From the NCBI RefSeq assembly GCF_947498005.1, contig NZ_CANMIW010000001.1, positions 62,001 through 126,000 of the forward strand: a DNA stretch of 64,000 nt, given 5' to 3'. Within the stretch, counting starts at the first letter, position 1. Every line of letters begins with the position of its first letter. A program made the translations under genes and the position numbers. This document shows positions 1 through 64,000 of the stretch, in pieces. The stretch is from an uncultured Winogradskyella sp. (GTDB lineage Bacteria; Bacteroidota; Bacteroidia; Flavobacteriales; Flavobacteriaceae). Under the pieces are notes generated by a model. The model saw only the letters and a program-made list of their open reading frames with translations. It made no database searches and was not told the origin of the DNA.

Positions 1-549
1 ATGCTCATAATCTAAATCATTTAAAACTTCTCCTATACTTTTAGAGAGTACGTTTATATAGTCTTGACGATGATAAAATGCAGGTGTTCTTGTGATTTTT
101 ACCTCAGGAAAAAATTCAGAAACCAACTCATCTACTTTAACATCAATAGTTTCTGTCGTTGCCATGGCAAATTGAGGATACAAAGGAACGGTTTTTATTT
201 CTGTACAGCCCTTATCTACCAACTCTTGTAATCCTTTTTTTATGGTCATACTTCCATAACGCATAGCTAGCGCAACAGGATAATCCACTTTCTTTTGAAG
301 TTTCTCTTGAAGTCGTTCTGATAGAACAATTAAAGGCGAACCTTCTTCCCACCAAATTTTCTTATAAGCAGCAGCTGAAGCCTTAGGCCTAGTATTTAAA
401 ATTATACCCTTAACCAATAACGTGCGCGCTAATAATGGTAAATCAATAACACGTTCGTCCATTAAAAATTCTCCGAGATACTTTTTTACATCCTTTGGAT
501 TTGGACTGTCTGGAGAGCCCAAATTGACTAATAAAATTCCTTTTGACAT
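1..549 (-). CDS. hemH: Ferrochelatase, N-terminal part (cut by window start)
   Basis: Translating the minus strand from the ATG at 549 gives an uninterrupted 183-codon frame running off the window start. It begins MSKGILLVNLGSPDSP and continues with KKIWWEEGSPL and VALAMRYGSM, the usual ferrochelatase N-terminal signatures. Ferrochelatase inserts ferrous iron into protoporphyrin IX, the last step of protohaem synthesis. The C-terminal half, with the catalytic His/Glu region, lies outside the window. It sits on the far side of a TraB-like gene from the hemA-hemB cluster, which fits a haem locus. I am confident of the family; nothing can be said about the intactness of the rest. Confidence 0.93.
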   Translation of the reverse strand, partial: MSKGILLVNLGSPDSPNPKDVKKYLGEFLMDERVIDLPLLARTLLVKGIILNTRPKASAAAYKKIWWEEGSPLIVLSERLQEKLQKKVDYPVALAMRYGSMTIKKGLQELVDKGCTEIKTVPLYPQFAMATTETIDVKVDELVSEFFPEVKITRTPAFYHRQDYINVLSKSIGEVLNDLDYEH

Positions 550-770
550 GCGTTTTTTTTTCTAACACAAAAATACAACACTAATTACAATAGTATAAGA
601 AGAATAGTATTGCTTTTATTAATAGTGATATCACAAAATATTTTATGGCTTTTGTAGTTAAACTATTCATAATTCACATCTATATTTATTTCTTTTTAAC
701 GAGTTTTATTAATTATATATGGCTATTTAAAGGATTTAAATATCTTTACAAGACTCGACCAAAACATATT

Positions 771-3700
771 ATGAAAAAAATCCTATTTATATTTCTTACA
801 TTTTTTACAACAATCGCTTTCTCTCAACAACAATATCAAAGCTTACTCTGGAAAATCACTGGTAACGGATTAGAAAAACCATCTTATTTATATGGTACTA
901 TGCACGTGAGTAAAAAAGTAGCATTCCGTTTAGATGACGTTTTTTATAAAGCGCTTAATGAAAGTGAATGTATTGCTTTAGAATCTGACCCAACAACTTG
1001 GCCAGGTTTTAACTATGATATGATGTTAGATCAAATGTCTGCATATAACAATAATAGTAATGAGTTTTACACCAACTTATTTAAGCTTACACATCCTGAA
1101 GAAATGGCTATTAGAGGATCTGTAAGAATGGACAATAATGCAGTTAATGCCTATTTATATAGAAAAAGCTATGCTTCAGATAATTTTGAAGAAGAAACAT
1201 ATTTAGACATGTTTATCTTTCAAGCTGGTAAGAAAAATAATAAAGATATTTATGCTTTAGAAGATTTAGCAGAGTCTCGCTATTTAACTACTAAAGCAGC
1301 TTATAATGCCAATAAAAAAGAGTTAGATCCCTGGGTTCAAAAACTGTATGCTAAGGAAAACCCATATTTAATTCAAGAAAATTTGTATCGCGATAGAAAC
1401 TTAGATCTATTAGATTCTATTGGTGCTGGTGTAAATACAGAATTCTATAGAGAAAACATGCTATATATTCGTAATAAGAATATGGTTGTATCTCTAATAG
1501 ACCTAATGCCAACTAAATCTGTGTTTGCAGGTGTTGGTGCAGCACATTTACCAGGTAAACAAGGCATGATTAATATGTTAAGAGAAAGAGGTTACACAGT
1601 AACATCCTTAACATCAGACCAAACGGATTATAGTAAAACCGAAAAAACGAAATTAGATAGTTTATTTATTGCACCTGTTCTTAAAAACCATAGTACACCA
1701 GATAATTTTCTTAGTATAAATACTTATGATGAATTGCGTGAATTCTCGTATGGTGGGCAAAAATATTACTTAGATCCAGATATGACTAATGGAGCTTATC
1801 TCACCATGAATAGAATTAGTCGCTTTACATATTTACCAAACGAAAAAGAAAATATTACACTTAAAGAAATAGATCATTTGCTCTATGAAGATATTCCAGG
1901 AGATATTATAAAAAAGGAAGAACTAACAAGTCCATATCCAGGAATTAGTATTGTTAACAAAACAAAGAAAGGCGAGTTTCAGAAATACCATATTTATCAA
2001 ACGCCATTAGAAATTATTATTATAAAATTTGCTGGTAGAAGTGATTTTGTTCTAAAACACCAAAGCAAAATATTTGATTCAATATCACTAAAAACACCTT
2101 CAAACGACACTCAATTATTTGTTTCACCAAATAAAAAGTTTCAAGTCAATTTTCCTGAATACTATGTTTCTAGCAACATAAATAATTTTGGTAAAAAACT
2201 TATTGAGGGTCATAAAAACGATGCTTATTATTTTGTTGAAGAAGCAGCACTTAACGATATGTCTTACATTGAAGAGGATAGTTTTGAGGCGAAATATTTT
2301 CATCATGCATTATATAAAAACTACAAACTAAAAGAAGAAAAAGGTGGTTTTAAAGCTGGTGATTATAAAACATATGAGTCTAAAGCCCTTTTAGATTCTA
2401 CGTCTAATAAAAGACTACATTTAAAAACAATTGTAAAAGACGGAAGCTATTATTTACTTGGTTATGTTGGTACAGATGAAGCTGATAAATCTGCGTTTTT
2501 TAAATCATTTAAATTCAATAAAACCGAATATCCAGAATTTAAAAAAGTTATAGATACTACGTTACACTTTTCAGTTAATACAAACTCAAAAGCACCAGGA
2601 CCAAATCCTTATGGTTATGGATATGGCTATAACAGTGGAAAAAAAGATAAAGATTACGAGCAGAAAGTAAATGAAACAACATATTCTACAAATGCTAATG
2701 AGCAAATTTCAATTTCTAGAACTAAGTTTCACGATTTGCAAATGTATCATAACATAGATAGTCTTTGGTCTAGCTTAGAAAAGCAAGTGAATTACAGCTC
2801 ATATTACTATAATGACAGTAAAAAATTCAAAATTTCTAACCGTTCATCATCTAAAAAAGACTCTATCTACACCAATCGCTTTAGCTACACAGATTCTGCA
2901 AGTGCGAAACAAGTTTTAGTTAAAAACATATTGAAAAAAGGCGTACTTTTTGAATTAAAAACGTTGGTAGATTCTATAAGTGGACCTTCAAAATTTGTTA
3001 CAGAATTTTACGATTCCTTTACACCTATTGATACACTTATGGGTAAAAGCGTTCTAGAAGATAAGACTCAACAGTTTTTTGAAGCGCTTAGAGCCAAGGA
3101 TAGTATAATCTTAGAATCCTATGGTTTAATTAAATTTAAAAAGCATAACAGCAAAGAGATTGTTTCTGTTTTAAAAGATTTTGAATTCGAAAAAGAACGA
3201 TTAGACATTAAATCTCATTTAGTAGGAAAACTAATAGAAATAGATTTAAAAAACAATTTGCCTTTTATTAAGCAGCTGTATCATGATAGTTATTCTGATA
3301 CACAAACACAAACGGCGATTTTAAATGGATTGTTTAATTCTAATGAAGAGGAGAATTATGAAATAGCATTAGAATTGATGGAACGCGATTTACCTTTAGG
3401 CAATGTAAGCAGCATGTTTTATAATTACTACGGCAAAGATTCTTTAGCTTTAAAAGCGACTTTATTTCCAAAAATATTAGAATATACAACCATTTCAGAA
3501 TACAAACAGCCACTCTATAATTTATTGGTAAGAGCTGCAGATAGTGGTTTAATTAAGAGAAAATCTTATAAAAAGTATAAAAGTCAACTCATCAATGATG
3601 GAAAAATTGAAGTGAAACGTAATCTCGGAAATACTGGCTATGGTTACAACTCTTACTCGTACACATTATCAACGTATGTAAGGCTTATTTTCCCTTATAG

Positions 3701-4292
3701 AAAGGAACGTTCAGCTCAAGATTTCTTTGAAAAACTATTAAACGTCGACGATAAAAATGCGCTAGTAAAGTATTATGTATTATTAACGAAGGCGAAAGAA
3801 GACATACCAGCAAAATTGACGGAAAAATTAGTAGACGATGAAGAAAACCAATATTTACTGTTAGAAGAACTAGATGATGCTAAACTATTAAAGAAGCTAA
3901 AATCATTTAAAATTGACCAACAGCAGTTTGCTAAATCAAAGTTATTAGCTAATGCTAATTATGAAAAAGAACAAGATTCAATTCAGTTCCTTTTTAAACG
4001 CGGTTTTGTAACCGATAAAGGCAATAAAAATGCTGTGATGTATTTCTTTAAAGTAGACAAGGACGATGACTATTCTGGTAAGGTTGAAGCCTTACATTAC
4101 ATATCATTCATTAAACCGAAAGATCCAACCCAATTGGTTGTAGAATATTATTCTAAATCAGAAAGCTACGGAACTATAGTTGATAAAACTAAAGAACTAG
4201 AAGAGCAGTACACAGAAATTATCAATTTAGCTATCTACAAGGATAGAGAGCGAGTTACACCAAGTGGACGGGATGGTTATTACAATTATTAA
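771..4292 (+). CDS. Large secreted TraB/GumN-family protein
   Basis: I place the start at the ATG at 771, because the preceding in-frame residues are not signal-like whereas MKKILFIFLTFFTTIAFSQ is a clean signal peptide. The protein is then 1173 residues. Residues ~20-290 form a TraB/GumN domain: LYGTMHVS near the N-terminus and FAGVGAAHLPGKQG with RERGYTV at its end, the two hallmark blocks of this metalloprotease-like family. The remaining ~870 residues match nothing I recognise. They are rich in Lys/Asn/Tyr, with a Gly-Tyr stretch (YGYGYGYNSGKKDKD), and look like extracytoplasmic repeats. The gene is convergent with the AraC-type gene and the stops overlap by 3 nt. Function is unknown; the N-terminal family call is solid. 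Confidence 0.8.
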   Translation: MKKILFIFLTFFTTIAFSQQQYQSLLWKITGNGLEKPSYLYGTMHVSKKVAFRLDDVFYKALNESECIALESDPTTWPGFNYDMMLDQMSAYNNNSNEFYTNLFKLTHPEEMAIRGSVRMDNNAVNAYLYRKSYASDNFEEETYLDMFIFQAGKKNNKDIYALEDLAESRYLTTKAAYNANKKELDPWVQKLYAKENPYLIQENLYRDRNLDLLDSIGAGVNTEFYRENMLYIRNKNMVVSLIDLMPTKSVFAGVGAAHLPGKQGMINMLRERGYTVTSLTSDQTDYSKTEKTKLDSLFIAPVLKNHSTPDNFLSINTYDELREFSYGGQKYYLDPDMTNGAYLTMNRISRFTYLPNEKENITLKEIDHLLYEDIPGDIIKKEELTSPYPGISIVNKTKKGEFQKYHIYQTPLEIIIIKFAGRSDFVLKHQSKIFDSISLKTPSNDTQLFVSPNKKFQVNFPEYYVSSNINNFGKKLIEGHKNDAYYFVEEAALNDMSYIEEDSFEAKYFHHALYKNYKLKEEKGGFKAGDYKTYESKALLDSTSNKRLHLKTIVKDGSYYLLGYVGTDEADKSAFFKSFKFNKTEYPEFKKVIDTTLHFSVNTNSKAPGPNPYGYGYGYNSGKKDKDYEQKVNETTYSTNANEQISISRTKFHDLQMYHNIDSLWSSLEKQVNYSSYYYNDSKKFKISNRSSSKKDSIYTNRFSYTDSASAKQVLVKNILKKGVLFELKTLVDSISGPSKFVTEFYDSFTPIDTLMGKSVLEDKTQQFFEALRAKDSIILESYGLIKFKKHNSKEIVSVLKDFEFEKERLDIKSHLVGKLIEIDLKNNLPFIKQLYHDSYSDTQTQTAILNGLFNSNEEENYEIALELMERDLPLGNVSSMFYNYYGKDSLALKATLFPKILEYTTISEYKQPLYNLLVRAADSGLIKRKSYKKYKSQLINDGKIEVKRNLGNTGYGYNSYSYTLSTYVRLIFPYRKERSAQDFFEKLLNVDDKNALVKYYVLLTKAKEDIPAKLTEKLVDDEENQYLLLEELDDAKLLKKLKSFKIDQQQFAKSKLLANANYEKEQDSIQFLFKRGFVTDKGNKNAVMYFFKVDKDDDYSGKVEALHYISFIKPKDPTQLVVEYYSKSESYGTIVDKTKELEEQYTEIINLAIYKDRERVTPSGRDGYYNY

Positions 4293-5188
4293 CTAGAAGC
4301 CGTAATATACTTCTTAGGCGTAGTACCAAATTTCTTTTTAAAAGCAGCGATAAAGTGGCTACCTGTACTGTACCCAACTTTTAGACCAACCTCGTTAACG
4401 TTATAATCACCAGATTCTAAAAGTTTACGTGCCACTTCCATTTTATAATCGAATAGAAAACTAAAAACCGAATCGCCATAAATCTGTTTAAAACCTTCTT
4501 TTAATTTTTTAAGGCTTAATTCTATTTCATCTGCTAATTCTTGTAAAGTTGGTGGCTCAGCCATATTGGCAATAATGATATCTTTTGCCTTCTTTAATTT
4601 CGCTACATTAACCTCATCTACTAAATAAGGACATTGCTCAATATCAGCATCTTCACTTCGGTTAAAAAACAAACTTAATAACTCATAAGCTTTACCTTTA
4701 AAATATAAGGACTTAATGGAATTGTTAAGATTAAAACTAATTAACTGATTCAATACTACAGCCATTGAAGGCGATATTTTACCGTCCTTATAATATTTTT
4801 TATCCTTATTATCTTCAGTTAAAAAGGTTACATAATTAGCATCGTCAGAAAATAAGCCATGAAACTTTTCAATAGATATTACTAAAGAAACCAACCAGGA
4901 ATGTGGACGTAATTCTAAATGTATAGGTAAATCTCTTTGTGGATTGTAAAGCAATAACGAGGTTTCCTCATCTATATTCAGGGTATAATTACCTTGATTA
5001 AACATAAATGCCGCGGATCCCTTATTGCAAAAATGAAATTGAATATAACTGCTATCAATCTCACGTTCAAGAACTTTAGCGGTATCGTTATCGTTTTTAC
5101 TTGTTATAATAAAAAAGCCATCTTCAATATGAGTTTCATCAAAAGTACCTTTAGCGATACTTTTCGAGTCCATTTTTTCTAAATTCAT
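4289..5188 (-). CDS. AraC-family transcriptional regulator divergent from hemA
   Basis: The C-terminal ~100 residues are a standard AraC/XylS double helix-turn-helix: PPTLQELADEIELSLKKLKEGFKQIYG, then the second helix with VGLKVGYSTGSHFIAAFKK and FGTTPKKY. The N-terminal ~190 residues are a ligand or dimerisation domain that I cannot name. A longer frame opens with TTG at 5218; I prefer the ATG at 5188 (299 aa). The gene is divergent from hemA with ~210 bp between starts, so it may control the haem genes; that is inference from position. A perfect palindrome at 5253-5266 lies in its promoter region. Confidence 0.9.
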   Translation of the reverse strand: MNLEKMDSKSIAKGTFDETHIEDGFFIITSKNDNDTAKVLEREIDSSYIQFHFCNKGSAAFMFNQGNYTLNIDEETSLLLYNPQRDLPIHLELRPHSWLVSLVISIEKFHGLFSDDANYVTFLTEDNKDKKYYKDGKISPSMAVVLNQLISFNLNNSIKSLYFKGKAYELLSLFFNRSEDADIEQCPYLVDEVNVAKLKKAKDIIIANMAEPPTLQELADEIELSLKKLKEGFKQIYGDSVFSFLFDYKMEVARKLLESGDYNVNEVGLKVGYSTGSHFIAAFKKKFGTTPKKYITASS

Positions 5189-5252
5189 TTCAATCTTATT
5201 TAGATTCGTTCTAAACAAAAGCTTTAAAAACCCTTGATTACACTACAAAAAT

Positions 5253-5266
5253 ATGATAATTATCAT
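5253..5266. promoter_or_regulatory. Perfect 14-bp palindrome (Fur-like operator candidate)
   Basis: The bases ATGATAATTATCAT form a perfect inverted repeat containing GATAAT and ATTATC, the half-site words of the classical Fur box. It abuts a TATTTTTG (-7-like) box on the minus strand at 5246-5253, so a bound protein would cover the promoter of the AraC-type regulator, and it is ~60 bp upstream of the hemA promoter. AT-rich palindromes also arise by chance in this genome, so the regulator assignment is tentative. Confidence 0.4.
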
Positions 5267-5323
5267 GTTTTAGTGAAAAACTATCTTAAAAAACCAGAAA
5301 CGATACTTTAAGTTCTTCTAGCG

Positions 5324-5355
5324 TTGTTTTTTTATAAATATCAAAATTACATTTG
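5324..5355 (+). promoter_or_regulatory. hemA promoter (Bacteroidota primary sigma type)
   Basis: TTG at 5324-5326 and TACATTTG at 5348-5355 are separated by 21 bp, matching the Bacteroidota TTG / TAnnTTTG consensus. Transcription should start near 5360, giving a leader of about 35-40 nt before the hemA ATG at 5398. The TTG that could extend the hemA frame (5353) lies inside the -7 box, which argues against that longer start. Confidence 0.65.
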
Positions 5356-5397
5356 CGCTGTTACTTTCCTAAGTCAGGTAAACGAGTAAAGCAACAC

Positions 5398-6645
5398 ATG
5401 CCAAACAGAAGCAAATATTTTTACGCTATAGGCCTCAGCTATAAAAAAGCTGATGCGCGCGTACGTGGTCATTTTAGTTTAAGCGATGATGCAAAACAAA
5501 ACGTTTTGTCTCAAGCAAAACAAAATGGTGTAGATAGCCTATTAGTTATTTCTACATGTAACAGAACTGAACTTTATGGTTTTGCAGAACACCCTTTTCA
5601 ACTGATTCAGTTATTGTGTGATAACACAAAAGGAACCGTTGAAGAATTTAGAGAGGTTGCATATGTTCATAAAAACAAAGAAGCCATTAACCACATGTTT
5701 CGTGTGGGTTCTGGTTTAGACAGTCAGATTCTTGGTGATTTTGAAATTATAAGTCAACTTAAATTCGGTGCAAAAGCATCTAGAAAAGTAGGATTGTTAA
5801 ATTCATTTACAGAACGTTTAGTGAATTCTGTAATTCAAGCTAGTAAGCGCATTAAAAACGAAACAGAATTATCTTCTGGTGCAACGTCTGTCTCTTTTGC
5901 CTCTGTTCAATATATTATGAATAACGTAGAAACCATCTCTGAAAAGAATATTCTACTTTTCGGAACTGGAAAAATTGGAAGAAACACCTGCGAAAATTTA
6001 GTAAAACATACTAAGAATTCTCATATTACCTTAATCAACAGAACAAAAACAAAAGCTGAAGAAGTTGCTGGCAAATTTAATCTTGTGGTAAAAGATTACG
6101 AAGATTTAAGCCAAGAACTTAATGCTTCAGATATTGTTATTGTTGCAACAGGCGCACAAAACCCTACGATTTATAAGTCTTTAATCTCAACTGAAAAGCC
6201 ATTATTGGTATTAGATTTATCAATTCCTAAAAATGTGAACGAAGATATTAGAGACCTTTCTAATATTACCTTAGTACACTTAGATGATTTAGCGAAAATA
6301 ACGGATGACACCTTAGAAAAACGCAAAGCCTTTATTCCTGCAGCTGAATCAATAATAGAAGACATTACAGCCGAATTTAATGCATGGTTAGACACCCTAA
6401 AATTCGTCCCAACCATTCAGGCTATAAAACATAAATTAACAGATTTTAAAAATTCTGAATTCAATACGCAACGTAAAAAAATGTCTGATTTTAATGAAGA
6501 CCAGGCAGAATTAATTACGAATAATTTAATTCAGAAAATCACAAATCAGTTTGCACACCACTTAAGAGAAGATAGTACGTCTTCAGATGAAAGCATTGAG
6601 CTTATCAAAAAAATATTTCAGTTAGAAACTACCGATAATGTCTAA
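5398..6645 (+). CDS. hemA: Glutamyl-tRNA reductase
   Basis: HemA reduces glutamyl-tRNA(Glu) to glutamate-1-semialdehyde with NADPH, the first committed step of C5-pathway tetrapyrrole synthesis. The 415-residue protein has the catalytic cysteine in ISTCNRTELYG (Cys54), the substrate-domain block GLDSQILGDFEI, and a Rossmann nucleotide site LLFGTGKIGRN near residue 188. A C-terminal helical dimerisation domain follows. Length is normal for the family. The start was placed at the ATG at 5398 because the upstream TTG falls inside the promoter. Its last 8 nt overlap hemC, so the two are translationally linked. Confidence 0.96.
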   Translation: MPNRSKYFYAIGLSYKKADARVRGHFSLSDDAKQNVLSQAKQNGVDSLLVISTCNRTELYGFAEHPFQLIQLLCDNTKGTVEEFREVAYVHKNKEAINHMFRVGSGLDSQILGDFEIISQLKFGAKASRKVGLLNSFTERLVNSVIQASKRIKNETELSSGATSVSFASVQYIMNNVETISEKNILLFGTGKIGRNTCENLVKHTKNSHITLINRTKTKAEEVAGKFNLVVKDYEDLSQELNASDIVIVATGAQNPTIYKSLISTEKPLLVLDLSIPKNVNEDIRDLSNITLVHLDDLAKITDDTLEKRKAFIPAAESIIEDITAEFNAWLDTLKFVPTIQAIKHKLTDFKNSEFNTQRKKMSDFNEDQAELITNNLIQKITNQFAHHLREDSTSSDESIELIKKIFQLETTDNV

Positions 6646-8218
6646 ATTAATTCGCATTGGCACACGCGACAGCCAGCTCGCTATGTGGCAAGCAAAAACT
6701 GTTCAATCTCAACTTGAACATTTAGGTCATAAAACCGTACTTGTTCCCGTAAAATCAACAGGAGATTTAGTTCTCGACAAACCCTTGTACGAACTTGGTA
6801 TTACAGGAATTTTTACAAAAACCCTAGATATAGCCATGCTAAATGGTAATATTGATATTGCTGTGCATTCCTTAAAAGATGTGCCAACAGTTTTACCTAA
6901 AGGCATTGTACAAGCTGCTGTTTTAAAACGTGGAAACATTAATGACACTTTGGTTTTTAAAGACAATGAAGAGTTTTTATCTGCTAGAGATGCCGTTATA
7001 GCAACCGGAAGTTTAAGACGACGCGCACAATGGCTTAACCGTTACCCAACGCATACAATAGTTGGTTTACGCGGTAATGTCAATTCTAGATTAGAAAAAC
7101 TTGAAACCAACGACGATTGGAATGGAGCTATTTTCGCAGGTGCAGGTTTAGGTCGTTTAAATATTACACCAGAAAACTCTATTAATTTAGGTTGGATGAT
7201 TCCTGCACCAGCACAAGGTACTATTATGATTACGGCTTTAGAAGCTGATGAGGAGACAAGAACTATCCTATCAGAAATCAACGACGAAACCACTCAAATC
7301 TGTACCTCAATTGAGCGCGAATTCCTAAACCGTTTAGAAGGTGGTTGTACTGCACCAATTGGAGCAATTTGTTACATCAATAAAGAGGAAGAAGTTAATT
7401 TTAAAGGTATTCTTTTAAGTAAAGATGGCACCAAAAAGATTGAAGTCACTAAAGTTGTGCCTTTAGGTAAACATGAAGAAGTTGCTGAATTTTGTGCGGA
7501 TTATATCATTGGTAAAGGTGGTAAGGTTTTAATTGACGAATTAACGCAAGGCGATAAAATCACTAATATATATTCCACAAAAAAACTAACCAACGACCAA
7601 GTTGCTCAGTTTCATGATGACGTGGTTGCACAAAGCAATGATTCTGTAAAAATTAATCCTAACCGATTATCTAAGAACATCGTTCGTAACGAAATTGAAA
7701 ATGTTATTATTACCAGTCAGAATGCTGTTGAAGCCTTATTGACTAACTTTTCTGCCGCAGAATTACAATTCAAAAATATTTATTGTGTAGGTCGAAAAAC
7801 GAAGCGTATTGTTGAAAAACGCATAGGAAAAGTGAAGCATTACGAACAGAATGCAAAAGCTTTAGCCGACCATATGGTGGAACTTATGGATGGTGCAGAA
7901 GCAACGTATTTCTGTAGTAATTTAAGATTAGATACTATTCCAGATATTTTATCAGAAAACAACATAAAAGTCAACGAAGTAGAAGCCTACGAGACAAAGT
8001 TTGATGCCGAAAAAGTAGAAGGCGATTTAGATGGTGTAATGTTTTACAGTCCATCTACGGTTCAAAGTTTCTTAAAACAAAACAAAGCAAAAGGTATTGC
8101 ATTTTGTATAGGAGAAACGACGGCAACTGAAGCCAAAAAGTATTTTGAAGATGTAAGAGTTGCTAAAGTACCTTTGGTAGAGAGTGTTGTGGAGTTGGTT
8201 AATGCGTATTATTTGTGA
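6638..8218 (+). CDS. hemCD: Porphobilinogen deaminase fused to uroporphyrinogen-III synthase
   Basis: This single 526-residue frame joins two consecutive enzymes. Residues 1-~310 are hydroxymethylbilane synthase: IRIGTRDSQLAMWQA, HSLKDVPT, GSLRRRAQ, LRGNVNSRL and the dipyrromethane-cofactor cysteine in EGGCTAPIG (Cys237). Residues ~345-526 are a divergent HemD domain: NVIITSQNAVEALL, YFCSNLRLDTIP, VMFYSPSTVQSFL and FCIGETTATEAKKYF. Fusion would let the unstable linear hydroxymethylbilane pass directly to the cyclising domain. It overlaps hemA by 8 nt. There is no internal stop or sign of frameshift. The HemD half is low in conserved residues, as is usual for that enzyme. Confidence 0.93.
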   Translation: MSKLIRIGTRDSQLAMWQAKTVQSQLEHLGHKTVLVPVKSTGDLVLDKPLYELGITGIFTKTLDIAMLNGNIDIAVHSLKDVPTVLPKGIVQAAVLKRGNINDTLVFKDNEEFLSARDAVIATGSLRRRAQWLNRYPTHTIVGLRGNVNSRLEKLETNDDWNGAIFAGAGLGRLNITPENSINLGWMIPAPAQGTIMITALEADEETRTILSEINDETTQICTSIEREFLNRLEGGCTAPIGAICYINKEEEVNFKGILLSKDGTKKIEVTKVVPLGKHEEVAEFCADYIIGKGGKVLIDELTQGDKITNIYSTKKLTNDQVAQFHDDVVAQSNDSVKINPNRLSKNIVRNEIENVIITSQNAVEALLTNFSAAELQFKNIYCVGRKTKRIVEKRIGKVKHYEQNAKALADHMVELMDGAEATYFCSNLRLDTIPDILSENNIKVNEVEAYETKFDAEKVEGDLDGVMFYSPSTVQSFLKQNKAKGIAFCIGETTATEAKKYFEDVRVAKVPLVESVVELVNAYYL

Positions 8219-8220
8219 TT

Positions 8221-8250
8221 GCTATTGGCTTTTAGCGGTTAGCTGTTAGC
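8221..8250. repeat. TAGC/TTGGC-rich repeat, left flank of the S23 gene
   Basis: Short reiterated words (GCTATTGGCTTTTAGC, GGTTAGCTGTTAGC) directly follow the hemCD stop. Their complements recur on the other side of the S23-like gene at 8650-8688, making an imperfect inverted flank. A related tract occurs between atpA and atpH (57130-57160), so this is a dispersed family. Confidence 0.5.
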
Positions 8251-8282
8251 ATCACTGTTGTGAAAAGTTAAAAGTTGAAAAT

Positions 8283-8639
8283 ATGAGAAATTTTAGGATA
8301 CTTGAAATTTGGAAAAATGGAATTACAATTGTTAAACAAGTTTATGTCCTTTCTCAGCAATTACCGTCAGAAGAAAAGTTTGGTTTAAGAAGTCAAGTTA
8401 CAAGAGCAGCCGTTTCAATTCCATCCAATATTGCTGAAGGATGCAGTAGAAATAGTGATATAGAATTTAAACGATTTCTTGAAATAGCAATGGGTTCACT
8501 TTTTGAAGTTGAAACACAATTAATTATTTCTAAAGAACTCGAGTTTATTCCTGAAGAAAATTTAAAAGTCATTTTTGAACTTATTCATAAAGAGGCAAGA
8601 ATGATAAATAGTTTAATAAGCAAGATTAAAAACAGCTAA
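8283..8639 (+). CDS. Four helix bundle protein (23S rRNA intervening-sequence family)
   Basis: The 118-residue protein has the characteristic S23/IVP blocks: [30 protein letters not shown] in two parts around the conserved NIAEG, then [19 protein letters not shown]. These proteins form pentameric four-helix bundles; some are encoded in intervening sequences of 23S rRNA genes, and most Bacteroidota copies stand alone with unknown function. Here it interrupts a haem operon between hemCD and hemE, and imperfect inverted TAGC-rich repeats lie on both sides, as expected for a mobile cassette. No catalytic residues are apparent. Confidence 0.88.
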
Positions 8640-8649
8640 TAGTAACTGG

Positions 8650-8688
8650 CGAAAAGCCAAAAGCTAATAGCCAAAAGCCAAAGGCTAA
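8650..8688. repeat. TAGC/GGC-rich repeat, right flank of the S23 gene
   Basis: The tract consists of reiterated AAAAGCCAAAAGC and GCTAATAGCC words, the reverse complement of the type seen at 8221-8250. It ends directly at the hemE start codon (8690), so it also forms the whole hemE leader. Confidence 0.5.
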
Positions 8689-8689
8689 C

Positions 8690-9715
8690 ATGATAAAAAA
8701 CGATTTATTCCTTAGAGCATTAAAAGGCGAAACCGTAGAACGCCCACCAGTTTGGATGATGCGCCAAGCAGGTAGATATTTACCAGAGTTTATGGAAATC
8801 AAAGCGAAATATGATTTCTTTACACGTTGCCAAACACCAGAATTAGCAAGTGAAATAACGGTTCAACCAATTCGTCGTTACGGAATGGATGCTGCAATTT
8901 TGTTTTCAGATATTTTAGTGATTCCACAAGCGATGAATATTGAGGTACAGATGAAACCTAATTTTGGCCCTTATTTACCAAATCCTATTCGCTCTCAAAA
9001 GGATGTGAATAATGTTATTGTTCCTGATGTCAAAGAGGCTCTAAACTATGTTTACGAAGCTATAAAAGCGACTAAAGAAAAACTAAACGATGAAATTCCG
9101 TTAATTGGTTTTGCTGGTTCGCCATGGACCATCTTATGTTATTGTGTGCAAGGACAAGGCTCTAAAAACTTTGATAAAGCCAAAGAATTTTGTTTTACAA
9201 ATCCAATTGCTGCGCACCAGCTATTACAGAAGATTACAGATACAACCATTGCCTATTTAAAGGAAAAAGTAAAAGCAGGTTGTAATGCCGTTCAAGTATT
9301 CGATTCTTGGGGAGGCATGTTGTCGCCTGTAGATTATCAAGAATTTTCTTGGCAATATATTCAACAAATCATTGATGCTTTAAAAGACGACGCACCAGTA
9401 ATCGCCTTTGGAAAAGGCTGTTGGTTTGCCTTAGATACAATGGCAAAATCTGGCGCTTCAGCTTTAGGAGTCGATTGGACCTGTTCTGCTAAAAACGCAA
9501 GATACTTAACAGGAGGAAACATTACCTTACAAGGTAATTTTGACCCAACACGTTTATTTTCGCCACCTGCAGAAATCAAAAAGATGGTTACTCAGATGAT
9601 TAATGATTTCGGAAAAGATAAATATATCGTTAATTTAGGTCATGGTATTTTACCAAATATTCCTTTAGAGAATGCAAAAGCATTTATTGATGCTGTAAAA
9701 GAATATAAAAGCTAA
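8690..9715 (+). CDS. hemE: Uroporphyrinogen decarboxylase
   Basis: HemE removes four acetate carboxyls from uroporphyrinogen III to give coproporphyrinogen III in the cytoplasm. The 341-residue protein starts with the signature [17 protein letters not shown], carries the second signature [13 protein letters not shown], and has [11 protein letters not shown] and [11 protein letters not shown] near the end. Length is typical and no expected block is missing. It follows the S23 cassette immediately and precedes hemF by two genes, in pathway order. Confidence 0.97.
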
Positions 9716-9727
9716 AACCCATCCTTA

Positions 9728-9757
9728 CCGATAGCTATCGGGATTCCCAATTGGGAA
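9728..9757. repeat. Two adjacent palindromes between hemE and EI24 gene
   Basis: CCGATAGCTATCGG (9728-9741) and TTCCCAATTGGGAA (9744-9757) are perfect palindromes separated by 2 bp, in the 198-bp gap after hemE. The first resembles a short dispersed palindrome I associate with flavobacterial genomes. Without a T-tract it is not a typical terminator. The rest of the gap shows nothing I can name. Confidence 0.55.
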
Positions 9758-9913
9758 GGAACACAAACTCGGACGGCTTACTCATTTTAAAAAGTGTTTA
9801 AATATTCCTAACTTTTGAAGTGAACTTTAAAGCATAGCGAGTTTAGTCATCAATTATTGTAACTTGAAGCCTCTTTTTGCGTCTTTTAAGTAATCATCAT
9901 CAAAAACAATAAT

Positions 9914-10681
9914 ATGATAAAGAATATATTAAAAGGTATCCAAGCTTACACAGGTACGTTAGCTTTAATTTCAAAATTAAAACTTTGGAAGTATTTTGCT
10001 ATTCCTATAATCATTAGTGTTGTAACAGCATTTATCATAGGATTATCCGCTTACGGTTTGTCAGATAATATTGGTCGTTTTATTGCGAATATTTGGCCTT
10101 GGGATTGGGGAAGTGAAACCTTTGCTTCAATTTCTACTTTTATTGGAGGAATTGTTGTTATCGCGATTGGGCTTATCTTATACAAACATATTATCATGGC
10201 ATTTTCTGCGCCATTTATGAGTCCGGTTTCAGAAAAAATTGAAGCCCATCTCACAGGTATAGAACGTCATAACCATAGAAAAACCTCGTTTCAAGAACAA
10301 CTATGGAGAGGGATTAGAATAAACATTAGAAATTTAGGTAAAGAACTATTGTTTACAATTCCATTATTGGTATTAAAATTTATTCCGATTATTAATATAT
10401 TTTCAACCGTTTTATTATTTCTGTTACAAGCTTATTACGCAGGTTTTGGTAATATGGATTATACTTTAGAACGTCATTATAAATACAGAGAAAGCGTAAA
10501 ATTTGTTGGAAGACATAAAGGCATTGCCATAGGAAATGGTATCGTTTTTATGCTGTTTTTATTAATTCCTGTGGTGGGTGTTATTCTCGTTTTACCAATG
10601 AGTGTAACAGCATCTTCGCTTAATACCGTAAAATTAATTGAACAGGAAAAAACTTTAAGTCAAAATACAGTAGTCGTATAA
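9914..10681 (+). CDS. EI24 / CysZ-like integral membrane protein
   Basis: The 255-residue protein has about four to six hydrophobic segments: IPIIISVVTAFIIGLSAYG, ISTFIGGIVVIAIGLILY, LLVLKFIPIINIFSTVLLF and GIVFMLFLLIPVVGVILVL. The block HIIMAFSAPFMSPVSEKIE fits the EI24/CysZ domain. CysZ proteins import sulfate; EI24 members of Bacteroidota are uncharacterised. It shares a TAATG stop/start overlap with the following GNAT gene, so the two are co-translated. Confidence 0.75.
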   Translation: MIKNILKGIQAYTGTLALISKLKLWKYFAIPIIISVVTAFIIGLSAYGLSDNIGRFIANIWPWDWGSETFASISTFIGGIVVIAIGLILYKHIIMAFSAPFMSPVSEKIEAHLTGIERHNHRKTSFQEQLWRGIRINIRNLGKELLFTIPLLVLKFIPIINIFSTVLLFLLQAYYAGFGNMDYTLERHYKYRESVKFVGRHKGIAIGNGIVFMLFLLIPVVGVILVLPMSVTASSLNTVKLIEQEKTLSQNTVVV

Positions 10682-11238
10682 TGATTGCACTATTTAACGG
10701 TTTCGAAATTAATCCAATCCATAGTGGAGACGCTTGGAAAGTTTGTAATTTCTGTGTGGCCAATGAAGACCGATTAAAACGCTATTTCCCCAAAACTTTA
10801 GAACAAAATCTTAATCCGACCTTATCTAATTATTTTGTAGAGTCAAAAGTGAAAGCCTTTGAAAACAAAGATGAATTTCTATTCACATTAAAACATTCTG
10901 AAACAAGGGAACTAGCTGGATTAATCTATCTCAAAGAACTGAATTGGGAAACCAAGCAAGGCGAATTTGCGTATTGTATTGGCTATACATTTGAAGGGAA
11001 AGGCCTAACTTCTAAAGCGATTAAACACTTGTCTCAATACGCTTTTAATAATTTAAGCTTAGAAACACTTCAAATAATCGCACATAAAGACAATTTAGCG
11101 AGTGTAAATGTGGCTTTAAAAAATAATTTTACGTGGATAAAAACCTTGATTAATGAGTTTACACCAATTGGAGAAACACCTTTGGATATGGAGTTGTACG
11201 AGTTAGTTTCTGATTCCTGTAAGGTTTCCAAAACCTGA
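10681..11238 (+). CDS. GNAT-family N-acetyltransferase, C-terminus encoded by a REP palindrome
   Basis: The 185-residue protein matches the RimJ/RimL-type GNAT fold: LAGLIYLKELNWETKQGEFAY, then the acetyl-CoA loop GYTFEGKGLTSKAIKHLSQYA and the ASVNVALKNNF block. The substrate cannot be predicted. It begins at an ATG overlapping the stop of the EI24 gene. Its last codons and TGA stop (SCKVSKT*) lie inside the palindrome at 11216-11242, so the natural C-terminus may have been replaced when the repeat arrived. Confidence 0.87.
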   Translation: MIALFNGFEINPIHSGDAWKVCNFCVANEDRLKRYFPKTLEQNLNPTLSNYFVESKVKAFENKDEFLFTLKHSETRELAGLIYLKELNWETKQGEFAYCIGYTFEGKGLTSKAIKHLSQYAFNNLSLETLQIIAHKDNLASVNVALKNNFTWIKTLINEFTPIGETPLDMELYELVSDSCKVSKT

Positions 11239-11242
11239 CAGG
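11216..11242. repeat. REP-like palindrome copy 1
   Basis: CCTGTAAGGTTT and AAACCTGACAGG flank a 3-nt centre, with one mismatch between the arms. It overlaps the end of the GNAT gene and lies just upstream of the RAYT start. It is the same element as the copies at 11805, 12752, 13982 and 16730. Confidence 0.85.
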
Positions 11243-11280
11243 TATTAACCCAAATGATAATAATTAAGTAGAATTTGACT

Positions 11281-12744
11281 ATGGAAAAATTAAAAAAAGG
11301 GCATGTTTTTCACATTTATAACCGAGGAGTTAATGGAACCAACATTTTTAAAGATGACGATAATATGTCATATTTTTTAACTTTAGTTAAAAAACATCTT
11401 TCTGATTCTATTGCAATTCTAAGTTACTGTTTACTTAATAATCACTTTCATTTTATAGTTGAAATTAAAAATGACGATGCCTCACAAGCATTTTCAAATT
11501 TATTTAATGCTTACAGCAAAGCTTTCAATAAACAGAATTTTAGAACTGGCACTTTATTTGAACGTCCTTTTAAAAGAAAACTGATTAAAGACGAAGAATA
11601 TCTTAAAAACCTAATTATATACGTTCATAAAAATCCCGAAAATCACAAAATAACAGCGGATTTTTCCAGTTATAAATTCTCATCATTTCAGAGTTTTTTA
11701 ATAAATAGTGAAAGTATAATCGATTCAAAAAAAGACGATGTAATTTCGTTATTCGAAAACTTAGAAAACTTTAATTATATGCATCAAGATACTGCTAAAA
11801 AAGACCTGTCAGGTTTTGAAAACCTGACAGGAGATTTAAAGGTCAAAGACAAATTCTTCAAATACATTCACCAATTACAAGACACTATCACTTCTAAACT
11901 TGAAGCCGTAGACGGCAAAGCCACGTTTCAAGAAGATATTTGGGAACGCCCAGAAGGTGGTGGCGGACGAACACGCGTTATAGAAAACGGTAACGTTTTT
12001 GAAAAAGGTGGTGTCAATATCTCTGGTGTTCATGGGAAATTACCAGACTCTATGCAAAAATACTTAGGTGTAGAAGATGCCGATTTCTTTGCTTGCGGAC
12101 TAAGTTTAGTATTGCATCCTACAAACCCTATGGTGCCAACCGTTCATGCAAATTGGCGCTATTTTGAAATGTATGATAAAGACGGCAATATTGTAGACCA
12201 ATGGTTTGGCGGTGGACAAGACCTAACACCTTATTATCTGTTTGAAGACGATGCCAAACACTTCCATCAAACCTGCAAAACGGCTTGCGATAAGCATAAT
12301 CCCGAGTTTTATGCCAAATACAAAGCCCGTTGCGATGAGTATTTTTATAACGCACACCGAAATGAAAGGCGTGGTTTAGGAGGTTTATTCTTTGATTATT
12401 GCAAAGCAACAGATGAGATGAGTATGCAAAACTGGTACGACTTTGTCACTGAAGTTGGCGATAGTTTCTTAGAAGCCTATGTGCCGATTGTTGAAAAACG
12501 AAAAAAATTAAACTACACAAAAGCGCAACGCGACTGGCAAGAAATAAGAAGAGGACGTTATGTAGAATTCAATTTGGTGCATGATAAAGGCACGTTATTT
12601 GGTTTAAAAACTAATGGGCGAATTGAAAGTATTTTAATGAGTTTACCACCACATGTACAATGGGTTTACGACCATCATCCTGAAGCTGGAAGCGAAGAAG
12701 AAAAACTGATTAAAGTATTGCAAAATCCAGTGGACTGGGTTTGA
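11281..12744 (+). CDS. hemF: REP-associated tyrosine transposase fused in frame to coproporphyrinogen-III oxidase
   Basis: This one 487-codon frame holds two unrelated proteins. Residues 1-~170 are a RAYT (Y1/IS200-like HUH) domain: HIYNRGVNGTNIF, the HUH motif NNHFHFIV (His55, His57), FNAYSKAFNK, GTLFERPFKRK and the tyrosine helix IIYVHKNPENHK (Tyr114). It looks complete. Residues ~172-187 are encoded by a perfect REP palindrome. Residues ~188-487 are full-length aerobic HemF: ERPEGGGGRTRVIENG, HPTNPMVPTVHANWR, GGGQDLTPYY, HRNERRGLGGLFFD, RRGRYVEFNL and the terminal VDWV. HemF oxidatively decarboxylates coproporphyrinogen III using O2. At the expected HemF start (11842) the codon is GTC, not a start codon. 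HemF must therefore be made as the fusion or from an internal start such as the ATG at 11779. Confidence 0.9.
   Translation: MEKLKKGHVFHIYNRGVNGTNIFKDDDNMSYFLTLVKKHLSDSIAILSYCLLNNHFHFIVEIKNDDASQAFSNLFNAYSKAFNKQNFRTGTLFERPFKRKLIKDEEYLKNLIIYVHKNPENHKITADFSSYKFSSFQSFLINSESIIDSKKDDVISLFENLENFNYMHQDTAKKDLSGFENLTGDLKVKDKFFKYIHQLQDTITSKLEAVDGKATFQEDIWERPEGGGGRTRVIENGNVFEKGGVNISGVHGKLPDSMQKYLGVEDADFFACGLSLVLHPTNPMVPTVHANWRYFEMYDKDGNIVDQWFGGGQDLTPYYLFEDDAKHFHQTCKTACDKHNPEFYAKYKARCDEYFYNAHRNERRGLGGLFFDYCKATDEMSMQNWYDFVTEVGDSFLEAYVPIVEKRKKLNYTKAQRDWQEIRRGRYVEFNLVHDKGTLFGLKTNGRIESILMSLPPHVQWVYDHHPEAGSEEEKLIKVLQNPVDWV
11805..11831. repeat. REP-like palindrome copy 2, inside the RAYT-hemF frame
   Basis: CCTGTCAGGTTTT and AAAACCTGACAGG are perfect 13-bp arms around a single G. 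The element is translated in frame as part of the linker LSGFENLTG between the transposase and HemF. With copy 1 it brackets the transposase, giving a unit of about 616 bp. Confidence 0.92.
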
Positions 12745-12751
12745 TTTAAAT

Positions 12752-12784
12752 AGACCTGTCAGGTTTTAAAAACCTGACAGGTCT
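12752..12784. repeat. REP-like palindrome copy 3
   Basis: Perfect 16-bp arms starting AGACCTGTCAGG surround a single A, between the hemF stop and the ychJ-like gene. A downstream T-tract is missing, so it is not a canonical terminator. Confidence 0.92.
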
Positions 12785-12801
12785 GAGCAAAATTAAAAAC
12801 A

Positions 12802-13188
12802 ATGAACTGTTACTGCGGAACGACCAAAACCTACCAAGACTGCTGTGAAGTTTTCCATCTCAACCACGGAAAAACAGAAACAGCCGAACAACTCATGCGT
12901 TCTAGATATTCCGCTTTTGTCCTTGCCAATGGCGATTATTTAATGGCTACTCATCACCAATCTACACGACCAATAAAAGAGAAAAAAGCAATTGTGAAAT
13001 GGGCAAAATCTGTACAATGGATTAGACTCGAAATCCTAGAAACTTCAGAAGGCACTAAAAATGATGTTAATGGAATTGTTACCTTTAACGCTTATTTCTT
13101 TGAAAACGGAAAAGTGGATGTTATTCATGAAAAATCGACTTTTGTAACAGAAAATAATCGTTGGTATTACTTAGGATTAAGTCAATAA
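12802..13188 (+). CDS. ychJ: YchJ-family SEC-C motif protein
   Basis: The 128-residue protein opens with the metal-binding SEC-C-type knuckle CYCGTTKTYQDCC. It then has AEQLMRSRYSAFVLANGDYL and THHQSTRP, which are diagnostic of the YchJ/UPF0225 family. The fold after the zinc knuckle is NTF2-like; no enzymatic role is established for the family. It lies between REP copies 3 and 4 and 11 bp upstream of the next gene, probably one transcript. Confidence 0.88.
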   Translation: MNCYCGTTKTYQDCCEVFHLNHGKTETAEQLMRSRYSAFVLANGDYLMATHHQSTRPIKEKKAIVKWAKSVQWIRLEILETSEGTKNDVNGIVTFNAYFFENGKVDVIHEKSTFVTENNRWYYLGLSQ

Positions 13189-13199
13189 AAAATTAAATT

Positions 13200-13973
13200 A
13201 TGTGGAAATTATTTAAACGTGTATTTCTAATTATTAACATAAAAACATTTGTAATCACTGGTTTGGCAATTGCTTCAACTGCTATTTGTTTACATTTTCA
13301 TATTAAAGCAGATTTCCCATTAACATTAATTGGTACAGCCATTGTGTTCCCTATTGTGTTTTCAATTGGTGGTGCTTACAAACGTAGAGAAGTTGCCTTA
13401 GACGAATATGGTTCTATTAAAGCACACGGAAGAGCACTTTATTTTGCCGTTTCCGATTGGTTAGAAAATCCGCCTCAAGAGCTTAAAGACGAATTGAAAG
13501 TGCATCTCAGCAACCTATTAAAGTCTTGCAAACATGTGTTTTCTAATTCAGTTGAAGACTTAGAGGAAAATGAAAAAGCCGTCTATCATAGTTTTCAAGA
13601 TTTATCAAAGTTCATAAAAAGCATGCGTTCCCATGGCTTACCTTCTGGCGAAGCTTCAAGGTCTAATCAATTTTTAAGTAAGATGATGATTTCTTTTGAG
13701 CGTGTAAAACACATCTACCAATACAGAACACCAAGAACATTACGCACCTATAGTGACATTTTTATTGTGGTTTTACCTGTTATTTACGGTCCACATTTTG
13801 CTCATAATGTAACGAGTTATAACTTCGGGTTACAATATGCTGTACCAATTATGTTTAGTGTTATTTTGGTGGCTTTAGATAATATTCAGTCGCATTTAGA
13901 AAATCCTTTTGACCAACAAGGCGAAGATGATGTTTACATCAATAATGATAAATTTATCAGGAATTTGGAATAA
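13200..13973 (+). CDS. Bestrophin-like membrane protein
   Basis: The 257-residue protein has two hydrophobic segments near the N-terminus (FVITGLAIASTAICL and FPLTLIGTAIVFPIVFSIGG), a polar helical middle, and two near the C-terminus (IFIVVLPVIYGPHFA and YAVPIMFSVILVALDNI). The segment after the last helix, LENPFDQQGEDDV, is like the conserved ENPFG..DD block of bestrophin/YneE chloride channels, and the topology agrees. The match is partial, so the channel call is an inference. It is convergent with the helicase gene. Confidence 0.6.
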   Translation: MWKLFKRVFLIINIKTFVITGLAIASTAICLHFHIKADFPLTLIGTAIVFPIVFSIGGAYKRREVALDEYGSIKAHGRALYFAVSDWLENPPQELKDELKVHLSNLLKSCKHVFSNSVEDLEENEKAVYHSFQDLSKFIKSMRSHGLPSGEASRSNQFLSKMMISFERVKHIYQYRTPRTLRTYSDIFIVVLPVIYGPHFAHNVTSYNFGLQYAVPIMFSVILVALDNIQSHLENPFDQQGEDDVYINNDKFIRNLE

Positions 13974-13981
13974 TTACATCA

Positions 13982-14014
13982 AGACCTTTCAGGTTTTTGA
14001 AACCTGTCAGGTCT
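13982..14014. repeat. REP-like palindrome copy 4
   Basis: AGACCTTTCAGG and CCTGTCAGGTCT form imperfect 15-bp arms with two changed positions relative to copy 3. It occupies the 57-bp gap between two convergent genes and could terminate both, though no T-tract follows. Confidence 0.88.
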
Positions 14015-14030
14015 GAAATTTTATTTTACA

Positions 14031-16667
14031 TCACTTCCAAACCATAACTTCTTTAGTCACTTCCTTAAAAGCATTATATACATGAAACAATCTTGCTTTT
14101 AAAAGTAGTTTCCTGCCTTCAACGCTTCGTGTAAAAACCAATTTACTTTGCCCTAAATATTGGTTCCAATATTTTTGAAACACTAAAGCATTATCTTTTT
14201 TATCACCAAATAATTCCGGAACTGGGTAGAAATTTTCAACATCTAATTGTTTTCTAAAAAAATTCGTCTTTATAATTAAATATCTTGGCGATTCAATTGG
14301 CTCTAAAAGCTCACTCAATGCTTTGGCGAATAATGAATTTTCTAACGCATTGGCACCAATCAAATTACAAACCACATCGCCTTTTGCTAATACATAAGAA
14401 TTCACGCTAATATTAGCTCTACCAGAAGTGATATAACCTAATTCATCTAAAGTATCTAAGATGGCTAATCCCATTTTCCCGATTTTCTTATACAAATAAC
14501 CATGACGAATGTAGAGTTTTACGGCTTTCCAAAGTTTATAACCAAACATGGCGACAAACGCAGCAATAAATGCATAGACAAAATAAAGCACACCACGTTG
14601 TAAAATAAGGTTGAAACTGCCTGCTATAAATTCCACATAAAAAAGCGAAATTGTAATTAACAATTCGACTACAAAAAACCGAAGTACATCAAAATAATAG
14701 ATTTGCTTTTGGCGTTTATAAGGACGTTGGCCTTGATGCATAATCTTAACTTCTTTGGTTAATTTAGTGCCTTTTCCGATGGCATTATTCCATTTTTCGG
14801 TAATTAGAATACGTTTGGTCGCCACTTCTAATGTAGATTTATTTAAGGCATCAATAGATTCCACAGAAACCTCATCAGGAATATTTAAGCGCTCAAAACC
14901 ATTGGAAATAAACGGAATGGTACTGTTGGTTACACCTACAAAAGCTTCGAAGCGTCGCTTTAAAGTATCTACTTCTTTACCACCATCTAAAACGGTAGGG
15001 TCCACACAGGCCAAATGCCAAATGTTTCCAGTTTTTTTTGGCGAATCGGCATCTTTTCTAATCGCTCTACCTCGCATTTGGTTAGACGACACAAACGAAC
15101 CGATGAATGAGGCCAGAATTAAACTGTTAATGGATGGTGCGTCCCAACCTTCGCCTAATAAGGATTTTGTACCAACCAAAACTCTAATATAGCCTGCTTC
15201 AAAAAGTTGAGTAATAATGCTTACAATAGAATTTTCCGGCTTTCCTTTTGAAGTTACCAATAAAAAAGATTCGTCTATTTGTAATGGCGAAAACGAAAAA
15301 TGGTCTAAAGTTTCAATCGCCTTAAAATGTCTTAAAATAGAGTGATGAATGATAACGATACTACCAGAAAGCACTGCTAAATCTTCAGGTTTTTCGCAAT
15401 ACTGCCTTATGTATTGAAAAATAGGAAGCACGCCAATTTTATCAATATGCTCTATTTCATTGTCTTTAACCGTTAAGAATTCCTTCCGAATATAATCCGT
15501 AAGAATCACGCATCTTAAATCGCGTTTTAAACTCTTACGTTCGGCATTTACAATGCTTACGATGCTTTTTAGCTTACTCGGACTGTTCGAAAGGGATTTA
15601 TATAGTCGTTGTTCTCCAATAAAATCAACTGAATTTCGCTCAAAAACATGAAGTTTTCGTAATCGTTTTTCTAAGGTTGAAACATACTTTTCTTGTTCAA
15701 TTAATTGTTCTCTATCGGAAACTAATAGGTTTTGAAATAAAATGCTTAACCAATGTAAATCGAGTTCAGGAAATTGAATCATTTCTTTTTCATCGAACCC
15801 TAAAACCTCTAATTTTTGATGGTCAATTTCAAATCCACAAGCATTCAGAAAGATGAGAATGGCTGAAAAATATTCGGCATTCGCATAGAGTTCATCTAAA
15901 TGCCAATTTGGGTTTTTGTAAAACCGATGGTCAATTAAAAAATCTATAAAGGTTTCGTCTTTTAATAATTCATCTTTAAAATCTGAAATGTTTCGTCTGA
16001 AATCAACAATAAAATTTATCTCTAAATCTTCAGGTTTTGAGAAATAGACAAAATCTTGATGTGGACTCAAATCCTTTTCACGCACCAAATCTGGTACTGC
16101 AATTTCATCATCTACTTCGCCACAAAGTGCAAAATATTTAGAAACCTCAGCTCTGCTGCTGTCGTAAGGTGGTGTAGCTGTGAGCGCAACGATGTAAAAT
16201 TCAGAATTGCGTTTTAAATCCATTAAGCAATTCCACCAGGCATTTTTTAAATGATGTGCTTCGTCTAAAACTAAAGTTTCAATATTTTGCTTTGTAAAGA
16301 ATTGGTAATAGTCGTTTTTGTCTTCAAACGTTTTATAAAAAGCGTGCAAAGATTGGTAAGTAGAAAAGGTAACATCGCGTGGCGATTTAATATCGAATGA
16401 AAAGGTTTCAAAATCACAATTCTCGGTAAAAAAGTTTTGCAATCGGTCTTCCCATTGGTTTCTAATGGTCAGCGTTGGTGCTAAAACCAAGGTTTTCTTC
16501 CCTAATTTTCTAACAATTTCTAATCCTAAAATGGTTTTCCCAGAACCTGGTGGTGCAATAACATGAAAATGGTTATCTGCAATATGACTATTAAAGTGCT
16601 TTAAAAGTTCGGCTTGGTAGCTTCGCCAAGGAAAAATAAATTCTAAATCATCTAGGGATTTGAGCAC
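14031..16667 (-). CDS. SF2 DEAH-type helicase with membrane segments
   Basis: The 878-residue protein has N-terminal SF2 motifs: Walker A APPGSGKTILG (~res 38), motif II VLDEAHHLKN (~133) and motif III LTATPPYD. Motifs IV-VI follow in VLVGTKSLLGEGWDAP and SNQMRGRAIRK. This resembles the SSL2/Hef-like DEAD/DEAH group with unknown substrate. Residues ~659-715 then contain two hydrophobic spans (FFVVELLITISLFYVEFIAG and VLYFVYAFIAAFVAMFGY), followed by ~160 residues I do not recognise. A membrane-tethered helicase is unusual. The start is GTG at 16667, with no ATG nearby. It is oriented against the surrounding hem genes. Confidence 0.85.
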   Translation of the reverse strand: MLKSLDDLEFIFPWRSYQAELLKHFNSHIADNHFHVIAPPGSGKTILGLEIVRKLGKKTLVLAPTLTIRNQWEDRLQNFFTENCDFETFSFDIKSPRDVTFSTYQSLHAFYKTFEDKNDYYQFFTKQNIETLVLDEAHHLKNAWWNCLMDLKRNSEFYIVALTATPPYDSSRAEVSKYFALCGEVDDEIAVPDLVREKDLSPHQDFVYFSKPEDLEINFIVDFRRNISDFKDELLKDETFIDFLIDHRFYKNPNWHLDELYANAEYFSAILIFLNACGFEIDHQKLEVLGFDEKEMIQFPELDLHWLSILFQNLLVSDREQLIEQEKYVSTLEKRLRKLHVFERNSVDFIGEQRLYKSLSNSPSKLKSIVSIVNAERKSLKRDLRCVILTDYIRKEFLTVKDNEIEHIDKIGVLPIFQYIRQYCEKPEDLAVLSGSIVIIHHSILRHFKAIETLDHFSFSPLQIDESFLLVTSKGKPENSIVSIITQLFEAGYIRVLVGTKSLLGEGWDAPSINSLILASFIGSFVSSNQMRGRAIRKDADSPKKTGNIWHLACVDPTVLDGGKEVDTLKRRFEAFVGVTNSTIPFISNGFERLNIPDEVSVESIDALNKSTLEVATKRILITEKWNNAIGKGTKLTKEVKIMHQGQRPYKRQKQIYYFDVLRFFVVELLITISLFYVEFIAGSFNLILQRGVLYFVYAFIAAFVAMFGYKLWKAVKLYIRHGYLYKKIGKMGLAILDTLDELGYITSGRANISVNSYVLAKGDVVCNLIGANALENSLFAKALSELLEPIESPRYLIIKTNFFRKQLDVENFYPVPELFGDKKDNALVFQKYWNQYLGQSKLVFTRSVEGRKLLLKARLFHVYNAFKEVTKEVMVWK

Positions 16668-16729
16668 TCTAAAATGGTTTTATTGATTAACTTTGAAGAC
16701 GATAAAATTAATCATAATTAATGTAAAAA

Positions 16730-16756
16730 CCTGTCAGGTTTCAAAAACCTGACAGG
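16730..16756. repeat. REP-like palindrome copy 5
   Basis: CCTGTCAGGTTT and AAACCTGACAGG are perfect 12-bp arms around CAA. It lies 19 bp before the hemB start codon and would fold within any hemB leader transcribed from upstream. Confidence 0.92.
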
Positions 16757-16775
16757 CCTTTAAATAGACACCAAC

Positions 16776-17765
16776 ATGTTTCCAATTAGAAGAAATCGAA
16801 GACTAAGAACTAACGAAGCAATTAGAAGTTTGGTTAGAGAAACTTACATTACACCAAACGACTTTTTAGTGCCACTTTTTGTGGTAGAAGGAAAAGGTGT
16901 AAAAGAAGAAATTGCATCGATGCCAAATTACTATCGTTTTAGTTTAGATTTATTAAAAGACGAAGTAAAAACACTTTGGAATTTAGGTTTAAAATCGGTT
17001 TTACTTTTTGTAAAAGTAGATGACAAACTAAAAGATAATAAAGGTACTGAAGCTTGGAATCCGAATGGTTTAATGCAACGTGCTATTAAAACGGTAAAAG
17101 AGGTTTGTCCAGACATGTTAGTTATGACTGATGTGGCTTTAGACCCTTATTCATCCTACGGACACGATGGTATTGTGGAAGGTGGAAAAATTATAAACGA
17201 CGCAACCGTTGAAGCTTTAGCTGAAATGAGTTTGTCTCACGCTGAAGCTGGTGCCAATTTTGTTGCACCAAGTGATATGATGGATGGTAGAATTATTGGT
17301 ATAAGAGAAACCTTAGACCAATCTAACCTCATCGATGTTGGTATTATGAGTTATTCGGCTAAATATGCCTCTGCTTTTTATGGGCCTTTTAGAGATGCTC
17401 TAGATTCAGCACCTGTTGATGTGGTTGATATTCCAAAGGATAAAAAAACTTATCAAATGGATTTTGCTAACAGAGAAGAAGCGCTTAGAGAAACCGAAAT
17501 GGATATTAATGAAGGTGCAGATATTGTAATGGTTAAACCAGGTTTATGTTACCTTGATATTGTACGAGATATTAAAAATACTTTTGACATCCCTATTTCT
17601 GTTTATCAGGTATCTGGCGAATATGCCATGCTAAAAGCAGCTGCAGAAAAAGGTTGGTTAAACCACGATGCTGTAATGATGGAACAAGTAACATCTATTA
17701 AGCGTGCTGGTGCAGATATAATTGCTTCTTATTTTGCTAAGGATGTTGTGAAATTGATTAGTTAA
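16776..17765 (+). CDS. hemB: Delta-aminolevulinic acid dehydratase (porphobilinogen synthase)
   Basis: HemB condenses two 5-aminolevulinate molecules into porphobilinogen. The 329-residue protein has the Schiff-base lysines in SAKYASAFYG (~Lys196) and MVKPG (Lys254), and the substrate block YQVSGEYAML. The metal loop reads DVALDPYSSYGHDG (119-132). The three zinc-binding cysteines of the E. coli-type enzyme are replaced by Ala121, Asp123 and Asp131, so this is the Asp-rich, magnesium-dependent class. It is separated from hemF by the ychJ, bestrophin-like and helicase genes. Confidence 0.97.
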   Translation: MFPIRRNRRLRTNEAIRSLVRETYITPNDFLVPLFVVEGKGVKEEIASMPNYYRFSLDLLKDEVKTLWNLGLKSVLLFVKVDDKLKDNKGTEAWNPNGLMQRAIKTVKEVCPDMLVMTDVALDPYSSYGHDGIVEGGKIINDATVEALAEMSLSHAEAGANFVAPSDMMDGRIIGIRETLDQSNLIDVGIMSYSAKYASAFYGPFRDALDSAPVDVVDIPKDKKTYQMDFANREEALRETEMDINEGADIVMVKPGLCYLDIVRDIKNTFDIPISVYQVSGEYAMLKAAAEKGWLNHDAVMMEQVTSIKRAGADIIASYFAKDVVKLIS

Positions 17766-17780
17766 ACTTTTTTTTATATT

Positions 17781-18509
17781 CTAATCCTTACCAAATGGGT
17801 TGCCGCAAAACTGCACAAACTCTTCATTGGTCATTAAATCGCCTTCAACTGGTTCTACGATATCATTAGCTTCAGGGCTTTCAAAATCTATTTTAATGGC
17901 TTTCCATAAGTAGATTACATCTTCAATTTCTAAAATTAAACCTGGTAAACCGTTAAATCCTTTTGGTCCATGTGTCACTGGTATTTCCTTTGTATACCAC
18001 GCTTTTACTTTTTTATCATTAAGCTTATCAATGGTGGCTAAATAACAAGTGTAACCATCAATAACTTTAGATTCTTCGGTAATTGTCCACTCTTTAGGCT
18101 TTTGAATCACTCTTACTGTTGGACCCATTATTTCATTTTGAGTAATAGTAAAATCACGACTCAGGTCATTAAAATATACTGAACTACCACCTGCTAATGA
18201 CCATGAAATATTGATTTTGCTTTTTGTGATGATAAGACCATCACTACTATTATTCCATCCAGGAATATCAATTTTTGGCTCTACATTATAAATAGAAACA
18301 CTATCATTAAAGACCAAATAAGCTTCTACAGGTTTAGAATCTTGAAACATTTGTAATGCCATATTTTTGGCTTCTGAGTTTTCTAAATTTTCAAAAGGCT
18401 TCTCAATGCTATCTTTAATTGCTTCAATTCGGTAGGTAATTTTTCCTTTATTTTGAGCAGATAAGGCATAGATTCCTATCAAGCAGATTATTAAAATAAA
18501 ATTTTTCAT
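17781..18509 (-). CDS. GLPGLI family secreted protein
   Basis: The 242-residue protein starts with a signal peptide (MKNFILIICLIGIYALSAQ). It contains the family-naming block GPKGFNGLPGLILEIED after a WYTKEIPV segment, diagnostic of the GLPGLI family of Bacteroidota. No biochemical function is established for the family. It is convergent with hemB, 15 bp away, and divergent from the CNNM operon. Confidence 0.9.
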   Translation of the reverse strand: MKNFILIICLIGIYALSAQNKGKITYRIEAIKDSIEKPFENLENSEAKNMALQMFQDSKPVEAYLVFNDSVSIYNVEPKIDIPGWNNSSDGLIITKSKINISWSLAGGSSVYFNDLSRDFTITQNEIMGPTVRVIQKPKEWTITEESKVIDGYTCYLATIDKLNDKKVKAWYTKEIPVTHGPKGFNGLPGLILEIEDVIYLWKAIKIDFESPEANDIVEPVEGDLMTNEEFVQFCGNPFGKD

Positions 18510-18609
18510 GCTTCAATTTACAAAATTTATTAATGCGCCTTTATTATGTATTAAATATAACTTGGTAATAACTATAAAATTAGCTAGCTTTAAATTAGTA
18601 TTCATTTTG

Positions 18610-18617
18610 TAACTTTG
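18610..18617 (+). promoter_or_regulatory. -7 box of the CNNM-ogt operon
   Basis: TAACTTTG matches the Bacteroidota TAnnTTTG -7 consensus and lies 24 bp before the ATG at 18642. No convincing TTG -33 box is seen at the right distance. Confidence 0.5.
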
Positions 18618-18641
18618 TACATCTAAAACTTCCAAATATTA

Positions 18642-19760
18642 ATGGGCTTACTCATTTTTTACGCTGTCATTTCCATCTTCTTTTCATTTCTATGTTCTAT
18701 TCTAGAAGCTGTACTCTTAAGTATTACACCAACTTTTCTTAATCTTAAAAAGAAAGAAGGCAAAGCCTATGCTATAGAATTAGAAGAATTAAAAAAAGAC
18801 GTCGATCGTCCTCTTATTGCAATCCTTACTTTAAATACCATTGCACACACAGTTGGTGCTATTTTAGTTGGTGTACAAGCAAAAGTGGCTTATGCTGAGA
18901 TTTATGGTAGTACTAAACAATCCTTTTTAGGTTTTGAGTTTACCGAAGATATTATGGTTGGTGTAGTATCAACTATAATGACAATTCTTATTTTGGTGGC
19001 TTCAGAAATTATCCCAAAAACTATTGGTGCAACCTACTGGAAAAAGTTAGCCAACTTTACTACCAAAGCGCTAAATATTTTAATATTCCCTTTAAAATGG
19101 ACAGGTATTTTGTGGTTACTTCAACTCACTACCAAATTAATAGGTGGCAAAGGTCATGGAAGTGTATTAAGTAGAGAAGGCTTTGTTGCTATGGCAGATA
19201 TTGCACAAGAAGAAGGTGTTTTTGAAGAAAACGAAAGTAAAGTCATTAAAAACTTACTGAATTTTAAAGAAGTTAGAGCTAAAGATGTAATGACGCCTCG
19301 AACAGTTGTAAAAACTGAAAACGAAAAAATGACCATTGAAGCATTTTTCAATGCCAATTCTAATATTCGTTTTTCTAGAATTCCGGTTTATACTAATGAT
19401 GTAGATAACATTACTGGTTTAGTTTTAAAAGCCGAAGTTTTTAAAGAAATGGCATTAGGCAATGGTTCAAAATTATTATCAGAAATTAAGCGAAGTATCA
19501 TTATCGTAAATAGAGACTTATCAATACCTACCTTGTTTGAACAACTTATTGAAAGCCGTAACCACCTGGCTCTCGTTGTAGATGAATATGGTACAGTAAG
19601 CGGTTTAGTTACTATGGAAGATGTTATTGAAACATTACTTGGTCTTGAAATTATGGACGAAAGTGATAATGTATCTGACTTACAATTATTAGCAAGACGA
19701 AGTTGGGAAACTAGAGCAAAACGTTTAGGCATTATTGATAACGATAAGCCTGTAGAATAA
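18642..19760 (+). CDS. CNNM-type (DUF21) transporter with CBS pair
   Basis: Residues ~1-170 form the DUF21/CNNM membrane domain (YAVISIFFSFLCSILEAVLL; IMTILILVASEIIPKTIGA with the conserved EIIPK). Residues ~200-330 are a CBS pair (VMTPRTVVKT; LVVDEYGTVSGLVTMEDVIETLLG). The C-terminal CorC/HlyC transporter-associated domain is absent, so this is the short form (372 aa). Relatives are linked to Mg or Na efflux. It opens a six-gene operon and overlaps ogt by one base (TAATG). Confidence 0.9.
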   Translation: MGLLIFYAVISIFFSFLCSILEAVLLSITPTFLNLKKKEGKAYAIELEELKKDVDRPLIAILTLNTIAHTVGAILVGVQAKVAYAEIYGSTKQSFLGFEFTEDIMVGVVSTIMTILILVASEIIPKTIGATYWKKLANFTTKALNILIFPLKWTGILWLLQLTTKLIGGKGHGSVLSREGFVAMADIAQEEGVFEENESKVIKNLLNFKEVRAKDVMTPRTVVKTENEKMTIEAFFNANSNIRFSRIPVYTNDVDNITGLVLKAEVFKEMALGNGSKLLSEIKRSIIIVNRDLSIPTLFEQLIESRNHLALVVDEYGTVSGLVTMEDVIETLLGLEIMDESDNVSDLQLLARRSWETRAKRLGIIDNDKPVE

Positions 19761-20233
19761 TGCAAATTTGCTATATTGAAACACCTCTAGGCCATGCCAA
19801 AATCGTAGGCGACGACAATGGCATTACCTCTGTTTCAGTATTAGACACCAAAAAAGAAATATCAGACACTATACCTGAAGTTTTACTTGATTGTGTCATA
19901 CAGCTTAAAGAATATTTTAACGAAGAACGCAAAACCTTTGACCTAAAGTTGAATCCTGATGGTACCATTTTTCAAAAAAAAGTATGGCATCAGTTAGAAA
20001 CTATACCTTTTGGCAAAACGATTTCCTATTTACAATTATCTAAACAATTAGGCGACGTAAAAGCCATCAGAGCTGCTGCTAGTGCTAACGGTAAAAATCC
20101 ACTTTGGATTATTGTGCCTTGCCACAGAGTTATTGGTAGCGACGGAAGTTTAACAGGTTATGCAAGTGGGTTATATAGAAAACAATGGCTGCTTAATCAT
20201 GAAAGCGACTACAAACAACAATCTTTATTTTAA
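19760..20233 (+). CDS. ogt: Methylated-DNA--[protein]-cysteine S-methyltransferase
   Basis: The 157-residue protein repairs O6-alkylguanine by irreversible transfer to its own cysteine. The acceptor is Cys121 in IVPCHRVIG, followed by LTGYASGLYRKQWLLNHE. Upstream blocks FQKKVWHQLETIPFGKTISY and AIRAAASANGKNP supply the helix-turn-helix and arginine finger. It lacks an Ada regulatory domain. TAATG overlaps join it to the genes on both sides. Confidence 0.96.
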   Translation: MQICYIETPLGHAKIVGDDNGITSVSVLDTKKEISDTIPEVLLDCVIQLKEYFNEERKTFDLKLNPDGTIFQKKVWHQLETIPFGKTISYLQLSKQLGDVKAIRAAASANGKNPLWIIVPCHRVIGSDGSLTGYASGLYRKQWLLNHESDYKQQSLF

Positions 20234-20754
20234 TGTATAAAAAAGGTACGGAAATCTTAAAACGCTTTTTTAAAACATCTACTATTTATAAATATGGTTT
20301 TAATTGGTCACCAATGTACAGACGTACAACTGCAAAACTTATAGAAGTCAGTGACGATTTGCTTTATGTAAAAATTAGAATAAAACCCAACTGGAAAAAC
20401 CGCAACTACGCAGGCTCTATTTTCGGTGGAAGTATGCTATCTGCAACAGACCCAATTTATATGATACAATTAATTCAGTTACTTGGCGACGATTATGTGG
20501 TTTGGGATAAAGCCGTAGAAGCACGCTATAAAAAACCAGGCAAAACAATAATCTATGGCGAATTTGTTTTTAAAATTGAAGAAATAGAGGCCATAAAAGA
20601 AATTGTAGCCTCTAATAACGAAACCGATATTTCTAAAACAATAGATCTTGTAGATGCAGAACAAAATATTATTGCTACTTTTAATAAAACACTTTATATC
20701 GCAGATAAACAGTTTTATAAAGAAAAAATAGCCAATCGAAAAACTAATAAATAA
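20233..20754 (+). CDS. DUF4442 hotdog-fold protein (thioesterase-like)
   Basis: The 173-residue protein contains RTTAKLIEVSDDLLYVKIRI, NWKNRNYAGSIFGGSML and YDDYVVWDKAVEARYKKPG-like text around residues 90-110. These fit the DUF4442/YiiD_C hotdog family of putative acyl-CoA thioesterases. No catalytic assignment can be made from sequence alone. It starts at the ATG overlapping the ogt stop and precedes the serine hydrolase by 13 bp. Confidence 0.75.
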   Translation: MYKKGTEILKRFFKTSTIYKYGFNWSPMYRRTTAKLIEVSDDLLYVKIRIKPNWKNRNYAGSIFGGSMLSATDPIYMIQLIQLLGDDYVVWDKAVEARYKKPGKTIIYGEFVFKIEEIEAIKEIVASNNETDISKTIDLVDAEQNIIATFNKTLYIADKQFYKEKIANRKTNK

Positions 20755-20767
20755 ACAAGCTCTCTAT

Positions 20768-21922
20768 ATGAAATTCCTAAAAAAGACTTTAAAATTTATA
20801 GCCATATTACTTGCTATAGTTATTGCTGCATTATACATAACAGACACAGATTATCTATTAAAAGCAGTACGAACTATTTATCTAACAGGTCATTCTACGG
20901 CTTACTTAGAAGATTACAAAAAATTCGATAATCAAGCGATTGCTGCAAGTGATAATCCACAACCTTGGCCAAATCATAAAGCCTATAATTCTGTAGAAGC
21001 CACAGATGATTTAAAATCAGCCAATACTGATTGGAAATCTATTGCGTACGTCATCATAAAAAATGACAGTGTTTGGTTTGAAGAATATTACGATGGTTTT
21101 AATGAAGACTCTAAGACCAACTCATTCTCTATGGCAAAAAGTTATGTGTCTGGCTTAATGTTCAAAGCTATACAAGATGGATATATAAAAAGTATAGACC
21201 AACCAGTTTGCGATTTCTTACCTGCATTTTGCGATGGTAAAGCCGCAAAAATGACGGTTGGCGATTTATCTTCAATGAGTTCTGGTACCAATTGGGACGA
21301 GGCCTACTATTCGCCATTATCCATAACAACACGTGCATATTTTGATGATGATTTAGCTAAAGTGATGAATGGTTTAAAAATGGATACAGATCCAGGAAAA
21401 TCCTATAAATATGCGAGTGGAGACACGCAAATGCTCGCTATGGTTATTGAAAAAGCAAGTGGTAAAAAACTATATGATTATTTTGAATCTAGTTTTTGGA
21501 AACCACTCGGTTCAGAAAACGAAACGCTTTGGCAAGTAGATAGTGAAGATAATGATTTAGTAAAAGCTTATTGCTGTATTGCAAGCAACGCTAAAGATTT
21601 TGCTAGATATGGCAAGTTATTTAAAGACCACGGAAAATGGAACGGTAAACAAATATTAGATTCTACGTTTGTTGCTAAGTCTATAAAACCTAGATTTCCT
21701 GAAAGCCCAGAATACGGTTATGGATGGTGGTTAAAAAAACAATTTGGCAAAGACTTTTTTATGATGCGTGGCCACCTTGGTCAGTACGTTATAGTGCAAC
21801 CAGAAGATAATGTAATCATTGTTAGATTAGGACATAAAAAATCGCCAGATGCTGGTGTTGGTGTTTTTACAAATGACATTAGTCTATACATTGAAGAAGC
21901 TTATAAGATGATGGAAAAATAA
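20768..21922 (+). CDS. Serine hydrolase, class C beta-lactamase / PBP fold, membrane-anchored
   Basis: The 384-residue protein has an N-terminal membrane anchor (FIAILLAIVIAALYI). The catalytic motifs of the beta-lactamase family (Pfam PF00144) follow: SxxK in SFSMAKSY (Ser121, Lys124), YxS in YKYASGD (Tyr215, Ser217) and the HxG equivalent in MRGHLGQYV. Such proteins are D-amino-acid peptidases or esterases; the substrate is unknown. It is the fourth gene of the operon. Confidence 0.88.
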   Translation: MKFLKKTLKFIAILLAIVIAALYITDTDYLLKAVRTIYLTGHSTAYLEDYKKFDNQAIAASDNPQPWPNHKAYNSVEATDDLKSANTDWKSIAYVIIKNDSVWFEEYYDGFNEDSKTNSFSMAKSYVSGLMFKAIQDGYIKSIDQPVCDFLPAFCDGKAAKMTVGDLSSMSSGTNWDEAYYSPLSITTRAYFDDDLAKVMNGLKMDTDPGKSYKYASGDTQMLAMVIEKASGKKLYDYFESSFWKPLGSENETLWQVDSEDNDLVKAYCCIASNAKDFARYGKLFKDHGKWNGKQILDSTFVAKSIKPRFPESPEYGYGWWLKKQFGKDFFMMRGHLGQYVIVQPEDNVIIVRLGHKKSPDAGVGVFTNDISLYIEEAYKMMEK

Positions 21923-21930
21923 TTCTAAAC

Positions 21931-22407
21931 TTGAACAAATTAATAACAAAAGAACATCTATTATTTTTAGTTGTCGGTGGGTTTTCAATCCTGCTAACTT
22001 CTGAATTAGCCAATTTTATTGGTCAAATAATAAACCAGTTTTTAATTTTTATTAATCAAGATCCTTTGCTTGTTATAATTGTAAAGGAAGTAGTCCAATT
22101 AGCCGTTTTTATAATCTCTGTGCACGTAATATTAAAATTAATTACTAAGCAAAAAGTGCTAATTAAGGATAATCTGATAAAGTTAATAGTTTGGCTAATT
22201 GGTATTTATTTTGTTATTCAAGTTTTACAAGTGCTTTATGGTATTTACGGTATTTCATCGCTTGAAGGTTATCGTGAAGCAACGATTAATTACTCTGAAT
22301 ACGTCAAAGAAAATTACCTAATTATAAGCATTTCATCAGTTGTATATTATCTACAACGCCTATTATTTGCTATTTCAATTGTAAATTATACACTTAAAGA
22401 TGATTAA
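21931..22407 (+). CDS. Small integral membrane protein of unknown function
   Basis: The 158-residue frame has about four hydrophobic stretches (LLFLVVGGFSILLTSELA; LLVIIVKEVVQLAVFIISVHVIL; LIVWLIGIYFVIQVLQVLYG; LIISISSVVYYLQRLLFAISI). I recognise no family. It starts with TTG at 21931, 8 bp after the preceding stop, and overlaps the exonuclease gene by 8 nt. Tight packing between two real genes supports it. Confidence 0.65.
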   Translation: MNKLITKEHLLFLVVGGFSILLTSELANFIGQIINQFLIFINQDPLLVIIVKEVVQLAVFIISVHVILKLITKQKVLIKDNLIKLIVWLIGIYFVIQVLQVLYGIYGISSLEGYREATINYSEYVKENYLIISISSVVYYLQRLLFAISIVNYTLKDD

Positions 22408-23113
22408 TAAACTAAACTTAGAAAACATTTTATTCTTGGATATTGAAACTGTTCCAGAAACGGAAAATTTCTCTGATTTAGACAAAACTAAACAAGATCT
22501 TTGGGATGCTAAATCGCGTTATCAAAGAAAAGAAGAGTTTACCGCTGAAGAATTTTACGATAGAGCAGGTATTTGGGCCGAGTTTGGTAAAATAGTTTGT
22601 ATTTCAGTTGGATATTTTAAAATGGAGGGCGAATCTAGAACCTTTAGAGTGACTTCTTTTTATGGCGATGAAATTAAACTTTTAAAAGATTTTAAAAATT
22701 TACTAATATCACATTTTAGCTCAAACAAACATTTACTTTGCGCTCATAATGGTAAGGAATTTGATTTTCCGTACATAGCCAGAAGAATGATTATCCACAA
22801 CATAGAATTGCCATACAAACTAAATCTCTTTGGAAAGAAACCATGGGAAGTGCCTCATTTAGATACTTTAGAACTCTGGAAATTTGGCGACTATAAAACC
22901 TACACATCCTTAAAACTAATGACTAACGTTTTAGGCATTCCATCACCAAAAGATGATATTGATGGTAGTGAAGTTTATAGAGTGTATTACAAAGAGAAAG
23001 AAATTGACCGTATTATAATCTATTGTGAAAAAGACACCATCGCTGTAGCTCAAATTTTCCTGAGGTTACGAGGAGATGAATTGCTTCATGAGAACGAAAT
23101 AAAGCATGTATAA
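22400..23113 (+). CDS. Predicted DEDDy 3'-5' exonuclease (PolB-like)
   Basis: The 237-residue protein has the three exonuclease motifs: Exo I FLDIETVPE (~12), Exo II CAHNGKEFDFPYI (~120) and Exo III YCEKDTIAV, where Tyr and Asp define the DEDDy subclass. This matches the stand-alone family related to the DNA polymerase B proofreading domain. Its role is probably in DNA repair, fitting the ogt gene in the same operon. It is followed by a terminator. Confidence 0.88.
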   Translation: MINKLNLENILFLDIETVPETENFSDLDKTKQDLWDAKSRYQRKEEFTAEEFYDRAGIWAEFGKIVCISVGYFKMEGESRTFRVTSFYGDEIKLLKDFKNLLISHFSSNKHLLCAHNGKEFDFPYIARRMIIHNIELPYKLNLFGKKPWEVPHLDTLELWKFGDYKTYTSLKLMTNVLGIPSPKDDIDGSEVYRVYYKEKEIDRIIIYCEKDTIAVAQIFLRLRGDELLHENEIKHV

Positions 23114-23117
23114 AAAA

Positions 23118-23146
23118 AGTCCTGATATAATAATCAGGACTTTTTC
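23118..23146 (+). terminator. Rho-independent terminator of the CNNM-exonuclease operon
   Basis: AGTCCTGAT and ATCAGGACT (9 bp) enclose a 5-nt loop and are followed by TTTT. It starts 5 nt after the exonuclease stop. The A-run on the other side lets it also serve the convergent protease gene. Confidence 0.85.
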
Positions 23147-23175
23147 ATTACTAACAAAAAATATCAAGGACCATT

Positions 23176-26100
23176 TTATTCCTTAATAAATCGTTTTAAC
23201 TGTTTCTTTTCTCCAATATTCAATTGTAAGATATAAACACCATTTTCAAATTTAGATACATCAATTGTAGAACTGTAACGTCCTTTTGCTACAATTTGCC
23301 CTAACATGTTTAATATTTCATAAGTCTGCGCTTCGTACCCAACTAAATCAATAGTAAGTGATTCTTTAACAGGGTTTGGATGTACTTTAAAATACTGAGC
23401 AGGATTTTCTGCAATTACACTTGCATTTAATCCGAAATTAGAACTAGAACTTCCTATACAGAAATTTGTAGTTTCAGAACTTGTAAACGAGCCACCTGAA
23501 GCTAATACAGATCCTGTATCAGAATTTGTTAATGAATATGAACCATTACCATAAGAACAGCAAATACCATCTCCATAAGTGTCTGTAATCACAAAATCAT
23601 AACAACCTACATCTAAACATCCAACATCAATAGTTAATGTGGAACCATCTGCCTGAGAACCATAAGTTCCTCCTGAAGCCACTGTACTACCTGAGGCATC
23701 AACAACACTCCAAGCTGTTTCTTCCGGGTAATTATCAAATGTTATAGATAATGAAACATCAGCACAAGTTGAACCAGATCCACCACCTGCAGATAAACTA
23801 ACTGCATCTACTGCCATGTCACCTTGCCAAGTAGTACCAGTGACACCATTAAATCTTAATTGTACTGAAGCACCAACGTAAGCAGCTAAATTAACACTAG
23901 CTGATAACCAAGAATTCCCTTGATTTCCAGATGCGCTCCAGATACTTGTCCATGACGCACCATCATCATCACTCAATTCTAAAGCTAAGCTTCCCATTGA
24001 AGAGGCGCCATACATATGATATTGAAACCCGAAAGTAGCCTGAGACACACCTGATAAATCATAACAAGGCGAATTTAAAATCGCTCGTTTTGTTGAATAA
24101 TTAGGAGATGAAGATTCCATATAAATATAATAAGAACCTGTATCTGCACTAGAAGGACCTGTATTACTGGATGGTGTTGTTCCACTTCTTGTTGCCCAAT
24201 TAAAATCATCACCTGTTGCTTGTGTCCATGCTCCAAAAGTGTTTTCAAAACTTTCAGAGTAAGGGAATGAAGAGATTCCACTTGTACAACCACTTCCTGT
24301 AGAAGGTTCTGTAACTACAATAGACCGTGTTCGTTGCGTTGCTGCATTTCCTGCTGCATCACTAACATTATAATACTTGGTATAAGTTCCTGCAGAATTG
24401 GTATTCACGGTTCCTGTAATCACAATACTAGAAGTTAAGTTACCATCTACATTATCTGTTGCTGTTGCACCTAATTCATTGTAAGCATCACCAACTTCCA
24501 AATTAATTGTAGAAGCGCCTGTTAACGTAATAACTGGTGCTGTTGTATCTGCTGGTTCAGTTACAATAATTGTCCTCGTGCGTTGGGTTGCCGCATTACC
24601 TGCAGCATCACTAACATTATAATATTTAGTATATGTACCTGCAGAATTTGTATTTACCGTTCCTGTAATGACAATACTAGATGTTAAATTGCCATCTATA
24701 TTATCTGTTGCAGTTGCACCTAATTCACTGTAAGTATCACCAACTTCTAAGTTAATTGTGGAAGCTCCTGTTAATGTAATAACTGGTGCAGTTGTATCTG
24801 GTGTTCCTCCTGTAAGATTTACCGTGTAATCCTCTACTTCTCCATAAGTAAATGATTGACATTCTGTTGGCACTGCATTATAATTCATAGAAACGCGCAT
24901 TCTGGTATTTCCTATATAAGTTCCTGAAGGAATTAGAAAGCTACCACTAACTGGAGCAGTCTGTGTTGCTGCTTGCGACCAGACCTGTTCTCCTGAATCT
25001 GAAAAATCGCCATCGTGATTATAATCTATCCACACTGAATAACCTTCTGCATATGTAGTTCCTGTCCAAGTAGGAGTTACTGTAATTGAATAACTCTCTC
25101 CTTGATTTAACACGGTTGATAAATTAGTAAAATCTGAATAAAACTGAGCTCCGGATGTATTATCTATAATTCCTAATTGTACACGACTAATATATTCATC
25201 GTTAACATTACTACTTGTAGATGTACAATAGTTTAGTTGCACTTCGGTTGTTGTAAAACTTGCAGAACTTGTGTATGACGACGTTGAATTATCGGCACAG
25301 ATACTTCTCACTTGCACTTCATAAGATGTTTCTGGCGTTAAACCAGATAAGGAAGTTGAAGTTCCAGACACTGAAGATGTTGTCCAAGCTGACGTACCTG
25401 ATTCACGATATCTACAATCATATGACGCTCCTGGCACAGCATCCCAAGAAACGGTTGCTGTAGATGACCCAAATCCATCAATAGATAATCCTGTTGGTGT
25501 GGTTGCACTACAAACTATTGGAGTACCAGATAAACCTGTTACAATTAACGAATAGTTTTGACTGCCTCCTGTTAACGACCCTTTGTGAGTAATGGTAATA
25601 GTATATGTTCCTGTTGCATTAGTAACATCTACTCTTTCATAAGGATCCTTAATATTATCACCTTGGCCATTTGTAGAAACTCCTGTTAAACGCCATGGAC
25701 TATACGTTGTTACTCCTTTTGAGACTCTAATATCTAAATCATTAACTAACACAGCTGAATTAGAATTGGTAGCAGTTGTAGCAGTACCTGCTCTATCTGT
25801 CCAAGAAATTGATGCATACAAATCATTAATACCATCAGAATCAACAGTAATCTGATAAGATTGTCCATTAGATAATGTTAATTCTTCTATTTTAGATTCG
25901 TTACCATTATTAGTAATGGCTTCTGCGGCACTTTTTGTATTCATTAATCCCCAACCATAAATTGCATCTGGTCCATTAGATCCAGCATCATCGGCTGTGT
26001 GAAGCGCTAAACCTTTTAAAGTAGATGCTTTTAAATAACTTCCATTAACATTATTGGCATGCTGTTGTAATAATAACAACGAACCAGCCACATTTGGAGA

Positions 26101-27174
26101 CGCCATTGAAGTACCTGTTATACTATTATAAGCCGTATTACTAGACTCATATGTAGAATATACACCAGTTCCATTACCAGTAATATCTGGTTTAATTCTA
26201 TAGTCATCAGTTGGTCCTTCACTACTACTAGAATTTATAGAAACACTTACCAAGTTTCCATTTGCATCGATATTTGCATCATTTGCATTAGCAACTACCA
26301 TATTGTTTTTAGCAGTAGCATGACCAGAAAGTTTATCATATGAAGAATTTCCATCTAAAGGTGATCCATTTGCAGAATTATCAGAACCATCATTTCCTGC
26401 TGCCACAACCATTAAATAGTAAGGCGCATTAAACATTATTTCATCCCAATCTCTAGAGTCGGTAATGTAACCACCAAAATAATAATTTGGTAATTGCGGT
26501 TGACCTGCCGAATTTCTGGCAGCATATCCATAAGAATGATTAGATATTAGCATTCCGTTACCTGCCGCACTAGTTGCCTCAGATATATCATTGTTCCACT
26601 CATAACCAACTGCACTGGCTTGAGGAGCCATACCTTTAGCATTAGCAACCACACCAGATGCAATAATAGTACCTGTTACGTGTGCTGAATGGTAATTTAA
26701 AGTTGTAGTTCCATCACCAATAGAAAATCTATTACTACCTCCTGCTCCATCATATTCTTGGTGAGATGCACGGGCTAAACCACCATCCCAAACATGAGCT
26801 ATCATATTTTGACCATCCAAATTTAAACCCAATGAACCACCAGAATTTAAATGATTAGTTCTCGTTGATTCTGCAGCGTCCACATTATACGTAGTGTAAT
26901 AGATTGGCTTACCTTCGGAAGATATTTTCTGAAGTTCTAAATATGAATTTTCATTCTTAATAATCAATGGCCAACCGTTTAATAATGCCATTTGTACGGC
27001 TTCAGCCTTTTCAGTTTTAGCCTGTTCATTAAATTTTTCGCTTAAATCTTGAATTACTTCTAAATCATAACGACTAATTATCTGCTCTTTTTGAAGGTTT
27101 GTTTGCGAATATGTTGGCAGAAAACACAACAAAAGCAATACTAAACAAACACCATTAGAATAGTTTTTTTTCAT
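23176..27174 (-). CDS. Secreted subtilase (S8) with FN3, GEVED, two DUF5011 and MAM-like domains and T9SS sorting tail
   Basis: The 1332-residue protein has a signal peptide and propeptide, then an S8 domain with the triad Asp130 (HVWDGG), His165 (YHSAHVTG) and Ser356 (GTSMASPNVAG). A beta-sandwich follows at ~430-555, FN3 at ~560-645, and GEVED at ~650-790 (IDYNHDGDFSDSGEQ, GEVEDYTV). Two near-identical 84-residue DUF5011 Ig-like repeats cover ~792-959. A MAM-like lectin region, a Cys-rich segment (YGDGICCSYG) and a type IX sorting tail (HPNPVKESLTI ... GVYILQL ... KRFIKE) complete it. It should be exported by the T9SS to the surface or medium and degrade protein. Confidence 0.95.
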   Translation of the reverse strand: MKKNYSNGVCLVLLLLCFLPTYSQTNLQKEQIISRYDLEVIQDLSEKFNEQAKTEKAEAVQMALLNGWPLIIKNENSYLELQKISSEGKPIYYTTYNVDAAESTRTNHLNSGGSLGLNLDGQNMIAHVWDGGLARASHQEYDGAGGSNRFSIGDGTTTLNYHSAHVTGTIIASGVVANAKGMAPQASAVGYEWNNDISEATSAAGNGMLISNHSYGYAARNSAGQPQLPNYYFGGYITDSRDWDEIMFNAPYYLMVVAAGNDGSDNSANGSPLDGNSSYDKLSGHATAKNNMVVANANDANIDANGNLVSVSINSSSSEGPTDDYRIKPDITGNGTGVYSTYESSNTAYNSITGTSMASPNVAGSLLLLQQHANNVNGSYLKASTLKGLALHTADDAGSNGPDAIYGWGLMNTKSAAEAITNNGNESKIEELTLSNGQSYQITVDSDGINDLYASISWTDRAGTATTATNSNSAVLVNDLDIRVSKGVTTYSPWRLTGVSTNGQGDNIKDPYERVDVTNATGTYTITITHKGSLTGGSQNYSLIVTGLSGTPIVCSATTPTGLSIDGFGSSTATVSWDAVPGASYDCRYRESGTSAWTTSSVSGTSTSLSGLTPETSYEVQVRSICADNSTSSYTSSASFTTTEVQLNYCTSTSSNVNDEYISRVQLGIIDNTSGAQFYSDFTNLSTVLNQGESYSITVTPTWTGTTYAEGYSVWIDYNHDGDFSDSGEQVWSQAATQTAPVSGSFLIPSGTYIGNTRMRVSMNYNAVPTECQSFTYGEVEDYTVNLTGGTPDTTAPVITLTGASTINLEVGDTYSELGATATDNIDGNLTSSIVITGTVNTNSAGTYTKYYNVSDAAGNAATQRTRTIIVTEPADTTAPVITLTGASTINLEVGDAYNELGATATDNVDGNLTSSIVITGTVNTNSAGTYTKYYNVSDAAGNAATQRTRSIVVTEPSTGSGCTSGISSFPYSESFENTFGAWTQATGDDFNWATRSGTTPSSNTGPSSADTGSYYIYMESSSPNYSTKRAILNSPCYDLSGVSQATFGFQYHMYGASSMGSLALELSDDDGASWTSIWSASGNQGNSWLSASVNLAAYVGASVQLRFNGVTGTTWQGDMAVDAVSLSAGGGSGSTCADVSLSITFDNYPEETAWSVVDASGSTVASGGTYGSQADGSTLTIDVGCLDVGCYDFVITDTYGDGICCSYGNGSYSLTNSDTGSVLASGGSFTSSETTNFCIGSSSSNFGLNASVIAENPAQYFKVHPNPVKESLTIDLVGYEAQTYEILNMLGQIVAKGRYSSTIDVSKFENGVYILQLNIGEKKQLKRFIKE
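24297..24800 (-). repeat. Tandem 252-bp duplication encoding two DUF5011 domains
   Basis: The two copies (about 24549-24800 and 24297-24548) both encode TTAPVITLTGASTINLEVGD and end in VTEP. They differ at only a few residues per 84, with scattered synonymous changes. This indicates a fairly recent in-frame duplication inside the protease gene. Confidence 0.85.
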
Positions 27175-27244
27175 AAAAATTAGTATTATTTTAAGTTAAT
27201 ATTTATTGATAATTCATTGAAATTATTAAAATAATGTTAAATAA

Positions 27245-27258
27245 CGAAAACGATTTCG
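27245..27258. promoter_or_regulatory. LacI-type operator-like palindrome before the protease gene
   Basis: CGAAAACGATTTCG is symmetric at 12 of 14 positions about a central CG, like LacI/GalR-family operators. It lies just downstream of the expected transcription start of the subtilase gene and ~75 bp before the divergent ABC gene. No LacI regulator is in the window. Confidence 0.3.
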
Positions 27259-27269
27259 ATTAAATACTG

Positions 27270-27300
27270 CAAAGTTTTTATAGTTACGGTTTTACCACAA
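27270..27300 (-). promoter_or_regulatory. Candidate promoter of the protease gene
   Basis: On the minus strand a TTG (27300-27298) and AAACTTTG (27277-27270) are separated by 20 bp, one mismatch from the TTG/TAnnTTTG consensus. The resulting leader would be ~90 nt. Confidence 0.45.
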
Positions 27301-27330
27301 CACTATTGAAGAAATTGACTACATTTACCT

Positions 27331-29022
27331 ATGGCAATTAAAAATTTACTCTCTGTAGACGCTTTAAATATTTCATTTTTTAAGAATAAAGTTGAAAAGG
27401 AAATCATTAAGAATATCTCGTATAAAATTCTAAAAAATGAGATTGTTGCGGTTGTAGGTGAATCTGGTTCTGGGAAATCTATTTCTTCATTAGCATTAAT
27501 GGGTTTATTACCAAAACAGATTTCAAAAATTACGTCTGGTTCTATTTTATTCGAAGACAAAGATTTGGTACATCTATCACAGAAAGAATTTCAAGCGATA
27601 AGAGGAAAAGAAATAGCGATGATTTTTCAGGAACCTATGAGTTCTTTAAATCCTTCTATGCGCTGTGGACAACAAGTGGAAGAAATTTTAAAACAGCACT
27701 TTAAGCTTTCGAATTCAGAAATAAAAGATGAAATTTTAAATCTATTTGAAAAAGTCAAACTCCCTAATCCTTCTAGAATCTATAAAGCCTATCCACACGA
27801 AATTTCTGGTGGACAGAAACAACGTGTTATGATTGCCATGGCAATTGCCTGTAAACCTAAATTACTCATTGCTGATGAGCCAACCACAGCATTAGACGTT
27901 ACCGTACAAAAAGAAATTTTAGAACTACTAAAAGACCTGCAAACCGAAACTAAAATGAGTGTGCTATTTATTTCACACGATTTGTCCTTAGTCTCAGAAT
28001 TAGCAGACCGTGTTATCGTGATGTATCAAGGGAAGATTGTTGAACAAGGTACAACAAAAACCATTTTTAACGCACCAGAACACAACTATACAAAAGCATT
28101 AATTGCTGCCAGACCTTCTACAGATTTTCGATTAAAACAATTACCGACGATCTCAGATTTTATGAAAGATAGCCTTAACACTGCTGTTATTTCTGATGCT
28201 GACAGAAAAATGAATCACAAAAAATTATATACACAACAACCCTTACTTGAAATAATTGACGTAAAAAAAACATACCTCTCAAAAACAGGATGGTTTTCAA
28301 AAGATTTAACTTTTAATGCTGTTGATGGCGTAAGTTTTAAAGTATATCCTGGGGAAACAATTGGACTAGTTGGTGAGTCTGGCTGTGGGAAATCAACATT
28401 AGGAAATGCTATTTTACAATTAGACAAAGCCACTTCGGGTAAAATACTGTATAAAGGTCGCGATCTCTCTAATTTGAGTAGAACTGAAATGCAAACATTA
28501 AGAAAAGATATCCAAATTATTTTTCAAGATCCTTTTGCATCATTAAACCCTAGACTCACAGTTGGAAATGCAATTTTAGAGCCAATGAAAGTGCATAATA
28601 TTGGCACTTTTACAAGCGATCGAAAAGAAAAGGTAATTGATATTTTAAAAAAAGTAGGACTAGACGCTTCTGCTTTTGATCGTTATCCTCATGAGTTTTC
28701 TGGTGGTCAACGACAGCGTGTTGGTATAGCAAGAACTATTGCTTTAGAACCTCAACTTATAGTGTGTGACGAATCAGTTTCTGCTCTAGATATTTCTGTA
28801 CAAGCACAGGTTTTAAATTTATTAAATAACTTAAAATCACAGTTTGGATTTACCTACATTTTTATTTCGCATGACTTAGCAGTTGTAAAGTATATGGCAG
28901 ACCAATTATTGGTAATGAACAAAGGTAAAATTGAAGAAATTGGAGATGCAGATCAGATATATGCTGCACCAAAAAAAGCGTACACAAAAAAGTTAATTCA
29001 TGCTATTCCAAAAGGACTATAG
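27331..29022 (+). CDS. Peptide-type ABC transporter ATPase with two nucleotide-binding domains (YejF-like)
   Basis: The 563-residue protein contains two complete ABC ATPase domains. The first has Walker A GESGSGKS, signature SGGQKQRV and Walker B LLIADEPT. The second (~300-555) has GESGCGKS, SGGQRQRVG and LIVCDES. Each ends with the oligopeptide-type extension. This is the DppDF/YejF/GsiA architecture that powers oligopeptide import. No permease or binding protein gene is adjacent, so the partners must be elsewhere. It is divergent from the protease gene, which may make its substrates. Confidence 0.93.
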   Translation: MAIKNLLSVDALNISFFKNKVEKEIIKNISYKILKNEIVAVVGESGSGKSISSLALMGLLPKQISKITSGSILFEDKDLVHLSQKEFQAIRGKEIAMIFQEPMSSLNPSMRCGQQVEEILKQHFKLSNSEIKDEILNLFEKVKLPNPSRIYKAYPHEISGGQKQRVMIAMAIACKPKLLIADEPTTALDVTVQKEILELLKDLQTETKMSVLFISHDLSLVSELADRVIVMYQGKIVEQGTTKTIFNAPEHNYTKALIAARPSTDFRLKQLPTISDFMKDSLNTAVISDADRKMNHKKLYTQQPLLEIIDVKKTYLSKTGWFSKDLTFNAVDGVSFKVYPGETIGLVGESGCGKSTLGNAILQLDKATSGKILYKGRDLSNLSRTEMQTLRKDIQIIFQDPFASLNPRLTVGNAILEPMKVHNIGTFTSDRKEKVIDILKKVGLDASAFDRYPHEFSGGQRQRVGIARTIALEPQLIVCDESVSALDISVQAQVLNLLNNLKSQFGFTYIFISHDLAVVKYMADQLLVMNKGKIEEIGDADQIYAAPKKAYTKKLIHAIPKGL

Positions 29023-29142
29023 CATGAATACTTTTTTGGCTAATTTAAAAACATTTGAGACTAACTTCAAAGTGTCTTCTAAAACTGAAAATTCTTGATC
29101 TTCATTTAAAATTGTTTCTGGTAGATTTGATTTTGTTTTCAT
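29017..29142 (-). CDS. Possible 41-residue small protein
   Basis: An ATG at 29142 opens a 41-codon frame beginning MKTKSNLPETILNEDQEF and ending in a basic amphipathic stretch (NVFKLAKKVFML). The composition is protein-like, and the stop overlaps the end of the ABC gene by 6 nt in convergent orientation. No clear promoter is seen. The rest of the gap 29023-29337 holds nothing I can name. Confidence 0.35.
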   Translation of the reverse strand: MKTKSNLPETILNEDQEFSVLEDTLKLVSNVFKLAKKVFML

Positions 29143-29337
29143 AAGCAGTAATTCAAGGTAGATTTGGGACAAAAAGGTAAATTGCGTTTTATGTTAAAAA
29201 TCAGGTTAATTCAGTTTATTTGTTTGGGACTGCAATATGTAACTTATTTTCAATTAATCTGCTCAAATACATTATTAATCGTTGAAATACATCTTTTTTT
29301 AACATTTAACACGCTTAATGAAGAATTTACGCACAAA

Positions 29338-29365
29338 AAAGCCACTACATTTAGTGGCTTTCTTT
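29338..29365. terminator. Bidirectional terminator between the ABC ATPase gene and scoB
   Basis: AAAGCCACTA and TAGTGGCTTT (10 bp, perfect) enclose CATT. T-rich tracts follow on both strands, so it can end the scoAB transcript (stop at 29381) and anything coming from the other side. Confidence 0.88.
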
Positions 29366-29380
29366 TTACAATTAAAAAAT

Positions 29381-30034
29381 TTATAACACCATTTCAGGAA
29401 TATTTCCTTCAATTATCAATTCGCCATCAGTAGCATCTTTAATTTCATCTACAGAAATACCTGGCGCACGTTCTAAAAGTTTAAATCCTTTTTCTGTGAC
29501 TTCAATAACAGCCATATTAGTTACAATCTTCTTTACACAACCAACACCTGTTAAAGGCAAAGAACATTTTTTCAGCAATTTTGAAGCTCCTGCTCTATTG
29601 GTATGCATCATTGCTACAATGATATTTTCTGCACTTGCGACTAAATCCATTGCGCCACCCATTCCTTTTACCATTTTTCCTGGTATTTTCCAGTTTGCAA
29701 TATCACCATTCTCTGATACCTCCATGGCTCCTAGAATCGTTAAGTCTACGTGCTTCCCTCTAATCATTGCAAAACTCGTAGCAGAGTCAAAAAATGATGC
29801 ACCAGGTAAAGTCGTTATGGTTTGTTTACCTGCATTAATGATATCAGCATCTTCTTCACCTTCAAATGGAAAAGGTCCCATACCTAAAACTCCATTCTCA
29901 CTTTGAAACTCTACTTCAATATCATCTCTAACAAAATTAGCTACCAATGTTGGTATTCCAATTCCGAGATTAACATAGTAGCCATCTTTTACTTCTTTTG
30001 CGATTCGTTTCGCTATTCCGTTTTTATCTAACAT
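29381..30034 (-). CDS. scoB: 3-oxoacid CoA-transferase subunit B
   Basis: The 217-residue protein carries the catalytic glutamate in SENGVLGMGPFP, plus GIPTLVANFV and NWKIPGKMVKGMGGAMDLV. These are typical of the beta subunit of succinyl-CoA:3-ketoacid or related acetate CoA-transferases. With subunit A it moves CoA between succinyl-CoA and acetoacetate in ketone or butanoate metabolism. The ATG is 2 bp after the scoA stop, so the pair is translationally coupled. Confidence 0.93.
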   Translation of the reverse strand: MLDKNGIAKRIAKEVKDGYYVNLGIGIPTLVANFVRDDIEVEFQSENGVLGMGPFPFEGEEDADIINAGKQTITTLPGASFFDSATSFAMIRGKHVDLTILGAMEVSENGDIANWKIPGKMVKGMGGAMDLVASAENIIVAMMHTNRAGASKLLKKCSLPLTGVGCVKKIVTNMAVIEVTEKGFKLLERAPGISVDEIKDATDGELIIEGNIPEMVL

Positions 30035-30036
30035 AA

Positions 30037-30738
30037 CTATGCTTTTTGTCTTACTGTTCGTTGCTCTATTCGCTTTTCAAAATGTGCACCTTTAAAAATG
30101 CGTTGTACAAAAATCCCTGGAATATGAATTTGGCTAGGATCTAATGCACCAACAGGCACTAATTCTTCAACCTCAACAACCGTTACTTTAGCAGCGCCAC
30201 ACATATTAGGATTAAAATTACGCGCTGTGCCTTTAAAAATTAAATTTCCTGCGGCATCACCCTTCCATGCTTTAATAAAAGCAAAGTCTGCTTTAAATGC
30301 ATATTCTAATACATGCATTTTTCCATCAAAATCTCTTGTTTCTTTACCTTCTGCCACTTCTGTACCAAAACCAGCTGGTGTATAAATAGCCGGGAAACCT
30401 GCTTGTGCAGCTCTGCAACGTTCTGCTAAGGTACCTTGAGGAATTAATTCTACATCTAACTCACCAGAAAGCATCTGGCGCTCAAATTCATCATTTTCAC
30501 CAACATAAGATGAAATCATTTTTTTTATTTGCTTTTGTTGCAATAGCAAGCCCAGACCAAAGTCATCTACGCCTGCATTATTAGAGATACAGGTTAAACC
30601 TTTTATGTTTAGTTTTACAAGTTCTGCAATAGCATTTTCTGGAATACCAGACAAACCAAAACCACCGAACATAAAGGTCATATTATCAGAGACACCTTGT
30701 AAGGCTTCTGAAATATTATCTACTTCTTTGTTAATCAT
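30037..30738 (-). CDS. scoA: 3-oxoacid CoA-transferase subunit A
   Basis: The 233-residue protein has the CoA-binding block [28 protein letters not shown] and [16 protein letters not shown]-type text, with [14 protein letters not shown]. These mark the alpha subunit of class I CoA-transferases. It pairs with scoB immediately downstream. Exact acyl specificity cannot be told from sequence. Confidence 0.93.
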
Positions 30739-30831
30739 ATTGTTTAAAAATTTAGCTTTTTAAAAATACGAAACTAAGCACTTACTTTATAATATATAGG
30801 AATTAAATATGCGTGAGACTATTATAGATTT

Positions 30832-33186
30832 TTAGAAATCAGTATCAAACTCATCAGCAGGACTTCCATTTCCTCCAATATCGCCTTCGTCTCTAGCTTC
30901 ACAATTGATATCAATTTTTAAGTTTGAAGGTTTTTCAAATCTACCATCAGAAACATTTAGAGTCTCATCAGCGTAACAAGCTTTCATATATAAACCCCAA
31001 ATTGGTAATGCCATTGAGGCACCTTGACCATAATGAATGGTTCTAAAGTGAGCTGCTCTATCTTCTGCGCCTACCCAAACACCGGTAACTAAATTTGGTA
31101 CCATTCCCATAAACCAGCCATCACTTTGATTTTGGGTTGTTCCTGTTTTACCTGCTATTGGGTTTTTTAATTCATATGGATAACCAGTCATTATTTCTTT
31201 ATAAACAGCAGATTTTGCTAACCAACTAGAATTATGTCTAAGTCGTTTACCAGAACCAGCTTGTGTAACGCCTTCCATAAGATTTACAGTAACATAAGCC
31301 ACTTCCTCACTTAACACATCTTTACTTTCTGGAGCAAATTGATACAATACGGTTCCATTTTTGTCTTCTATTCTGGTAACCATTACTGGTTTGTTATACA
31401 CACCTTTATTCGCAAATGTAGAATATGCAGCAACCATCTCGTAAATACTTATATCTGGAGTTCCTAGCGCAATTGCAGGTACAGGTAGAATCTCTGCTGT
31501 AATTCCTAACTTTTTTGCCATTTGCACAACTGGTTGAGGACCAATTTCATTCATTAAACGTGCAGTAACTGTGTTTGTAGAGCTCGCTAACGCATCTTTT
31601 AAAGTTTGTTTACCAGAATAATTTCCGTCTGAATTTTTAACCGTCCAAGGTTCTGGATTACCAAATTTATTTGCTTCTATAGTTATTTGCGTTCTAGGAA
31701 ACGAATCACAGGGCGAAAATTGTAATTGGTCAATTGCTGTAGCGTATACAAAAGGCTTAAACGTAGAACCTACTTGGCGAGCACCTTGCTTAACCATATC
31801 GTATTGAAAGTGTTTATAATTCATACCTCCAACCCATGCTTTTACGTGACCTGTTAAAGGATCCATAGACATCATGCCTGGTCGCAAAAAGGATTTGTAA
31901 TAACGCATAGAGTCAATAGGTTTCATAATTGTATCTACTTCACTTGCCTTACCATCAACCCATTTAAAAATTCGCATATCTGTTGGCTTCTCAAAAGAAG
32001 CTCTAATTTCTTTATCAGATTTACCTTGATTTTTAAGAATTCTCCATCGCTCACCACGCTTCATTCCATCATTCATTAACTTCTTAACTTCAGATGCATC
32101 TAACTCTAAAAAAGGCGCAGTTTTATTTCTGTCTGGTGTGTTTTGGTTATCAAACTCAGCTTGTAATCTTGGCATATGCTGAGCTACGGCGTCTTCTGCA
32201 TATTGCTGCATACGTGAGTCAATGGTTGTAAACACCTTTAAACCGTCACTATATAAATCGTATTTACTTCCGTCTGGCTTTCTATTCTCTTCTTTGTTTG
32301 CCCATTCTTTCATGAACCCTCTCAGGTACTCTCTAAAATATGTAGCAATACCTTCGCGGTGATTTTCTGGAGAGAAATCTAAATCAAGTTCTGTGTTCTG
32401 CAATGAATCTTTTACTTCTTCTGAAATAAACTCATATTTCATCATTTGAGCTAAAACTACATTACGTCGGTTTTTTACACCAACAGGATTTCTTCTTGGA
32501 TTATACAATGAGGAGTTCTTAAACATACCAACCAACATTGCCGATTCTTTTAATTCTAAATCTTTAGGTTCTTTCCCAAAATATATTCTTGAAGCTGAAC
32601 GTATACCGTCACCATTATTGCCAAAATCATAGATATTAAAATACATGGCTAAAATTTCTTCCTTAGTATATTGACGTTCTAATTGGATTGCCAAAACCCA
32701 TTCTTGTATTTTTTGAATGATTGCATTTGTTGTATTGTCCTTGTCCCTTACACCAATGAACAATTGTCTCGCCAATTGTTGTGAAATGGTACTTGCACCA
32801 CCTTTTTTTCCAAGGTAAACAAAAGCTCGCAAGGTCCCTCTACCATCGATACCTGAATGCTCGTAATGACGAACATCTTCAGTTGCAATTAAAGCATCAA
32901 CTAAATTCCTCGGTAAATCTTTAAAATCAATAGGTGTTCTATTATCATTGAAATAAAATTTACCTAACGTTTTATCATCTGATGAAATAATTTCTGTTGC
33001 CAAATTAGTTTCAGGGTTTTCTAATCTTGTATAATCTGGCATTTCCCCTAAAGCTCCCCAAGATGCTAATAGAAATAATAACACAACAGACGCAATTCCG
33101 CCTAAAAATATAATCCAAAACCAACGAACGTATTTTGTAAAGTCTAATGTTTCTGATTTAGACGATGTTGTTTTCTTTTTTGCCAT
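30832..33186 (-). CDS. Bifunctional penicillin-binding protein 1A
   Basis: The 784-residue inner-membrane protein polymerises and cross-links peptidoglycan. After a membrane anchor (~20-45) comes the GT51 glycosyltransferase domain: EDVRHYEHSGIDGRGTLRA with the catalytic Glu, then GASTISQQLARQLF. The transpeptidase domain has the SxxK serine in GSTFKPFVYA, SxN in SSTNTV and KTGTT. It lies directly downstream of gldH and ricT, 5 bp from gldH. Motifs are complete. Confidence 0.96.
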   Translation of the reverse strand: MAKKKTTSSKSETLDFTKYVRWFWIIFLGGIASVVLLFLLASWGALGEMPDYTRLENPETNLATEIISSDDKTLGKFYFNDNRTPIDFKDLPRNLVDALIATEDVRHYEHSGIDGRGTLRAFVYLGKKGGASTISQQLARQLFIGVRDKDNTTNAIIQKIQEWVLAIQLERQYTKEEILAMYFNIYDFGNNGDGIRSASRIYFGKEPKDLELKESAMLVGMFKNSSLYNPRRNPVGVKNRRNVVLAQMMKYEFISEEVKDSLQNTELDLDFSPENHREGIATYFREYLRGFMKEWANKEENRKPDGSKYDLYSDGLKVFTTIDSRMQQYAEDAVAQHMPRLQAEFDNQNTPDRNKTAPFLELDASEVKKLMNDGMKRGERWRILKNQGKSDKEIRASFEKPTDMRIFKWVDGKASEVDTIMKPIDSMRYYKSFLRPGMMSMDPLTGHVKAWVGGMNYKHFQYDMVKQGARQVGSTFKPFVYATAIDQLQFSPCDSFPRTQITIEANKFGNPEPWTVKNSDGNYSGKQTLKDALASSTNTVTARLMNEIGPQPVVQMAKKLGITAEILPVPAIALGTPDISIYEMVAAYSTFANKGVYNKPVMVTRIEDKNGTVLYQFAPESKDVLSEEVAYVTVNLMEGVTQAGSGKRLRHNSSWLAKSAVYKEIMTGYPYELKNPIAGKTGTTQNQSDGWFMGMVPNLVTGVWVGAEDRAAHFRTIHYGQGASMALPIWGLYMKACYADETLNVSDGRFEKPSNLKIDINCEARDEGDIGGNGSPADEFDTDF

Positions 33187-33191
33187 AATTA

Positions 33192-33701
33192 TTATTTTTG
33201 AGCCTTCTCTACTCTAAAACCTATATCTGTTATTCCTTTTAAGTTTTCTACACCATTAACTTCGCCATTATTTCTCATGGCATGTTGTATGTTTACAATG
33301 TAGTCTCCTTCTTCTTTAAATTTAAAGGCTTCCTTAAATCCTCTAAACCAAAGCTTATTTTCTTTTAAATCTGAAAAACCAGTACCTAATAATTCGCCAT
33401 TAGGTGCGGCCATTTTGTACTCTAGCGTATCTTTTACAGCTTTTCCGTTAGGATAATTTAACTCAACAATTAAAAATAAATTACTGAATTTATAATCGTC
33501 TGTATTTCTAAGATTGACGTACAAATTGTAATTACTAGTTGTATCTGGTGCTTTAAAACTGAAACTCGCTATAGAGTCTTTGTTCCATTGGTTAGGAACA
33601 GGTTGGTACTGATCAAAAACAGCGTTAGAGTCGCAATTTGTAATTAAAATACAGCTTACAACAACTAAAAATAACCAACTAGTTCTTTTTAGTATTTGCA
33701 T
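33192..33701 (-). CDS. gldH: Gliding motility lipoprotein GldH
   Basis: I place the start at 33701, where MQILKRTSWLFLVVVSCILITNC forms a lipoprotein signal with the lipobox Cys; the longer frame upstream only mirrors the ricT tail. The 169-residue product has the GldH features FDQYQPVPNQWNKDS and LWFRGFKEAFKF. GldH is required for gliding in Flavobacterium and acts in the envelope. It overlaps the end of ricT by 23 nt and is followed by the PBP1A gene, a familiar flavobacterial order. Confidence 0.88.
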   Translation of the reverse strand: MQILKRTSWLFLVVVSCILITNCDSNAVFDQYQPVPNQWNKDSIASFSFKAPDTTSNYNLYVNLRNTDDYKFSNLFLIVELNYPNGKAVKDTLEYKMAAPNGELLGTGFSDLKENKLWFRGFKEAFKFKEEGDYIVNIQHAMRNNGEVNGVENLKGITDIGFRVEKAQK

Positions 33702-34941
33702 TTGGTTTGGCTTTAGGTTTTTGATTACGGTTTCGATTTTGAGATTTATTTCTGTTATTACGATTATTAGTATTACCGTTGCTATTGTTATTTCGGTTCT
33801 TATTATTTCTGTTATTCCTATTCTTTTTACGTTTCTTATTTGATTTTGGACTATCAAAACGTGTTAAACTATCTTGACCTACAACGTTCTCAAACTCATT
33901 TTTAGTGTCTTCTATATGCTCAGCCGCATATTCTTCAAGACTAGCAACTTTTTCTTTTTTCTTGTTTTTTTCTATAATTTCATTGGCTTGATCTGTTGTA
34001 ATCACATGCCAATTCATCCATTCACCCTCGTAAGCATACCACATTAAACCTTTAAAAATATCCGTTTTTTGACAAACAGCATTTCCTTTTTCAGTATACA
34101 ATTTTGTATCATTTCTAGGAAATGCTTTTAAAGCATCTAAGTAAGCATCTAACTCATAGTTAAGGCAACACTTTAGCTTACCGCATTGTCCTGCAAGTTT
34201 TAATGGATTTAAAGATAATTGTTGGTAACGTGCTGCAGATGTGCTCACTGATCTAAAATCTGTTAACCAAGTTGAGCAACATAATTCTCTACCACAAGAA
34301 CCAATGCCACCAAGCCTTGCAGCCTCTTGCCTAAAACCAACTTGTTTCATCTCTATACGTGTTCTAAACTCACGTGCAAAAACTTTAATAAGTTCTCTAA
34401 AATCTACGCGTTCTTCTGCTGTGTAATAAAAAGTGGCTTTGCTTCCATCACCTTGAAATTCAATATCTGATATTTTCATCTTCAGATTTAAATCTATCGC
34501 GAACTGACGCGCTTTTACCTTCATTGGCTCTTCCTTATCTCTAGAAACAGACCAAATATCAATATCTTTCTGTGATGCTTTTCGGTATATTTTTAAAACA
34601 TTTTCAGCGTCGTCTAATCTTACTTTTTTACGCTTCATTTGTACACTCACTAACTCACCAGTAAGCGTAACCATACCAATATCGTGACCAGACTTTGCCT
34701 GTGTTGCTACAATATCTCCAATGCTTAAAGTAAGGTTTTCTGTGTTTTTATAATAGTGTTTTCTTCCGTTTTTAAAACGTACTTCTACACCAATAAACGG
34801 TTTTTGTCCGTTTGGAAGCGACATGTTTGCTAACCAATCAAAAACAGTGAGTTTGTTGCAGCTATCTGTGCCGCAAGTTCCATTGTTTTTGCATCCTTTT
34901 GGTTGGCCATCTTCTCCAGTTGCGCAACTGTTACAAGCCAT
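33679..34941 (-). CDS. ricT: PSP1-domain protein RicT (YaaT-like)
   Basis: The 420-residue protein has an N-terminal Cys cluster (ACNSCATGEDGQPKGCKNNG) and a PSP1 core with two cysteine groups, GSCGRELCCSTW and GQCGKLKCCLNYE. These match RicT of the Ric iron-sulfur complex that in Bacillus modulates RNA maturation; in Bacteroidota the role is undefined. The last ~60 residues are Asn/Arg/Lys-rich low complexity, suggesting RNA contact. It heads the ricT-gldH-pbp operon. Confidence 0.9.
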   Translation of the reverse strand: MACNSCATGEDGQPKGCKNNGTCGTDSCNKLTVFDWLANMSLPNGQKPFIGVEVRFKNGRKHYYKNTENLTLSIGDIVATQAKSGHDIGMVTLTGELVSVQMKRKKVRLDDAENVLKIYRKASQKDIDIWSVSRDKEEPMKVKARQFAIDLNLKMKISDIEFQGDGSKATFYYTAEERVDFRELIKVFAREFRTRIEMKQVGFRQEAARLGGIGSCGRELCCSTWLTDFRSVSTSAARYQQLSLNPLKLAGQCGKLKCCLNYELDAYLDALKAFPRNDTKLYTEKGNAVCQKTDIFKGLMWYAYEGEWMNWHVITTDQANEIIEKNKKKEKVASLEEYAAEHIEDTKNEFENVVGQDSLTRFDSPKSNKKRKKNRNNRNNKNRNNNSNGNTNNRNNRNKSQNRNRNQKPKAKPNANTKKN

Positions 34942-35100
34942 AAAAATTTTATATATTAAATCTAGATTTTATAAAAATCTAGATATCGGATTCGTAAATA
35001 ATTAATGAGTAAAGATAATATTATTTATTTAGCTTACTCATACCATAGATTTATAGTTTAATACTAAAAAATATAACAGCACTTAAATTAGTCGCTTTTA

Positions 35101-36174
35101 TTAGTCTTTTTTAGAGGGCATAGTCTCAAAAATATTACGCAAGTCTTTTTTAAACGGCAAATGATCTGCACGTCCTTTTTTAAAGATATCATTACTGTTG
35201 CCTTGACCTTTTCTTAATGCTTTCTGCTCTTCAAACGGTAGCCTATTTATTTCCATGCAATTGGTAGAGCAACAATTCTCCATTTTTTCTTTACATGAAT
35301 CACATTGAATAAACAATAAATGACAAGCTTCATTAGCACAGTTTGTATGTAAATCTGCTGGCTCACCACATTGATGGCAGTTGGCGATAATATCATCTGA
35401 AATACGTTCCGAACGACGTTGATCAAACACAAAGTTTTTCCCAAGAAATTTGTTTTCTAAACCTTCGGCTTCAATTTGACGCACATAATTAATTATACCA
35501 CCTTCTAATTGAAAAACGTTTTTAAATCCTTTATGTTTATAATATGCGCTTGCTTTTTCACAACGAATTCCACCTGTGCAATACATTACAAGCTTTTTAT
35601 CTTCCTTATGCTCTCTTAAATCTTCTTCAATTAAATCTAAAGACTCTCTAAAGGTATCTACATCTGGAGTGACTGCATTTTTAAAATGACCAATTTCGCT
35701 TTCGTAGTGATTTCTCATATCTACTAAAACTGTGTTTGGGTCTTCAATGAGTTCGTTAAACTTTTCTGCATTGACATGCACACCTTTATTGGTTACGTCA
35801 AAAGACGCATCATTTAATCCATCTGCGACGATTTTATTACGGACCTTAACTTTAAGCTTTAAAAAGGCAAAATTATCATGCTCAACAGCAATATTTAATC
35901 TAACATTTTCTAAGAAAGAAATGGTGTCTAAATGATTTTTAAACGGTTCAAAATTATCTGCTGGCACAGAGAGTTGTGCGTTAATACCTTCCTTAGCGAC
36001 GTAGATTCTTCCTAGGACATCTAATTCGTCCCAAGCTAAAAATAGATGGTTTCTAAAAATTTCGGTATTGTTAATTTTGGCGTACTTGTAGAAAGAGATA
36101 GTTAAGCGTTCTTTGCCTGCTTGTTGAATAAGCTCTGCTCTTTCTTTAGCACTTAAGTTATTGTACAGTTGCAT
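35101..36174 (-). CDS. trhO: tRNA uridine(34) hydroxylase (rhodanese-type)
   Basis: The 357-residue protein has an N-terminal acylphosphatase-like domain (LGRIYVAKEGINAQLSVP), then a rhodanese domain with the active-site loop MYCTGGIRCEKA (Cys199). A C-terminal Cys-rich zinc-like segment (CHQCGEPADLHTNC ... CDSCKEKMENCC) follows. The architecture is that of TrhO/YceA, which hydroxylates uridine 34 of several tRNAs. The C-terminal zinc module is intact. It is apparently monocistronic. Confidence 0.93.
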   Translation of the reverse strand: MQLYNNLSAKERAELIQQAGKERLTISFYKYAKINNTEIFRNHLFLAWDELDVLGRIYVAKEGINAQLSVPADNFEPFKNHLDTISFLENVRLNIAVEHDNFAFLKLKVKVRNKIVADGLNDASFDVTNKGVHVNAEKFNELIEDPNTVLVDMRNHYESEIGHFKNAVTPDVDTFRESLDLIEEDLREHKEDKKLVMYCTGGIRCEKASAYYKHKGFKNVFQLEGGIINYVRQIEAEGLENKFLGKNFVFDQRRSERISDDIIANCHQCGEPADLHTNCANEACHLLFIQCDSCKEKMENCCSTNCMEINRLPFEEQKALRKGQGNSNDIFKKGRADHLPFKKDLRNIFETMPSKKD

Positions 36175-36287
36175 GCTATACTAATTTTAAGGTTAAAAGA
36201 ATAATTAAAATACATCTTTACTAGAGTTTAGATATATTATCTGCAAAGATATTACTTTTAGTGAGATGCCTCATAACTAGGCACAAA

Positions 36288-36318
36288 AAAAGCACTTCGA
36301 TTATCTCAAAGTGCTTTT
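36288..36318 (-). terminator. Terminator of the small unit upstream of recA
   Basis: AAAAGCACTT and AAGTGCTTTT form a perfect 10-bp stem. On the minus strand the stem is followed by CTTTTTTTG, whereas on the plus strand only TTTTAG follows. It therefore mainly ends transcripts moving leftward from the promoter at 36535-36561. Confidence 0.85.
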
Positions 36319-36435
36319 AGATTAACTTACTAACTTAAAATTTTAACCTAAAAAGTTAATCTTCATCGGCTTTACAGTTGTTGAGGGATCGACAACAATT
36401 GAAACACCTAATATCGTACTAATCTTTTTCTTAAT

Positions 36436-36504
36436 TTAATTGAACTTTACATCTTTCAATCCGCCACTAAACTCTAAAATAAATTTAGAGTTTTTGTAGC
36501 GCAT
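36436..36504 (-). CDS. Possible 22-residue peptide in the ECF-controlled unit
   Basis: An ATG at 36504 opens MRYKNSKFILEFSGG... ending in KFN and TAA at 36438-36436. The start is ~24 nt after the predicted transcription start, and the frame contains the 10-bp hairpin. Continuing in the same frame past the TAA are 30 protein-like codons (IKKKISTILGVSIVVDP ... KINFLG, TAA at 36343), with ATT as first codon. The two halves might be one 53-codon gene broken by a nonsense codon, or two peptides. Confidence 0.35.
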   Translation of the reverse strand: MRYKNSKFILEFSGGLKDVKFN

Positions 36505-36534
36505 ATCATAGCAAATTTTTCCTTTTTCATTAAG

Positions 36535-36561
36535 TAGATGCAAAAAGTGTAAAAGGGTTGC
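36535..36561 (-). promoter_or_regulatory. ECF sigma-type promoter, second copy
   Basis: These 27 bases are identical, on the opposite strand, to 37727-37753 in front of the ECF sigma operon; two further upstream bases (AC) also match. The boxes read GCAACC and CATCTA with 15 bp between them, a spacing typical of ECF-dependent promoters. It faces the small unit 36528-36288. Confidence 0.75.
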
Positions 36562-36633
36562 GTTATTAATTGAAAAAAATATTTTCTTTTACAGTAATTG
36601 TTAAACGAGAAATGAAATAAATAAAATAAGTGG

Positions 36634-36641
36634 TATTTTTG
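36634..36641 (+). promoter_or_regulatory. -7 box of recA
   Basis: TATTTTTG fits TAnnTTTG and lies 31 bp before the recA ATG. I see no LexA-like palindrome near it and no good -33 TTG. Confidence 0.45.
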
Positions 36642-36672
36642 AAGTCAGATTAATTCAGAAATAAAAGAACAA

Positions 36673-37677
36673 ATGAGTAGCGAAAAAGATGCAAAATTAA
36701 AAGCTTTAAAATTAACTTTAGATAAATTAGACAAAGCGTACGGAAAAGGAACGGTAATGAAAATGAGCGATCAAGCTGTAGTTGATGTAGATGCTATATC
36801 ATCTGGCTCATTAGGTTTAGATATTGCATTAGGCGTTGGTGGCTATCCAAGAGGTCGTGTTATTGAAATTTACGGACCAGAATCTTCTGGTAAAACTACT
36901 TTAACTTTACATGCTATCGCTGAAGCTCAAAAAGCTGGAGGTATAGCAGCATTTATTGATGCAGAACATGCTTTTGATCGTTTTTACGCTGAAAAATTAA
37001 ACGTTGATATAGATAATTTAATCATTTCTCAACCAGATAATGGTGAGCAAGCTTTAGAAATTGCTGATAATCTTATACGATCTGGAGCTATTGACATTGT
37101 TGTAGTAGATTCTGTAGCTGCCTTAACACCTAAAAGTGAAATTGAAGGTGAAATGGGAGATTCTAAAATGGGACTACATGCACGTTTAATGTCTCAAGCT
37201 TTAAGAAAACTTACGGCATCAATTAGTAAAACCAATTGTACGGTTATCTTTATTAACCAATTACGTGAAAAAATTGGTGTAATGTTTGGTAACCCAGAAA
37301 CAACAACTGGTGGTAACGCCTTAAAATTCTATGCTTCTGTTCGTTTAGATATTAGACGATCTACACAAATAAAAGATAGCAATGGAAATGTAATGGGTAA
37401 CAAAACCCGAGTTAAGGTTGTAAAAAACAAAGTTGCTCCACCATTTAGACTTGCAGAATTTGACATTATGTATGGTGCAGGTGTATCTAAAGTAGGAGAA
37501 ATTTTAGATTTAGCTGTTGAACATGATATTGTTAAAAAGAGTGGATCTTGGTTTAGCTATGGCGACACAAAATTAGGACAAGGTAGAGATGCTGTTAAAC
37601 TTTTAATTCAAGATAATCCGGATCTCATGGATGAATTAGAGGAAAAAGTACGAACCTTAATAAATGAATCTAAATAA
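36673..37677 (+). CDS. recA: Recombinase RecA
   Basis: RecA forms ATP-dependent filaments on single-stranded DNA for homologous recombination and SOS signalling. The 334-residue protein has Walker [11 protein letters not shown], Walker [11 protein letters not shown], the L1/L2 DNA-binding loops ([46 protein letters not shown] split around NPETTTGG) and a normal C-terminal domain. Its own terminator follows. Confidence 0.99.
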
Positions 37678-37689
37678 TTCAATATTAAA

Positions 37690-37716
37690 AAAATCCTGAA
37701 AAATCAGGATTTTTTT
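37690..37716 (+). terminator. recA terminator
   Basis: AAAATCCTGA and TCAGGATTTT (10 bp) enclose AAAA and continue into a T-tract, 13 nt after the recA stop. It separates recA from the ECF operon promoter 11 bp further on. Confidence 0.92.
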
Positions 37717-37726
37717 AGTTTTAGAC

Positions 37727-37753
37727 GCAACCCTTTTACACTTTTTGCATCTA
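37727..37753 (+). promoter_or_regulatory. ECF sigma-type promoter of the lipoprotein-sigma-barrel operon
   Basis: GCAACC and CATCTA boxes 15 bp apart lie 26 bp before the lipoprotein ATG. The sequence is identical over 27 bases to the inverted element at 36535-36561. ECF sigma factors commonly drive their own operon, so this is the likely autoregulated promoter. Confidence 0.75.
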
Positions 37754-37779
37754 TATATTGATATTGACTATAATTAATT

Positions 37780-38223
37780 ATGAAAAAATTTGCCCTTTTA
37801 GCTTTAATATTCGTTTCTACATTAACATCTTGTAGCCTTGATGATGGTGCAGAAAGCAACTTTTACTTAGCGGTTTTACCTATTGATGGTGTTGAAATGC
37901 CAGAATCTTTTGTACAAGGTGAAACCTATGAAATTTTCGTGACCTATATCAAGCCTAATTCTTGTCATACGTTCAACGATTTTATATATGAAATTGATGG
38001 AAATGAAAGAACTGTCGCAGTAGTAAATACGGTTTACTATGCCAATAATGGAGTCAGTTGTGATGAAGTTTCTGAACTCGTTACAGTCAGTTTTGATCTC
38101 TATGTTTCTGGAAATGAAACCTATATATTTAAATTTTTCCAAGGTGAAGATCCAAATAGCGGTGAAGATCAATATTATTTGGTAGAAGTGCCTGTCATGG
38201 AAGGTAGAACGCCTACTAACTAA
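37780..38223 (+). CDS. Small lipoprotein of the ECF operon
   Basis: The 147-residue protein has a lipoprotein signal (MKKFALLALIFVSTLTSC). A ~125-residue acidic domain follows with three cysteines outside the lipobox region, two of them in NSCHTF and GVSCDE that could pair. I recognise no family. Being first in an operon with an ECF sigma factor and a membrane-spanning partner suggests an envelope sensor or a protective product of that stress response. Confidence 0.75.
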   Translation: MKKFALLALIFVSTLTSCSLDDGAESNFYLAVLPIDGVEMPESFVQGETYEIFVTYIKPNSCHTFNDFIYEIDGNERTVAVVNTVYYANNGVSCDEVSELVTVSFDLYVSGNETYIFKFFQGEDPNSGEDQYYLVEVPVMEGRTPTN

Positions 38224-38265
38224 TTTAATGGTAGTAACTAATTATTAATTAATTCCTAGACTCAT

Positions 38266-38814
38266 GTGAGTTTAAACCAACTCATAGAAAATTGTATTAG
38301 TCAAGATGCTAAAGCACAGAGCCAATTATACAAGCAGTTTGCAAGTAAATTATTTTCGCTTTGTCTTAAGTATTCAAAAAACTATGCAGAAGCGGAAGAT
38401 AATTTGCATGATGCATTTATAACTATTTTTGGAAAAATAGACCAGTATAATAATAAAGGTTCTTTCGAAGGTTGGCTTAAACGTATTGCAATTAATACAT
38501 CGTTGCAACGCTATAGAGATAATGTTGGCGTTTATGATATTATTAATGAAGGTAATATTGAAGATGTATCAGTAGATATTAACGAAGATGACGTAAGTAT
38601 TGAATATTTGCTAAAAATTATTCAAGAATTACCAGACAGATATAGATTGGTATTTAATTTGTATGTACTAGATGGTTATTCACATGTTGAAATAAGCGAA
38701 TTAATTAATATTTCAACAGGAACATCAAAATCTAACTTAGCGAGAGCAAGAATGATTTTAAAAGATAAAATTGAAGATTATAACGCGTTAGCCCCAAATG
38801 CGCAGAGTTTATAA
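38266..38814 (+). CDS. ECF-type RNA polymerase sigma factor
   Basis: The 182-residue protein has region 2 (LFSLCLKYSKNYAEAEDNLHDAFI; IDQYNNKGSFEGWLKRIAINTSL) and region 4 (LPDRYRLVFNLYVLDGYSHVEI; GTSKSNLARARMILKDKI). This is the short two-region layout of extracytoplasmic-function sigma factors. The start is GTG at 38266; the ATG overlapping it reads straight into TGA. The next gene, 2 bp downstream, has the form of a membrane anti-sigma partner. Confidence 0.93.
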   Translation: MSLNQLIENCISQDAKAQSQLYKQFASKLFSLCLKYSKNYAEAEDNLHDAFITIFGKIDQYNNKGSFEGWLKRIAINTSLQRYRDNVGVYDIINEGNIEDVSVDINEDDVSIEYLLKIIQELPDRYRLVFNLYVLDGYSHVEISELINISTGTSKSNLARARMILKDKIEDYNALAPNAQSL

Positions 38815-38816
38815 AA

Positions 38817-40388
38817 ATGAAAGAGAATAAGAACATAGACAGACTTTTTCAGGAAAAGTTTAAAGACTTTGAAATAACACCTGACGATGCCGTATGGAAT
38901 CGTATAAATGAAAGCCTGCCAAAGAAAAAGAAGAAAAGAAGAGTTATTGCACTATGGTGGCAAGTTGGTGGTATAGCAGCTGCTATCGCTCTGTTATTTA
39001 CTATTGGTATTTCTGTTTATAATTCTGATAGTAATAACTCAGATGAATTACCTGTTGTTAATACGGACCAAAAGGAAACAAAATCTAATATTAATAATTC
39101 TACAAAGTCCAAACAGGATGAATTAAAAGTAAATGACGAAAATAACTCGTCTATTGCCAACTCAAAATCTGATTTAGAAGAGTTATCAAATTCAAAAGAC
39201 GTTATTAATACTCAAAAAGAGTCTCAAAAACAAAAGATAAGCACAATTCCAGAATATTCGAATTCACAAATGGAAGGTGTAGCTAATAATTCCAAGACTA
39301 AAAAATCATCTTCCACGTCTCAAAAGCGTAATAAATTACCAATAACAACTGCCAAAGATAACACCGACAAGGTTGCTACCCAGAAGACTCCAAACACAAT
39401 AATAAAGACAGAGAATAAGGCACAACTAAAATCTGAAACTGAAAGAAAATCTGCCATCAAAAAGGCAATTTCTAATTCTGAAAAAGTTGTTTACGAAGAT
39501 AATCCTTCAGAAAAAGTAAATTCCGAATCTTCTATAAATACTACTACAAAAACTGAGAATAATGACTCTGAGAACACATTAGTAAAGGAAGCTGAAAAGG
39601 AATCTATTGAAGATGCTATTGCAGAAAATAAAGAAAGTATTGATGAAGAAGAAAAAGAAAATGAACCAAGCAGGTGGAGCGTTGCACCAAATGTTGCGCC
39701 TGTTTACTTTAATTCGTTAGGCAATGGTTCTTCATTAGATGAGCAATTTAATGATAATAACAAAGGAGGCGATATTAATATGAGTTATGGTATTGCAGGT
39801 AGTTATGCTATTTCTAAAAAATTAAAAATTAGAGCTGGTATTAACAGAGTTAACTTAAATCAGTCTACTTCTGATGTTTATGCTTTTACTGGAGCAGAAA
39901 CTGCAGCAAGAGGTGTAGAAGCAGAATTCAGCAACATCGCTTTTAATGGTAACCAAGACCACGTTTCAATAATGAGTTCTATGATGATGAATAGATCTTC
40001 TGTACCAGAAATTTTTAATACTAAAACAGCTGGAAAAATTGATCAGAAGTTTGGATTTATAGAAGTACCCATTGAATTAGAATACAATTTATTGGACAGA
40101 AAATTTGGTATTAATTTAATTGGCGGATTTAGTACTTTTATTTTAAATAATAATGAGATTTATGCAGATGTTAATGGAACCTCAACATTAATCGGTGAAG
40201 CAAATAACATAAATGATACTAGTTTTAGTGCCAATTTTGGTTTAGGCATGGACTACAATCTTTCTAAGCAATGGAGTCTAAACTTAGAACCAACGTTTAA
40301 ATATCAAATTAACACATTTAATAATACAACTGGCGACTTTAAACCCTTCTTTATTGGTGTGTACACAGGCTTAAGTTTTAAATTTTAG
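38817..40388 (+). CDS. Membrane-anchored anti-sigma-like protein with C-terminal beta-barrel
   Basis: The 523-residue protein has a short cytoplasmic N-terminus (FKDFEITPDDAVWNRINESL) and one membrane span at ~45-68 (WWQVGGIAAAIALLFTIGISVY). A Lys/Ser/Asn-rich periplasmic linker of ~200 residues leads to a ~220-residue C-terminal domain of beta-strands (FGFIEVPIELEYNLL; GFSTFIL; YTGLSFKF) like PorT-type outer-membrane barrels. The layout could bridge both membranes, binding the sigma factor inside. It is directly downstream of the sigma gene. The anti-sigma role is inferred. Confidence 0.7.
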   Translation: MKENKNIDRLFQEKFKDFEITPDDAVWNRINESLPKKKKKRRVIALWWQVGGIAAAIALLFTIGISVYNSDSNNSDELPVVNTDQKETKSNINNSTKSKQDELKVNDENNSSIANSKSDLEELSNSKDVINTQKESQKQKISTIPEYSNSQMEGVANNSKTKKSSSTSQKRNKLPITTAKDNTDKVATQKTPNTIIKTENKAQLKSETERKSAIKKAISNSEKVVYEDNPSEKVNSESSINTTTKTENNDSENTLVKEAEKESIEDAIAENKESIDEEEKENEPSRWSVAPNVAPVYFNSLGNGSSLDEQFNDNNKGGDINMSYGIAGSYAISKKLKIRAGINRVNLNQSTSDVYAFTGAETAARGVEAEFSNIAFNGNQDHVSIMSSMMMNRSSVPEIFNTKTAGKIDQKFGFIEVPIELEYNLLDRKFGINLIGGFSTFILNNNEIYADVNGTSTLIGEANNINDTSFSANFGLGMDYNLSKQWSLNLEPTFKYQINTFNNTTGDFKPFFIGVYTGLSFKF

Positions 40389-40447
40389 GTTATTGCAAAA
40401 CTACCTTTTTGGTAGATAAAAAAAGCTATGATGAATGCAATGCTTAC

Positions 40448-40480
40448 AAAAGCTACTCTTGGTTAGGGTAGCTTTTTTTT
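40448..40480. terminator. Terminator shared by the ECF operon and plsC
   Basis: AAAAGCTAC and GTAGCTTTT (9 bp) enclose an 11-nt loop and run into eight Ts on the plus strand. The convergent plsC gene ends inside the stem: its last codons and TAG stop are encoded by the hairpin. Confidence 0.85.
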
Positions 40481-41211
40481 GTGCTTAAACTTAGCTCGTC
40501 CCAAATTAAATTTCTTGTTTTTTCGTTGAGTTGCTTAGTATCTGTTATAGTCAAACCTGTTGTTGGAATAAATTTATGAATCTTAGCGCGCATTTTACCT
40601 GGGCTTCCACTTAAAAAGGTATATGAAAACCGTTTTTTATTATCGTAAAATGTAATCGGAACAATTGGTATTTGATGGTTAATTGCCAGTCTAAAAGCAC
40701 CATCTTTAAATACATCTAATAACACATGTTCTTCTGGCACACCTCCTTCGGGGAAAATACAAATACTAACACCTTGCTTTAAACGACGTTGCGCTCTTAG
40801 AAATACGGCTTGTCTACTCTTAGCACTAGATCGATCTACTAAAATACAGGTACGCTTGTAAAAGAAACCAAATAACGGAATTTTAGCTAATTCTTGTTTT
40901 CCTACAAATACAAACGGGTTTTTTACAGCTACTAACATTAGCATTATATCTGCCATAGAAGTGTGGTTGGCAACAAACATATAACTCTTGTTTGGCACAG
41001 GGATTTCTTCTCGTTTTATTTTGTACCCAAAGCCCATTCCTATTAATATAAACTTTGACCAAATACGAGCCAATTTAAAAAACAATGGATACCATTGCTC
41101 TCTTGATATTGAAATAATTAAAATAGGAAACATCACAATAATCGGTATAGCCACTAATATGTAAAACCATACACGATATAAAACCCAAAATGGATATTTA
41201 AAAATTGCCAT
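40453..41211 (-). CDS. plsC: 1-acylglycerol-3-phosphate acyltransferase
   Basis: PlsC-type enzymes acylate lysophosphatidic acid to phosphatidic acid. The 252-residue protein has an N-terminal hydrophobic segment (WFYILVAIPIIVMFPILIIS), the catalytic HX4D box in VANHTSMADIM, FPEGGVPEE (motif III) and IVPITFYD (motif IV). Its extreme C-terminus (KKSYPNQE) is read through the terminator hairpin. Confidence 0.93.
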   Translation of the reverse strand: MAIFKYPFWVLYRVWFYILVAIPIIVMFPILIISISREQWYPLFFKLARIWSKFILIGMGFGYKIKREEIPVPNKSYMFVANHTSMADIMLMLVAVKNPFVFVGKQELAKIPLFGFFYKRTCILVDRSSAKSRQAVFLRAQRRLKQGVSICIFPEGGVPEEHVLLDVFKDGAFRLAINHQIPIVPITFYDNKKRFSYTFLSGSPGKMRAKIHKFIPTTGLTITDTKQLNEKTRNLIWDELSLSTKKSYPNQE

Positions 41212-41319
41212 AGCTCCAAAACTAACTATTTAAAATAAGAACTCGTTTATACTTTTGATTTTTGCTGAAAAAATGTTCCTTTAAAGTTAAATGTATTCCT
41301 ATAGTTCTTTTAAAAAATT

Positions 41320-41327
41320 TACCTTTG
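41320..41327 (+). promoter_or_regulatory. -7 box of trpS
   Basis: TACCTTTG matches TAnnTTTG, 50 bp before the trpS ATG. No clear -33 TTG is present. Confidence 0.45.
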
Positions 41328-41377
41328 CTTTTTTCGTTTAATAATTAAAGAGATTCCTGCATTAGTGGGACGTGAAC

Positions 41378-42346
41378 ATGGCAAGAATATTAACAGGCGT
41401 ACAAAGTACAGGAACACCACATTTAGGAAACATAATAGGAGCAATATTACCAGCAATAGAAATGGCTAACGATTCTAATAACGATTCGTTTTTATTTATT
41501 GCAAATCTTCATACCTTAACTCAAATAAAGAATGCTGAGGAATTAAGAAATCATACCTATTCTGTAGCGGCAACCTGGTTAGCTTGTGGTCTAGATATTG
41601 AAAAAACCGTGTTTTACAGACAAAGTGATATTCCTCAAGTAACTGAATTATCTTGGTATTTAAGCTGTTTTTTTCCGTACCAACGTTTAACATTAGCTCA
41701 TGGGTTTAAAGATAAAGCAGATCGTTTAGAAGATGTTAACTCTGGTTTATTTACTTATCCAATGCTCATGGCTGCCGATATATTATTGTATGATGCTGAG
41801 GTTATTCCTGTTGGAAAAGACCAATTGCAACATATTGAAATGACACGTGATGTTGCCTCACGTTTTCATGCTAAAATGGGTGAAGCATTTGTTTTACCAA
41901 AAGGAAAAATTCAAGAAAATGGAATGCTTGTTCCTGGTACAGATGGCGAAAAGATGAGTAAAAGTAGAGGTAATTTTATCAATATCTTTTTACCCGAAAA
42001 GCAATTACGTAAAAAAATAATGTCTATTGAAACGGACAGCACAGCCCTAGAGGATCCTAAGGACTGGAAAACATGTAACTGTTTTGCAATATTCAGTTTA
42101 TTGGCTTCAGACGACCAAATCAGTGAAATGAAAACCAATTATGAAGGTGGAAATTATGGTTATGGTCATGCCAAACAAGCCTTATACGAATTAATTTTAG
42201 AGCGTTTTTCTAAAATAAGAGAGCGCTACACATATTACATGGATAATTTAGAAGAAGTTGATGCTGCTTTGGCTAAAGGTGCCGCAAAAGCTAAATTAGT
42301 TGCTGATGGTGTTTTGAAGCGTGTTAGAGGTAAGGTTGGTTATTAA
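41378..42346 (+). CDS. trpS: Tryptophanyl-tRNA synthetase
   Basis: The 322-residue class I synthetase has the HIGH-like motif in GVQSTGTPHLGNIIGA, the KMSKS motif in DGEKMSKSRGN, and DILLYDAEVIPVGKDQLQHIE. I start it at the ATG at 41378; a GTG two codons earlier is in frame but adds nothing. Length is typical for the bacterial enzyme. Confidence 0.97.
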   Translation: MARILTGVQSTGTPHLGNIIGAILPAIEMANDSNNDSFLFIANLHTLTQIKNAEELRNHTYSVAATWLACGLDIEKTVFYRQSDIPQVTELSWYLSCFFPYQRLTLAHGFKDKADRLEDVNSGLFTYPMLMAADILLYDAEVIPVGKDQLQHIEMTRDVASRFHAKMGEAFVLPKGKIQENGMLVPGTDGEKMSKSRGNFINIFLPEKQLRKKIMSIETDSTALEDPKDWKTCNCFAIFSLLASDDQISEMKTNYEGGNYGYGHAKQALYELILERFSKIRERYTYYMDNLEEVDAALAKGAAKAKLVADGVLKRVRGKVGY

Positions 42347-42350
42347 ACAA

Positions 42351-42518
42351 ATGAAGCTGTTCAAACAACACATACTAACTATCTTATTTTTCGTTATAAT
42401 TCTCTATAAAGCTTTTAGTGAGAATTGGCCTTTGTGGTTTAAAATTTTAACTATTTGCGTATTAATTTTTATTGTTTTTAAGATAATTAAAGATTACAAT
42501 AAAAATTCTTCTAAATAA
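42351..42518 (+). CDS. Small two-helix membrane protein
   Basis: The 55-residue frame starts at the ATG 4 bp after the trpS stop and is almost entirely two hydrophobic segments (ILTILFFVIILYKAF; ILTICVLIFIVFKII) with a basic tail. I recognise no family. Coupling to trpS and a hairpin-like topology support it as real. It overlaps the end of dprA by 8 nt in convergent orientation. Confidence 0.55.
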   Translation: MKLFKQHILTILFFVIILYKAFSENWPLWFKILTICVLIFIVFKIIKDYNKNSSK

Positions 42519-43614
42519 CCTCAAACAACTTACCTGGTAAAGGCCTAACCACGCCTTTCAATTCCATATTCAACAATATTCCAGCTATTTTGTAGGTTGG
42601 CATTTCACATCTTAGAGCAATAACATCTAGTAACTCCTTATTGTTATCTTTCAGAAAATTATAAATAATTTTTTCATCTGGCTCTAATTCTACAAATAAC
42701 TGTTGCTGAACTATAGGTTTTTTATTTGATTCTAATTGCCAATTTAACATATAAGGCACATCTAAAGGATTAGATAATAAATGTGCCTTCTGAAATTTAA
42801 TTAAGTTATTACAACCTATACTTTGACTGTCTGTCGTTCTTCCCGGTACAGCAAATACTTCTCTATTATAAGAATTGGCAATATCTGCAGTGACCAAACT
42901 ACCACCTTTTTCAGCAGATTCAATAACGATTGTAGCCTCACTTAATCCTGCAATAATTCTATTTCGTTTTAAAAAATTATTGCGATCAAAATTATCTGTA
43001 CTCCAAAAGTCAGAATAAAAACCACCGTGATTTTCAATATCTGCTACATACTTTTTATGTACTTTAGGATATATTTGGTTTAAGCCATGAGCCAAACAAC
43101 CTATGGTTTGCAAATTATGTTTTACTGCAGCTTTTTGTGCTGTAATATCTGTACCGTAAGCAAAACCTGAAACTATTATTGGGTTAAATTGTGATAACGT
43201 TTCTACCAATTTTTCGCAAAAAGCAATACCACTTGTTGTAATTTTTCTAGCGCCAACAATACTTATAATTCTTTGTTGCTTAATATTAATATTACCCGAT
43301 TGAAATAATACTAATGGTCCATCAATACAATGTTTTAAGCGTTCAGGATAGGTGTCTTCTGTGAAGTAATGTGGACGTATGTTATTGTCTTTAATAAACT
43401 TTAATTCTCGCTCTGCTTCGTCGAGATGAATTCTATCAAAAAGGCCTTGAATAGTTATAGTACCAATACCATCTATTTTTAAAAGTTTGGATTTCTTTTC
43501 ATTTAAAACGGCTTCTGCAGAACCACAATGGTTTATTAATTTTTTAGCTGTTGTCGCGCCAATTTTTGGAACGTGTTGCAAGGCTAAAGCATAAATAAGT
43601 TGCTGGTCTGTCAT
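42511..43614 (-). CDS. dprA: DNA-processing protein DprA
   Basis: DprA binds incoming single-stranded DNA during natural transformation and loads RecA. The 367-residue protein has an N-terminal HhH/SAM-like part (HVPKIGATTAKKLINHCG; KIDGIGTITIQGLF) and the Rossmann core (SIVGARKITTSG; IVSGFAYGTDITAQKAA; SEATIVIESAEKGGSLVTADIA; FAVPGR). A C-terminal winged-helix (DVIALRCEMPTYKIAGILL) completes it. Its presence suggests competence potential. Confidence 0.95.
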   Translation of the reverse strand: MTDQQLIYALALQHVPKIGATTAKKLINHCGSAEAVLNEKKSKLLKIDGIGTITIQGLFDRIHLDEAERELKFIKDNNIRPHYFTEDTYPERLKHCIDGPLVLFQSGNINIKQQRIISIVGARKITTSGIAFCEKLVETLSQFNPIIVSGFAYGTDITAQKAAVKHNLQTIGCLAHGLNQIYPKVHKKYVADIENHGGFYSDFWSTDNFDRNNFLKRNRIIAGLSEATIVIESAEKGGSLVTADIANSYNREVFAVPGRTTDSQSIGCNNLIKFQKAHLLSNPLDVPYMLNWQLESNKKPIVQQQLFVELEPDEKIIYNFLKDNNKELLDVIALRCEMPTYKIAGILLNMELKGVVRPLPGKLFEVI

Positions 43615-43703
43615 TAATTAGAATTCTTCAGCCACCAATTTAACAAAATACTTCACAAGATAAAAGAAGGTTTTTCTTATTTTTATATCATCAATAATAA
43701 TTT

Positions 43704-44096
43704 ATGAAAACCGGCTCAATATTTATCCTACTTGTAATGTCATCTATTATCGCTACAGCGCAAAAGTCAAAATTAAATGGTATTGAGGACTCTATTGCTA
43801 TAAAACCAACTATAACAATGATAGATTTAAGTGAGTTTTCATTTACCAATAATGATACATCACCAAGATTAAAACCTTTTAATTATACTGCAAAATTGAG
43901 CAAACATCCTGCTGGATTAAAAGTTGACATGGCGAAAATTGAAGTGATGAGAGACGGTTTTATTGCATTTTCTTCTGAAAACTTAAAAAAGAGTTTTTTT
44001 AGAGACTTTAATATAACTTATAGACGTGCAGCACTTACACGCCTATTGCCAAAAACTCCAGATTATAGCAATTATGATCCACAAGCTAATCTTTAA
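43704..44096 (+). CDS. Secreted protein of unknown function
   Basis: The 130-residue protein has a signal peptide (MKTGSIFILLVMSSIIATAQ) and a mature part of about 110 residues with no cysteine and no family that I recognise (HPAGLKVDMAKIEVMRDGF; FRDFNITYRRAALTRLLP). It stands alone between dprA and the HU/SPOR gene. The signal peptide and codon usage support it as a real gene. Confidence 0.7.
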   Translation: MKTGSIFILLVMSSIIATAQKSKLNGIEDSIAIKPTITMIDLSEFSFTNNDTSPRLKPFNYTAKLSKHPAGLKVDMAKIEVMRDGFIAFSSENLKKSFFRDFNITYRRAALTRLLPKTPDYSNYDPQANL

Positions 44097-44220
44097 AAAT
44101 ATACATCACTTTTAGTAAATATTTTGTCAAGAAGCCATAGCAAATCAAGCACATAGATAATTTTTAATTTCGATGTTAATAACTAAGTCAAACTAAATTT
44201 CGTTCAGAAACAAATATTTT

Positions 44221-44228
44221 TAACTTTG
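44221..44228 (+). promoter_or_regulatory. -7 box immediately before the HU/SPOR gene
   Basis: TAACTTTG matches TAnnTTTG and ends only 7 bp before the ATG at 44236, so the mRNA should begin within a few bases of the start codon. Confidence 0.5.
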
Positions 44229-44235
44229 CGTTAAT

Positions 44236-45177
44236 ATGCAATTAGAGACTTACATTAGCGACCTTTTATACCGTTACGATTGTGTTACTGTTCCTGAGTT
44301 TGGGGCATTTTTAACGCAACGTGAATCAGCGAAATTACACGAAACTACTAATTCGTTTTACCCTCCAAAAAAGGCATTATCTTTTAACGAGCAGTTGCAA
44401 CAAAATGATGGTTTGTTAGCTAATTATATTGCTGAGGTTGAAAAAATACCATATTTAAAAGCTTTAAATAAAATCTCTAATCAAATAAAATCTATTAAAG
44501 CATTTTTAGTTGAAGGTGAAACCGTTCAGCTTAAAAACATTGGTGATTTGGTAATGAATGCGGATGGGAAAATTGAATTTGATCCATCACACCAAATTAA
44601 CTACTTAACAGATTCATTTGGGCTATCTCACTTTACATCTACTGATGTAGATCGTGAAATTTACTTAGCAAATGTTGAGGACATAGAAGTTAATTCTCCT
44701 ATTGTTTTAAACCCAGAAAAGCGATCTAATCGTAACTGGATGAAGTATGCTGCAGCTGCTGTTCTATTGTTAGGACTTGGCGGTTTTAGCGCTGTTACTT
44801 ACCATAACAATAACTCTATAGAGAATCACAATCAATTAGCACAAGAGCAAGCTAATGAGCAACTCGATGCCAAAGTACAAGAAGCTACGTTTGTAATTAG
44901 TAATCCTTTACCTGCTGCCACACTTTCTTTAGAAAAACAAAGTGGCAATTACCACATTGTTGCTGGTGCGTTTAGAGTTGAAGCTAATTCTGATAAAAAG
45001 GTAGATCAACTTAGAGCAAAAGGTTATAAAGCTCGTAAAATTGGCACTAATCGCTATGGTTTACATGAAGTTGTTTATGCTAGCTATATTTCTAGAGATG
45101 AAGCACAACGCGAATTATATAAAATTCGTAAAGCGCATAATCGCGATGCTTGGTTATTAATCAAGACCTTAAAGTAA
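44236..45177 (+). CDS. HU-CCDC81 / SPOR domain envelope protein
   Basis: The 313-residue protein has two N-terminal HU-like CCDC81-type domains (METYISDLLYRYDCVTVPEFGAF begins with MQLETYISDLL; then YLKALNKISNQIKSIKAFL). One membrane span lies at ~173-190 (AAAAVLLLGLGGFSAVTY). A C-terminal SPOR domain at ~235-313 (NYHIVAGAFRVEANSDKKV; RYGLHEVVYASYISRDEAQ) should bind denuded peptidoglycan glycans. The cytoplasmic HU part may bind DNA, so it could link chromosome and septum; that is inferred. Confidence 0.85.
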   Translation: MQLETYISDLLYRYDCVTVPEFGAFLTQRESAKLHETTNSFYPPKKALSFNEQLQQNDGLLANYIAEVEKIPYLKALNKISNQIKSIKAFLVEGETVQLKNIGDLVMNADGKIEFDPSHQINYLTDSFGLSHFTSTDVDREIYLANVEDIEVNSPIVLNPEKRSNRNWMKYAAAAVLLLGLGGFSAVTYHNNNSIENHNQLAQEQANEQLDAKVQEATFVISNPLPAATLSLEKQSGNYHIVAGAFRVEANSDKKVDQLRAKGYKARKIGTNRYGLHEVVYASYISRDEAQRELYKIRKAHNRDAWLLIKTLK

Positions 45178-45234
45178 ATCTTCTCGCTTTTCATTATTTA
45201 ATGTTAATCTTACATCTACCTGCAAGAATCACTC

Positions 45235-45242
45235 TATCTTTG
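45235..45242 (+). promoter_or_regulatory. -7 box of the thioesterase gene
   Basis: TATCTTTG matches TAnnTTTG, 20 bp upstream of the ATG at 45263. Confidence 0.5.
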
Positions 45243-45262
45243 CACAAATTCTTAATATCCTT

Positions 45263-45772
45263 ATGCAATCTAGAACTGCGTCTCAATCTAAAACTATTGT
45301 AACTGATTTAGTGTTACCAAGTGAAACCAATCCTATCAATAATTTATTTGGTGGAGAATTATTAGCTCGTATGGACAGAGCTGCTAGTATATCTGCTAGG
45401 AGACACTCTAGACGTATCGTTGTTACGGCTTCTGTAAATCATGTCGCATTTAATAGATCAGTGCCCTTAGGTAGCGTTGTAATGATTGAAGCAAAAGTTT
45501 CTAGAGCATTCTCATCTTCAATGGAAGTTTATATGGACGTTTGGATAGAAGACAGAGAGTCTGGTGAATGTGTTAAAGCTAACGAAGCCATTTATACGTT
45601 TGTTGCCGTAGATGAAACCGGAAGACCTGTAAAAGTACCTGAATTGGTACCTGAAACCGAATTAGAAAAACTACGTTATGATGCCGCTTTGCGTCGTAAA
45701 CAATTGAGCCTATTATTAGCAGGAAAAATAAAGCCAGAAGACGCTACTGAGCTTAAAGCCCTTTTTGATTAA
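45263..45772 (+). CDS. Acyl-CoA thioesterase, YciA/BACH hotdog family
   Basis: The 169-residue protein has the hotdog pattern of the acyl-CoA hydrolase family: TDLVLPSETNPINNLFGGELLARMDRAA with the catalytic Asn/Asp region, then TASVNHVAFNRSVPLG and a C-terminal variable tail. These enzymes release CoA from fatty acyl-CoA in the cytoplasm. It overlaps the end of the EnvC-like gene by 4 nt in convergent orientation. Confidence 0.9.
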   Translation: MQSRTASQSKTIVTDLVLPSETNPINNLFGGELLARMDRAASISARRHSRRIVVTASVNHVAFNRSVPLGSVVMIEAKVSRAFSSSMEVYMDVWIEDRESGECVKANEAIYTFVAVDETGRPVKVPELVPETELEKLRYDAALRRKQLSLLLAGKIKPEDATELKALFD

Positions 45773-46989
45773 TACTTAGCTAACCAAGGTTCTGGATTAA
45801 GTACAAGGTCATTTTTATATATTCGAAAACCTAATAATGATTCACCTGAAGATTTGTTAGAGAACACCTTACCAATAACCTGACCCGTTGTGATTTTATC
45901 ACCAGTCTTTACATTAACCTCAGAAAGGTTCATATACACACTAAAATATTTTCCATGTCTTACTAAAATGGTAGGATTACCACGTTTCATAACATGAATT
46001 TTAGAAACGACACCATTAAATACCGCTTTAACATCTGAATTTGCGTCTGTGGCAATATAGATACTCTTATAATTTTGAGTAATTGAGTTATCTGTTAACG
46101 AACGCCTTTTTCCAAATTTCCCTTTAATAACACCTCTAGAAACAGGCCAACCTAACTTTCCTCGGTTAGATTCAAAGTTCGCTGACAGTTTTTTAGCTTC
46201 TGGTGTCTCTACAAATTTCCCTTTAGAAGACGTGCTACCAGATTTCTTATTAGCTGCAGCAATAGTTTCTCTAATTATTCGATTAATTTCTTTATCTAAA
46301 CGTGCGGTTTCCTGCTTTTTCTTTTTAATCTGAGCTGTGAATTTTCCCATTTCAGATTTAATTGAAGCCATTAAAACTTCACGTTGTTTTAACTCACCTT
46401 CTAATTCGCGTTTAGCAATACGGTTTTCTTCAATTAGTTTTTCCTTGTCTTTCTTTTGCTTATTTAATTCTACATTTAAAGTCTCTAACTCTTTAGTTTT
46501 AGCTTTTATAGCAACACCTTGTTCCTTTTGGTAATTAGAATACTGTTTTATGTATTGTAGACGCTTATACGCTTGCTGAAAGTTGCTAGACGATAATAAG
46601 AACATCACTTTACTTTGCTCTGACTTACTTTTATAAGATTTTACTACCATGGCAGCATAATCATCTTTAAGCTCTTTTAGCTGCGTTTTTAAGCTTGAAA
46701 TTTCATTTTGATTGCTATTAATTTCCCTAGTCAGTAAATTAGCTTGCTCGTTAGTTATTCTAATTAAATTTTTACGAACGCTCACCTTATAATTAATGTC
46801 TTCAATGAGTGTAATTGCAGATTTCTGCTCTTTCTTTTTAGTGTATAATAACGCATTTATCAGCTTAATTTCTTTTAACTTTTGCTGACGTTGTGCCTCT
46901 AATTCTTTTTGCTTATTACTTTGCGCAAAAACTGTCGTTGTTGAGAATATAAAACCTAACAGAAATACAATATATGTTAGTTTTTTCAT
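45769..46989 (-). CDS. EnvC-like murein hydrolase activator (coiled coil plus degenerate M23)
   Basis: I start at the ATG at 46989, where MKKLTYIVFLLGFIFSTTTVFAQ is a signal peptide; the longer frame reads 11 polar residues before it. The 406-residue protein has ~220 residues of coiled coil (QKELEAQRQQKLKEIK ... AKTKELETLNVELNKQKKD) and a C-terminal LytM/M23 fold. The metal ligands are missing: IYIATD replaces the first His block, and VYMNLSEV replaces the HxH of the active family (usually YGHL). It should activate amidases at division rather than cut glycan links itself. Confidence 0.88.
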   Translation of the reverse strand: MKKLTYIVFLLGFIFSTTTVFAQSNKQKELEAQRQQKLKEIKLINALLYTKKKEQKSAITLIEDINYKVSVRKNLIRITNEQANLLTREINSNQNEISSLKTQLKELKDDYAAMVVKSYKSKSEQSKVMFLLSSSNFQQAYKRLQYIKQYSNYQKEQGVAIKAKTKELETLNVELNKQKKDKEKLIEENRIAKRELEGELKQREVLMASIKSEMGKFTAQIKKKKQETARLDKEINRIIRETIAAANKKSGSTSSKGKFVETPEAKKLSANFESNRGKLGWPVSRGVIKGKFGKRRSLTDNSITQNYKSIYIATDANSDVKAVFNGVVSKIHVMKRGNPTILVRHGKYFSVYMNLSEVNVKTGDKITTGQVIGKVFSNKSSGESLLGFRIYKNDLVLNPEPWLAKY

Positions 46990-47049
46990 TGAAATATTAA
47001 TATGAGATTTCTCGTTGTTCATGCTTCTATCTGTCCCGATGACAAACCA

Positions 47050-47844
47050 TTATTTTATAACTATTTCTTTATAACCAGAAGGAATTTTAAAAGGAAAACG
47101 CACTTCATCATTCAAAGATACGGATTTAAACTCCATAGCAACTGCCACCTCATCACTATCATCAACGGCAACAATTCTAATGTTTTTAGGAATGATTTCT
47201 TCATCCACTTCTTGATATGAAGCGTAATCCACTTGAAGCATTCGTCTTTTTAATTGTTGTTGCAATTGCAAACTGTCCATCTTAAAATGCGAAGGATTTA
47301 TTAAATAGAATAATTCCATAAGTGCACTTTGATCTTTAGGACTCACTGCATAAGAATTACCATTTACAGCAACCTGATGTGGTTCTGCTTTTAGGTCATA
47401 AATCGCCTGACCTAATAAGATATTCTGCACTTTCATAAAATCTAATTCAATACCAACAACATCACTTAATAGTTTGTAATCGCCATCAAAATACTCATTA
47501 TCTATCTTATTATAAAACTTCACTTTATCAGGTGTAATCATCATACGAGCCACTCCAAAAAGAGACTCACTTAACCAAATTACCCTATCTTTCTCCATAC
47601 GCAGAGTAAAACCTGCACCTTGAGTTTTATCATTCTGAGTTATATCTATTTTAACTCTTGCTTTTAAGGTTTTATACGTTGTACTATTTTTTTCGTGCTG
47701 TTTTATCACTTGCTTTACAGAGAGCTTATCACTAGCCTCACCTGAAGCAATGACATTTTTTGCCGAGTTACAACTGAATGCTACCACTATAAATAAAGCA
47801 CTAATTGTAAATTTTATGTTTGTAACGAACTGAGAAAATTTCAT
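47050..47844 (-). CDS. DUF4292 lipoprotein
   Basis: The 264-residue protein has a lipoprotein signal (ISALFIVVAFSC) and the DUF4292 body: KARVKIDITQNDKTQGAGFTLRM, VIWLSESLFGVARMMITPDKV and FYNKIDNEYFDGDYKLL. DUF4292 is related in shape to LolA/LolB-type lipid-binding folds. It follows the TPR gene by 8 bp and precedes the EnvC-like gene, all minus strand, so an envelope role is likely. Confidence 0.88.
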   Translation of the reverse strand: MKFSQFVTNIKFTISALFIVVAFSCNSAKNVIASGEASDKLSVKQVIKQHEKNSTTYKTLKARVKIDITQNDKTQGAGFTLRMEKDRVIWLSESLFGVARMMITPDKVKFYNKIDNEYFDGDYKLLSDVVGIELDFMKVQNILLGQAIYDLKAEPHQVAVNGNSYAVSPKDQSALMELFYLINPSHFKMDSLQLQQQLKRRMLQVDYASYQEVDEEIIPKNIRIVAVDDSDEVAVAMEFKSVSLNDEVRFPFKIPSGYKEIVIK

Positions 47845-47852
47845 GTATATTT

Positions 47853-49217
47853 TTATTGTTGCAATTTTAGGGCTTTTGCTTTTTTAGCAAACGTATCTGA
47901 TTTACTAATATTATTTAACGTTTTATAAGCAATACTTAATTCTGAATAAAAATCGGCTTCCATATTTGGGTTATCAATTAAAAAATCTAATCCCATTTCT
48001 AAGTTTTCAATTGCTTTTTTAGGTGTGCCAAGTTTGTTTTGTGCCACGCCAACCACCAAATATAAAATAGGTTGTGCCGGATATAATTCTAAGGCTGCTT
48101 CTCCATCATTTGCAACGGCTTTATAGTCTTCAATATCTAACTGAAGTAGTAAGGCGTCTTTTATTAGTTTAAAGTCGTCTGGCGTCTGTTTTAAGGCTTC
48201 TTTAAAATTAGAGAGTGCTTTTAACTTATCACCAGCTTTTAAATAATAATACCCTAAATCACTATGTGTTTGCGCATCTTTATTTTCATCTATTAATGAG
48301 GTCACGTCTATTAAATCAGATTCGTATTCAGGATTTCTACCAACAAACGATACAAAATCCTTAAGCACTTTGGCTTTAGCGTCTGCATTAATCTCAGGAC
48401 TTGTTAAAACCGTTTTTACAGAGCCAATTGCGTCCTCTACTTTGCCATCTTGAAGATAGAACTTATACAATGCCAAATGCACAAATTTTGAATCTGGTTT
48501 TGTTTTTAACAAGTTTTGAGCGGCTTTATAAGCATTTTTACGATCGCCTGTCTGGCTATATCTATAAATAAGTTTTAAGTGGTTGTCTTCATTGTTAGGG
48601 TTGTTGGCTATACGCTGTTCTAAGTTTTCAATTCTATCATCTGCATTACCTGTGATGCTGTAGATATGATTTCTCATTGCATCTCTAGATTCACTCAAAC
48701 CAAATTCTGCATCTAACTCATCTAAAATATCTAATGCTTGCTTGTATTTCTCTTCTCTAACATATAGCGATGCTAAATCTTCTTTATAATCTGGATGATA
48801 TTTTACGAGTTGCTTTATTGTTTTTAAAGCATTTTTCACATCCTCTTGCTGAAAATATACATCGTAAAGCTCATCTAGAAACCAAACATTGTCTGGCTGC
48901 ATTTCTATAGCCTTTTTTAGATTATCTTCTGCTGCTCCAAAATTTTTAAGTTTGTTGTAGTTTTTACCAAGTTCAAAATAAATAACTGGTTTTTTACTAT
49001 CGAGATTTAAACATTTATGAAGCGCATCTACTGCTTTATCATAATTTTCAATCCCTTTTTGTTTCAAAGCTTCAAAGAAATGTTCTTGAAATTCGTCTTC
49101 ATAATTTCCTAGATCATCATCTGGTCTTTTATTAAAATCCACTTGAGCATAGCTTGCCTGCGGAACGCTTAACATTCCGAAAATAAAAACCAATATCAAA
49201 ATAAATTGCTTATTCAC
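47853..49217 (-). CDS. Periplasmic tetratricopeptide-repeat protein
   Basis: The 454-residue protein has a signal peptide and about ten TPR-like helical pairs, such as AVDALHKCLNLDSKKPVIYFELG, AAEDNLKKAIEMQPDNVWFLDEL and KALSNFKEALKQTPDDFKLI. It serves as a scaffold of unknown partner. It starts at GTG (49217), overlapping the ABM gene by 8 nt, and is followed by the DUF4292 gene. Confidence 0.88.
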   Translation of the reverse strand: MNKQFILILVFIFGMLSVPQASYAQVDFNKRPDDDLGNYEDEFQEHFFEALKQKGIENYDKAVDALHKCLNLDSKKPVIYFELGKNYNKLKNFGAAEDNLKKAIEMQPDNVWFLDELYDVYFQQEDVKNALKTIKQLVKYHPDYKEDLASLYVREEKYKQALDILDELDAEFGLSESRDAMRNHIYSITGNADDRIENLEQRIANNPNNEDNHLKLIYRYSQTGDRKNAYKAAQNLLKTKPDSKFVHLALYKFYLQDGKVEDAIGSVKTVLTSPEINADAKAKVLKDFVSFVGRNPEYESDLIDVTSLIDENKDAQTHSDLGYYYLKAGDKLKALSNFKEALKQTPDDFKLIKDALLLQLDIEDYKAVANDGEAALELYPAQPILYLVVGVAQNKLGTPKKAIENLEMGLDFLIDNPNMEADFYSELSIAYKTLNNISKSDTFAKKAKALKLQQ

Positions 49218-49527
49218 TTTGTTGTTGTTTTAGCAAGTCTTCAACCATTTCAAATTTTTCTAAGACTTCAAACGTTTCACAAGATGCTTTCATTTTTTTT
49301 CTAAAATGATTGGCTTCTTCTGGTAAATTTCCTCCAGCATTATCAAATGTAGATTTATTTGGCCATTGTGCATATGCAAAGAAGTTTAGGTTATCTTTTT
49401 TATGTAATCGAGAGCCTAAACTTCCTTCATGTTTGTAAATCAATTTTGTTAAACCTGTCCAAGCTTCAATGAATTTTTCTTCTTGGTTGGGTTTAATTCT
49501 AATAGTGTACAAAACGATATACATCAT
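49210..49527 (-). CDS. ABM-family (antibiotic biosynthesis monooxygenase-like) protein
   Basis: The 105-residue protein has the ferredoxin-like ABM pattern: YIVLYTIRIKPNQEEKFIEAW, EGSLGSRLHKKDNLNFFAYAQW and a C-terminal helix. Such small dimeric proteins include monooxygenases and haem-degrading enzymes, but most are unassigned. No catalytic residue can be called. It overlaps the TPR gene. Confidence 0.75.
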   Translation of the reverse strand: MMYIVLYTIRIKPNQEEKFIEAWTGLTKLIYKHEGSLGSRLHKKDNLNFFAYAQWPNKSTFDNAGGNLPEEANHFRKKMKASCETFEVLEKFEMVEDLLKQQQSE

Positions 49528-49616
49528 TGCTTAATCATAGTTATAAGGTGTCTTTCAAAAGTTGTTCCAAAGATAACTCAACCAAAAAAAGAGATTTCTG
49601 CTTTCGCAAAAATTTG

Positions 49617-50636
49617 TTACTCCATAATTGTGTAATCTCCTATACTAATCTTAGTAAACTCACCATTGTACTTAACATGATTACCAATCATTGCTTCATC
49701 TAAATTAGCGTTTTTGATAGTACTCTGGTTTTGTATTAAGCTATTTTTAACGGTTGAATTCTCAATAACACAATCTTTACCTATTGAAACATGAGGTCCT
49801 ACCGTTGTATTCTTTAACACTGTTCCTTTACCAATATAACAAGGTTCAATTACTTTTGAGTTTTCTAAAACGACAGAATCATCAATTAATTGTTCTTCGT
49901 TGTCTGCTGTTAAAAAGCCTAACATTTTGGCGTTAGTTTCTAAGGTAACGGCTTTGTTTCCACAATCCATCCATTCGTCAACGGTTCCAGTTTTAAAAAC
50001 TCTACCATCTGCCATCATACGTTTAATACCATCATTGATTTGGTATTCGCCACCATTCATGATGTTTTCATCTAAAATTTCTTGTAATTTTTCTTTTAAG
50101 ACAGCGACATCTTTAAAGTAATAGATGCCTATAACGGCTTGATCACTAACAAAAGATTCTGGCTTTTCTACAAGCTCTACAATATTTTGATCGTCATTTA
50201 ATTTTACAACGCCATAAGCTTCTGGGTTGGCAACACATTTGGTCCAAATCACACTATCTGCTGAAGGATCTAAATCAAATTCAGCTCTAATTAACGTATC
50301 TGCATAGGCGATTACTGCTGGTCCAGAGAGCGATGGCTTTGCACTCATAATAGCATGACCTGTACCCAAAGGTTGGTCTTGTCTATAGATGGAAGCTTTT
50401 GCACCTAAACCTTCTGCTAATTCTTGTAAGCTGCTGACAACGTCATCTCCAAAAAAAGCTGGATCGCCCAAAACAAATGCAATTTCTTCAATAGGTTGCT
50501 TTAAAACTTTAGCAATATCTTTTACTAAACGATGCACTATGGGTTGACCTGCAACTGGTATTAATGGTTTAGGTACTGTTAAACTATGTGGTCTTAGGCG
50601 AGATCCTCTGCCTGCCATTGGTACTATTATTTTCAT
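49617..50636 (-). CDS. Sugar-1-phosphate nucleotidyltransferase
   Basis: The 339-residue protein has the NTP-transferase signature MAGRGSRLRPHSLTVPKPLIPV, the metal Asp in IAYADTLI and a EKPESF block. A C-terminal left-handed beta-helix of hexapeptide repeats follows (VIEPCYIGKGTVLKNTTVGPHVSIG). It should activate a sugar phosphate to an NDP-sugar for envelope glycans; the sugar cannot be told. A polysaccharide flippase gene lies two genes upstream. Confidence 0.9.
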   Translation of the reverse strand: MKIIVPMAGRGSRLRPHSLTVPKPLIPVAGQPIVHRLVKDIAKVLKQPIEEIAFVLGDPAFFGDDVVSSLQELAEGLGAKASIYRQDQPLGTGHAIMSAKPSLSGPAVIAYADTLIRAEFDLDPSADSVIWTKCVANPEAYGVVKLNDDQNIVELVEKPESFVSDQAVIGIYYFKDVAVLKEKLQEILDENIMNGGEYQINDGIKRMMADGRVFKTGTVDEWMDCGNKAVTLETNAKMLGFLTADNEEQLIDDSVVLENSKVIEPCYIGKGTVLKNTTVGPHVSIGKDCVIENSTVKNSLIQNQSTIKNANLDEAMIGNHVKYNGEFTKISIGDYTIME

Positions 50637-50643
50637 AACTATG

Positions 50644-50657
50644 CCTGCGTAAGCAGG
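50644..50657. repeat. Short hairpin repeat in the gap before dut
   Basis: CCTGC-GTAA-GCAGG within ATGCCTGCGTAAGCAGGTAT, a short imperfect palindrome of a kind found repeatedly in flavobacterial intergenic DNA. No T-tract follows on either strand. The rest of 50637-50802 shows nothing else. Confidence 0.5.
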
Positions 50658-50802
50658 TATCTTTTAAATTAAACTATTTTCCTATTAAAGTAGGAAACTC
50701 TATTATTACTAATTTTATTATTATTTAAATTCTAATTAGTTCTTAAATCATAACAATTAGGCTTCATTTTTATTCTGAGACTCTTGTCTGAGTACGACTT
50801 AA

Positions 50803-51237
50803 TTATTTGGTACCTGTACTCCCAAAACCGCCTTCTCCGCGATCTGTATTAGAAAGTATTTCTACCTGTTCCCATTCTGCACGTTCATATTTTGCTATGA
50901 CTAATTGTGCTATACGCTCACCATTTTGAATTAAAAAATCGTCATTAGAAAGATTGACTAATATCACTCCGATTTCGCCTCTATAATCTGCATCAATCGT
51001 TCCTGGTGCATTTAAAACTGTAATGCCTTTTTTCGCTGCAAGTCCACTTCTTGGTCTTACTTGTGCTTCAATACCAACTGGCAATTCTATGAATAAACCT
51101 GTACCAACGATAGTACGCTCTAAAGGTTTTAATATTCTAGCTTCGGTAATACTTGCACGTAAATCCATACCTGCAGAAGCGATAGTTTCGTAATGTGGTA
51201 AATCGTGTATAGATTTGTTTATTATTTTAATTTTCAT
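50803..51237 (-). CDS. dut: dUTP pyrophosphatase
   Basis: The 144-residue trimeric enzyme hydrolyses dUTP to dUMP, preventing uracil entering DNA. The five motifs are present: [37 protein letters not shown] and the C-terminal [11 protein letters not shown] start at the ATG at 51237; a GTG two codons upstream overlaps the flippase stop (51240). Confidence 0.97.
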
Positions 51238-51239
51238 GT

Positions 51240-52724
51240 TCACTTTTGTCTGTTCAATACTTGTTTTAACTCTTTCTTTTCAAGCATAATAACTAAGCCC
51301 AAAAATACAATTAACATTGCAATTCCTACCAAATAATTTTCGCGATAGTTATAAAAAAACGTAAATGAGAATACGATAGATATTACGAGGTATAAACTTA
51401 TTTTCTTGAGATTATATGGGATTGGATAATATTTTCGTCCAAAATAAAATGATAATAACATCATAACAGCATACGCAGAAACAGTTGCAATGGCAGAACC
51501 TTTAAATCCAATTCTAGGAATTAAAATAAAATTTAATACTAAGGTTACTAAGGCTCCTAAGATTGAAATATAAGCACCAAACTTAGTGCGATCTGTAATT
51601 TTATACCAAACCGATAGATTGTGATAAATACCTAAACAAAAGTTAGCCAACAGAATAAAAGGTACAATCCACATGGCTTCGTAATAAGCTTCGCTTAGAA
51701 TAATGTATGGCTTTAAAAGATCCGCAAATACAACAACTACTAAAAGAATTACAGAACCAAAGGCTACAAAATATTCTAAGATCTTAGCATAATTTTTTTG
51801 CGGGTTTTTAGTATTAGAATGGCTAAAAAAATAGGGTTCTATACCTAAACGAAAAGCTGTTGCAAACAAAGTCATGAACAAAGCGAGCTTATAACAGGCT
51901 GAATACATCCCAATTTGTTGGTCTGCAATGTCATCTGGTAATAGATACTCTAATAAAATACGATCAAAGGTTTCATTGACGGAATATGCAATACCTGCAA
52001 TTAGTACTGGCAGTGCATAACGCATCATTTTTTTCCAAAGTTCAGTATCAAATGAGAATTTTATTTTGGTGTAGAAAGGCAATAAAACTAATAAGGTTAA
52101 TCCACTAGCTATTACATTAGAAATGAAAATGTAACTAATTTGAAACTCGGGAATATAAATACTATTGAAAAATGAATTGCCTTTAGCTAAACCTTGTAAA
52201 TACAATAACAAGAAAATATTCAAACCTAAATTTACAGCAACATTAAATATTTTAATTACGGCATAACGCATTGGTCTTGCTGTAGCTCTTAACCAGGAAA
52301 ATGGAATAATAACCAAAGCATCTAAGAGCAAAATAACAAAGACTAAATTGAGATATTTAAGCTCTATATTTATGAATGAAGAAATTTGGTGTCTTAATAG
52401 AAAAGCAATGCCTATTAAGGAAAAAGAGCTAATAATCAATGATATTGCAGAGGTGCTTATTACCTTTTCTTTGTCATCCTCTTTGTTAAAAAACCTAAAG
52501 AATGCGGTTTCCATTCCGTAAGCTAACACCACATTAAACAATACAAAGTAGGCAAAAATGAAAGATACACGACCATATTCTTCAACAGACAACACCTCTG
52601 GATTGGTATAAAGTGGTACCAAAATAAAACCTAACATTCGAGGTAAAACGGTCGCTAAACCGTAAATAAATGTTTGTTTAAAAAGTGATTTGAGTCCGCT
52701 CAACGTATTGCTCTTGAATTGCAT
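51240..52724 (-). CDS. Polysaccharide flippase (Wzx/MATE-type)
   Basis: The 494-residue protein has about 12-14 hydrophobic helices ([66 protein letters not shown]). It carries the family pattern [10 protein letters not shown] and LRATARP, typical of oligosaccharide flippases that move undecaprenyl-linked units across the inner membrane. The start is the ATG at 52724. It is coupled to dut. Confidence 0.9.
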
Positions 52725-52785
52725 CAAAAGTATTGAAATTATCTTAAAAGTACAGTTAATTGAAGTTATGAAACTACCTGAGGTA

Positions 52786-53922
52786 CTATTCTAAATTAAA
52801 ACCGGCTATATAATTACTATTTCTAATTGATGTTATGGGCTCATTAAAACGTTTGAGCTCCTTTTTATTGTAAGTAATTATAGTATTGTTGGTATAACTT
52901 AAAGCTACCTCAGTTATTGCTAATTCATTGAAAATGTTTTCTAATTCATTAACATTTTTTATAGTAATCATGTCTTCTGTCGCTGCTCGTGCTTCTCTTT
53001 TATAGATTTCAGGAGGTCCGTTTTCGTAATAAACACCTCTTTTTTCATCTAAATCAGACACCTTTACATATTTCACTATACCATTTTCAACATAACTAAT
53101 AGCACATTCATTGTCTTCTAAAGTAAATGGAAAATCTTTATCCTTCTCTGCTTTCTTAAAGGTATAATAAGGCGATTTGTTTTTTAAAACTGCTGTGTAT
53201 CTTCCATAATTTTCAACAAGTTTTGCTTTAAGATTTCTAAAATAAACACTGTCAATTTTTATATGCTCTTGTTTATTTACAATTGGCACAAAAACATTCA
53301 TTCCTGTGCCTCCTACCTTTATGCCAGCATACCATTCTTGAAATGATATTGTTTTAACTTTGAAAGTAGTAGATGCCTGAAAAGATGGTGTAGGTTTTAT
53401 ATCTGTGTCGTGACCAGAAACAATCATAGCTTCGCGTCGCCTTTGATACGCTAAAGGAGGACCGTCTTCATATTGAACTCGTTCCTTTTCTAATACATTA
53501 GCTACCTTTAGATATTTAATTTTATCATTTTCGATATATCTAATTGCACATTCGTTTTCTGATAAAGTAAATGGATATTCATTAGAATTCTCCTGATTAT
53601 TAAATGTATGGTCAGGCGAATTATCTTTTAAAACAGCAGTATATCTGCCATAATTTCTGACGAGTTGTCCTTTTAAATTATTAAAGTAAATACTGTCTAT
53701 AATTACATTTTCTGGCTTATTTTCTATTGGAACAAAAACATTAATACCTGTATTTTCTTCATCTATATGTGTGTACCATTCCTGGTAAAAAATAGGTTTT
53801 ACTTTAAATGACACGCTTTTTTGTTGCGACTTAGTATTTAGCCTTGAACTTGAACACTGAAAGGTTGTAGATAAAACACTGAACACCAATATGGTAAATA
53901 ATACCTTCTTAAGTTGTTTCAT
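52786..53922 (-). CDS. Lipoprotein with two tandem copies of an unrecognised domain
   Basis: I start at the ATG at 53922, giving a lipoprotein signal (VLFTILVFSVLSTTFQC). Two ~130-residue repeats follow. Each has an F.V..I.FQEWY opening, then NVFVPI.NK, IDS.YF.NLK..LV.NYGRYTAVL, an ENECAI.Y.EN..KYLKV block and an ending Y..GPP..Y.R. A ~60-residue tail closes the protein (378 residues). I recognise no family. The neighbouring gene 54029-54487 carries a single divergent copy. Confidence 0.75.
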   Translation of the reverse strand: MKQLKKVLFTILVFSVLSTTFQCSSSRLNTKSQQKSVSFKVKPIFYQEWYTHIDEENTGINVFVPIENKPENVIIDSIYFNNLKGQLVRNYGRYTAVLKDNSPDHTFNNQENSNEYPFTLSENECAIRYIENDKIKYLKVANVLEKERVQYEDGPPLAYQRRREAMIVSGHDTDIKPTPSFQASTTFKVKTISFQEWYAGIKVGGTGMNVFVPIVNKQEHIKIDSVYFRNLKAKLVENYGRYTAVLKNKSPYYTFKKAEKDKDFPFTLEDNECAISYVENGIVKYVKVSDLDEKRGVYYENGPPEIYKREARAATEDMITIKNVNELENIFNELAITEVALSYTNNTIITYNKKELKRFNEPITSIRNSNYIAGFNLE

Positions 53923-54028
53923 TTTGCAATAGCTTAAAGATTTGGATGTGCAAGATACAAACAAATCTATAAAAAGCAATATAAATACGACAAACAGTAT
54001 TTATTTGTAGGAATACATGTAAATAATG

Positions 54029-54487
54029 TTAATTTTGAACGGGAGAACTCGGATAATTAACACTTTTCTGTTCTTCAAGGTTAGAAATTTTAGAAAATCG
54101 ACGTTTTTTGTTACTCACAACATGGTAACTAATTACACATTCATCTTCATTAATTTGAAATTTTCCGAAAGAAGATTTAATTAAATCCTTATCGCTCTGA
54201 AGTTTAAAACCGAGATGAGCCACATATAATAAACTATCATAAGAGGTCTGATTTAGTTTTGATATTTGCCCTTTAAATAACACACTATCTAAAATGACTG
54301 AATTTTCAATTAATTGGATATATAAATCCGTTCCACTTTTACCATTTTGTAATCCACTATTCCAATGTTGATAATAAGTAGATTTGATATCACTAGAGAC
54401 TTCGTTTGAAAATTTTGGCACAGATGTGCATGTTACCAATAATAATAACGCTAAGAGCATTATTATGACTAATCGAGGTGATTTCAT
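54029..54487 (-). CDS. Lipoprotein with one copy of the same unrecognised domain
   Basis: The 152-residue protein has a lipoprotein signal (LLALLLLVTC). The following domain contains YYQHWNSG, YIQLIENSVILDSVLF, INEDECVISYHV and KISNLEEQKSVNYPSSP, aligning with the tandem repeats of the gene at 52786-53922. It precedes that gene by 106 bp on the same strand. Function unknown. Confidence 0.72.
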   Translation of the reverse strand: MKSPRLVIIMLLALLLLVTCTSVPKFSNEVSSDIKSTYYQHWNSGLQNGKSGTDLYIQLIENSVILDSVLFKGQISKLNQTSYDSLLYVAHLGFKLQSDKDLIKSSFGKFQINEDECVISYHVVSNKKRRFSKISNLEEQKSVNYPSSPVQN

Positions 54488-54525
54488 TCTTTAAATATAT
54501 AGTTTATAAAATTAAAGGCATAAAA

Positions 54526-54554
54526 AAAACCTAACTCGAAACAAGTTAGGTTTT
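54526..54554 (-). terminator. Terminator of the sprE-atp operon
   Basis: AAAACCTAACT and AGTTAGGTTTT (11 bp, perfect) enclose a 7-nt loop. The minus-strand side continues into seven or eight Ts. It lies 41 bp after the atpG stop. Confidence 0.92.
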
Positions 54555-54594
54555 TGATTTTATAAAAAAGTAAGTTATGTAAACTCCTCCTGTT

Positions 54595-55455
54595 TTAGTT
54601 GTTTAAAGCCTCTGCTCCACCAACAATTTCTAAGATCTCATTAGTAATCGCAGCTTGACGTGCTTTGTTATATGTTAACTTAAGTTGATCTCTCAATTCT
54701 GTAGCGTTATCTGTTGCTTTATGCATTGCTGTCATACGTGCACCATGCTCAGAAGCAAAAGAATCTCTTATGCCTTTATATAATTGTGTCTTTAACGACT
54801 TTGGAATTAACTCTTCAACAATTTCTAACTTTGAAGGTTCAAATACGTAATCTAAATTTACATTGTCATCACTTTCAACAGGTACAATTGGTAAAAATTG
54901 CTCTGTCATTATAACTTGAGTTGCAGCGTTTTTAAAGTGATTGTACACAACCTCTATCTTATCAAACTCTCCAGAAACAAACTTATCCATTAACATTTCT
55001 GCAATTTCAGCAACATTGTCAAACGTTAAGTCATCAAACAAATCACTTTTATTTGCAATAACTTTATTCGTTTTTTTGAATGCATCATTAGCTTTCTTTC
55101 CTATTGCTAAGTAAGATACGTCTTTGTTAGCATAAGTTTCATTAGCAAGTTTTGTTACTTGCTTAATAATATTAGAATTAAATGCACCAGCTAAACCTCT
55201 ATTAGAAGTTACCGCAACAATAAGTACTTTATTTACGTCACGTTGCTCAGAATATTTACTTCCAGAATCAGCATCTAAAGTTGCACTTAAACTCTGAAGT
55301 AATTCTGTTAACTTATTAGAGTAAGGTCGCATTGCTGTAATAGCATCTTGAGCTTTCTTTAACTTTGCAGCAGATACCATTTTCATAGCACTAGTAATCT
55401 GCATCGTTGAAGATACCGATGATATTCTGTTTCTAATTTCCTTTAAATTCGCCAT
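54595..55455 (-). CDS. atpG: F1 ATP synthase gamma subunit
   Basis: The 286-residue rotor shaft has the N-terminal coiled-coil signature NLKEIRNRISSVSSTMQITSAMKMVSAAKL. The C-terminal helix contains MTAMHKATDNATELRDQLKLTYNKARQAAITNEILEIVGGA in two parts around ARQAAIT. It is the last gene of the operon; atpD and atpC are not here, as usual in Bacteroidota where they lie at another locus. Confidence 0.97.
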   Translation of the reverse strand: MANLKEIRNRISSVSSTMQITSAMKMVSAAKLKKAQDAITAMRPYSNKLTELLQSLSATLDADSGSKYSEQRDVNKVLIVAVTSNRGLAGAFNSNIIKQVTKLANETYANKDVSYLAIGKKANDAFKKTNKVIANKSDLFDDLTFDNVAEIAEMLMDKFVSGEFDKIEVVYNHFKNAATQVIMTEQFLPIVPVESDDNVNLDYVFEPSKLEIVEELIPKSLKTQLYKGIRDSFASEHGARMTAMHKATDNATELRDQLKLTYNKARQAAITNEILEIVGGAEALNN

Positions 55456-55464
55456 AATCTCTTT

Positions 55465-55535
55465 TTGTCATTCTGAATTTATATCAGAATCTTTTTATTA
55501 CTATTGAGATCCTGAAACAAGTTCAGGATGACAAG
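55465..55535. repeat. Two related dispersed repeats between atpG and atpA
   Basis: ATCCTGAA and TTCAGGAT (55509-55529) form an inverted repeat within a TGTCATCCTGAAC..-type element common in Bacteroidota intergenic DNA. A degenerate sibling (TCATTCTGA / TCAGAAT) precedes it at 55469-55491. They lie inside the atp operon. Confidence 0.6.
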
Positions 55536-55540
55536 ATCTA

Positions 55541-57121
55541 TTATCCTTTATACTTTCCTGAAAGGTCTTTTGCTACAGTTGTAAGTGTATCAATAACCTC
55601 ATCAGTTAATTTACCTGCTTTTAAAGTACTAAGTACGTCGCTATGCTTCGCTCTTAAGAACTCTAAATAATCACGTTCAAATTCTTTTACTTTATCTACA
55701 GGAACATCCTTTAATAAATTCTTAGAACCAGCATATATAATTGCAACTTGATCTTCTACTTTAAAAGGATCATTTTGCGCTTGCTTTAAGATTTCAACGT
55801 TACGTTTACCTTTATTAATTACATTTAAAGTTACAGCATCTAAATCCGAACCAAACTTAGCAAATGCTTCTAATTCACGGAACTGAGCTTGATCTAATTT
55901 TAATGTACCAGATACCTTCTTCATTGATTTAATCTGAGCGTTACCACCAACACGAGATACAGAAATACCTACGTTAATTGCTGGACGTACACCAGAGTTA
56001 AATAAATCACCATCTAAGAAGATCTGACCATCCGTAATAGAAATTACGTTAGTTGGGATATATGCAGAAACGTCACCTGCTTGCGTTTCAATAATTGGTA
56101 AAGCTGTTAATGAACCACCACCTTTTACTAAAGGCTTTAAAACCTCTGGTAAATCGTTCATTTCTTTAGCGATAGAATCATCGTTAATTACTTTTGCAGA
56201 ACGCTCTAATAATCTTGAGTGTAAATAAAATACATCACCAGGATATGCCTCACGTCCTGGAGGACGTCTTAATAATAAAGATACCTCACGGTAAGCAACG
56301 GCTTGTTTTGATAAATCATCAAAAACAATTAACGCTGGTCTACCAGTATCTCTAAAATATTCTCCAATAGAAGCACCTGTAAAAGGAGCGTAAACTTGCA
56401 TTGCAGCAGGATCTGATGCATTTGCAGCTACTATTGTTGTATAAGCTAAAGCACCTTTTTCTTCTAACGTCTTAGCAATTAAAGCTACTGTTGAAGCCTT
56501 TTGACCTACAGCAACATATATACAATAAACAGGCTCGCCTGCATCGTAAAATTCTTTTTGATTTAAGATAGCATCAATACAAACAGCTGTTTTACCTGTT
56601 TGACGGTCACCAATAACCAACTCACGTTGACCTCTACCTACAGGAATCATAGCATCAATTGCCTTAATACCAGTTTGTAATGGCTCAGTTACTGGTTCTC
56701 TATAGATAACACCTGGTGCTTTACGCTCTAAAGGCATTTCATAAGTATCACCTGCTATTGGTCCTTTACCATCAATTGGGTTACCTAAAGTATCTACCAC
56801 ACGACCAACAATACCTTCACCTACTTTTACAGATGCGATACGTTCAGTACGTTTTACGGTAGACCCTTCTTTTACGCCTACTGAAGTACCTAAAAGTACA
56901 ATACCTACGTTATCTTCCTCAAGGTTTAGTACAATTCCTTCTGCACCACCTTCGAATTCTACTAATTCGCCATATTGCGCGTTAGCCAATCCGTAAGCAC
57001 GTACAATACCATCACCTACAGTTAATACTGTTCCTACTTCGTCTAATGAAGCACTTGCTTCAAAACCTGAAAGTTGTTGTTTTAAGATTGCTGATATTTC
57101 AGCTGGTTTTACTTCTGCCAT
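55541..57121 (-). CDS. atpA: F1 ATP synthase alpha subunit
   Basis: The 526-residue protein is the regulatory subunit of the F1 hexamer. It has the P-loop [10 protein letters not shown], the signature [14 protein letters not shown], and [19 protein letters not shown]. Length is typical. It lies between atpH and atpG. Confidence 0.98.
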
Positions 57122-57127
57122 CTTTTT

Positions 57128-57160
57128 TAGTCTTTAGCTTTTAGCTGTTAGCCTTTTGGG
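57128..57160. repeat. TAGC-rich repeat between atpA and atpH
   Basis: TAGTCTTTAGCTTTTAGC followed by TGTTAGCC shares its words with the flanks of the S23-like gene at 8221-8250 and 8650-8688. No S23 gene is present here. Confidence 0.45.
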
Positions 57161-57176
57161 CTTATCTAAAACTATA

Positions 57177-57713
57177 TTAATTTAGTGTAAATTCTCTTTT
57201 TAATTTATCGAGTTTGTTTGAAATACTAGCATTATACTGTATATCTCCAACTCTAAGTATGAAACCACCTAAAATGCTTTCATCAACTATATTTTCTACT
57301 TCTGCTTCTTTACCAGTTAGTTCTTTAACCTTTGCTAATACTTTCGTTTTTAAATCATCCGTTAAAGGCACAGCAGTTGTAACAGATGCTACTTGGCTAC
57401 CTCTTAGCTGATCAAATAATTGCGTATAACTAACAGCAACATCACTCAATAAAGGTAATCTTTTGTTAGCTATTAACGTATCTATTAAATTAGTAGTTGA
57501 AGTATTTGCATCTTTAAAAACAGATGTTAATACTGCTTTTTTATCTGAAGATCTTACAACAGGACTTTGAAGCATCTGGTTTAAATCTTTATTTTCAGCA
57601 ATAACATTAGCGATAGTTTTCATATCACTATTTACTGCATCTGCAGATTTCTGATCTGTTGCTATACTTAAAACCGCTTTAGCGTATCTAATTGCTGCTC
57701 TTGATCCTGACAT
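57177..57713 (-). CDS. atpH: F1 ATP synthase delta subunit
   Basis: The 178-residue protein has the OSCP/delta pattern: RAAIRYAKAVLSIA at the N-terminus, TLIANKRLPLL in the middle and DESILGGFILRVGD with IQYNASISNKLDKLKREF at the end. It joins F1 to the peripheral stalk. The gene is 6 bp after atpF. Confidence 0.95.
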   Translation of the reverse strand: MSGSRAAIRYAKAVLSIATDQKSADAVNSDMKTIANVIAENKDLNQMLQSPVVRSSDKKAVLTSVFKDANTSTTNLIDTLIANKRLPLLSDVAVSYTQLFDQLRGSQVASVTTAVPLTDDLKTKVLAKVKELTGKEAEVENIVDESILGGFILRVGDIQYNASISNKLDKLKREFTLN

Positions 57714-57719
57714 GTCTTA

Positions 57720-58220
57720 CTAGTTTAAAGTTGCTTCACCTAACATAGACTCTACTAACTCTAGTTGCTTGTCTTTATTAGATAATTCGTTACGCACTAC
57801 TTTTTCTGCTATCTCTAAAGATAAACCTGCTACATGGCTTTTAATTTCTGCCATAGCAGCCTTCTTTTCGCTAGCAATTGCATCTTGTGCCTGAGCGATC
57901 ATTTTGTTAGCCTGTGTTTTAGCTTCCTCTTCTGCATCTGCAATCATTTTGCTTTTAAGTTCGCGAGCTTCCTTTAGCATTGTTTCTCTTTCTAAACGCG
58001 CTTCTTGCAATAATTTTTGGTTATCTGCCTGCAGATTTGCCATTTCACGCTTAGCCTTTTCAGCAGCATCTAAAGCACCTTGGATTCCTTCTTCTCTTTC
58101 ATTTAATGAGTTAAGAATTGGTTTCCATGCAAATTTTACCATTAAAGCGATCAGTGCCAACAATAATATTGTTGATACTACAAATAATCCTGGTGAAAAA
58201 TCGTTTAATAACTTATCCAT
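57720..58220 (-). CDS. atpF: F0 ATP synthase subunit b
   Basis: The 166-residue protein has one N-terminal span (LFVVSTILLLALIALMVKFAW) and a long charged helix (GALDAAEKAKREMANLQADNQKLL ...) as expected for the peripheral stalk. The motif FAWKPILNSLNEREEGI is diagnostic. It is separated from atpE by a 99-bp gap with a strong hairpin. Confidence 0.95.
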   Translation of the reverse strand: MDKLLNDFSPGLFVVSTILLLALIALMVKFAWKPILNSLNEREEGIQGALDAAEKAKREMANLQADNQKLLQEARLERETMLKEARELKSKMIADAEEEAKTQANKMIAQAQDAIASEKKAAMAEIKSHVAGLSLEIAEKVVRNELSNKDKQLELVESMLGEATLN

Positions 58221-58260
58221 ATTATTAAGTAATTAAGTGTTTTGTCTTTTTTTTAATTTA

Positions 58261-58300
58261 AAAACACGTCCTGTAACCAACCGTTACAGGATAGTGTTTT
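58261..58300. other. Long hairpin between atpE and atpF
   Basis: AAAACAC / GTGTTTT (7 bp) and TCCTGTAAC / GTTACAGGA (9 bp) stack with a small bulge and a 5-nt loop. On the transcribed minus strand it is followed by TTTTTAAATT. It could be a partial terminator or an RNA-stabilising 3' end for atpE mRNA. Confidence 0.7.
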
Positions 58301-58319
58301 TGTAAGTTTAATTCGGTTC

Positions 58320-59724
<1,405 letters not shown>

Positions 59725-59812
59725 TGTTATAAAATCAAAAATCTACTCTCTTCAAATTCGGTGCAAAAGTACGTAATTTATTAAAATAACAATGCGTTTT
59801 TATGCTTAATAT

Positions 59813-60205
59813 TTAGGTCTCGTTTTTAGTAATGATTTTAACGACAAAAAACACCTCTAGTCCTAGAAACAAGAACAATGGAATTAAAAGATTTAATTTT
59901 TCTGCTGTTAATAAGGCTTCCAATTCAAAGATTGAAGTTTTAAACATGAGAAAAAACAAAATACCTTTTATAAATAACGTCGGCAAATAGATAAATCCTA
60001 ATTGAGGTTGAATGCTTTTTATACCTGAAAAGAATTGAAAATGTATACAGATTATAAATGACGATAAAGCAAAAAACATATTTGTATCCCAAAGACTAAA
60101 TCTTATAACTTTACCTGATGCGTTAAGAATATAATTCTGCGAAACATAAATAAGCGCAAACAATATGCTAAAAGAAATAATGTAAGTCGCTACTGCCTTA
60201 ATCAT
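59813..60205 (-). CDS. Small membrane protein of the atp operon (AtpI-like)
   Basis: The 130-residue protein has four hydrophobic segments (YIISFSILFALIYVS; FFALSSFIICIHFQFF; FIYLPTLFIKGILFFLMF; LLIPLFLFLGLEVFFVVKI). It overlaps atpZ by 8 nt and precedes atpB. The position is that of the AtpI assembly/ion-channel protein, but sequence identity to AtpI is not evident to me. Confidence 0.7.
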   Translation of the reverse strand: MIKAVATYIISFSILFALIYVSQNYILNASGKVIRFSLWDTNMFFALSSFIICIHFQFFSGIKSIQPQLGFIYLPTLFIKGILFFLMFKTSIFELEALLTAEKLNLLIPLFLFLGLEVFFVVKIITKNET

Positions 60206-60416
60206 CTTCCTTAGAAACTTTAATGACCTGAGAAATTACTAAATACATTGAAGCAAAAACAGATAAAAGTGTTAGTGTAGTTTCCCAAAAATCTCTATCA
60301 TACTTGGCGTCTAGCCATTGACCTAAATAATTACCAAGAAAAATAGTGCCTCCCATTTGAAACGCAACTGACGTAAATCTTAAATACTTACTTGGTCTAT
60401 TACCTGGTTTGGGCAC
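60198..60416 (-). CDS. AtpZ/AtpI family protein
   Basis: The 72-residue protein has two membrane spans (FQMGGTIFLGNYLGQWLD; TLTLLSVFASMYLVIS) in the pattern of the F0F1-ATPase gene 1/AtpZ family. It starts inside the end of the bactofilin gene (17-nt overlap) and ends overlapping the next gene. Confidence 0.85.
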   Translation of the reverse strand: MPKPGNRPSKYLRFTSVAFQMGGTIFLGNYLGQWLDAKYDRDFWETTLTLLSVFASMYLVISQVIKVSKEDD

Positions 60417-60828
60417 TTTGTGAAAGTTGTGGCTTACTAGCTTCGTTAGATAATGATTTAACTGTTCCTTTCATACTACAAGTAGCATTAAATGTTGCTC
60501 CAGGTTCTACAGCTAATTTTGTAATATGTACTTCGCCTTCAATATGAGCTGTAGATTTAAGAGATAATGTTCCAGATAATATAAGTTTACCAGAAAATTT
60601 ACCTTCAAAATCTGCATTTTCGCCTTGTAAAGTTCCTTTTATGTAACCAGACTTACCTACAACCACTTTACCAGATGTTTTTACGTTACCTTCTACAGTT
60701 CCGTCTATTCTAAATGGTCCTTGACTTGCAATATCGCCTACAATTTTAGTGCCTTGTGCTATGATATTTTGTTGTGTAGTTGCTTCCATACTTGAGTGTT
60801 TTTGTTTTTTTTTGTCTGGTGAAAACAT
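60400..60828 (-). CDS. Bactofilin (polymer-forming cytoskeletal protein)
   Basis: The 142-residue protein has the DUF583 beta-helix repeats: GTKIVGDIASQGPFRIDGTVEGNV, SGKVVVGKSGYIKGTLQG, and SLKSTAHIEGEVHITKLAVEPGA. Bactofilins polymerise into membrane-associated filaments that shape the wall or position protein complexes. It lies between sprE and atpZ. Confidence 0.93.
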   Translation of the reverse strand: MFSPDKKKQKHSSMEATTQQNIIAQGTKIVGDIASQGPFRIDGTVEGNVKTSGKVVVGKSGYIKGTLQGENADFEGKFSGKLILSGTLSLKSTAHIEGEVHITKLAVEPGATFNATCSMKGTVKSLSNEASKPQLSQSAQTR

Positions 60829-60845
60829 GTTGATTTGGTTTTAAA

Positions 60846-63464
60846 TTACTGTAATTTTAAGTACGCATTTAAGTTTTTGTGTCTCTGAATTATGGCGTAA
60901 TTCGGTGATGAAATTGCAAAGTATGGCCTAGTTATTTTAGGTTTAATAGGTCGACCTCTCTTGTCTTTTTCTTCTGACTTAAGTAATTCAGCAAATCCAT
61001 TTGCTCCGCCAATACTTTTTAATCCATGAACAACAACAAAGGTAGTGTTTTCATCATAAACATCCTTTGATGTAGTTAGATCAAAGTACTTTATTTTAGC
61101 TACTTCTTCATCTAAAATCTTAATAAACGCTTCAATATCTTCACCCGAATTATTTTCGAACTGAAAAATAACATTGAATTTATCTGCAGCATCATCTACT
61201 ACAAATTCCTTTTTCTCTAATATAGGAAATGCGTTTTCTATAATATCTAACGCCTTTTTCCCTTCTTCTGTATTGCCATAGGTTAAAGCAATATAATTAA
61301 TTCCTTTTTTATAAGCTTCAAAACCAAAAAGTCTTCCATTGGCAGATGCTTTTAAAATTTCGAACTTAGGCACAAAATCATCGCCTTCTAATCGCTTAAT
61401 CTGCGCTTCTGCTTCCGCAATAACAGCCTCGTATTCTTCATCATTAAACTGTTTGTAAAGCCTTGTGTATATTGCTTCCGGACTATTTTCGTCCTTAGAT
61501 AATTCTGACTGTGGATTTAAAAGAATTTCTGCATAACGCGACTCTGGATAATCGGTAATTATTGCTAGTTTCATTTCTTCTGCTCTTCTGTTTAATCCAA
61601 GTTCAGTATATATACGGAATAAATTATACTTTGAAGGTAAAATTAATCGGTCTTCAGGATTATTCTCTAGGAGCTTTTCAAGCTTATCTTTTGCTAAAAT
61701 AAGTTCCTTAAATTTTTCCTTATAGATTATTCCTAATTGATAATATGCGAAATTACGCTCTTTAGCAATACTGTCTAATTCTACTTTTTTAGTTGGTAAC
61801 GATGCTAAATACGTTTCTGGATTAAAGCGAACATCTACAACCTCATCTACAGATGAACTGTCTGATTTAGTTGAATTTGCTATACTAGCTCGCTCACTAG
61901 AGTGCCTCCAATTATCTTGAAGTTTACGATCTCCCCAAATTTTTAAAAACTCACTTTTACCATAAGAAACCGTTGTTGTATTATAAAAGTAAAAGCTACT
62001 ACTTCCTGATCTTCGTTGCGTATCAGTAATCATTCCTGGAGGACTTCCTGCCGCTCTAGGGCTACGTTCAGCTCTTTGGCTATTGTTATTACTAGGCGTT
62101 GGTTGATTATTTTGTTTTTTTATAGCTTCTTCTCGTTCCTTTTTTTCTTCTAATGCTTTTAACCTTTGGTTCTCTGCATGCTGTGTATAAATTGCTAATT
62201 GCTCTGATTTAGGTAAAGCTACAACCCTTAAGATGCTATCATTAGTTTGTGCTATGCTTTCATAATATATAACATCATCAAGATTTTCACGCTTCTTTTT
62301 TATAATTCTATATGGTTTAGAATTTAACACCATAGCCGTCAATGTAGAATCATAATAAGCTCCTGCAGTTTTGTAAACATTTTTATCAAAATACATGTTA
62401 CCTAAAGTTTCGTAACTGAGGGATCTAAGATATTTATCTGATTTTGTTTTTCTAAGCGATTTATTATAATAAACTTCAGCAAGGCTATCTGACATCTTAT
62501 GACGATGATACTCTGCAATACGATAATATATTTTATCTAAAAAGGGCCTATTCTCTCTATTTTCTTCTAAATCTGTAAGATATTCTTGAAACTCAACATC
62601 ATCTACATTTGACGCATCTGCATTATAAGACTTTTCTAAATGGGCATTTATATAAAATGAACGTGGTACTTGGCGATGCATATCTATAATAGCATCAAAT
62701 TCTATATTAGCACTATCTTTTTTACCAAACTGGTTATACAATTGTCCTCTAATAAAATGGTAACGTGCTTTTTCTCTTTTAATTTTTGTGTGTTCTGCAG
62801 CTATAGCCAACTGAGCAATAGCACTATCTTTAGATTTTGTGTTAAGATAAGCCTGAGCTAATGCTGCTGAAGCATCTGCCAAATCCTGACCTTCAATAAC
62901 ACCTTTTTCCTCTTCAAGTAAACGTTTTAATTTTTCTATAGCACCAGCATCATTATCTAAACGCATGCTTGTTTTTTCGCGCCAAATTTTTACCTGATTA
63001 ATTTTATCGCTAGTAGGATATTTATTTAAAATATTATTAAAAGCTGCCATAGCTGGCACAAAACGCTGATCAAAATAACGTGCTTGACCTAAAAGTAAAT
63101 AGGCTTCATCTATTTGAGGATTTTTTTCTTTACCTCCAATATTCATTCCATGTACTTGGATCGCTTTGATCGCTTTTTCCTCCGCACGTTCAAAATCTGC
63201 ATTTTTAATCTGGCCAGGAAGGAAAATATCTTCTGCAACAGCCATTCTTTCAATAGGCAAAAGCTCCCAAAAGTTTTCAGTGAATTCATTATTTACACCT
63301 TCAATTCCGCGTTCTAAAGCTATGTTACCATTATAAAGCACATTATATTTAGTTGCAAGAGCATGAAACTTCTTATTTATGAATTTATCTTTTTTTCGCG
63401 AACAACTTTGAGCAATCAAAGCTACACATGATAGGAGTAATATAAATTTGTAATAGGTTTTCAA
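60846..63464 (-). CDS. sprE: Gliding / T9SS lipoprotein SprE (PorW-like), TPR
   Basis: The 872-residue protein has a lipoprotein signal (ILLLSCVALIAQSC). The family opening KFINKKFHALATKYNVLYNGNIALERG and several TPR-like helical repeats (AYLLLGQARYFDQRFVPAMAAFNNILNKYP) follow, with a Pro/Asn/Arg-rich low-complexity stretch near 455-485. SprE/PorW is needed for type IX secretion and gliding in Flavobacterium and Porphyromonas. It heads the bactofilin-atp unit. The two features match the family's length and opening. Confidence 0.88.
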   Translation of the reverse strand: MKTYYKFILLLSCVALIAQSCSRKKDKFINKKFHALATKYNVLYNGNIALERGIEGVNNEFTENFWELLPIERMAVAEDIFLPGQIKNADFERAEEKAIKAIQVHGMNIGGKEKNPQIDEAYLLLGQARYFDQRFVPAMAAFNNILNKYPTSDKINQVKIWREKTSMRLDNDAGAIEKLKRLLEEEKGVIEGQDLADASAALAQAYLNTKSKDSAIAQLAIAAEHTKIKREKARYHFIRGQLYNQFGKKDSANIEFDAIIDMHRQVPRSFYINAHLEKSYNADASNVDDVEFQEYLTDLEENRENRPFLDKIYYRIAEYHRHKMSDSLAEVYYNKSLRKTKSDKYLRSLSYETLGNMYFDKNVYKTAGAYYDSTLTAMVLNSKPYRIIKKKRENLDDVIYYESIAQTNDSILRVVALPKSEQLAIYTQHAENQRLKALEEKKEREEAIKKQNNQPTPSNNNSQRAERSPRAAGSPPGMITDTQRRSGSSSFYFYNTTTVSYGKSEFLKIWGDRKLQDNWRHSSERASIANSTKSDSSSVDEVVDVRFNPETYLASLPTKKVELDSIAKERNFAYYQLGIIYKEKFKELILAKDKLEKLLENNPEDRLILPSKYNLFRIYTELGLNRRAEEMKLAIITDYPESRYAEILLNPQSELSKDENSPEAIYTRLYKQFNDEEYEAVIAEAEAQIKRLEGDDFVPKFEILKASANGRLFGFEAYKKGINYIALTYGNTEEGKKALDIIENAFPILEKKEFVVDDAADKFNVIFQFENNSGEDIEAFIKILDEEVAKIKYFDLTTSKDVYDENTTFVVVHGLKSIGGANGFAELLKSEEKDKRGRPIKPKITRPYFAISSPNYAIIQRHKNLNAYLKLQ

Positions 63465-63734
63465 ACGTTGGTTCTATTTAATTTGATACCCATTTAACAT
63501 TAAATTATTGCACATAATTCAATATTAAATTGGTATTATAGATAACTGAAAAACGCACTGTTTAGTGTGTTAGGTGGTAAAAATAAGCATCTTTTTGAAT
63601 TTGCGGCTGAATTTTAGAAGATATTAGAATGCTTTGTTGCTAAGGGATTTTATTGAAAACATAAAATTCACGCGAAGGCAGAGGGACGTAAAGGCTCACT
63701 GTTACTTAAAAAATAGAATTGTAATTATGAAAAA

Positions 63735-63763
63735 GCACAACGTACAATACTCGCAAGTTGTGC
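63735..63763 (-). terminator. Terminator after the ABC ATPase gene
   Basis: GCACAAC and GTTGTGC (7 bp) enclose a 15-nt loop, with TTTTT following on the minus strand. A second hairpin (CCCCTTT / AAAGGGG, 63777-63798) lies between it and the ATPase stop. The remainder of 63465-63734 holds nothing I can name; part of it is a purine-rich tract. Confidence 0.6.
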
Positions 63764-63801
63764 ATATATCAGTTTTCCCCTTTGGGGAATTAAAGGGGCT
63801 T

Positions 63802-64000
63802 TTACTCCTCCTCCTGAGAAACCACTGCTCCATTAGCAAAATGCGCTTCTAACTCTTTTAAGGTTGCAGGATTGGTTTCTAAATCTTTTACCACATTTCC
63901 TTTTTCTAGCACAACAATTCTCTCGCATACGTCCGTAACATGCATTAAATCGTGACTAGAGACTAAAACAGTGACACCTTGTTTTTCGGCTAAATCTTTT
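63802..64000 (-). CDS. ABC transporter ATP-binding protein, C-terminal end (cut by window end)
   Basis: Minus-strand translation from the window edge gives KDLAEKQGVTVLVSSHDLMH with the conserved switch His in SSHDL. VCERIVVLEKGNVVKDLET and a stop at 63802-63804 follow. This is the D-loop to C-terminal end of an ABC ATPase; the Walker and signature motifs lie beyond the window. The transported substrate is unknown. Confidence 0.85.
   Translation of the reverse strand, partial: KDLAEKQGVTVLVSSHDLMHVTDVCERIVVLEKGNVVKDLETNPATLKELEAHFANGAVVSQEEE

Follow-up and report, generated by a model that had tools for sequence, protein, structure and literature searches.

In many marine flavobacteria a REP-associated tyrosine transposase (RAYT) is predicted, from the course of its reading frame, to be joined to the haem enzyme HemF through the transposase's own repeat. 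The reading of this architecture that we favour, with a probability of about 0.68, is that a RAYT lying near hemF was welded to it via its 3' REP, and that the weld may have been kept because translation of hemF would depend on the upstream reading frame. The case described here lies in a 64-kb stretch of Winogradskyella DNA, referred to throughout as the window, in which the genes, domains and REPs of the fused locus are all on the forward strand.

The fused frame and its two halves

A reading of the open reading frames of the window found one stop-free frame of 487 codons, which starts with the ATG at 11281 and whose stop codon has its last base at 12744 (11281-12744; 487 amino acids), and a genome search found it once in the window's own genome. 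An earlier note, made from the letters of the DNA, had claimed that a RAYT and a full-length HemF share this frame, and both the frame itself and the profile matches bear this out. HemF, the oxygen-dependent coproporphyrinogen oxidase, takes up residues 189-487 (11845-12741): Pfam Coprogen_oxidas matches residues 193-486 at 1.4e-134 (447.8 bits against a cut-off of 31.8), the NCBIfam model reaches 421.1 bits against a cut-off of 297 with the domain present at full length, and nine distinct solved chain sequences match, all at 4.2e-64 or better. Residues 1-168 (11281-11784) make up a RAYT-like HUH/Y1 transposase domain, recognised by profile match and alignments. Here NCBIfam REP_Tyr_transpos (NF047646) matches residues 7-134 at 3.8e-13 with 49.6 bits, below its 80-bit cut-off, and Pfam Y1_Tnp scores 16.7 bits, below its cut-off of 23; with both curated cut-offs missed, this half is best regarded as a divergent relative, and is hence termed RAYT-like. 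Run against solved structures, the RAYT profile returned nothing at E<=0.01.

The catalytic residues that the earlier note had picked out, namely His55 (11443-11445), His57 (11449-11451) and Tyr114 (11620-11622), are invariant in alignments of 19 and 56 rows. Across the 63 distinct fused loci assembled below, His57 and Tyr114 are kept in every one and His55 in 62, the sole exception being L085, which has Q at that position. Median dN/dS is 0.16 for the RAYT part of fusions (69 close pairs) and 0.09 for unfused RAYTs (64 pairs), with HemF at 0.05 in fused and 0.06 in unfused loci, the pairs being overlapping ones; such values indicate that the RAYT part of the fusion is under purifying selection. 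To judge by its sequence, this half is apparently an active REP transposase.

In the window, the two halves are connected by a linker of 20 residues (11785-11844). It contains, as the earlier note had it, a perfect REP palindrome (11805-11831, without mismatch), whose codons read DLSGFENLTG. The RAYT unit has a 5' REP with two mismatches at 11216-11242, which includes the TGA (11236-11238) that ends the upstream GNAT gene, and a 3' REP stands directly after the hemF stop (12755-12781). Five REP sites with three mismatches or fewer occur in the window, against none expected by shuffling. More palindromes of the linker type lie outside the fusion, at 13985-14011 and 16730-16756.

Distribution and history

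Rather than a single capture by HemF in one genome, the fusion is a conserved architecture. It is present in 26 of 68 Winogradskyella genomes (22 matched over near-full length and four as two pieces of one frame, which were verified); among the other 42, 40 have no RAYT match and G005 and G062 have only decayed or weak pieces. At E<=1e-8, a RAYT was found in 63 of 397 Flavobacteriaceae genomes. Seventeen of the 397 carry it within a frame of 490-553 amino acids, and all 17 are HemF fusions, drawn from 16 genus groups of this one family sample. Among the best 80 of 283 RAYT relatives in named genomes, 40 are fused, 29 are separate with hemF downstream and 11 are without a hemF in view. Two of those 11 leave their contig early, L116 inside the first residues of HemF and L132 with the frame still open; in the other nine, about 4 kb of downstream sequence contains no hemF, which shows that a RAYT of this kind can also occur away from that gene. 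Fused genera are Winogradskyella, Gelidibacter, Flavivirga, Lacinutrix, Algibacter, Seonamhaeicola, Flaviramulus, Polaribacter, Hyunsoonleella, Aestuariivivens, Maribacter and Sediminicola (the Aestuariivivens, Algibacter pacificus and Sediminicola fusions occur also as duplicates in the locus collection). Outside the family, no HemF-sized fusion was present among the RAYT matches listed for 395 genomes of the class at E<=1e-15, the longest matching frame among these having 379 amino acids.

For comparison of loci, 158 were reduced to 136 by dropping identical or short hemF sequences, leaving 63 fused, 32 with the RAYT separate upstream, one remnant and 40 RAYT-less. All of these 40 are from Winogradskyella (G043, whose hemF is cut by a contig end, was left out), and the loci of other genera were found via their RAYT and are thus uninformative on its absence there.

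The window's genome has one RAYT of its type, and the fused RAYT is single-copy in each of the 26 genomes of the genus that carry it. The only extras are an intact unfused RAYT in G021 (47% identical) and a decayed piece in G022; the several near-identical transposase copies per genome that mark IS200/IS605 elements were not seen in the 68 genomes of the genus. REPs number a median of 15.5 per genome (2-41) in the 26 fused genomes versus 0 (0-20) in the 42 without the fusion (Mann-Whitney p 3e-11, uncorrected for kinship, which confounds the count), and G029 has 20 REPs yet no RAYT. The decayed piece of G022 (C22:60745-60993, L209) lies just upstream of the intact fused RAYT, as would be expected had one RAYT taken over the site of another. 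A further locus, L208 in G757, has a partial RAYT match (positions 4-105) at the head of a 372-amino-acid frame whose C-terminal part is unrelated, and looks degenerate.

Wherever hemE is in sequence, the RAYT of fused or adjacent loci lies between hemE and hemF, with the exception of Mesonia (L155), in which it precedes hemE. In Flavobacterium the RAYT is separate; in the fused species it stands directly before hemF. RAYTs of this clade are commonly found between hemE and hemF in Flavobacteriaceae, and one was probably already resident near hemF before the two were joined. In the window, the same gene string comprises a gene (8690-9715) that, to judge by its sequence and place, is probably hemE (uroporphyrinogen decarboxylase), an EI24/CysZ-like gene (9914-10681) and a GNAT acetyltransferase gene (10681-11238), the upstream neighbour of the fused frame.

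The RAYT and HemF trees conflict, so any history of the join drawn from them is tentative. The fused state requires 22 changes on the hemF tree versus 6-8 on the RAYT tree, and the hemF data reject each of the three Winogradskyella RAYT clades with an AU p of 2e-8 or less, these clades having been named from the RAYT alignment and tested after the hemF tree was seen. The RAYT tree is compatible with a single origin followed by a few losses, though the join may also have arisen several times. In three sister pairs, L003/L004, L018/L020 and L015/L016, hemF has diverged further than the RAYT; in L003/L004 and L018/L020 it also exceeds the upstream neighbours in divergence. Among RAYT-less pairs, hemF is more diverged than GNAT in L046/L060 and L055/L056, and not in L053/L058 (a hemF dN of 0.648 for L013/L019 was disregarded, as it stems from an unaligned insertion). 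This divergence of hemF unlike that of its neighbours in some sister pairs, whether fused or not, points to recombination. Transfer of RAYT cassettes between species, into one and the same site, was considered because RAYT dS is far below hemF dS in some sister pairs. It was dropped, because in L003/L004 and L018/L020 the upstream sequence is nearly as similar as the RAYT, leaving hemF as the odd part, and because an excess in hemF is found in some RAYT-less pairs too.

The linker repeat, HemF starts and translation

Over the 63 fused loci, the linker measures 18-50 residues, with one of 137, and comes in 26 distinct lengths that are all in frame. The longest, in Maribacter polysiphoniae (L139:3995-5824), carries repeated REP-containing stretches in frame, and some linkers hold two or three REPs. 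By rule, a REP hairpin is present in 59 of the 63 linkers, the exceptions being L005, L071, L073 and L113; to the eye, the linkers of L005, L071 and L113 look remnant-like. The hairpins keep a mean of 10.6 of 12 pairs versus 5.8 expected from 2000 synonymous re-encodings of the same peptide, an excess with p<0.05 in 57 of the 59 linkers (the loci are related, so the p-values are non-independent). With the commonest pair as reference, both arms have changed to match in L034, L112, L130 and L007/L008, where one of the two changes is non-synonymous, and likewise in L122 and L090, where both are. All three frames are used to translate the best palindrome (in 48, 9 and 2 loci), which argues that the DNA is kept and not the peptide. 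A 5' REP is found in 56 of the 61 fused loci with enough 5' sequence and is missing from five; relative to the linker REP it is inverted in 26 of 53 cases, direct in three and undecided in 24. The fused RAYT is therefore flanked by REPs in the manner of its family, in inverted orientation only in part.

Under the favoured reading, hemF would be translated in step with the gene that precedes it, often GNAT when the RAYT is absent, and would, in these species at any rate, need a ribosome arriving from there. A REP-RAYT-REP unit directly before hemF would remove that coupling, which could then be restored by an in-frame join through the REP or, in two loci, by a stop that abuts or overlaps the hemF start. 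The locus would thereby come to encode one bifunctional polypeptide, with the 3' flanking REP of the RAYT read through as a linker into HemF, and we infer that this fused protein is made and needed and that both of its domains work. After the join, the native hemF start would be free to decay; with that start decayed, a frameshift or stop in the RAYT would also remove HemF, so the RAYT frame would be hard to lose and the transposase would be held in place by the enzyme.

Gene order in the 41 Winogradskyella loci that are RAYT-less or RAYT-decayed bears on this proposal. GNAT is present in 30 of them, the other 11 being without it in the stretch examined. In 19 its stop falls 0-10 nt before the hemF start, most often at a distance of 3 nt from a TTG, and in six it overlaps that start, such that GNAT ends within 10 nt of the hemF start or overlaps it in 25 of the 41; in five of the 41 it lies 47 nt or more from hemF, and coupling to GNAT is thus not general. 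Of the RAYTs whose end is no more than 150 nt from hemF, 62 are fused and two are not: the RAYT stop of L080 shares bases with the hemF start (ATGA), and that of L078 is 8 nt away from it. The join can also be undone, as G005 keeps a decayed RAYT and L055/L056 have REP-like sequence before hemF together with a new start. The earlier note had called HemF essential, but it may not be: full oxygen-independent HemN scores above cut-off in 57 of 68 Winogradskyella genomes, including that of the window. In the fused genomes G017 and G055 (99% complete) HemN matches only below cut-off, and HemF there may be the sole such enzyme.

The earlier note had further proposed that HemF seems to have lost its own start and depends on the transposase frame or on an internal ATG. 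The loss stands: the last linker codon, codon 188 (11842-11844), is the GTC which that note reported at the expected HemF start, and it lies where relatives have their HemF start codon. The dependence on the RAYT frame draws its support from comparison among loci, and has to be weighed against the view that HemF is made alone by internal initiation, from a native ATG, from ATC or ATA or from an ATG in the RAYT C-terminus, with the joined frame a by-product of tight packing and read-through minor. Such a view, which we consider unlikely, can point to the 24 of 63 fused loci that keep an ATG at the native position and the three that have GTG or TTG there, and to the hemF 5' ends of close relatives, whose comparison the earlier note had proposed: the RAYT unit is present in some and absent in others, and RAYT-less relatives mostly have TTG or ATG at the native start. 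It can point as well to the in-frame ATG at 11779-11781, present where the earlier note had placed it, which is 22 codons upstream and is the nearest possible internal HemF start in the window. The same ATG is found in all four loci of the window's clade (L001-L004), which belong to a set of nine loci that lack a start in the linker and offer an in-frame ATG no more than 35 codons from HemF, within the RAYT C-terminus. ATC or ATA stands at the native position in 20 fused loci and might serve as a weak start. Against internal initiation, the native position is without a start codon in 36 of the 63 loci, and the linker offers no ATG, GTG or TTG in 28. Nine of these 28, other than the nine just named, lack all three over the 40 codons preceding HemF. 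L018, L020 and L023 have no ATG closer than that of the RAYT itself, 210 codons off, and their closest GTG or TTG is 56 codons off; in L081 and L082 the nearest start of any kind is 95 and 68 codons away. Two separate genes, moreover, would not need 26 linker lengths that are all in frame. Parsimony on the RAYT tree counts 43 changes of linker length versus six between fused and unfused; as that tree has many weak branches, the 25 changes that follow from the 26 lengths alone are the safe floor, and roughly two thirds of such changes should break the frame were it not needed. With no stop in the way, translation from the RAYT start must continue into HemF, and once joined HemF probably cannot be made without the transposase frame.

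A joint function, with the RAYT under the control of the HemF half or HemF under that of the RAYT/REP half (for example via a REP hairpin in the mRNA), strikes us as very improbable. The conservation of the hairpin in coding DNA beyond what the peptide needs, the purifying selection on both domains and the position of unfused RAYTs near hem genes in many loci would all suit it, but neither linker length nor REP reading frame is conserved, which implies no fixed contact between the domains, and close species manage without the fusion. That the frame is an assembly artefact, or a decaying transposase pseudogene open by chance, is almost certainly wrong: the single copy in the genome and the RAYT scores below curated cut-offs might suggest as much, but sequencing error, misassembly and a single chance event are rejected in view of the 26 of 68 genus and 17 of 397 family genomes with the fusion, as is a RAYT pseudogene in view of the dN/dS and catalytic residues given above.

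Relation to known elements and meaning

In the RAYT descriptions of PMC2817692 and PMC8049555, these transposases have an HUH motif, a catalytic Tyr and flanking inverted REPs; an NP(L/V)(R/K)xG motif by the Tyr and a conserved N-terminal Thr are among the hallmarks described in PMC2817692, and RAYTs are described in PMC8049555 as single-copy, vertically inherited and domesticated, with their exact function unknown. The system in the window is like RAYT or TnpA-REP in its HUH, its Tyr, its flanking REPs, its occurrence mostly as one copy and the greater number of REPs where the RAYT is present. The NP(L/V)(R/K)xG motif is absent from the window's RAYT, which has NPENHKI after the Tyr instead, and the system differs above all in that its 3' REP lies inside a coding frame and links the RAYT to a metabolic enzyme. 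HemF is not mentioned in the RAYT descriptions of those two papers, and no prior report of a RAYT-HemF fusion was found among the titles and abstract openings of open-licence papers. TnpA-Y1 subclass 2.6, by its description in PMC6006769, is found in Bacteroidetes, with NH[LIV]H and YIH[QN]NP motifs, a size of 179 amino acids and atypical structures. The window's RAYT shares with that description the phylum, a similar size (168 residues up to the linker) and a Y-x-H-x-NP motif, and differs from it in being fused and in having NHFH and YVHKNP, the comparison being with that published description. Set against oxygen-dependent coproporphyrinogen oxidase in its usual form, the HemF half has the full-length domain, plus an N-terminal transposase and, in the window, minus its own start codon.

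HemF is not the only partner. In the search of 397 family genomes, G290 (L207:2118-5000) was found to have a RAYT within a frame of 1029 amino acids, joined to a PIF1/HRDC helicase through a linker with a translated perfect palindrome of 17-nt arms; the same palindrome also occurs inside the RAYT. The join recurs in G848 (L211), where the palindrome has 16-nt arms, and in G849 (L212), in whose linker no palindrome was found. It is thus present in three of the six genomes searched in one genus group, where G446 and G846 have the helicase without a RAYT match and G847 has only a RAYT piece. Like RAYT-HemF, this fusion sets a RAYT in frame with a protein unrelated to it, and in two of the three helicase loci a translated palindrome makes the join; unlike RAYT-HemF, it has another partner and another palindrome, the latter inserted within the RAYT as well in those two.

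With HemF as partner over much of the family and, separately, the PIF1 helicase, we tentatively suggest, at somewhat short of even odds, that RAYTs persist by fusing to other genes through read-through of their REPs: the element would write its own repeat as a coding linker, make a housekeeping gene's start its own and be protected by that gene while still serving its REPs. If this is true, REPs would be able to make new multidomain proteins: one DNA repeat, kept both as a hairpin and as protein code, would offer a possible route from mobile repeats to fusion proteins. These loci bring a possible physical reason for RAYTs to stay in their genomes, namely that translation of a haem enzyme would now begin in the RAYT frame. 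Being welded to HemF may thus explain how the element keeps its place in the genome.
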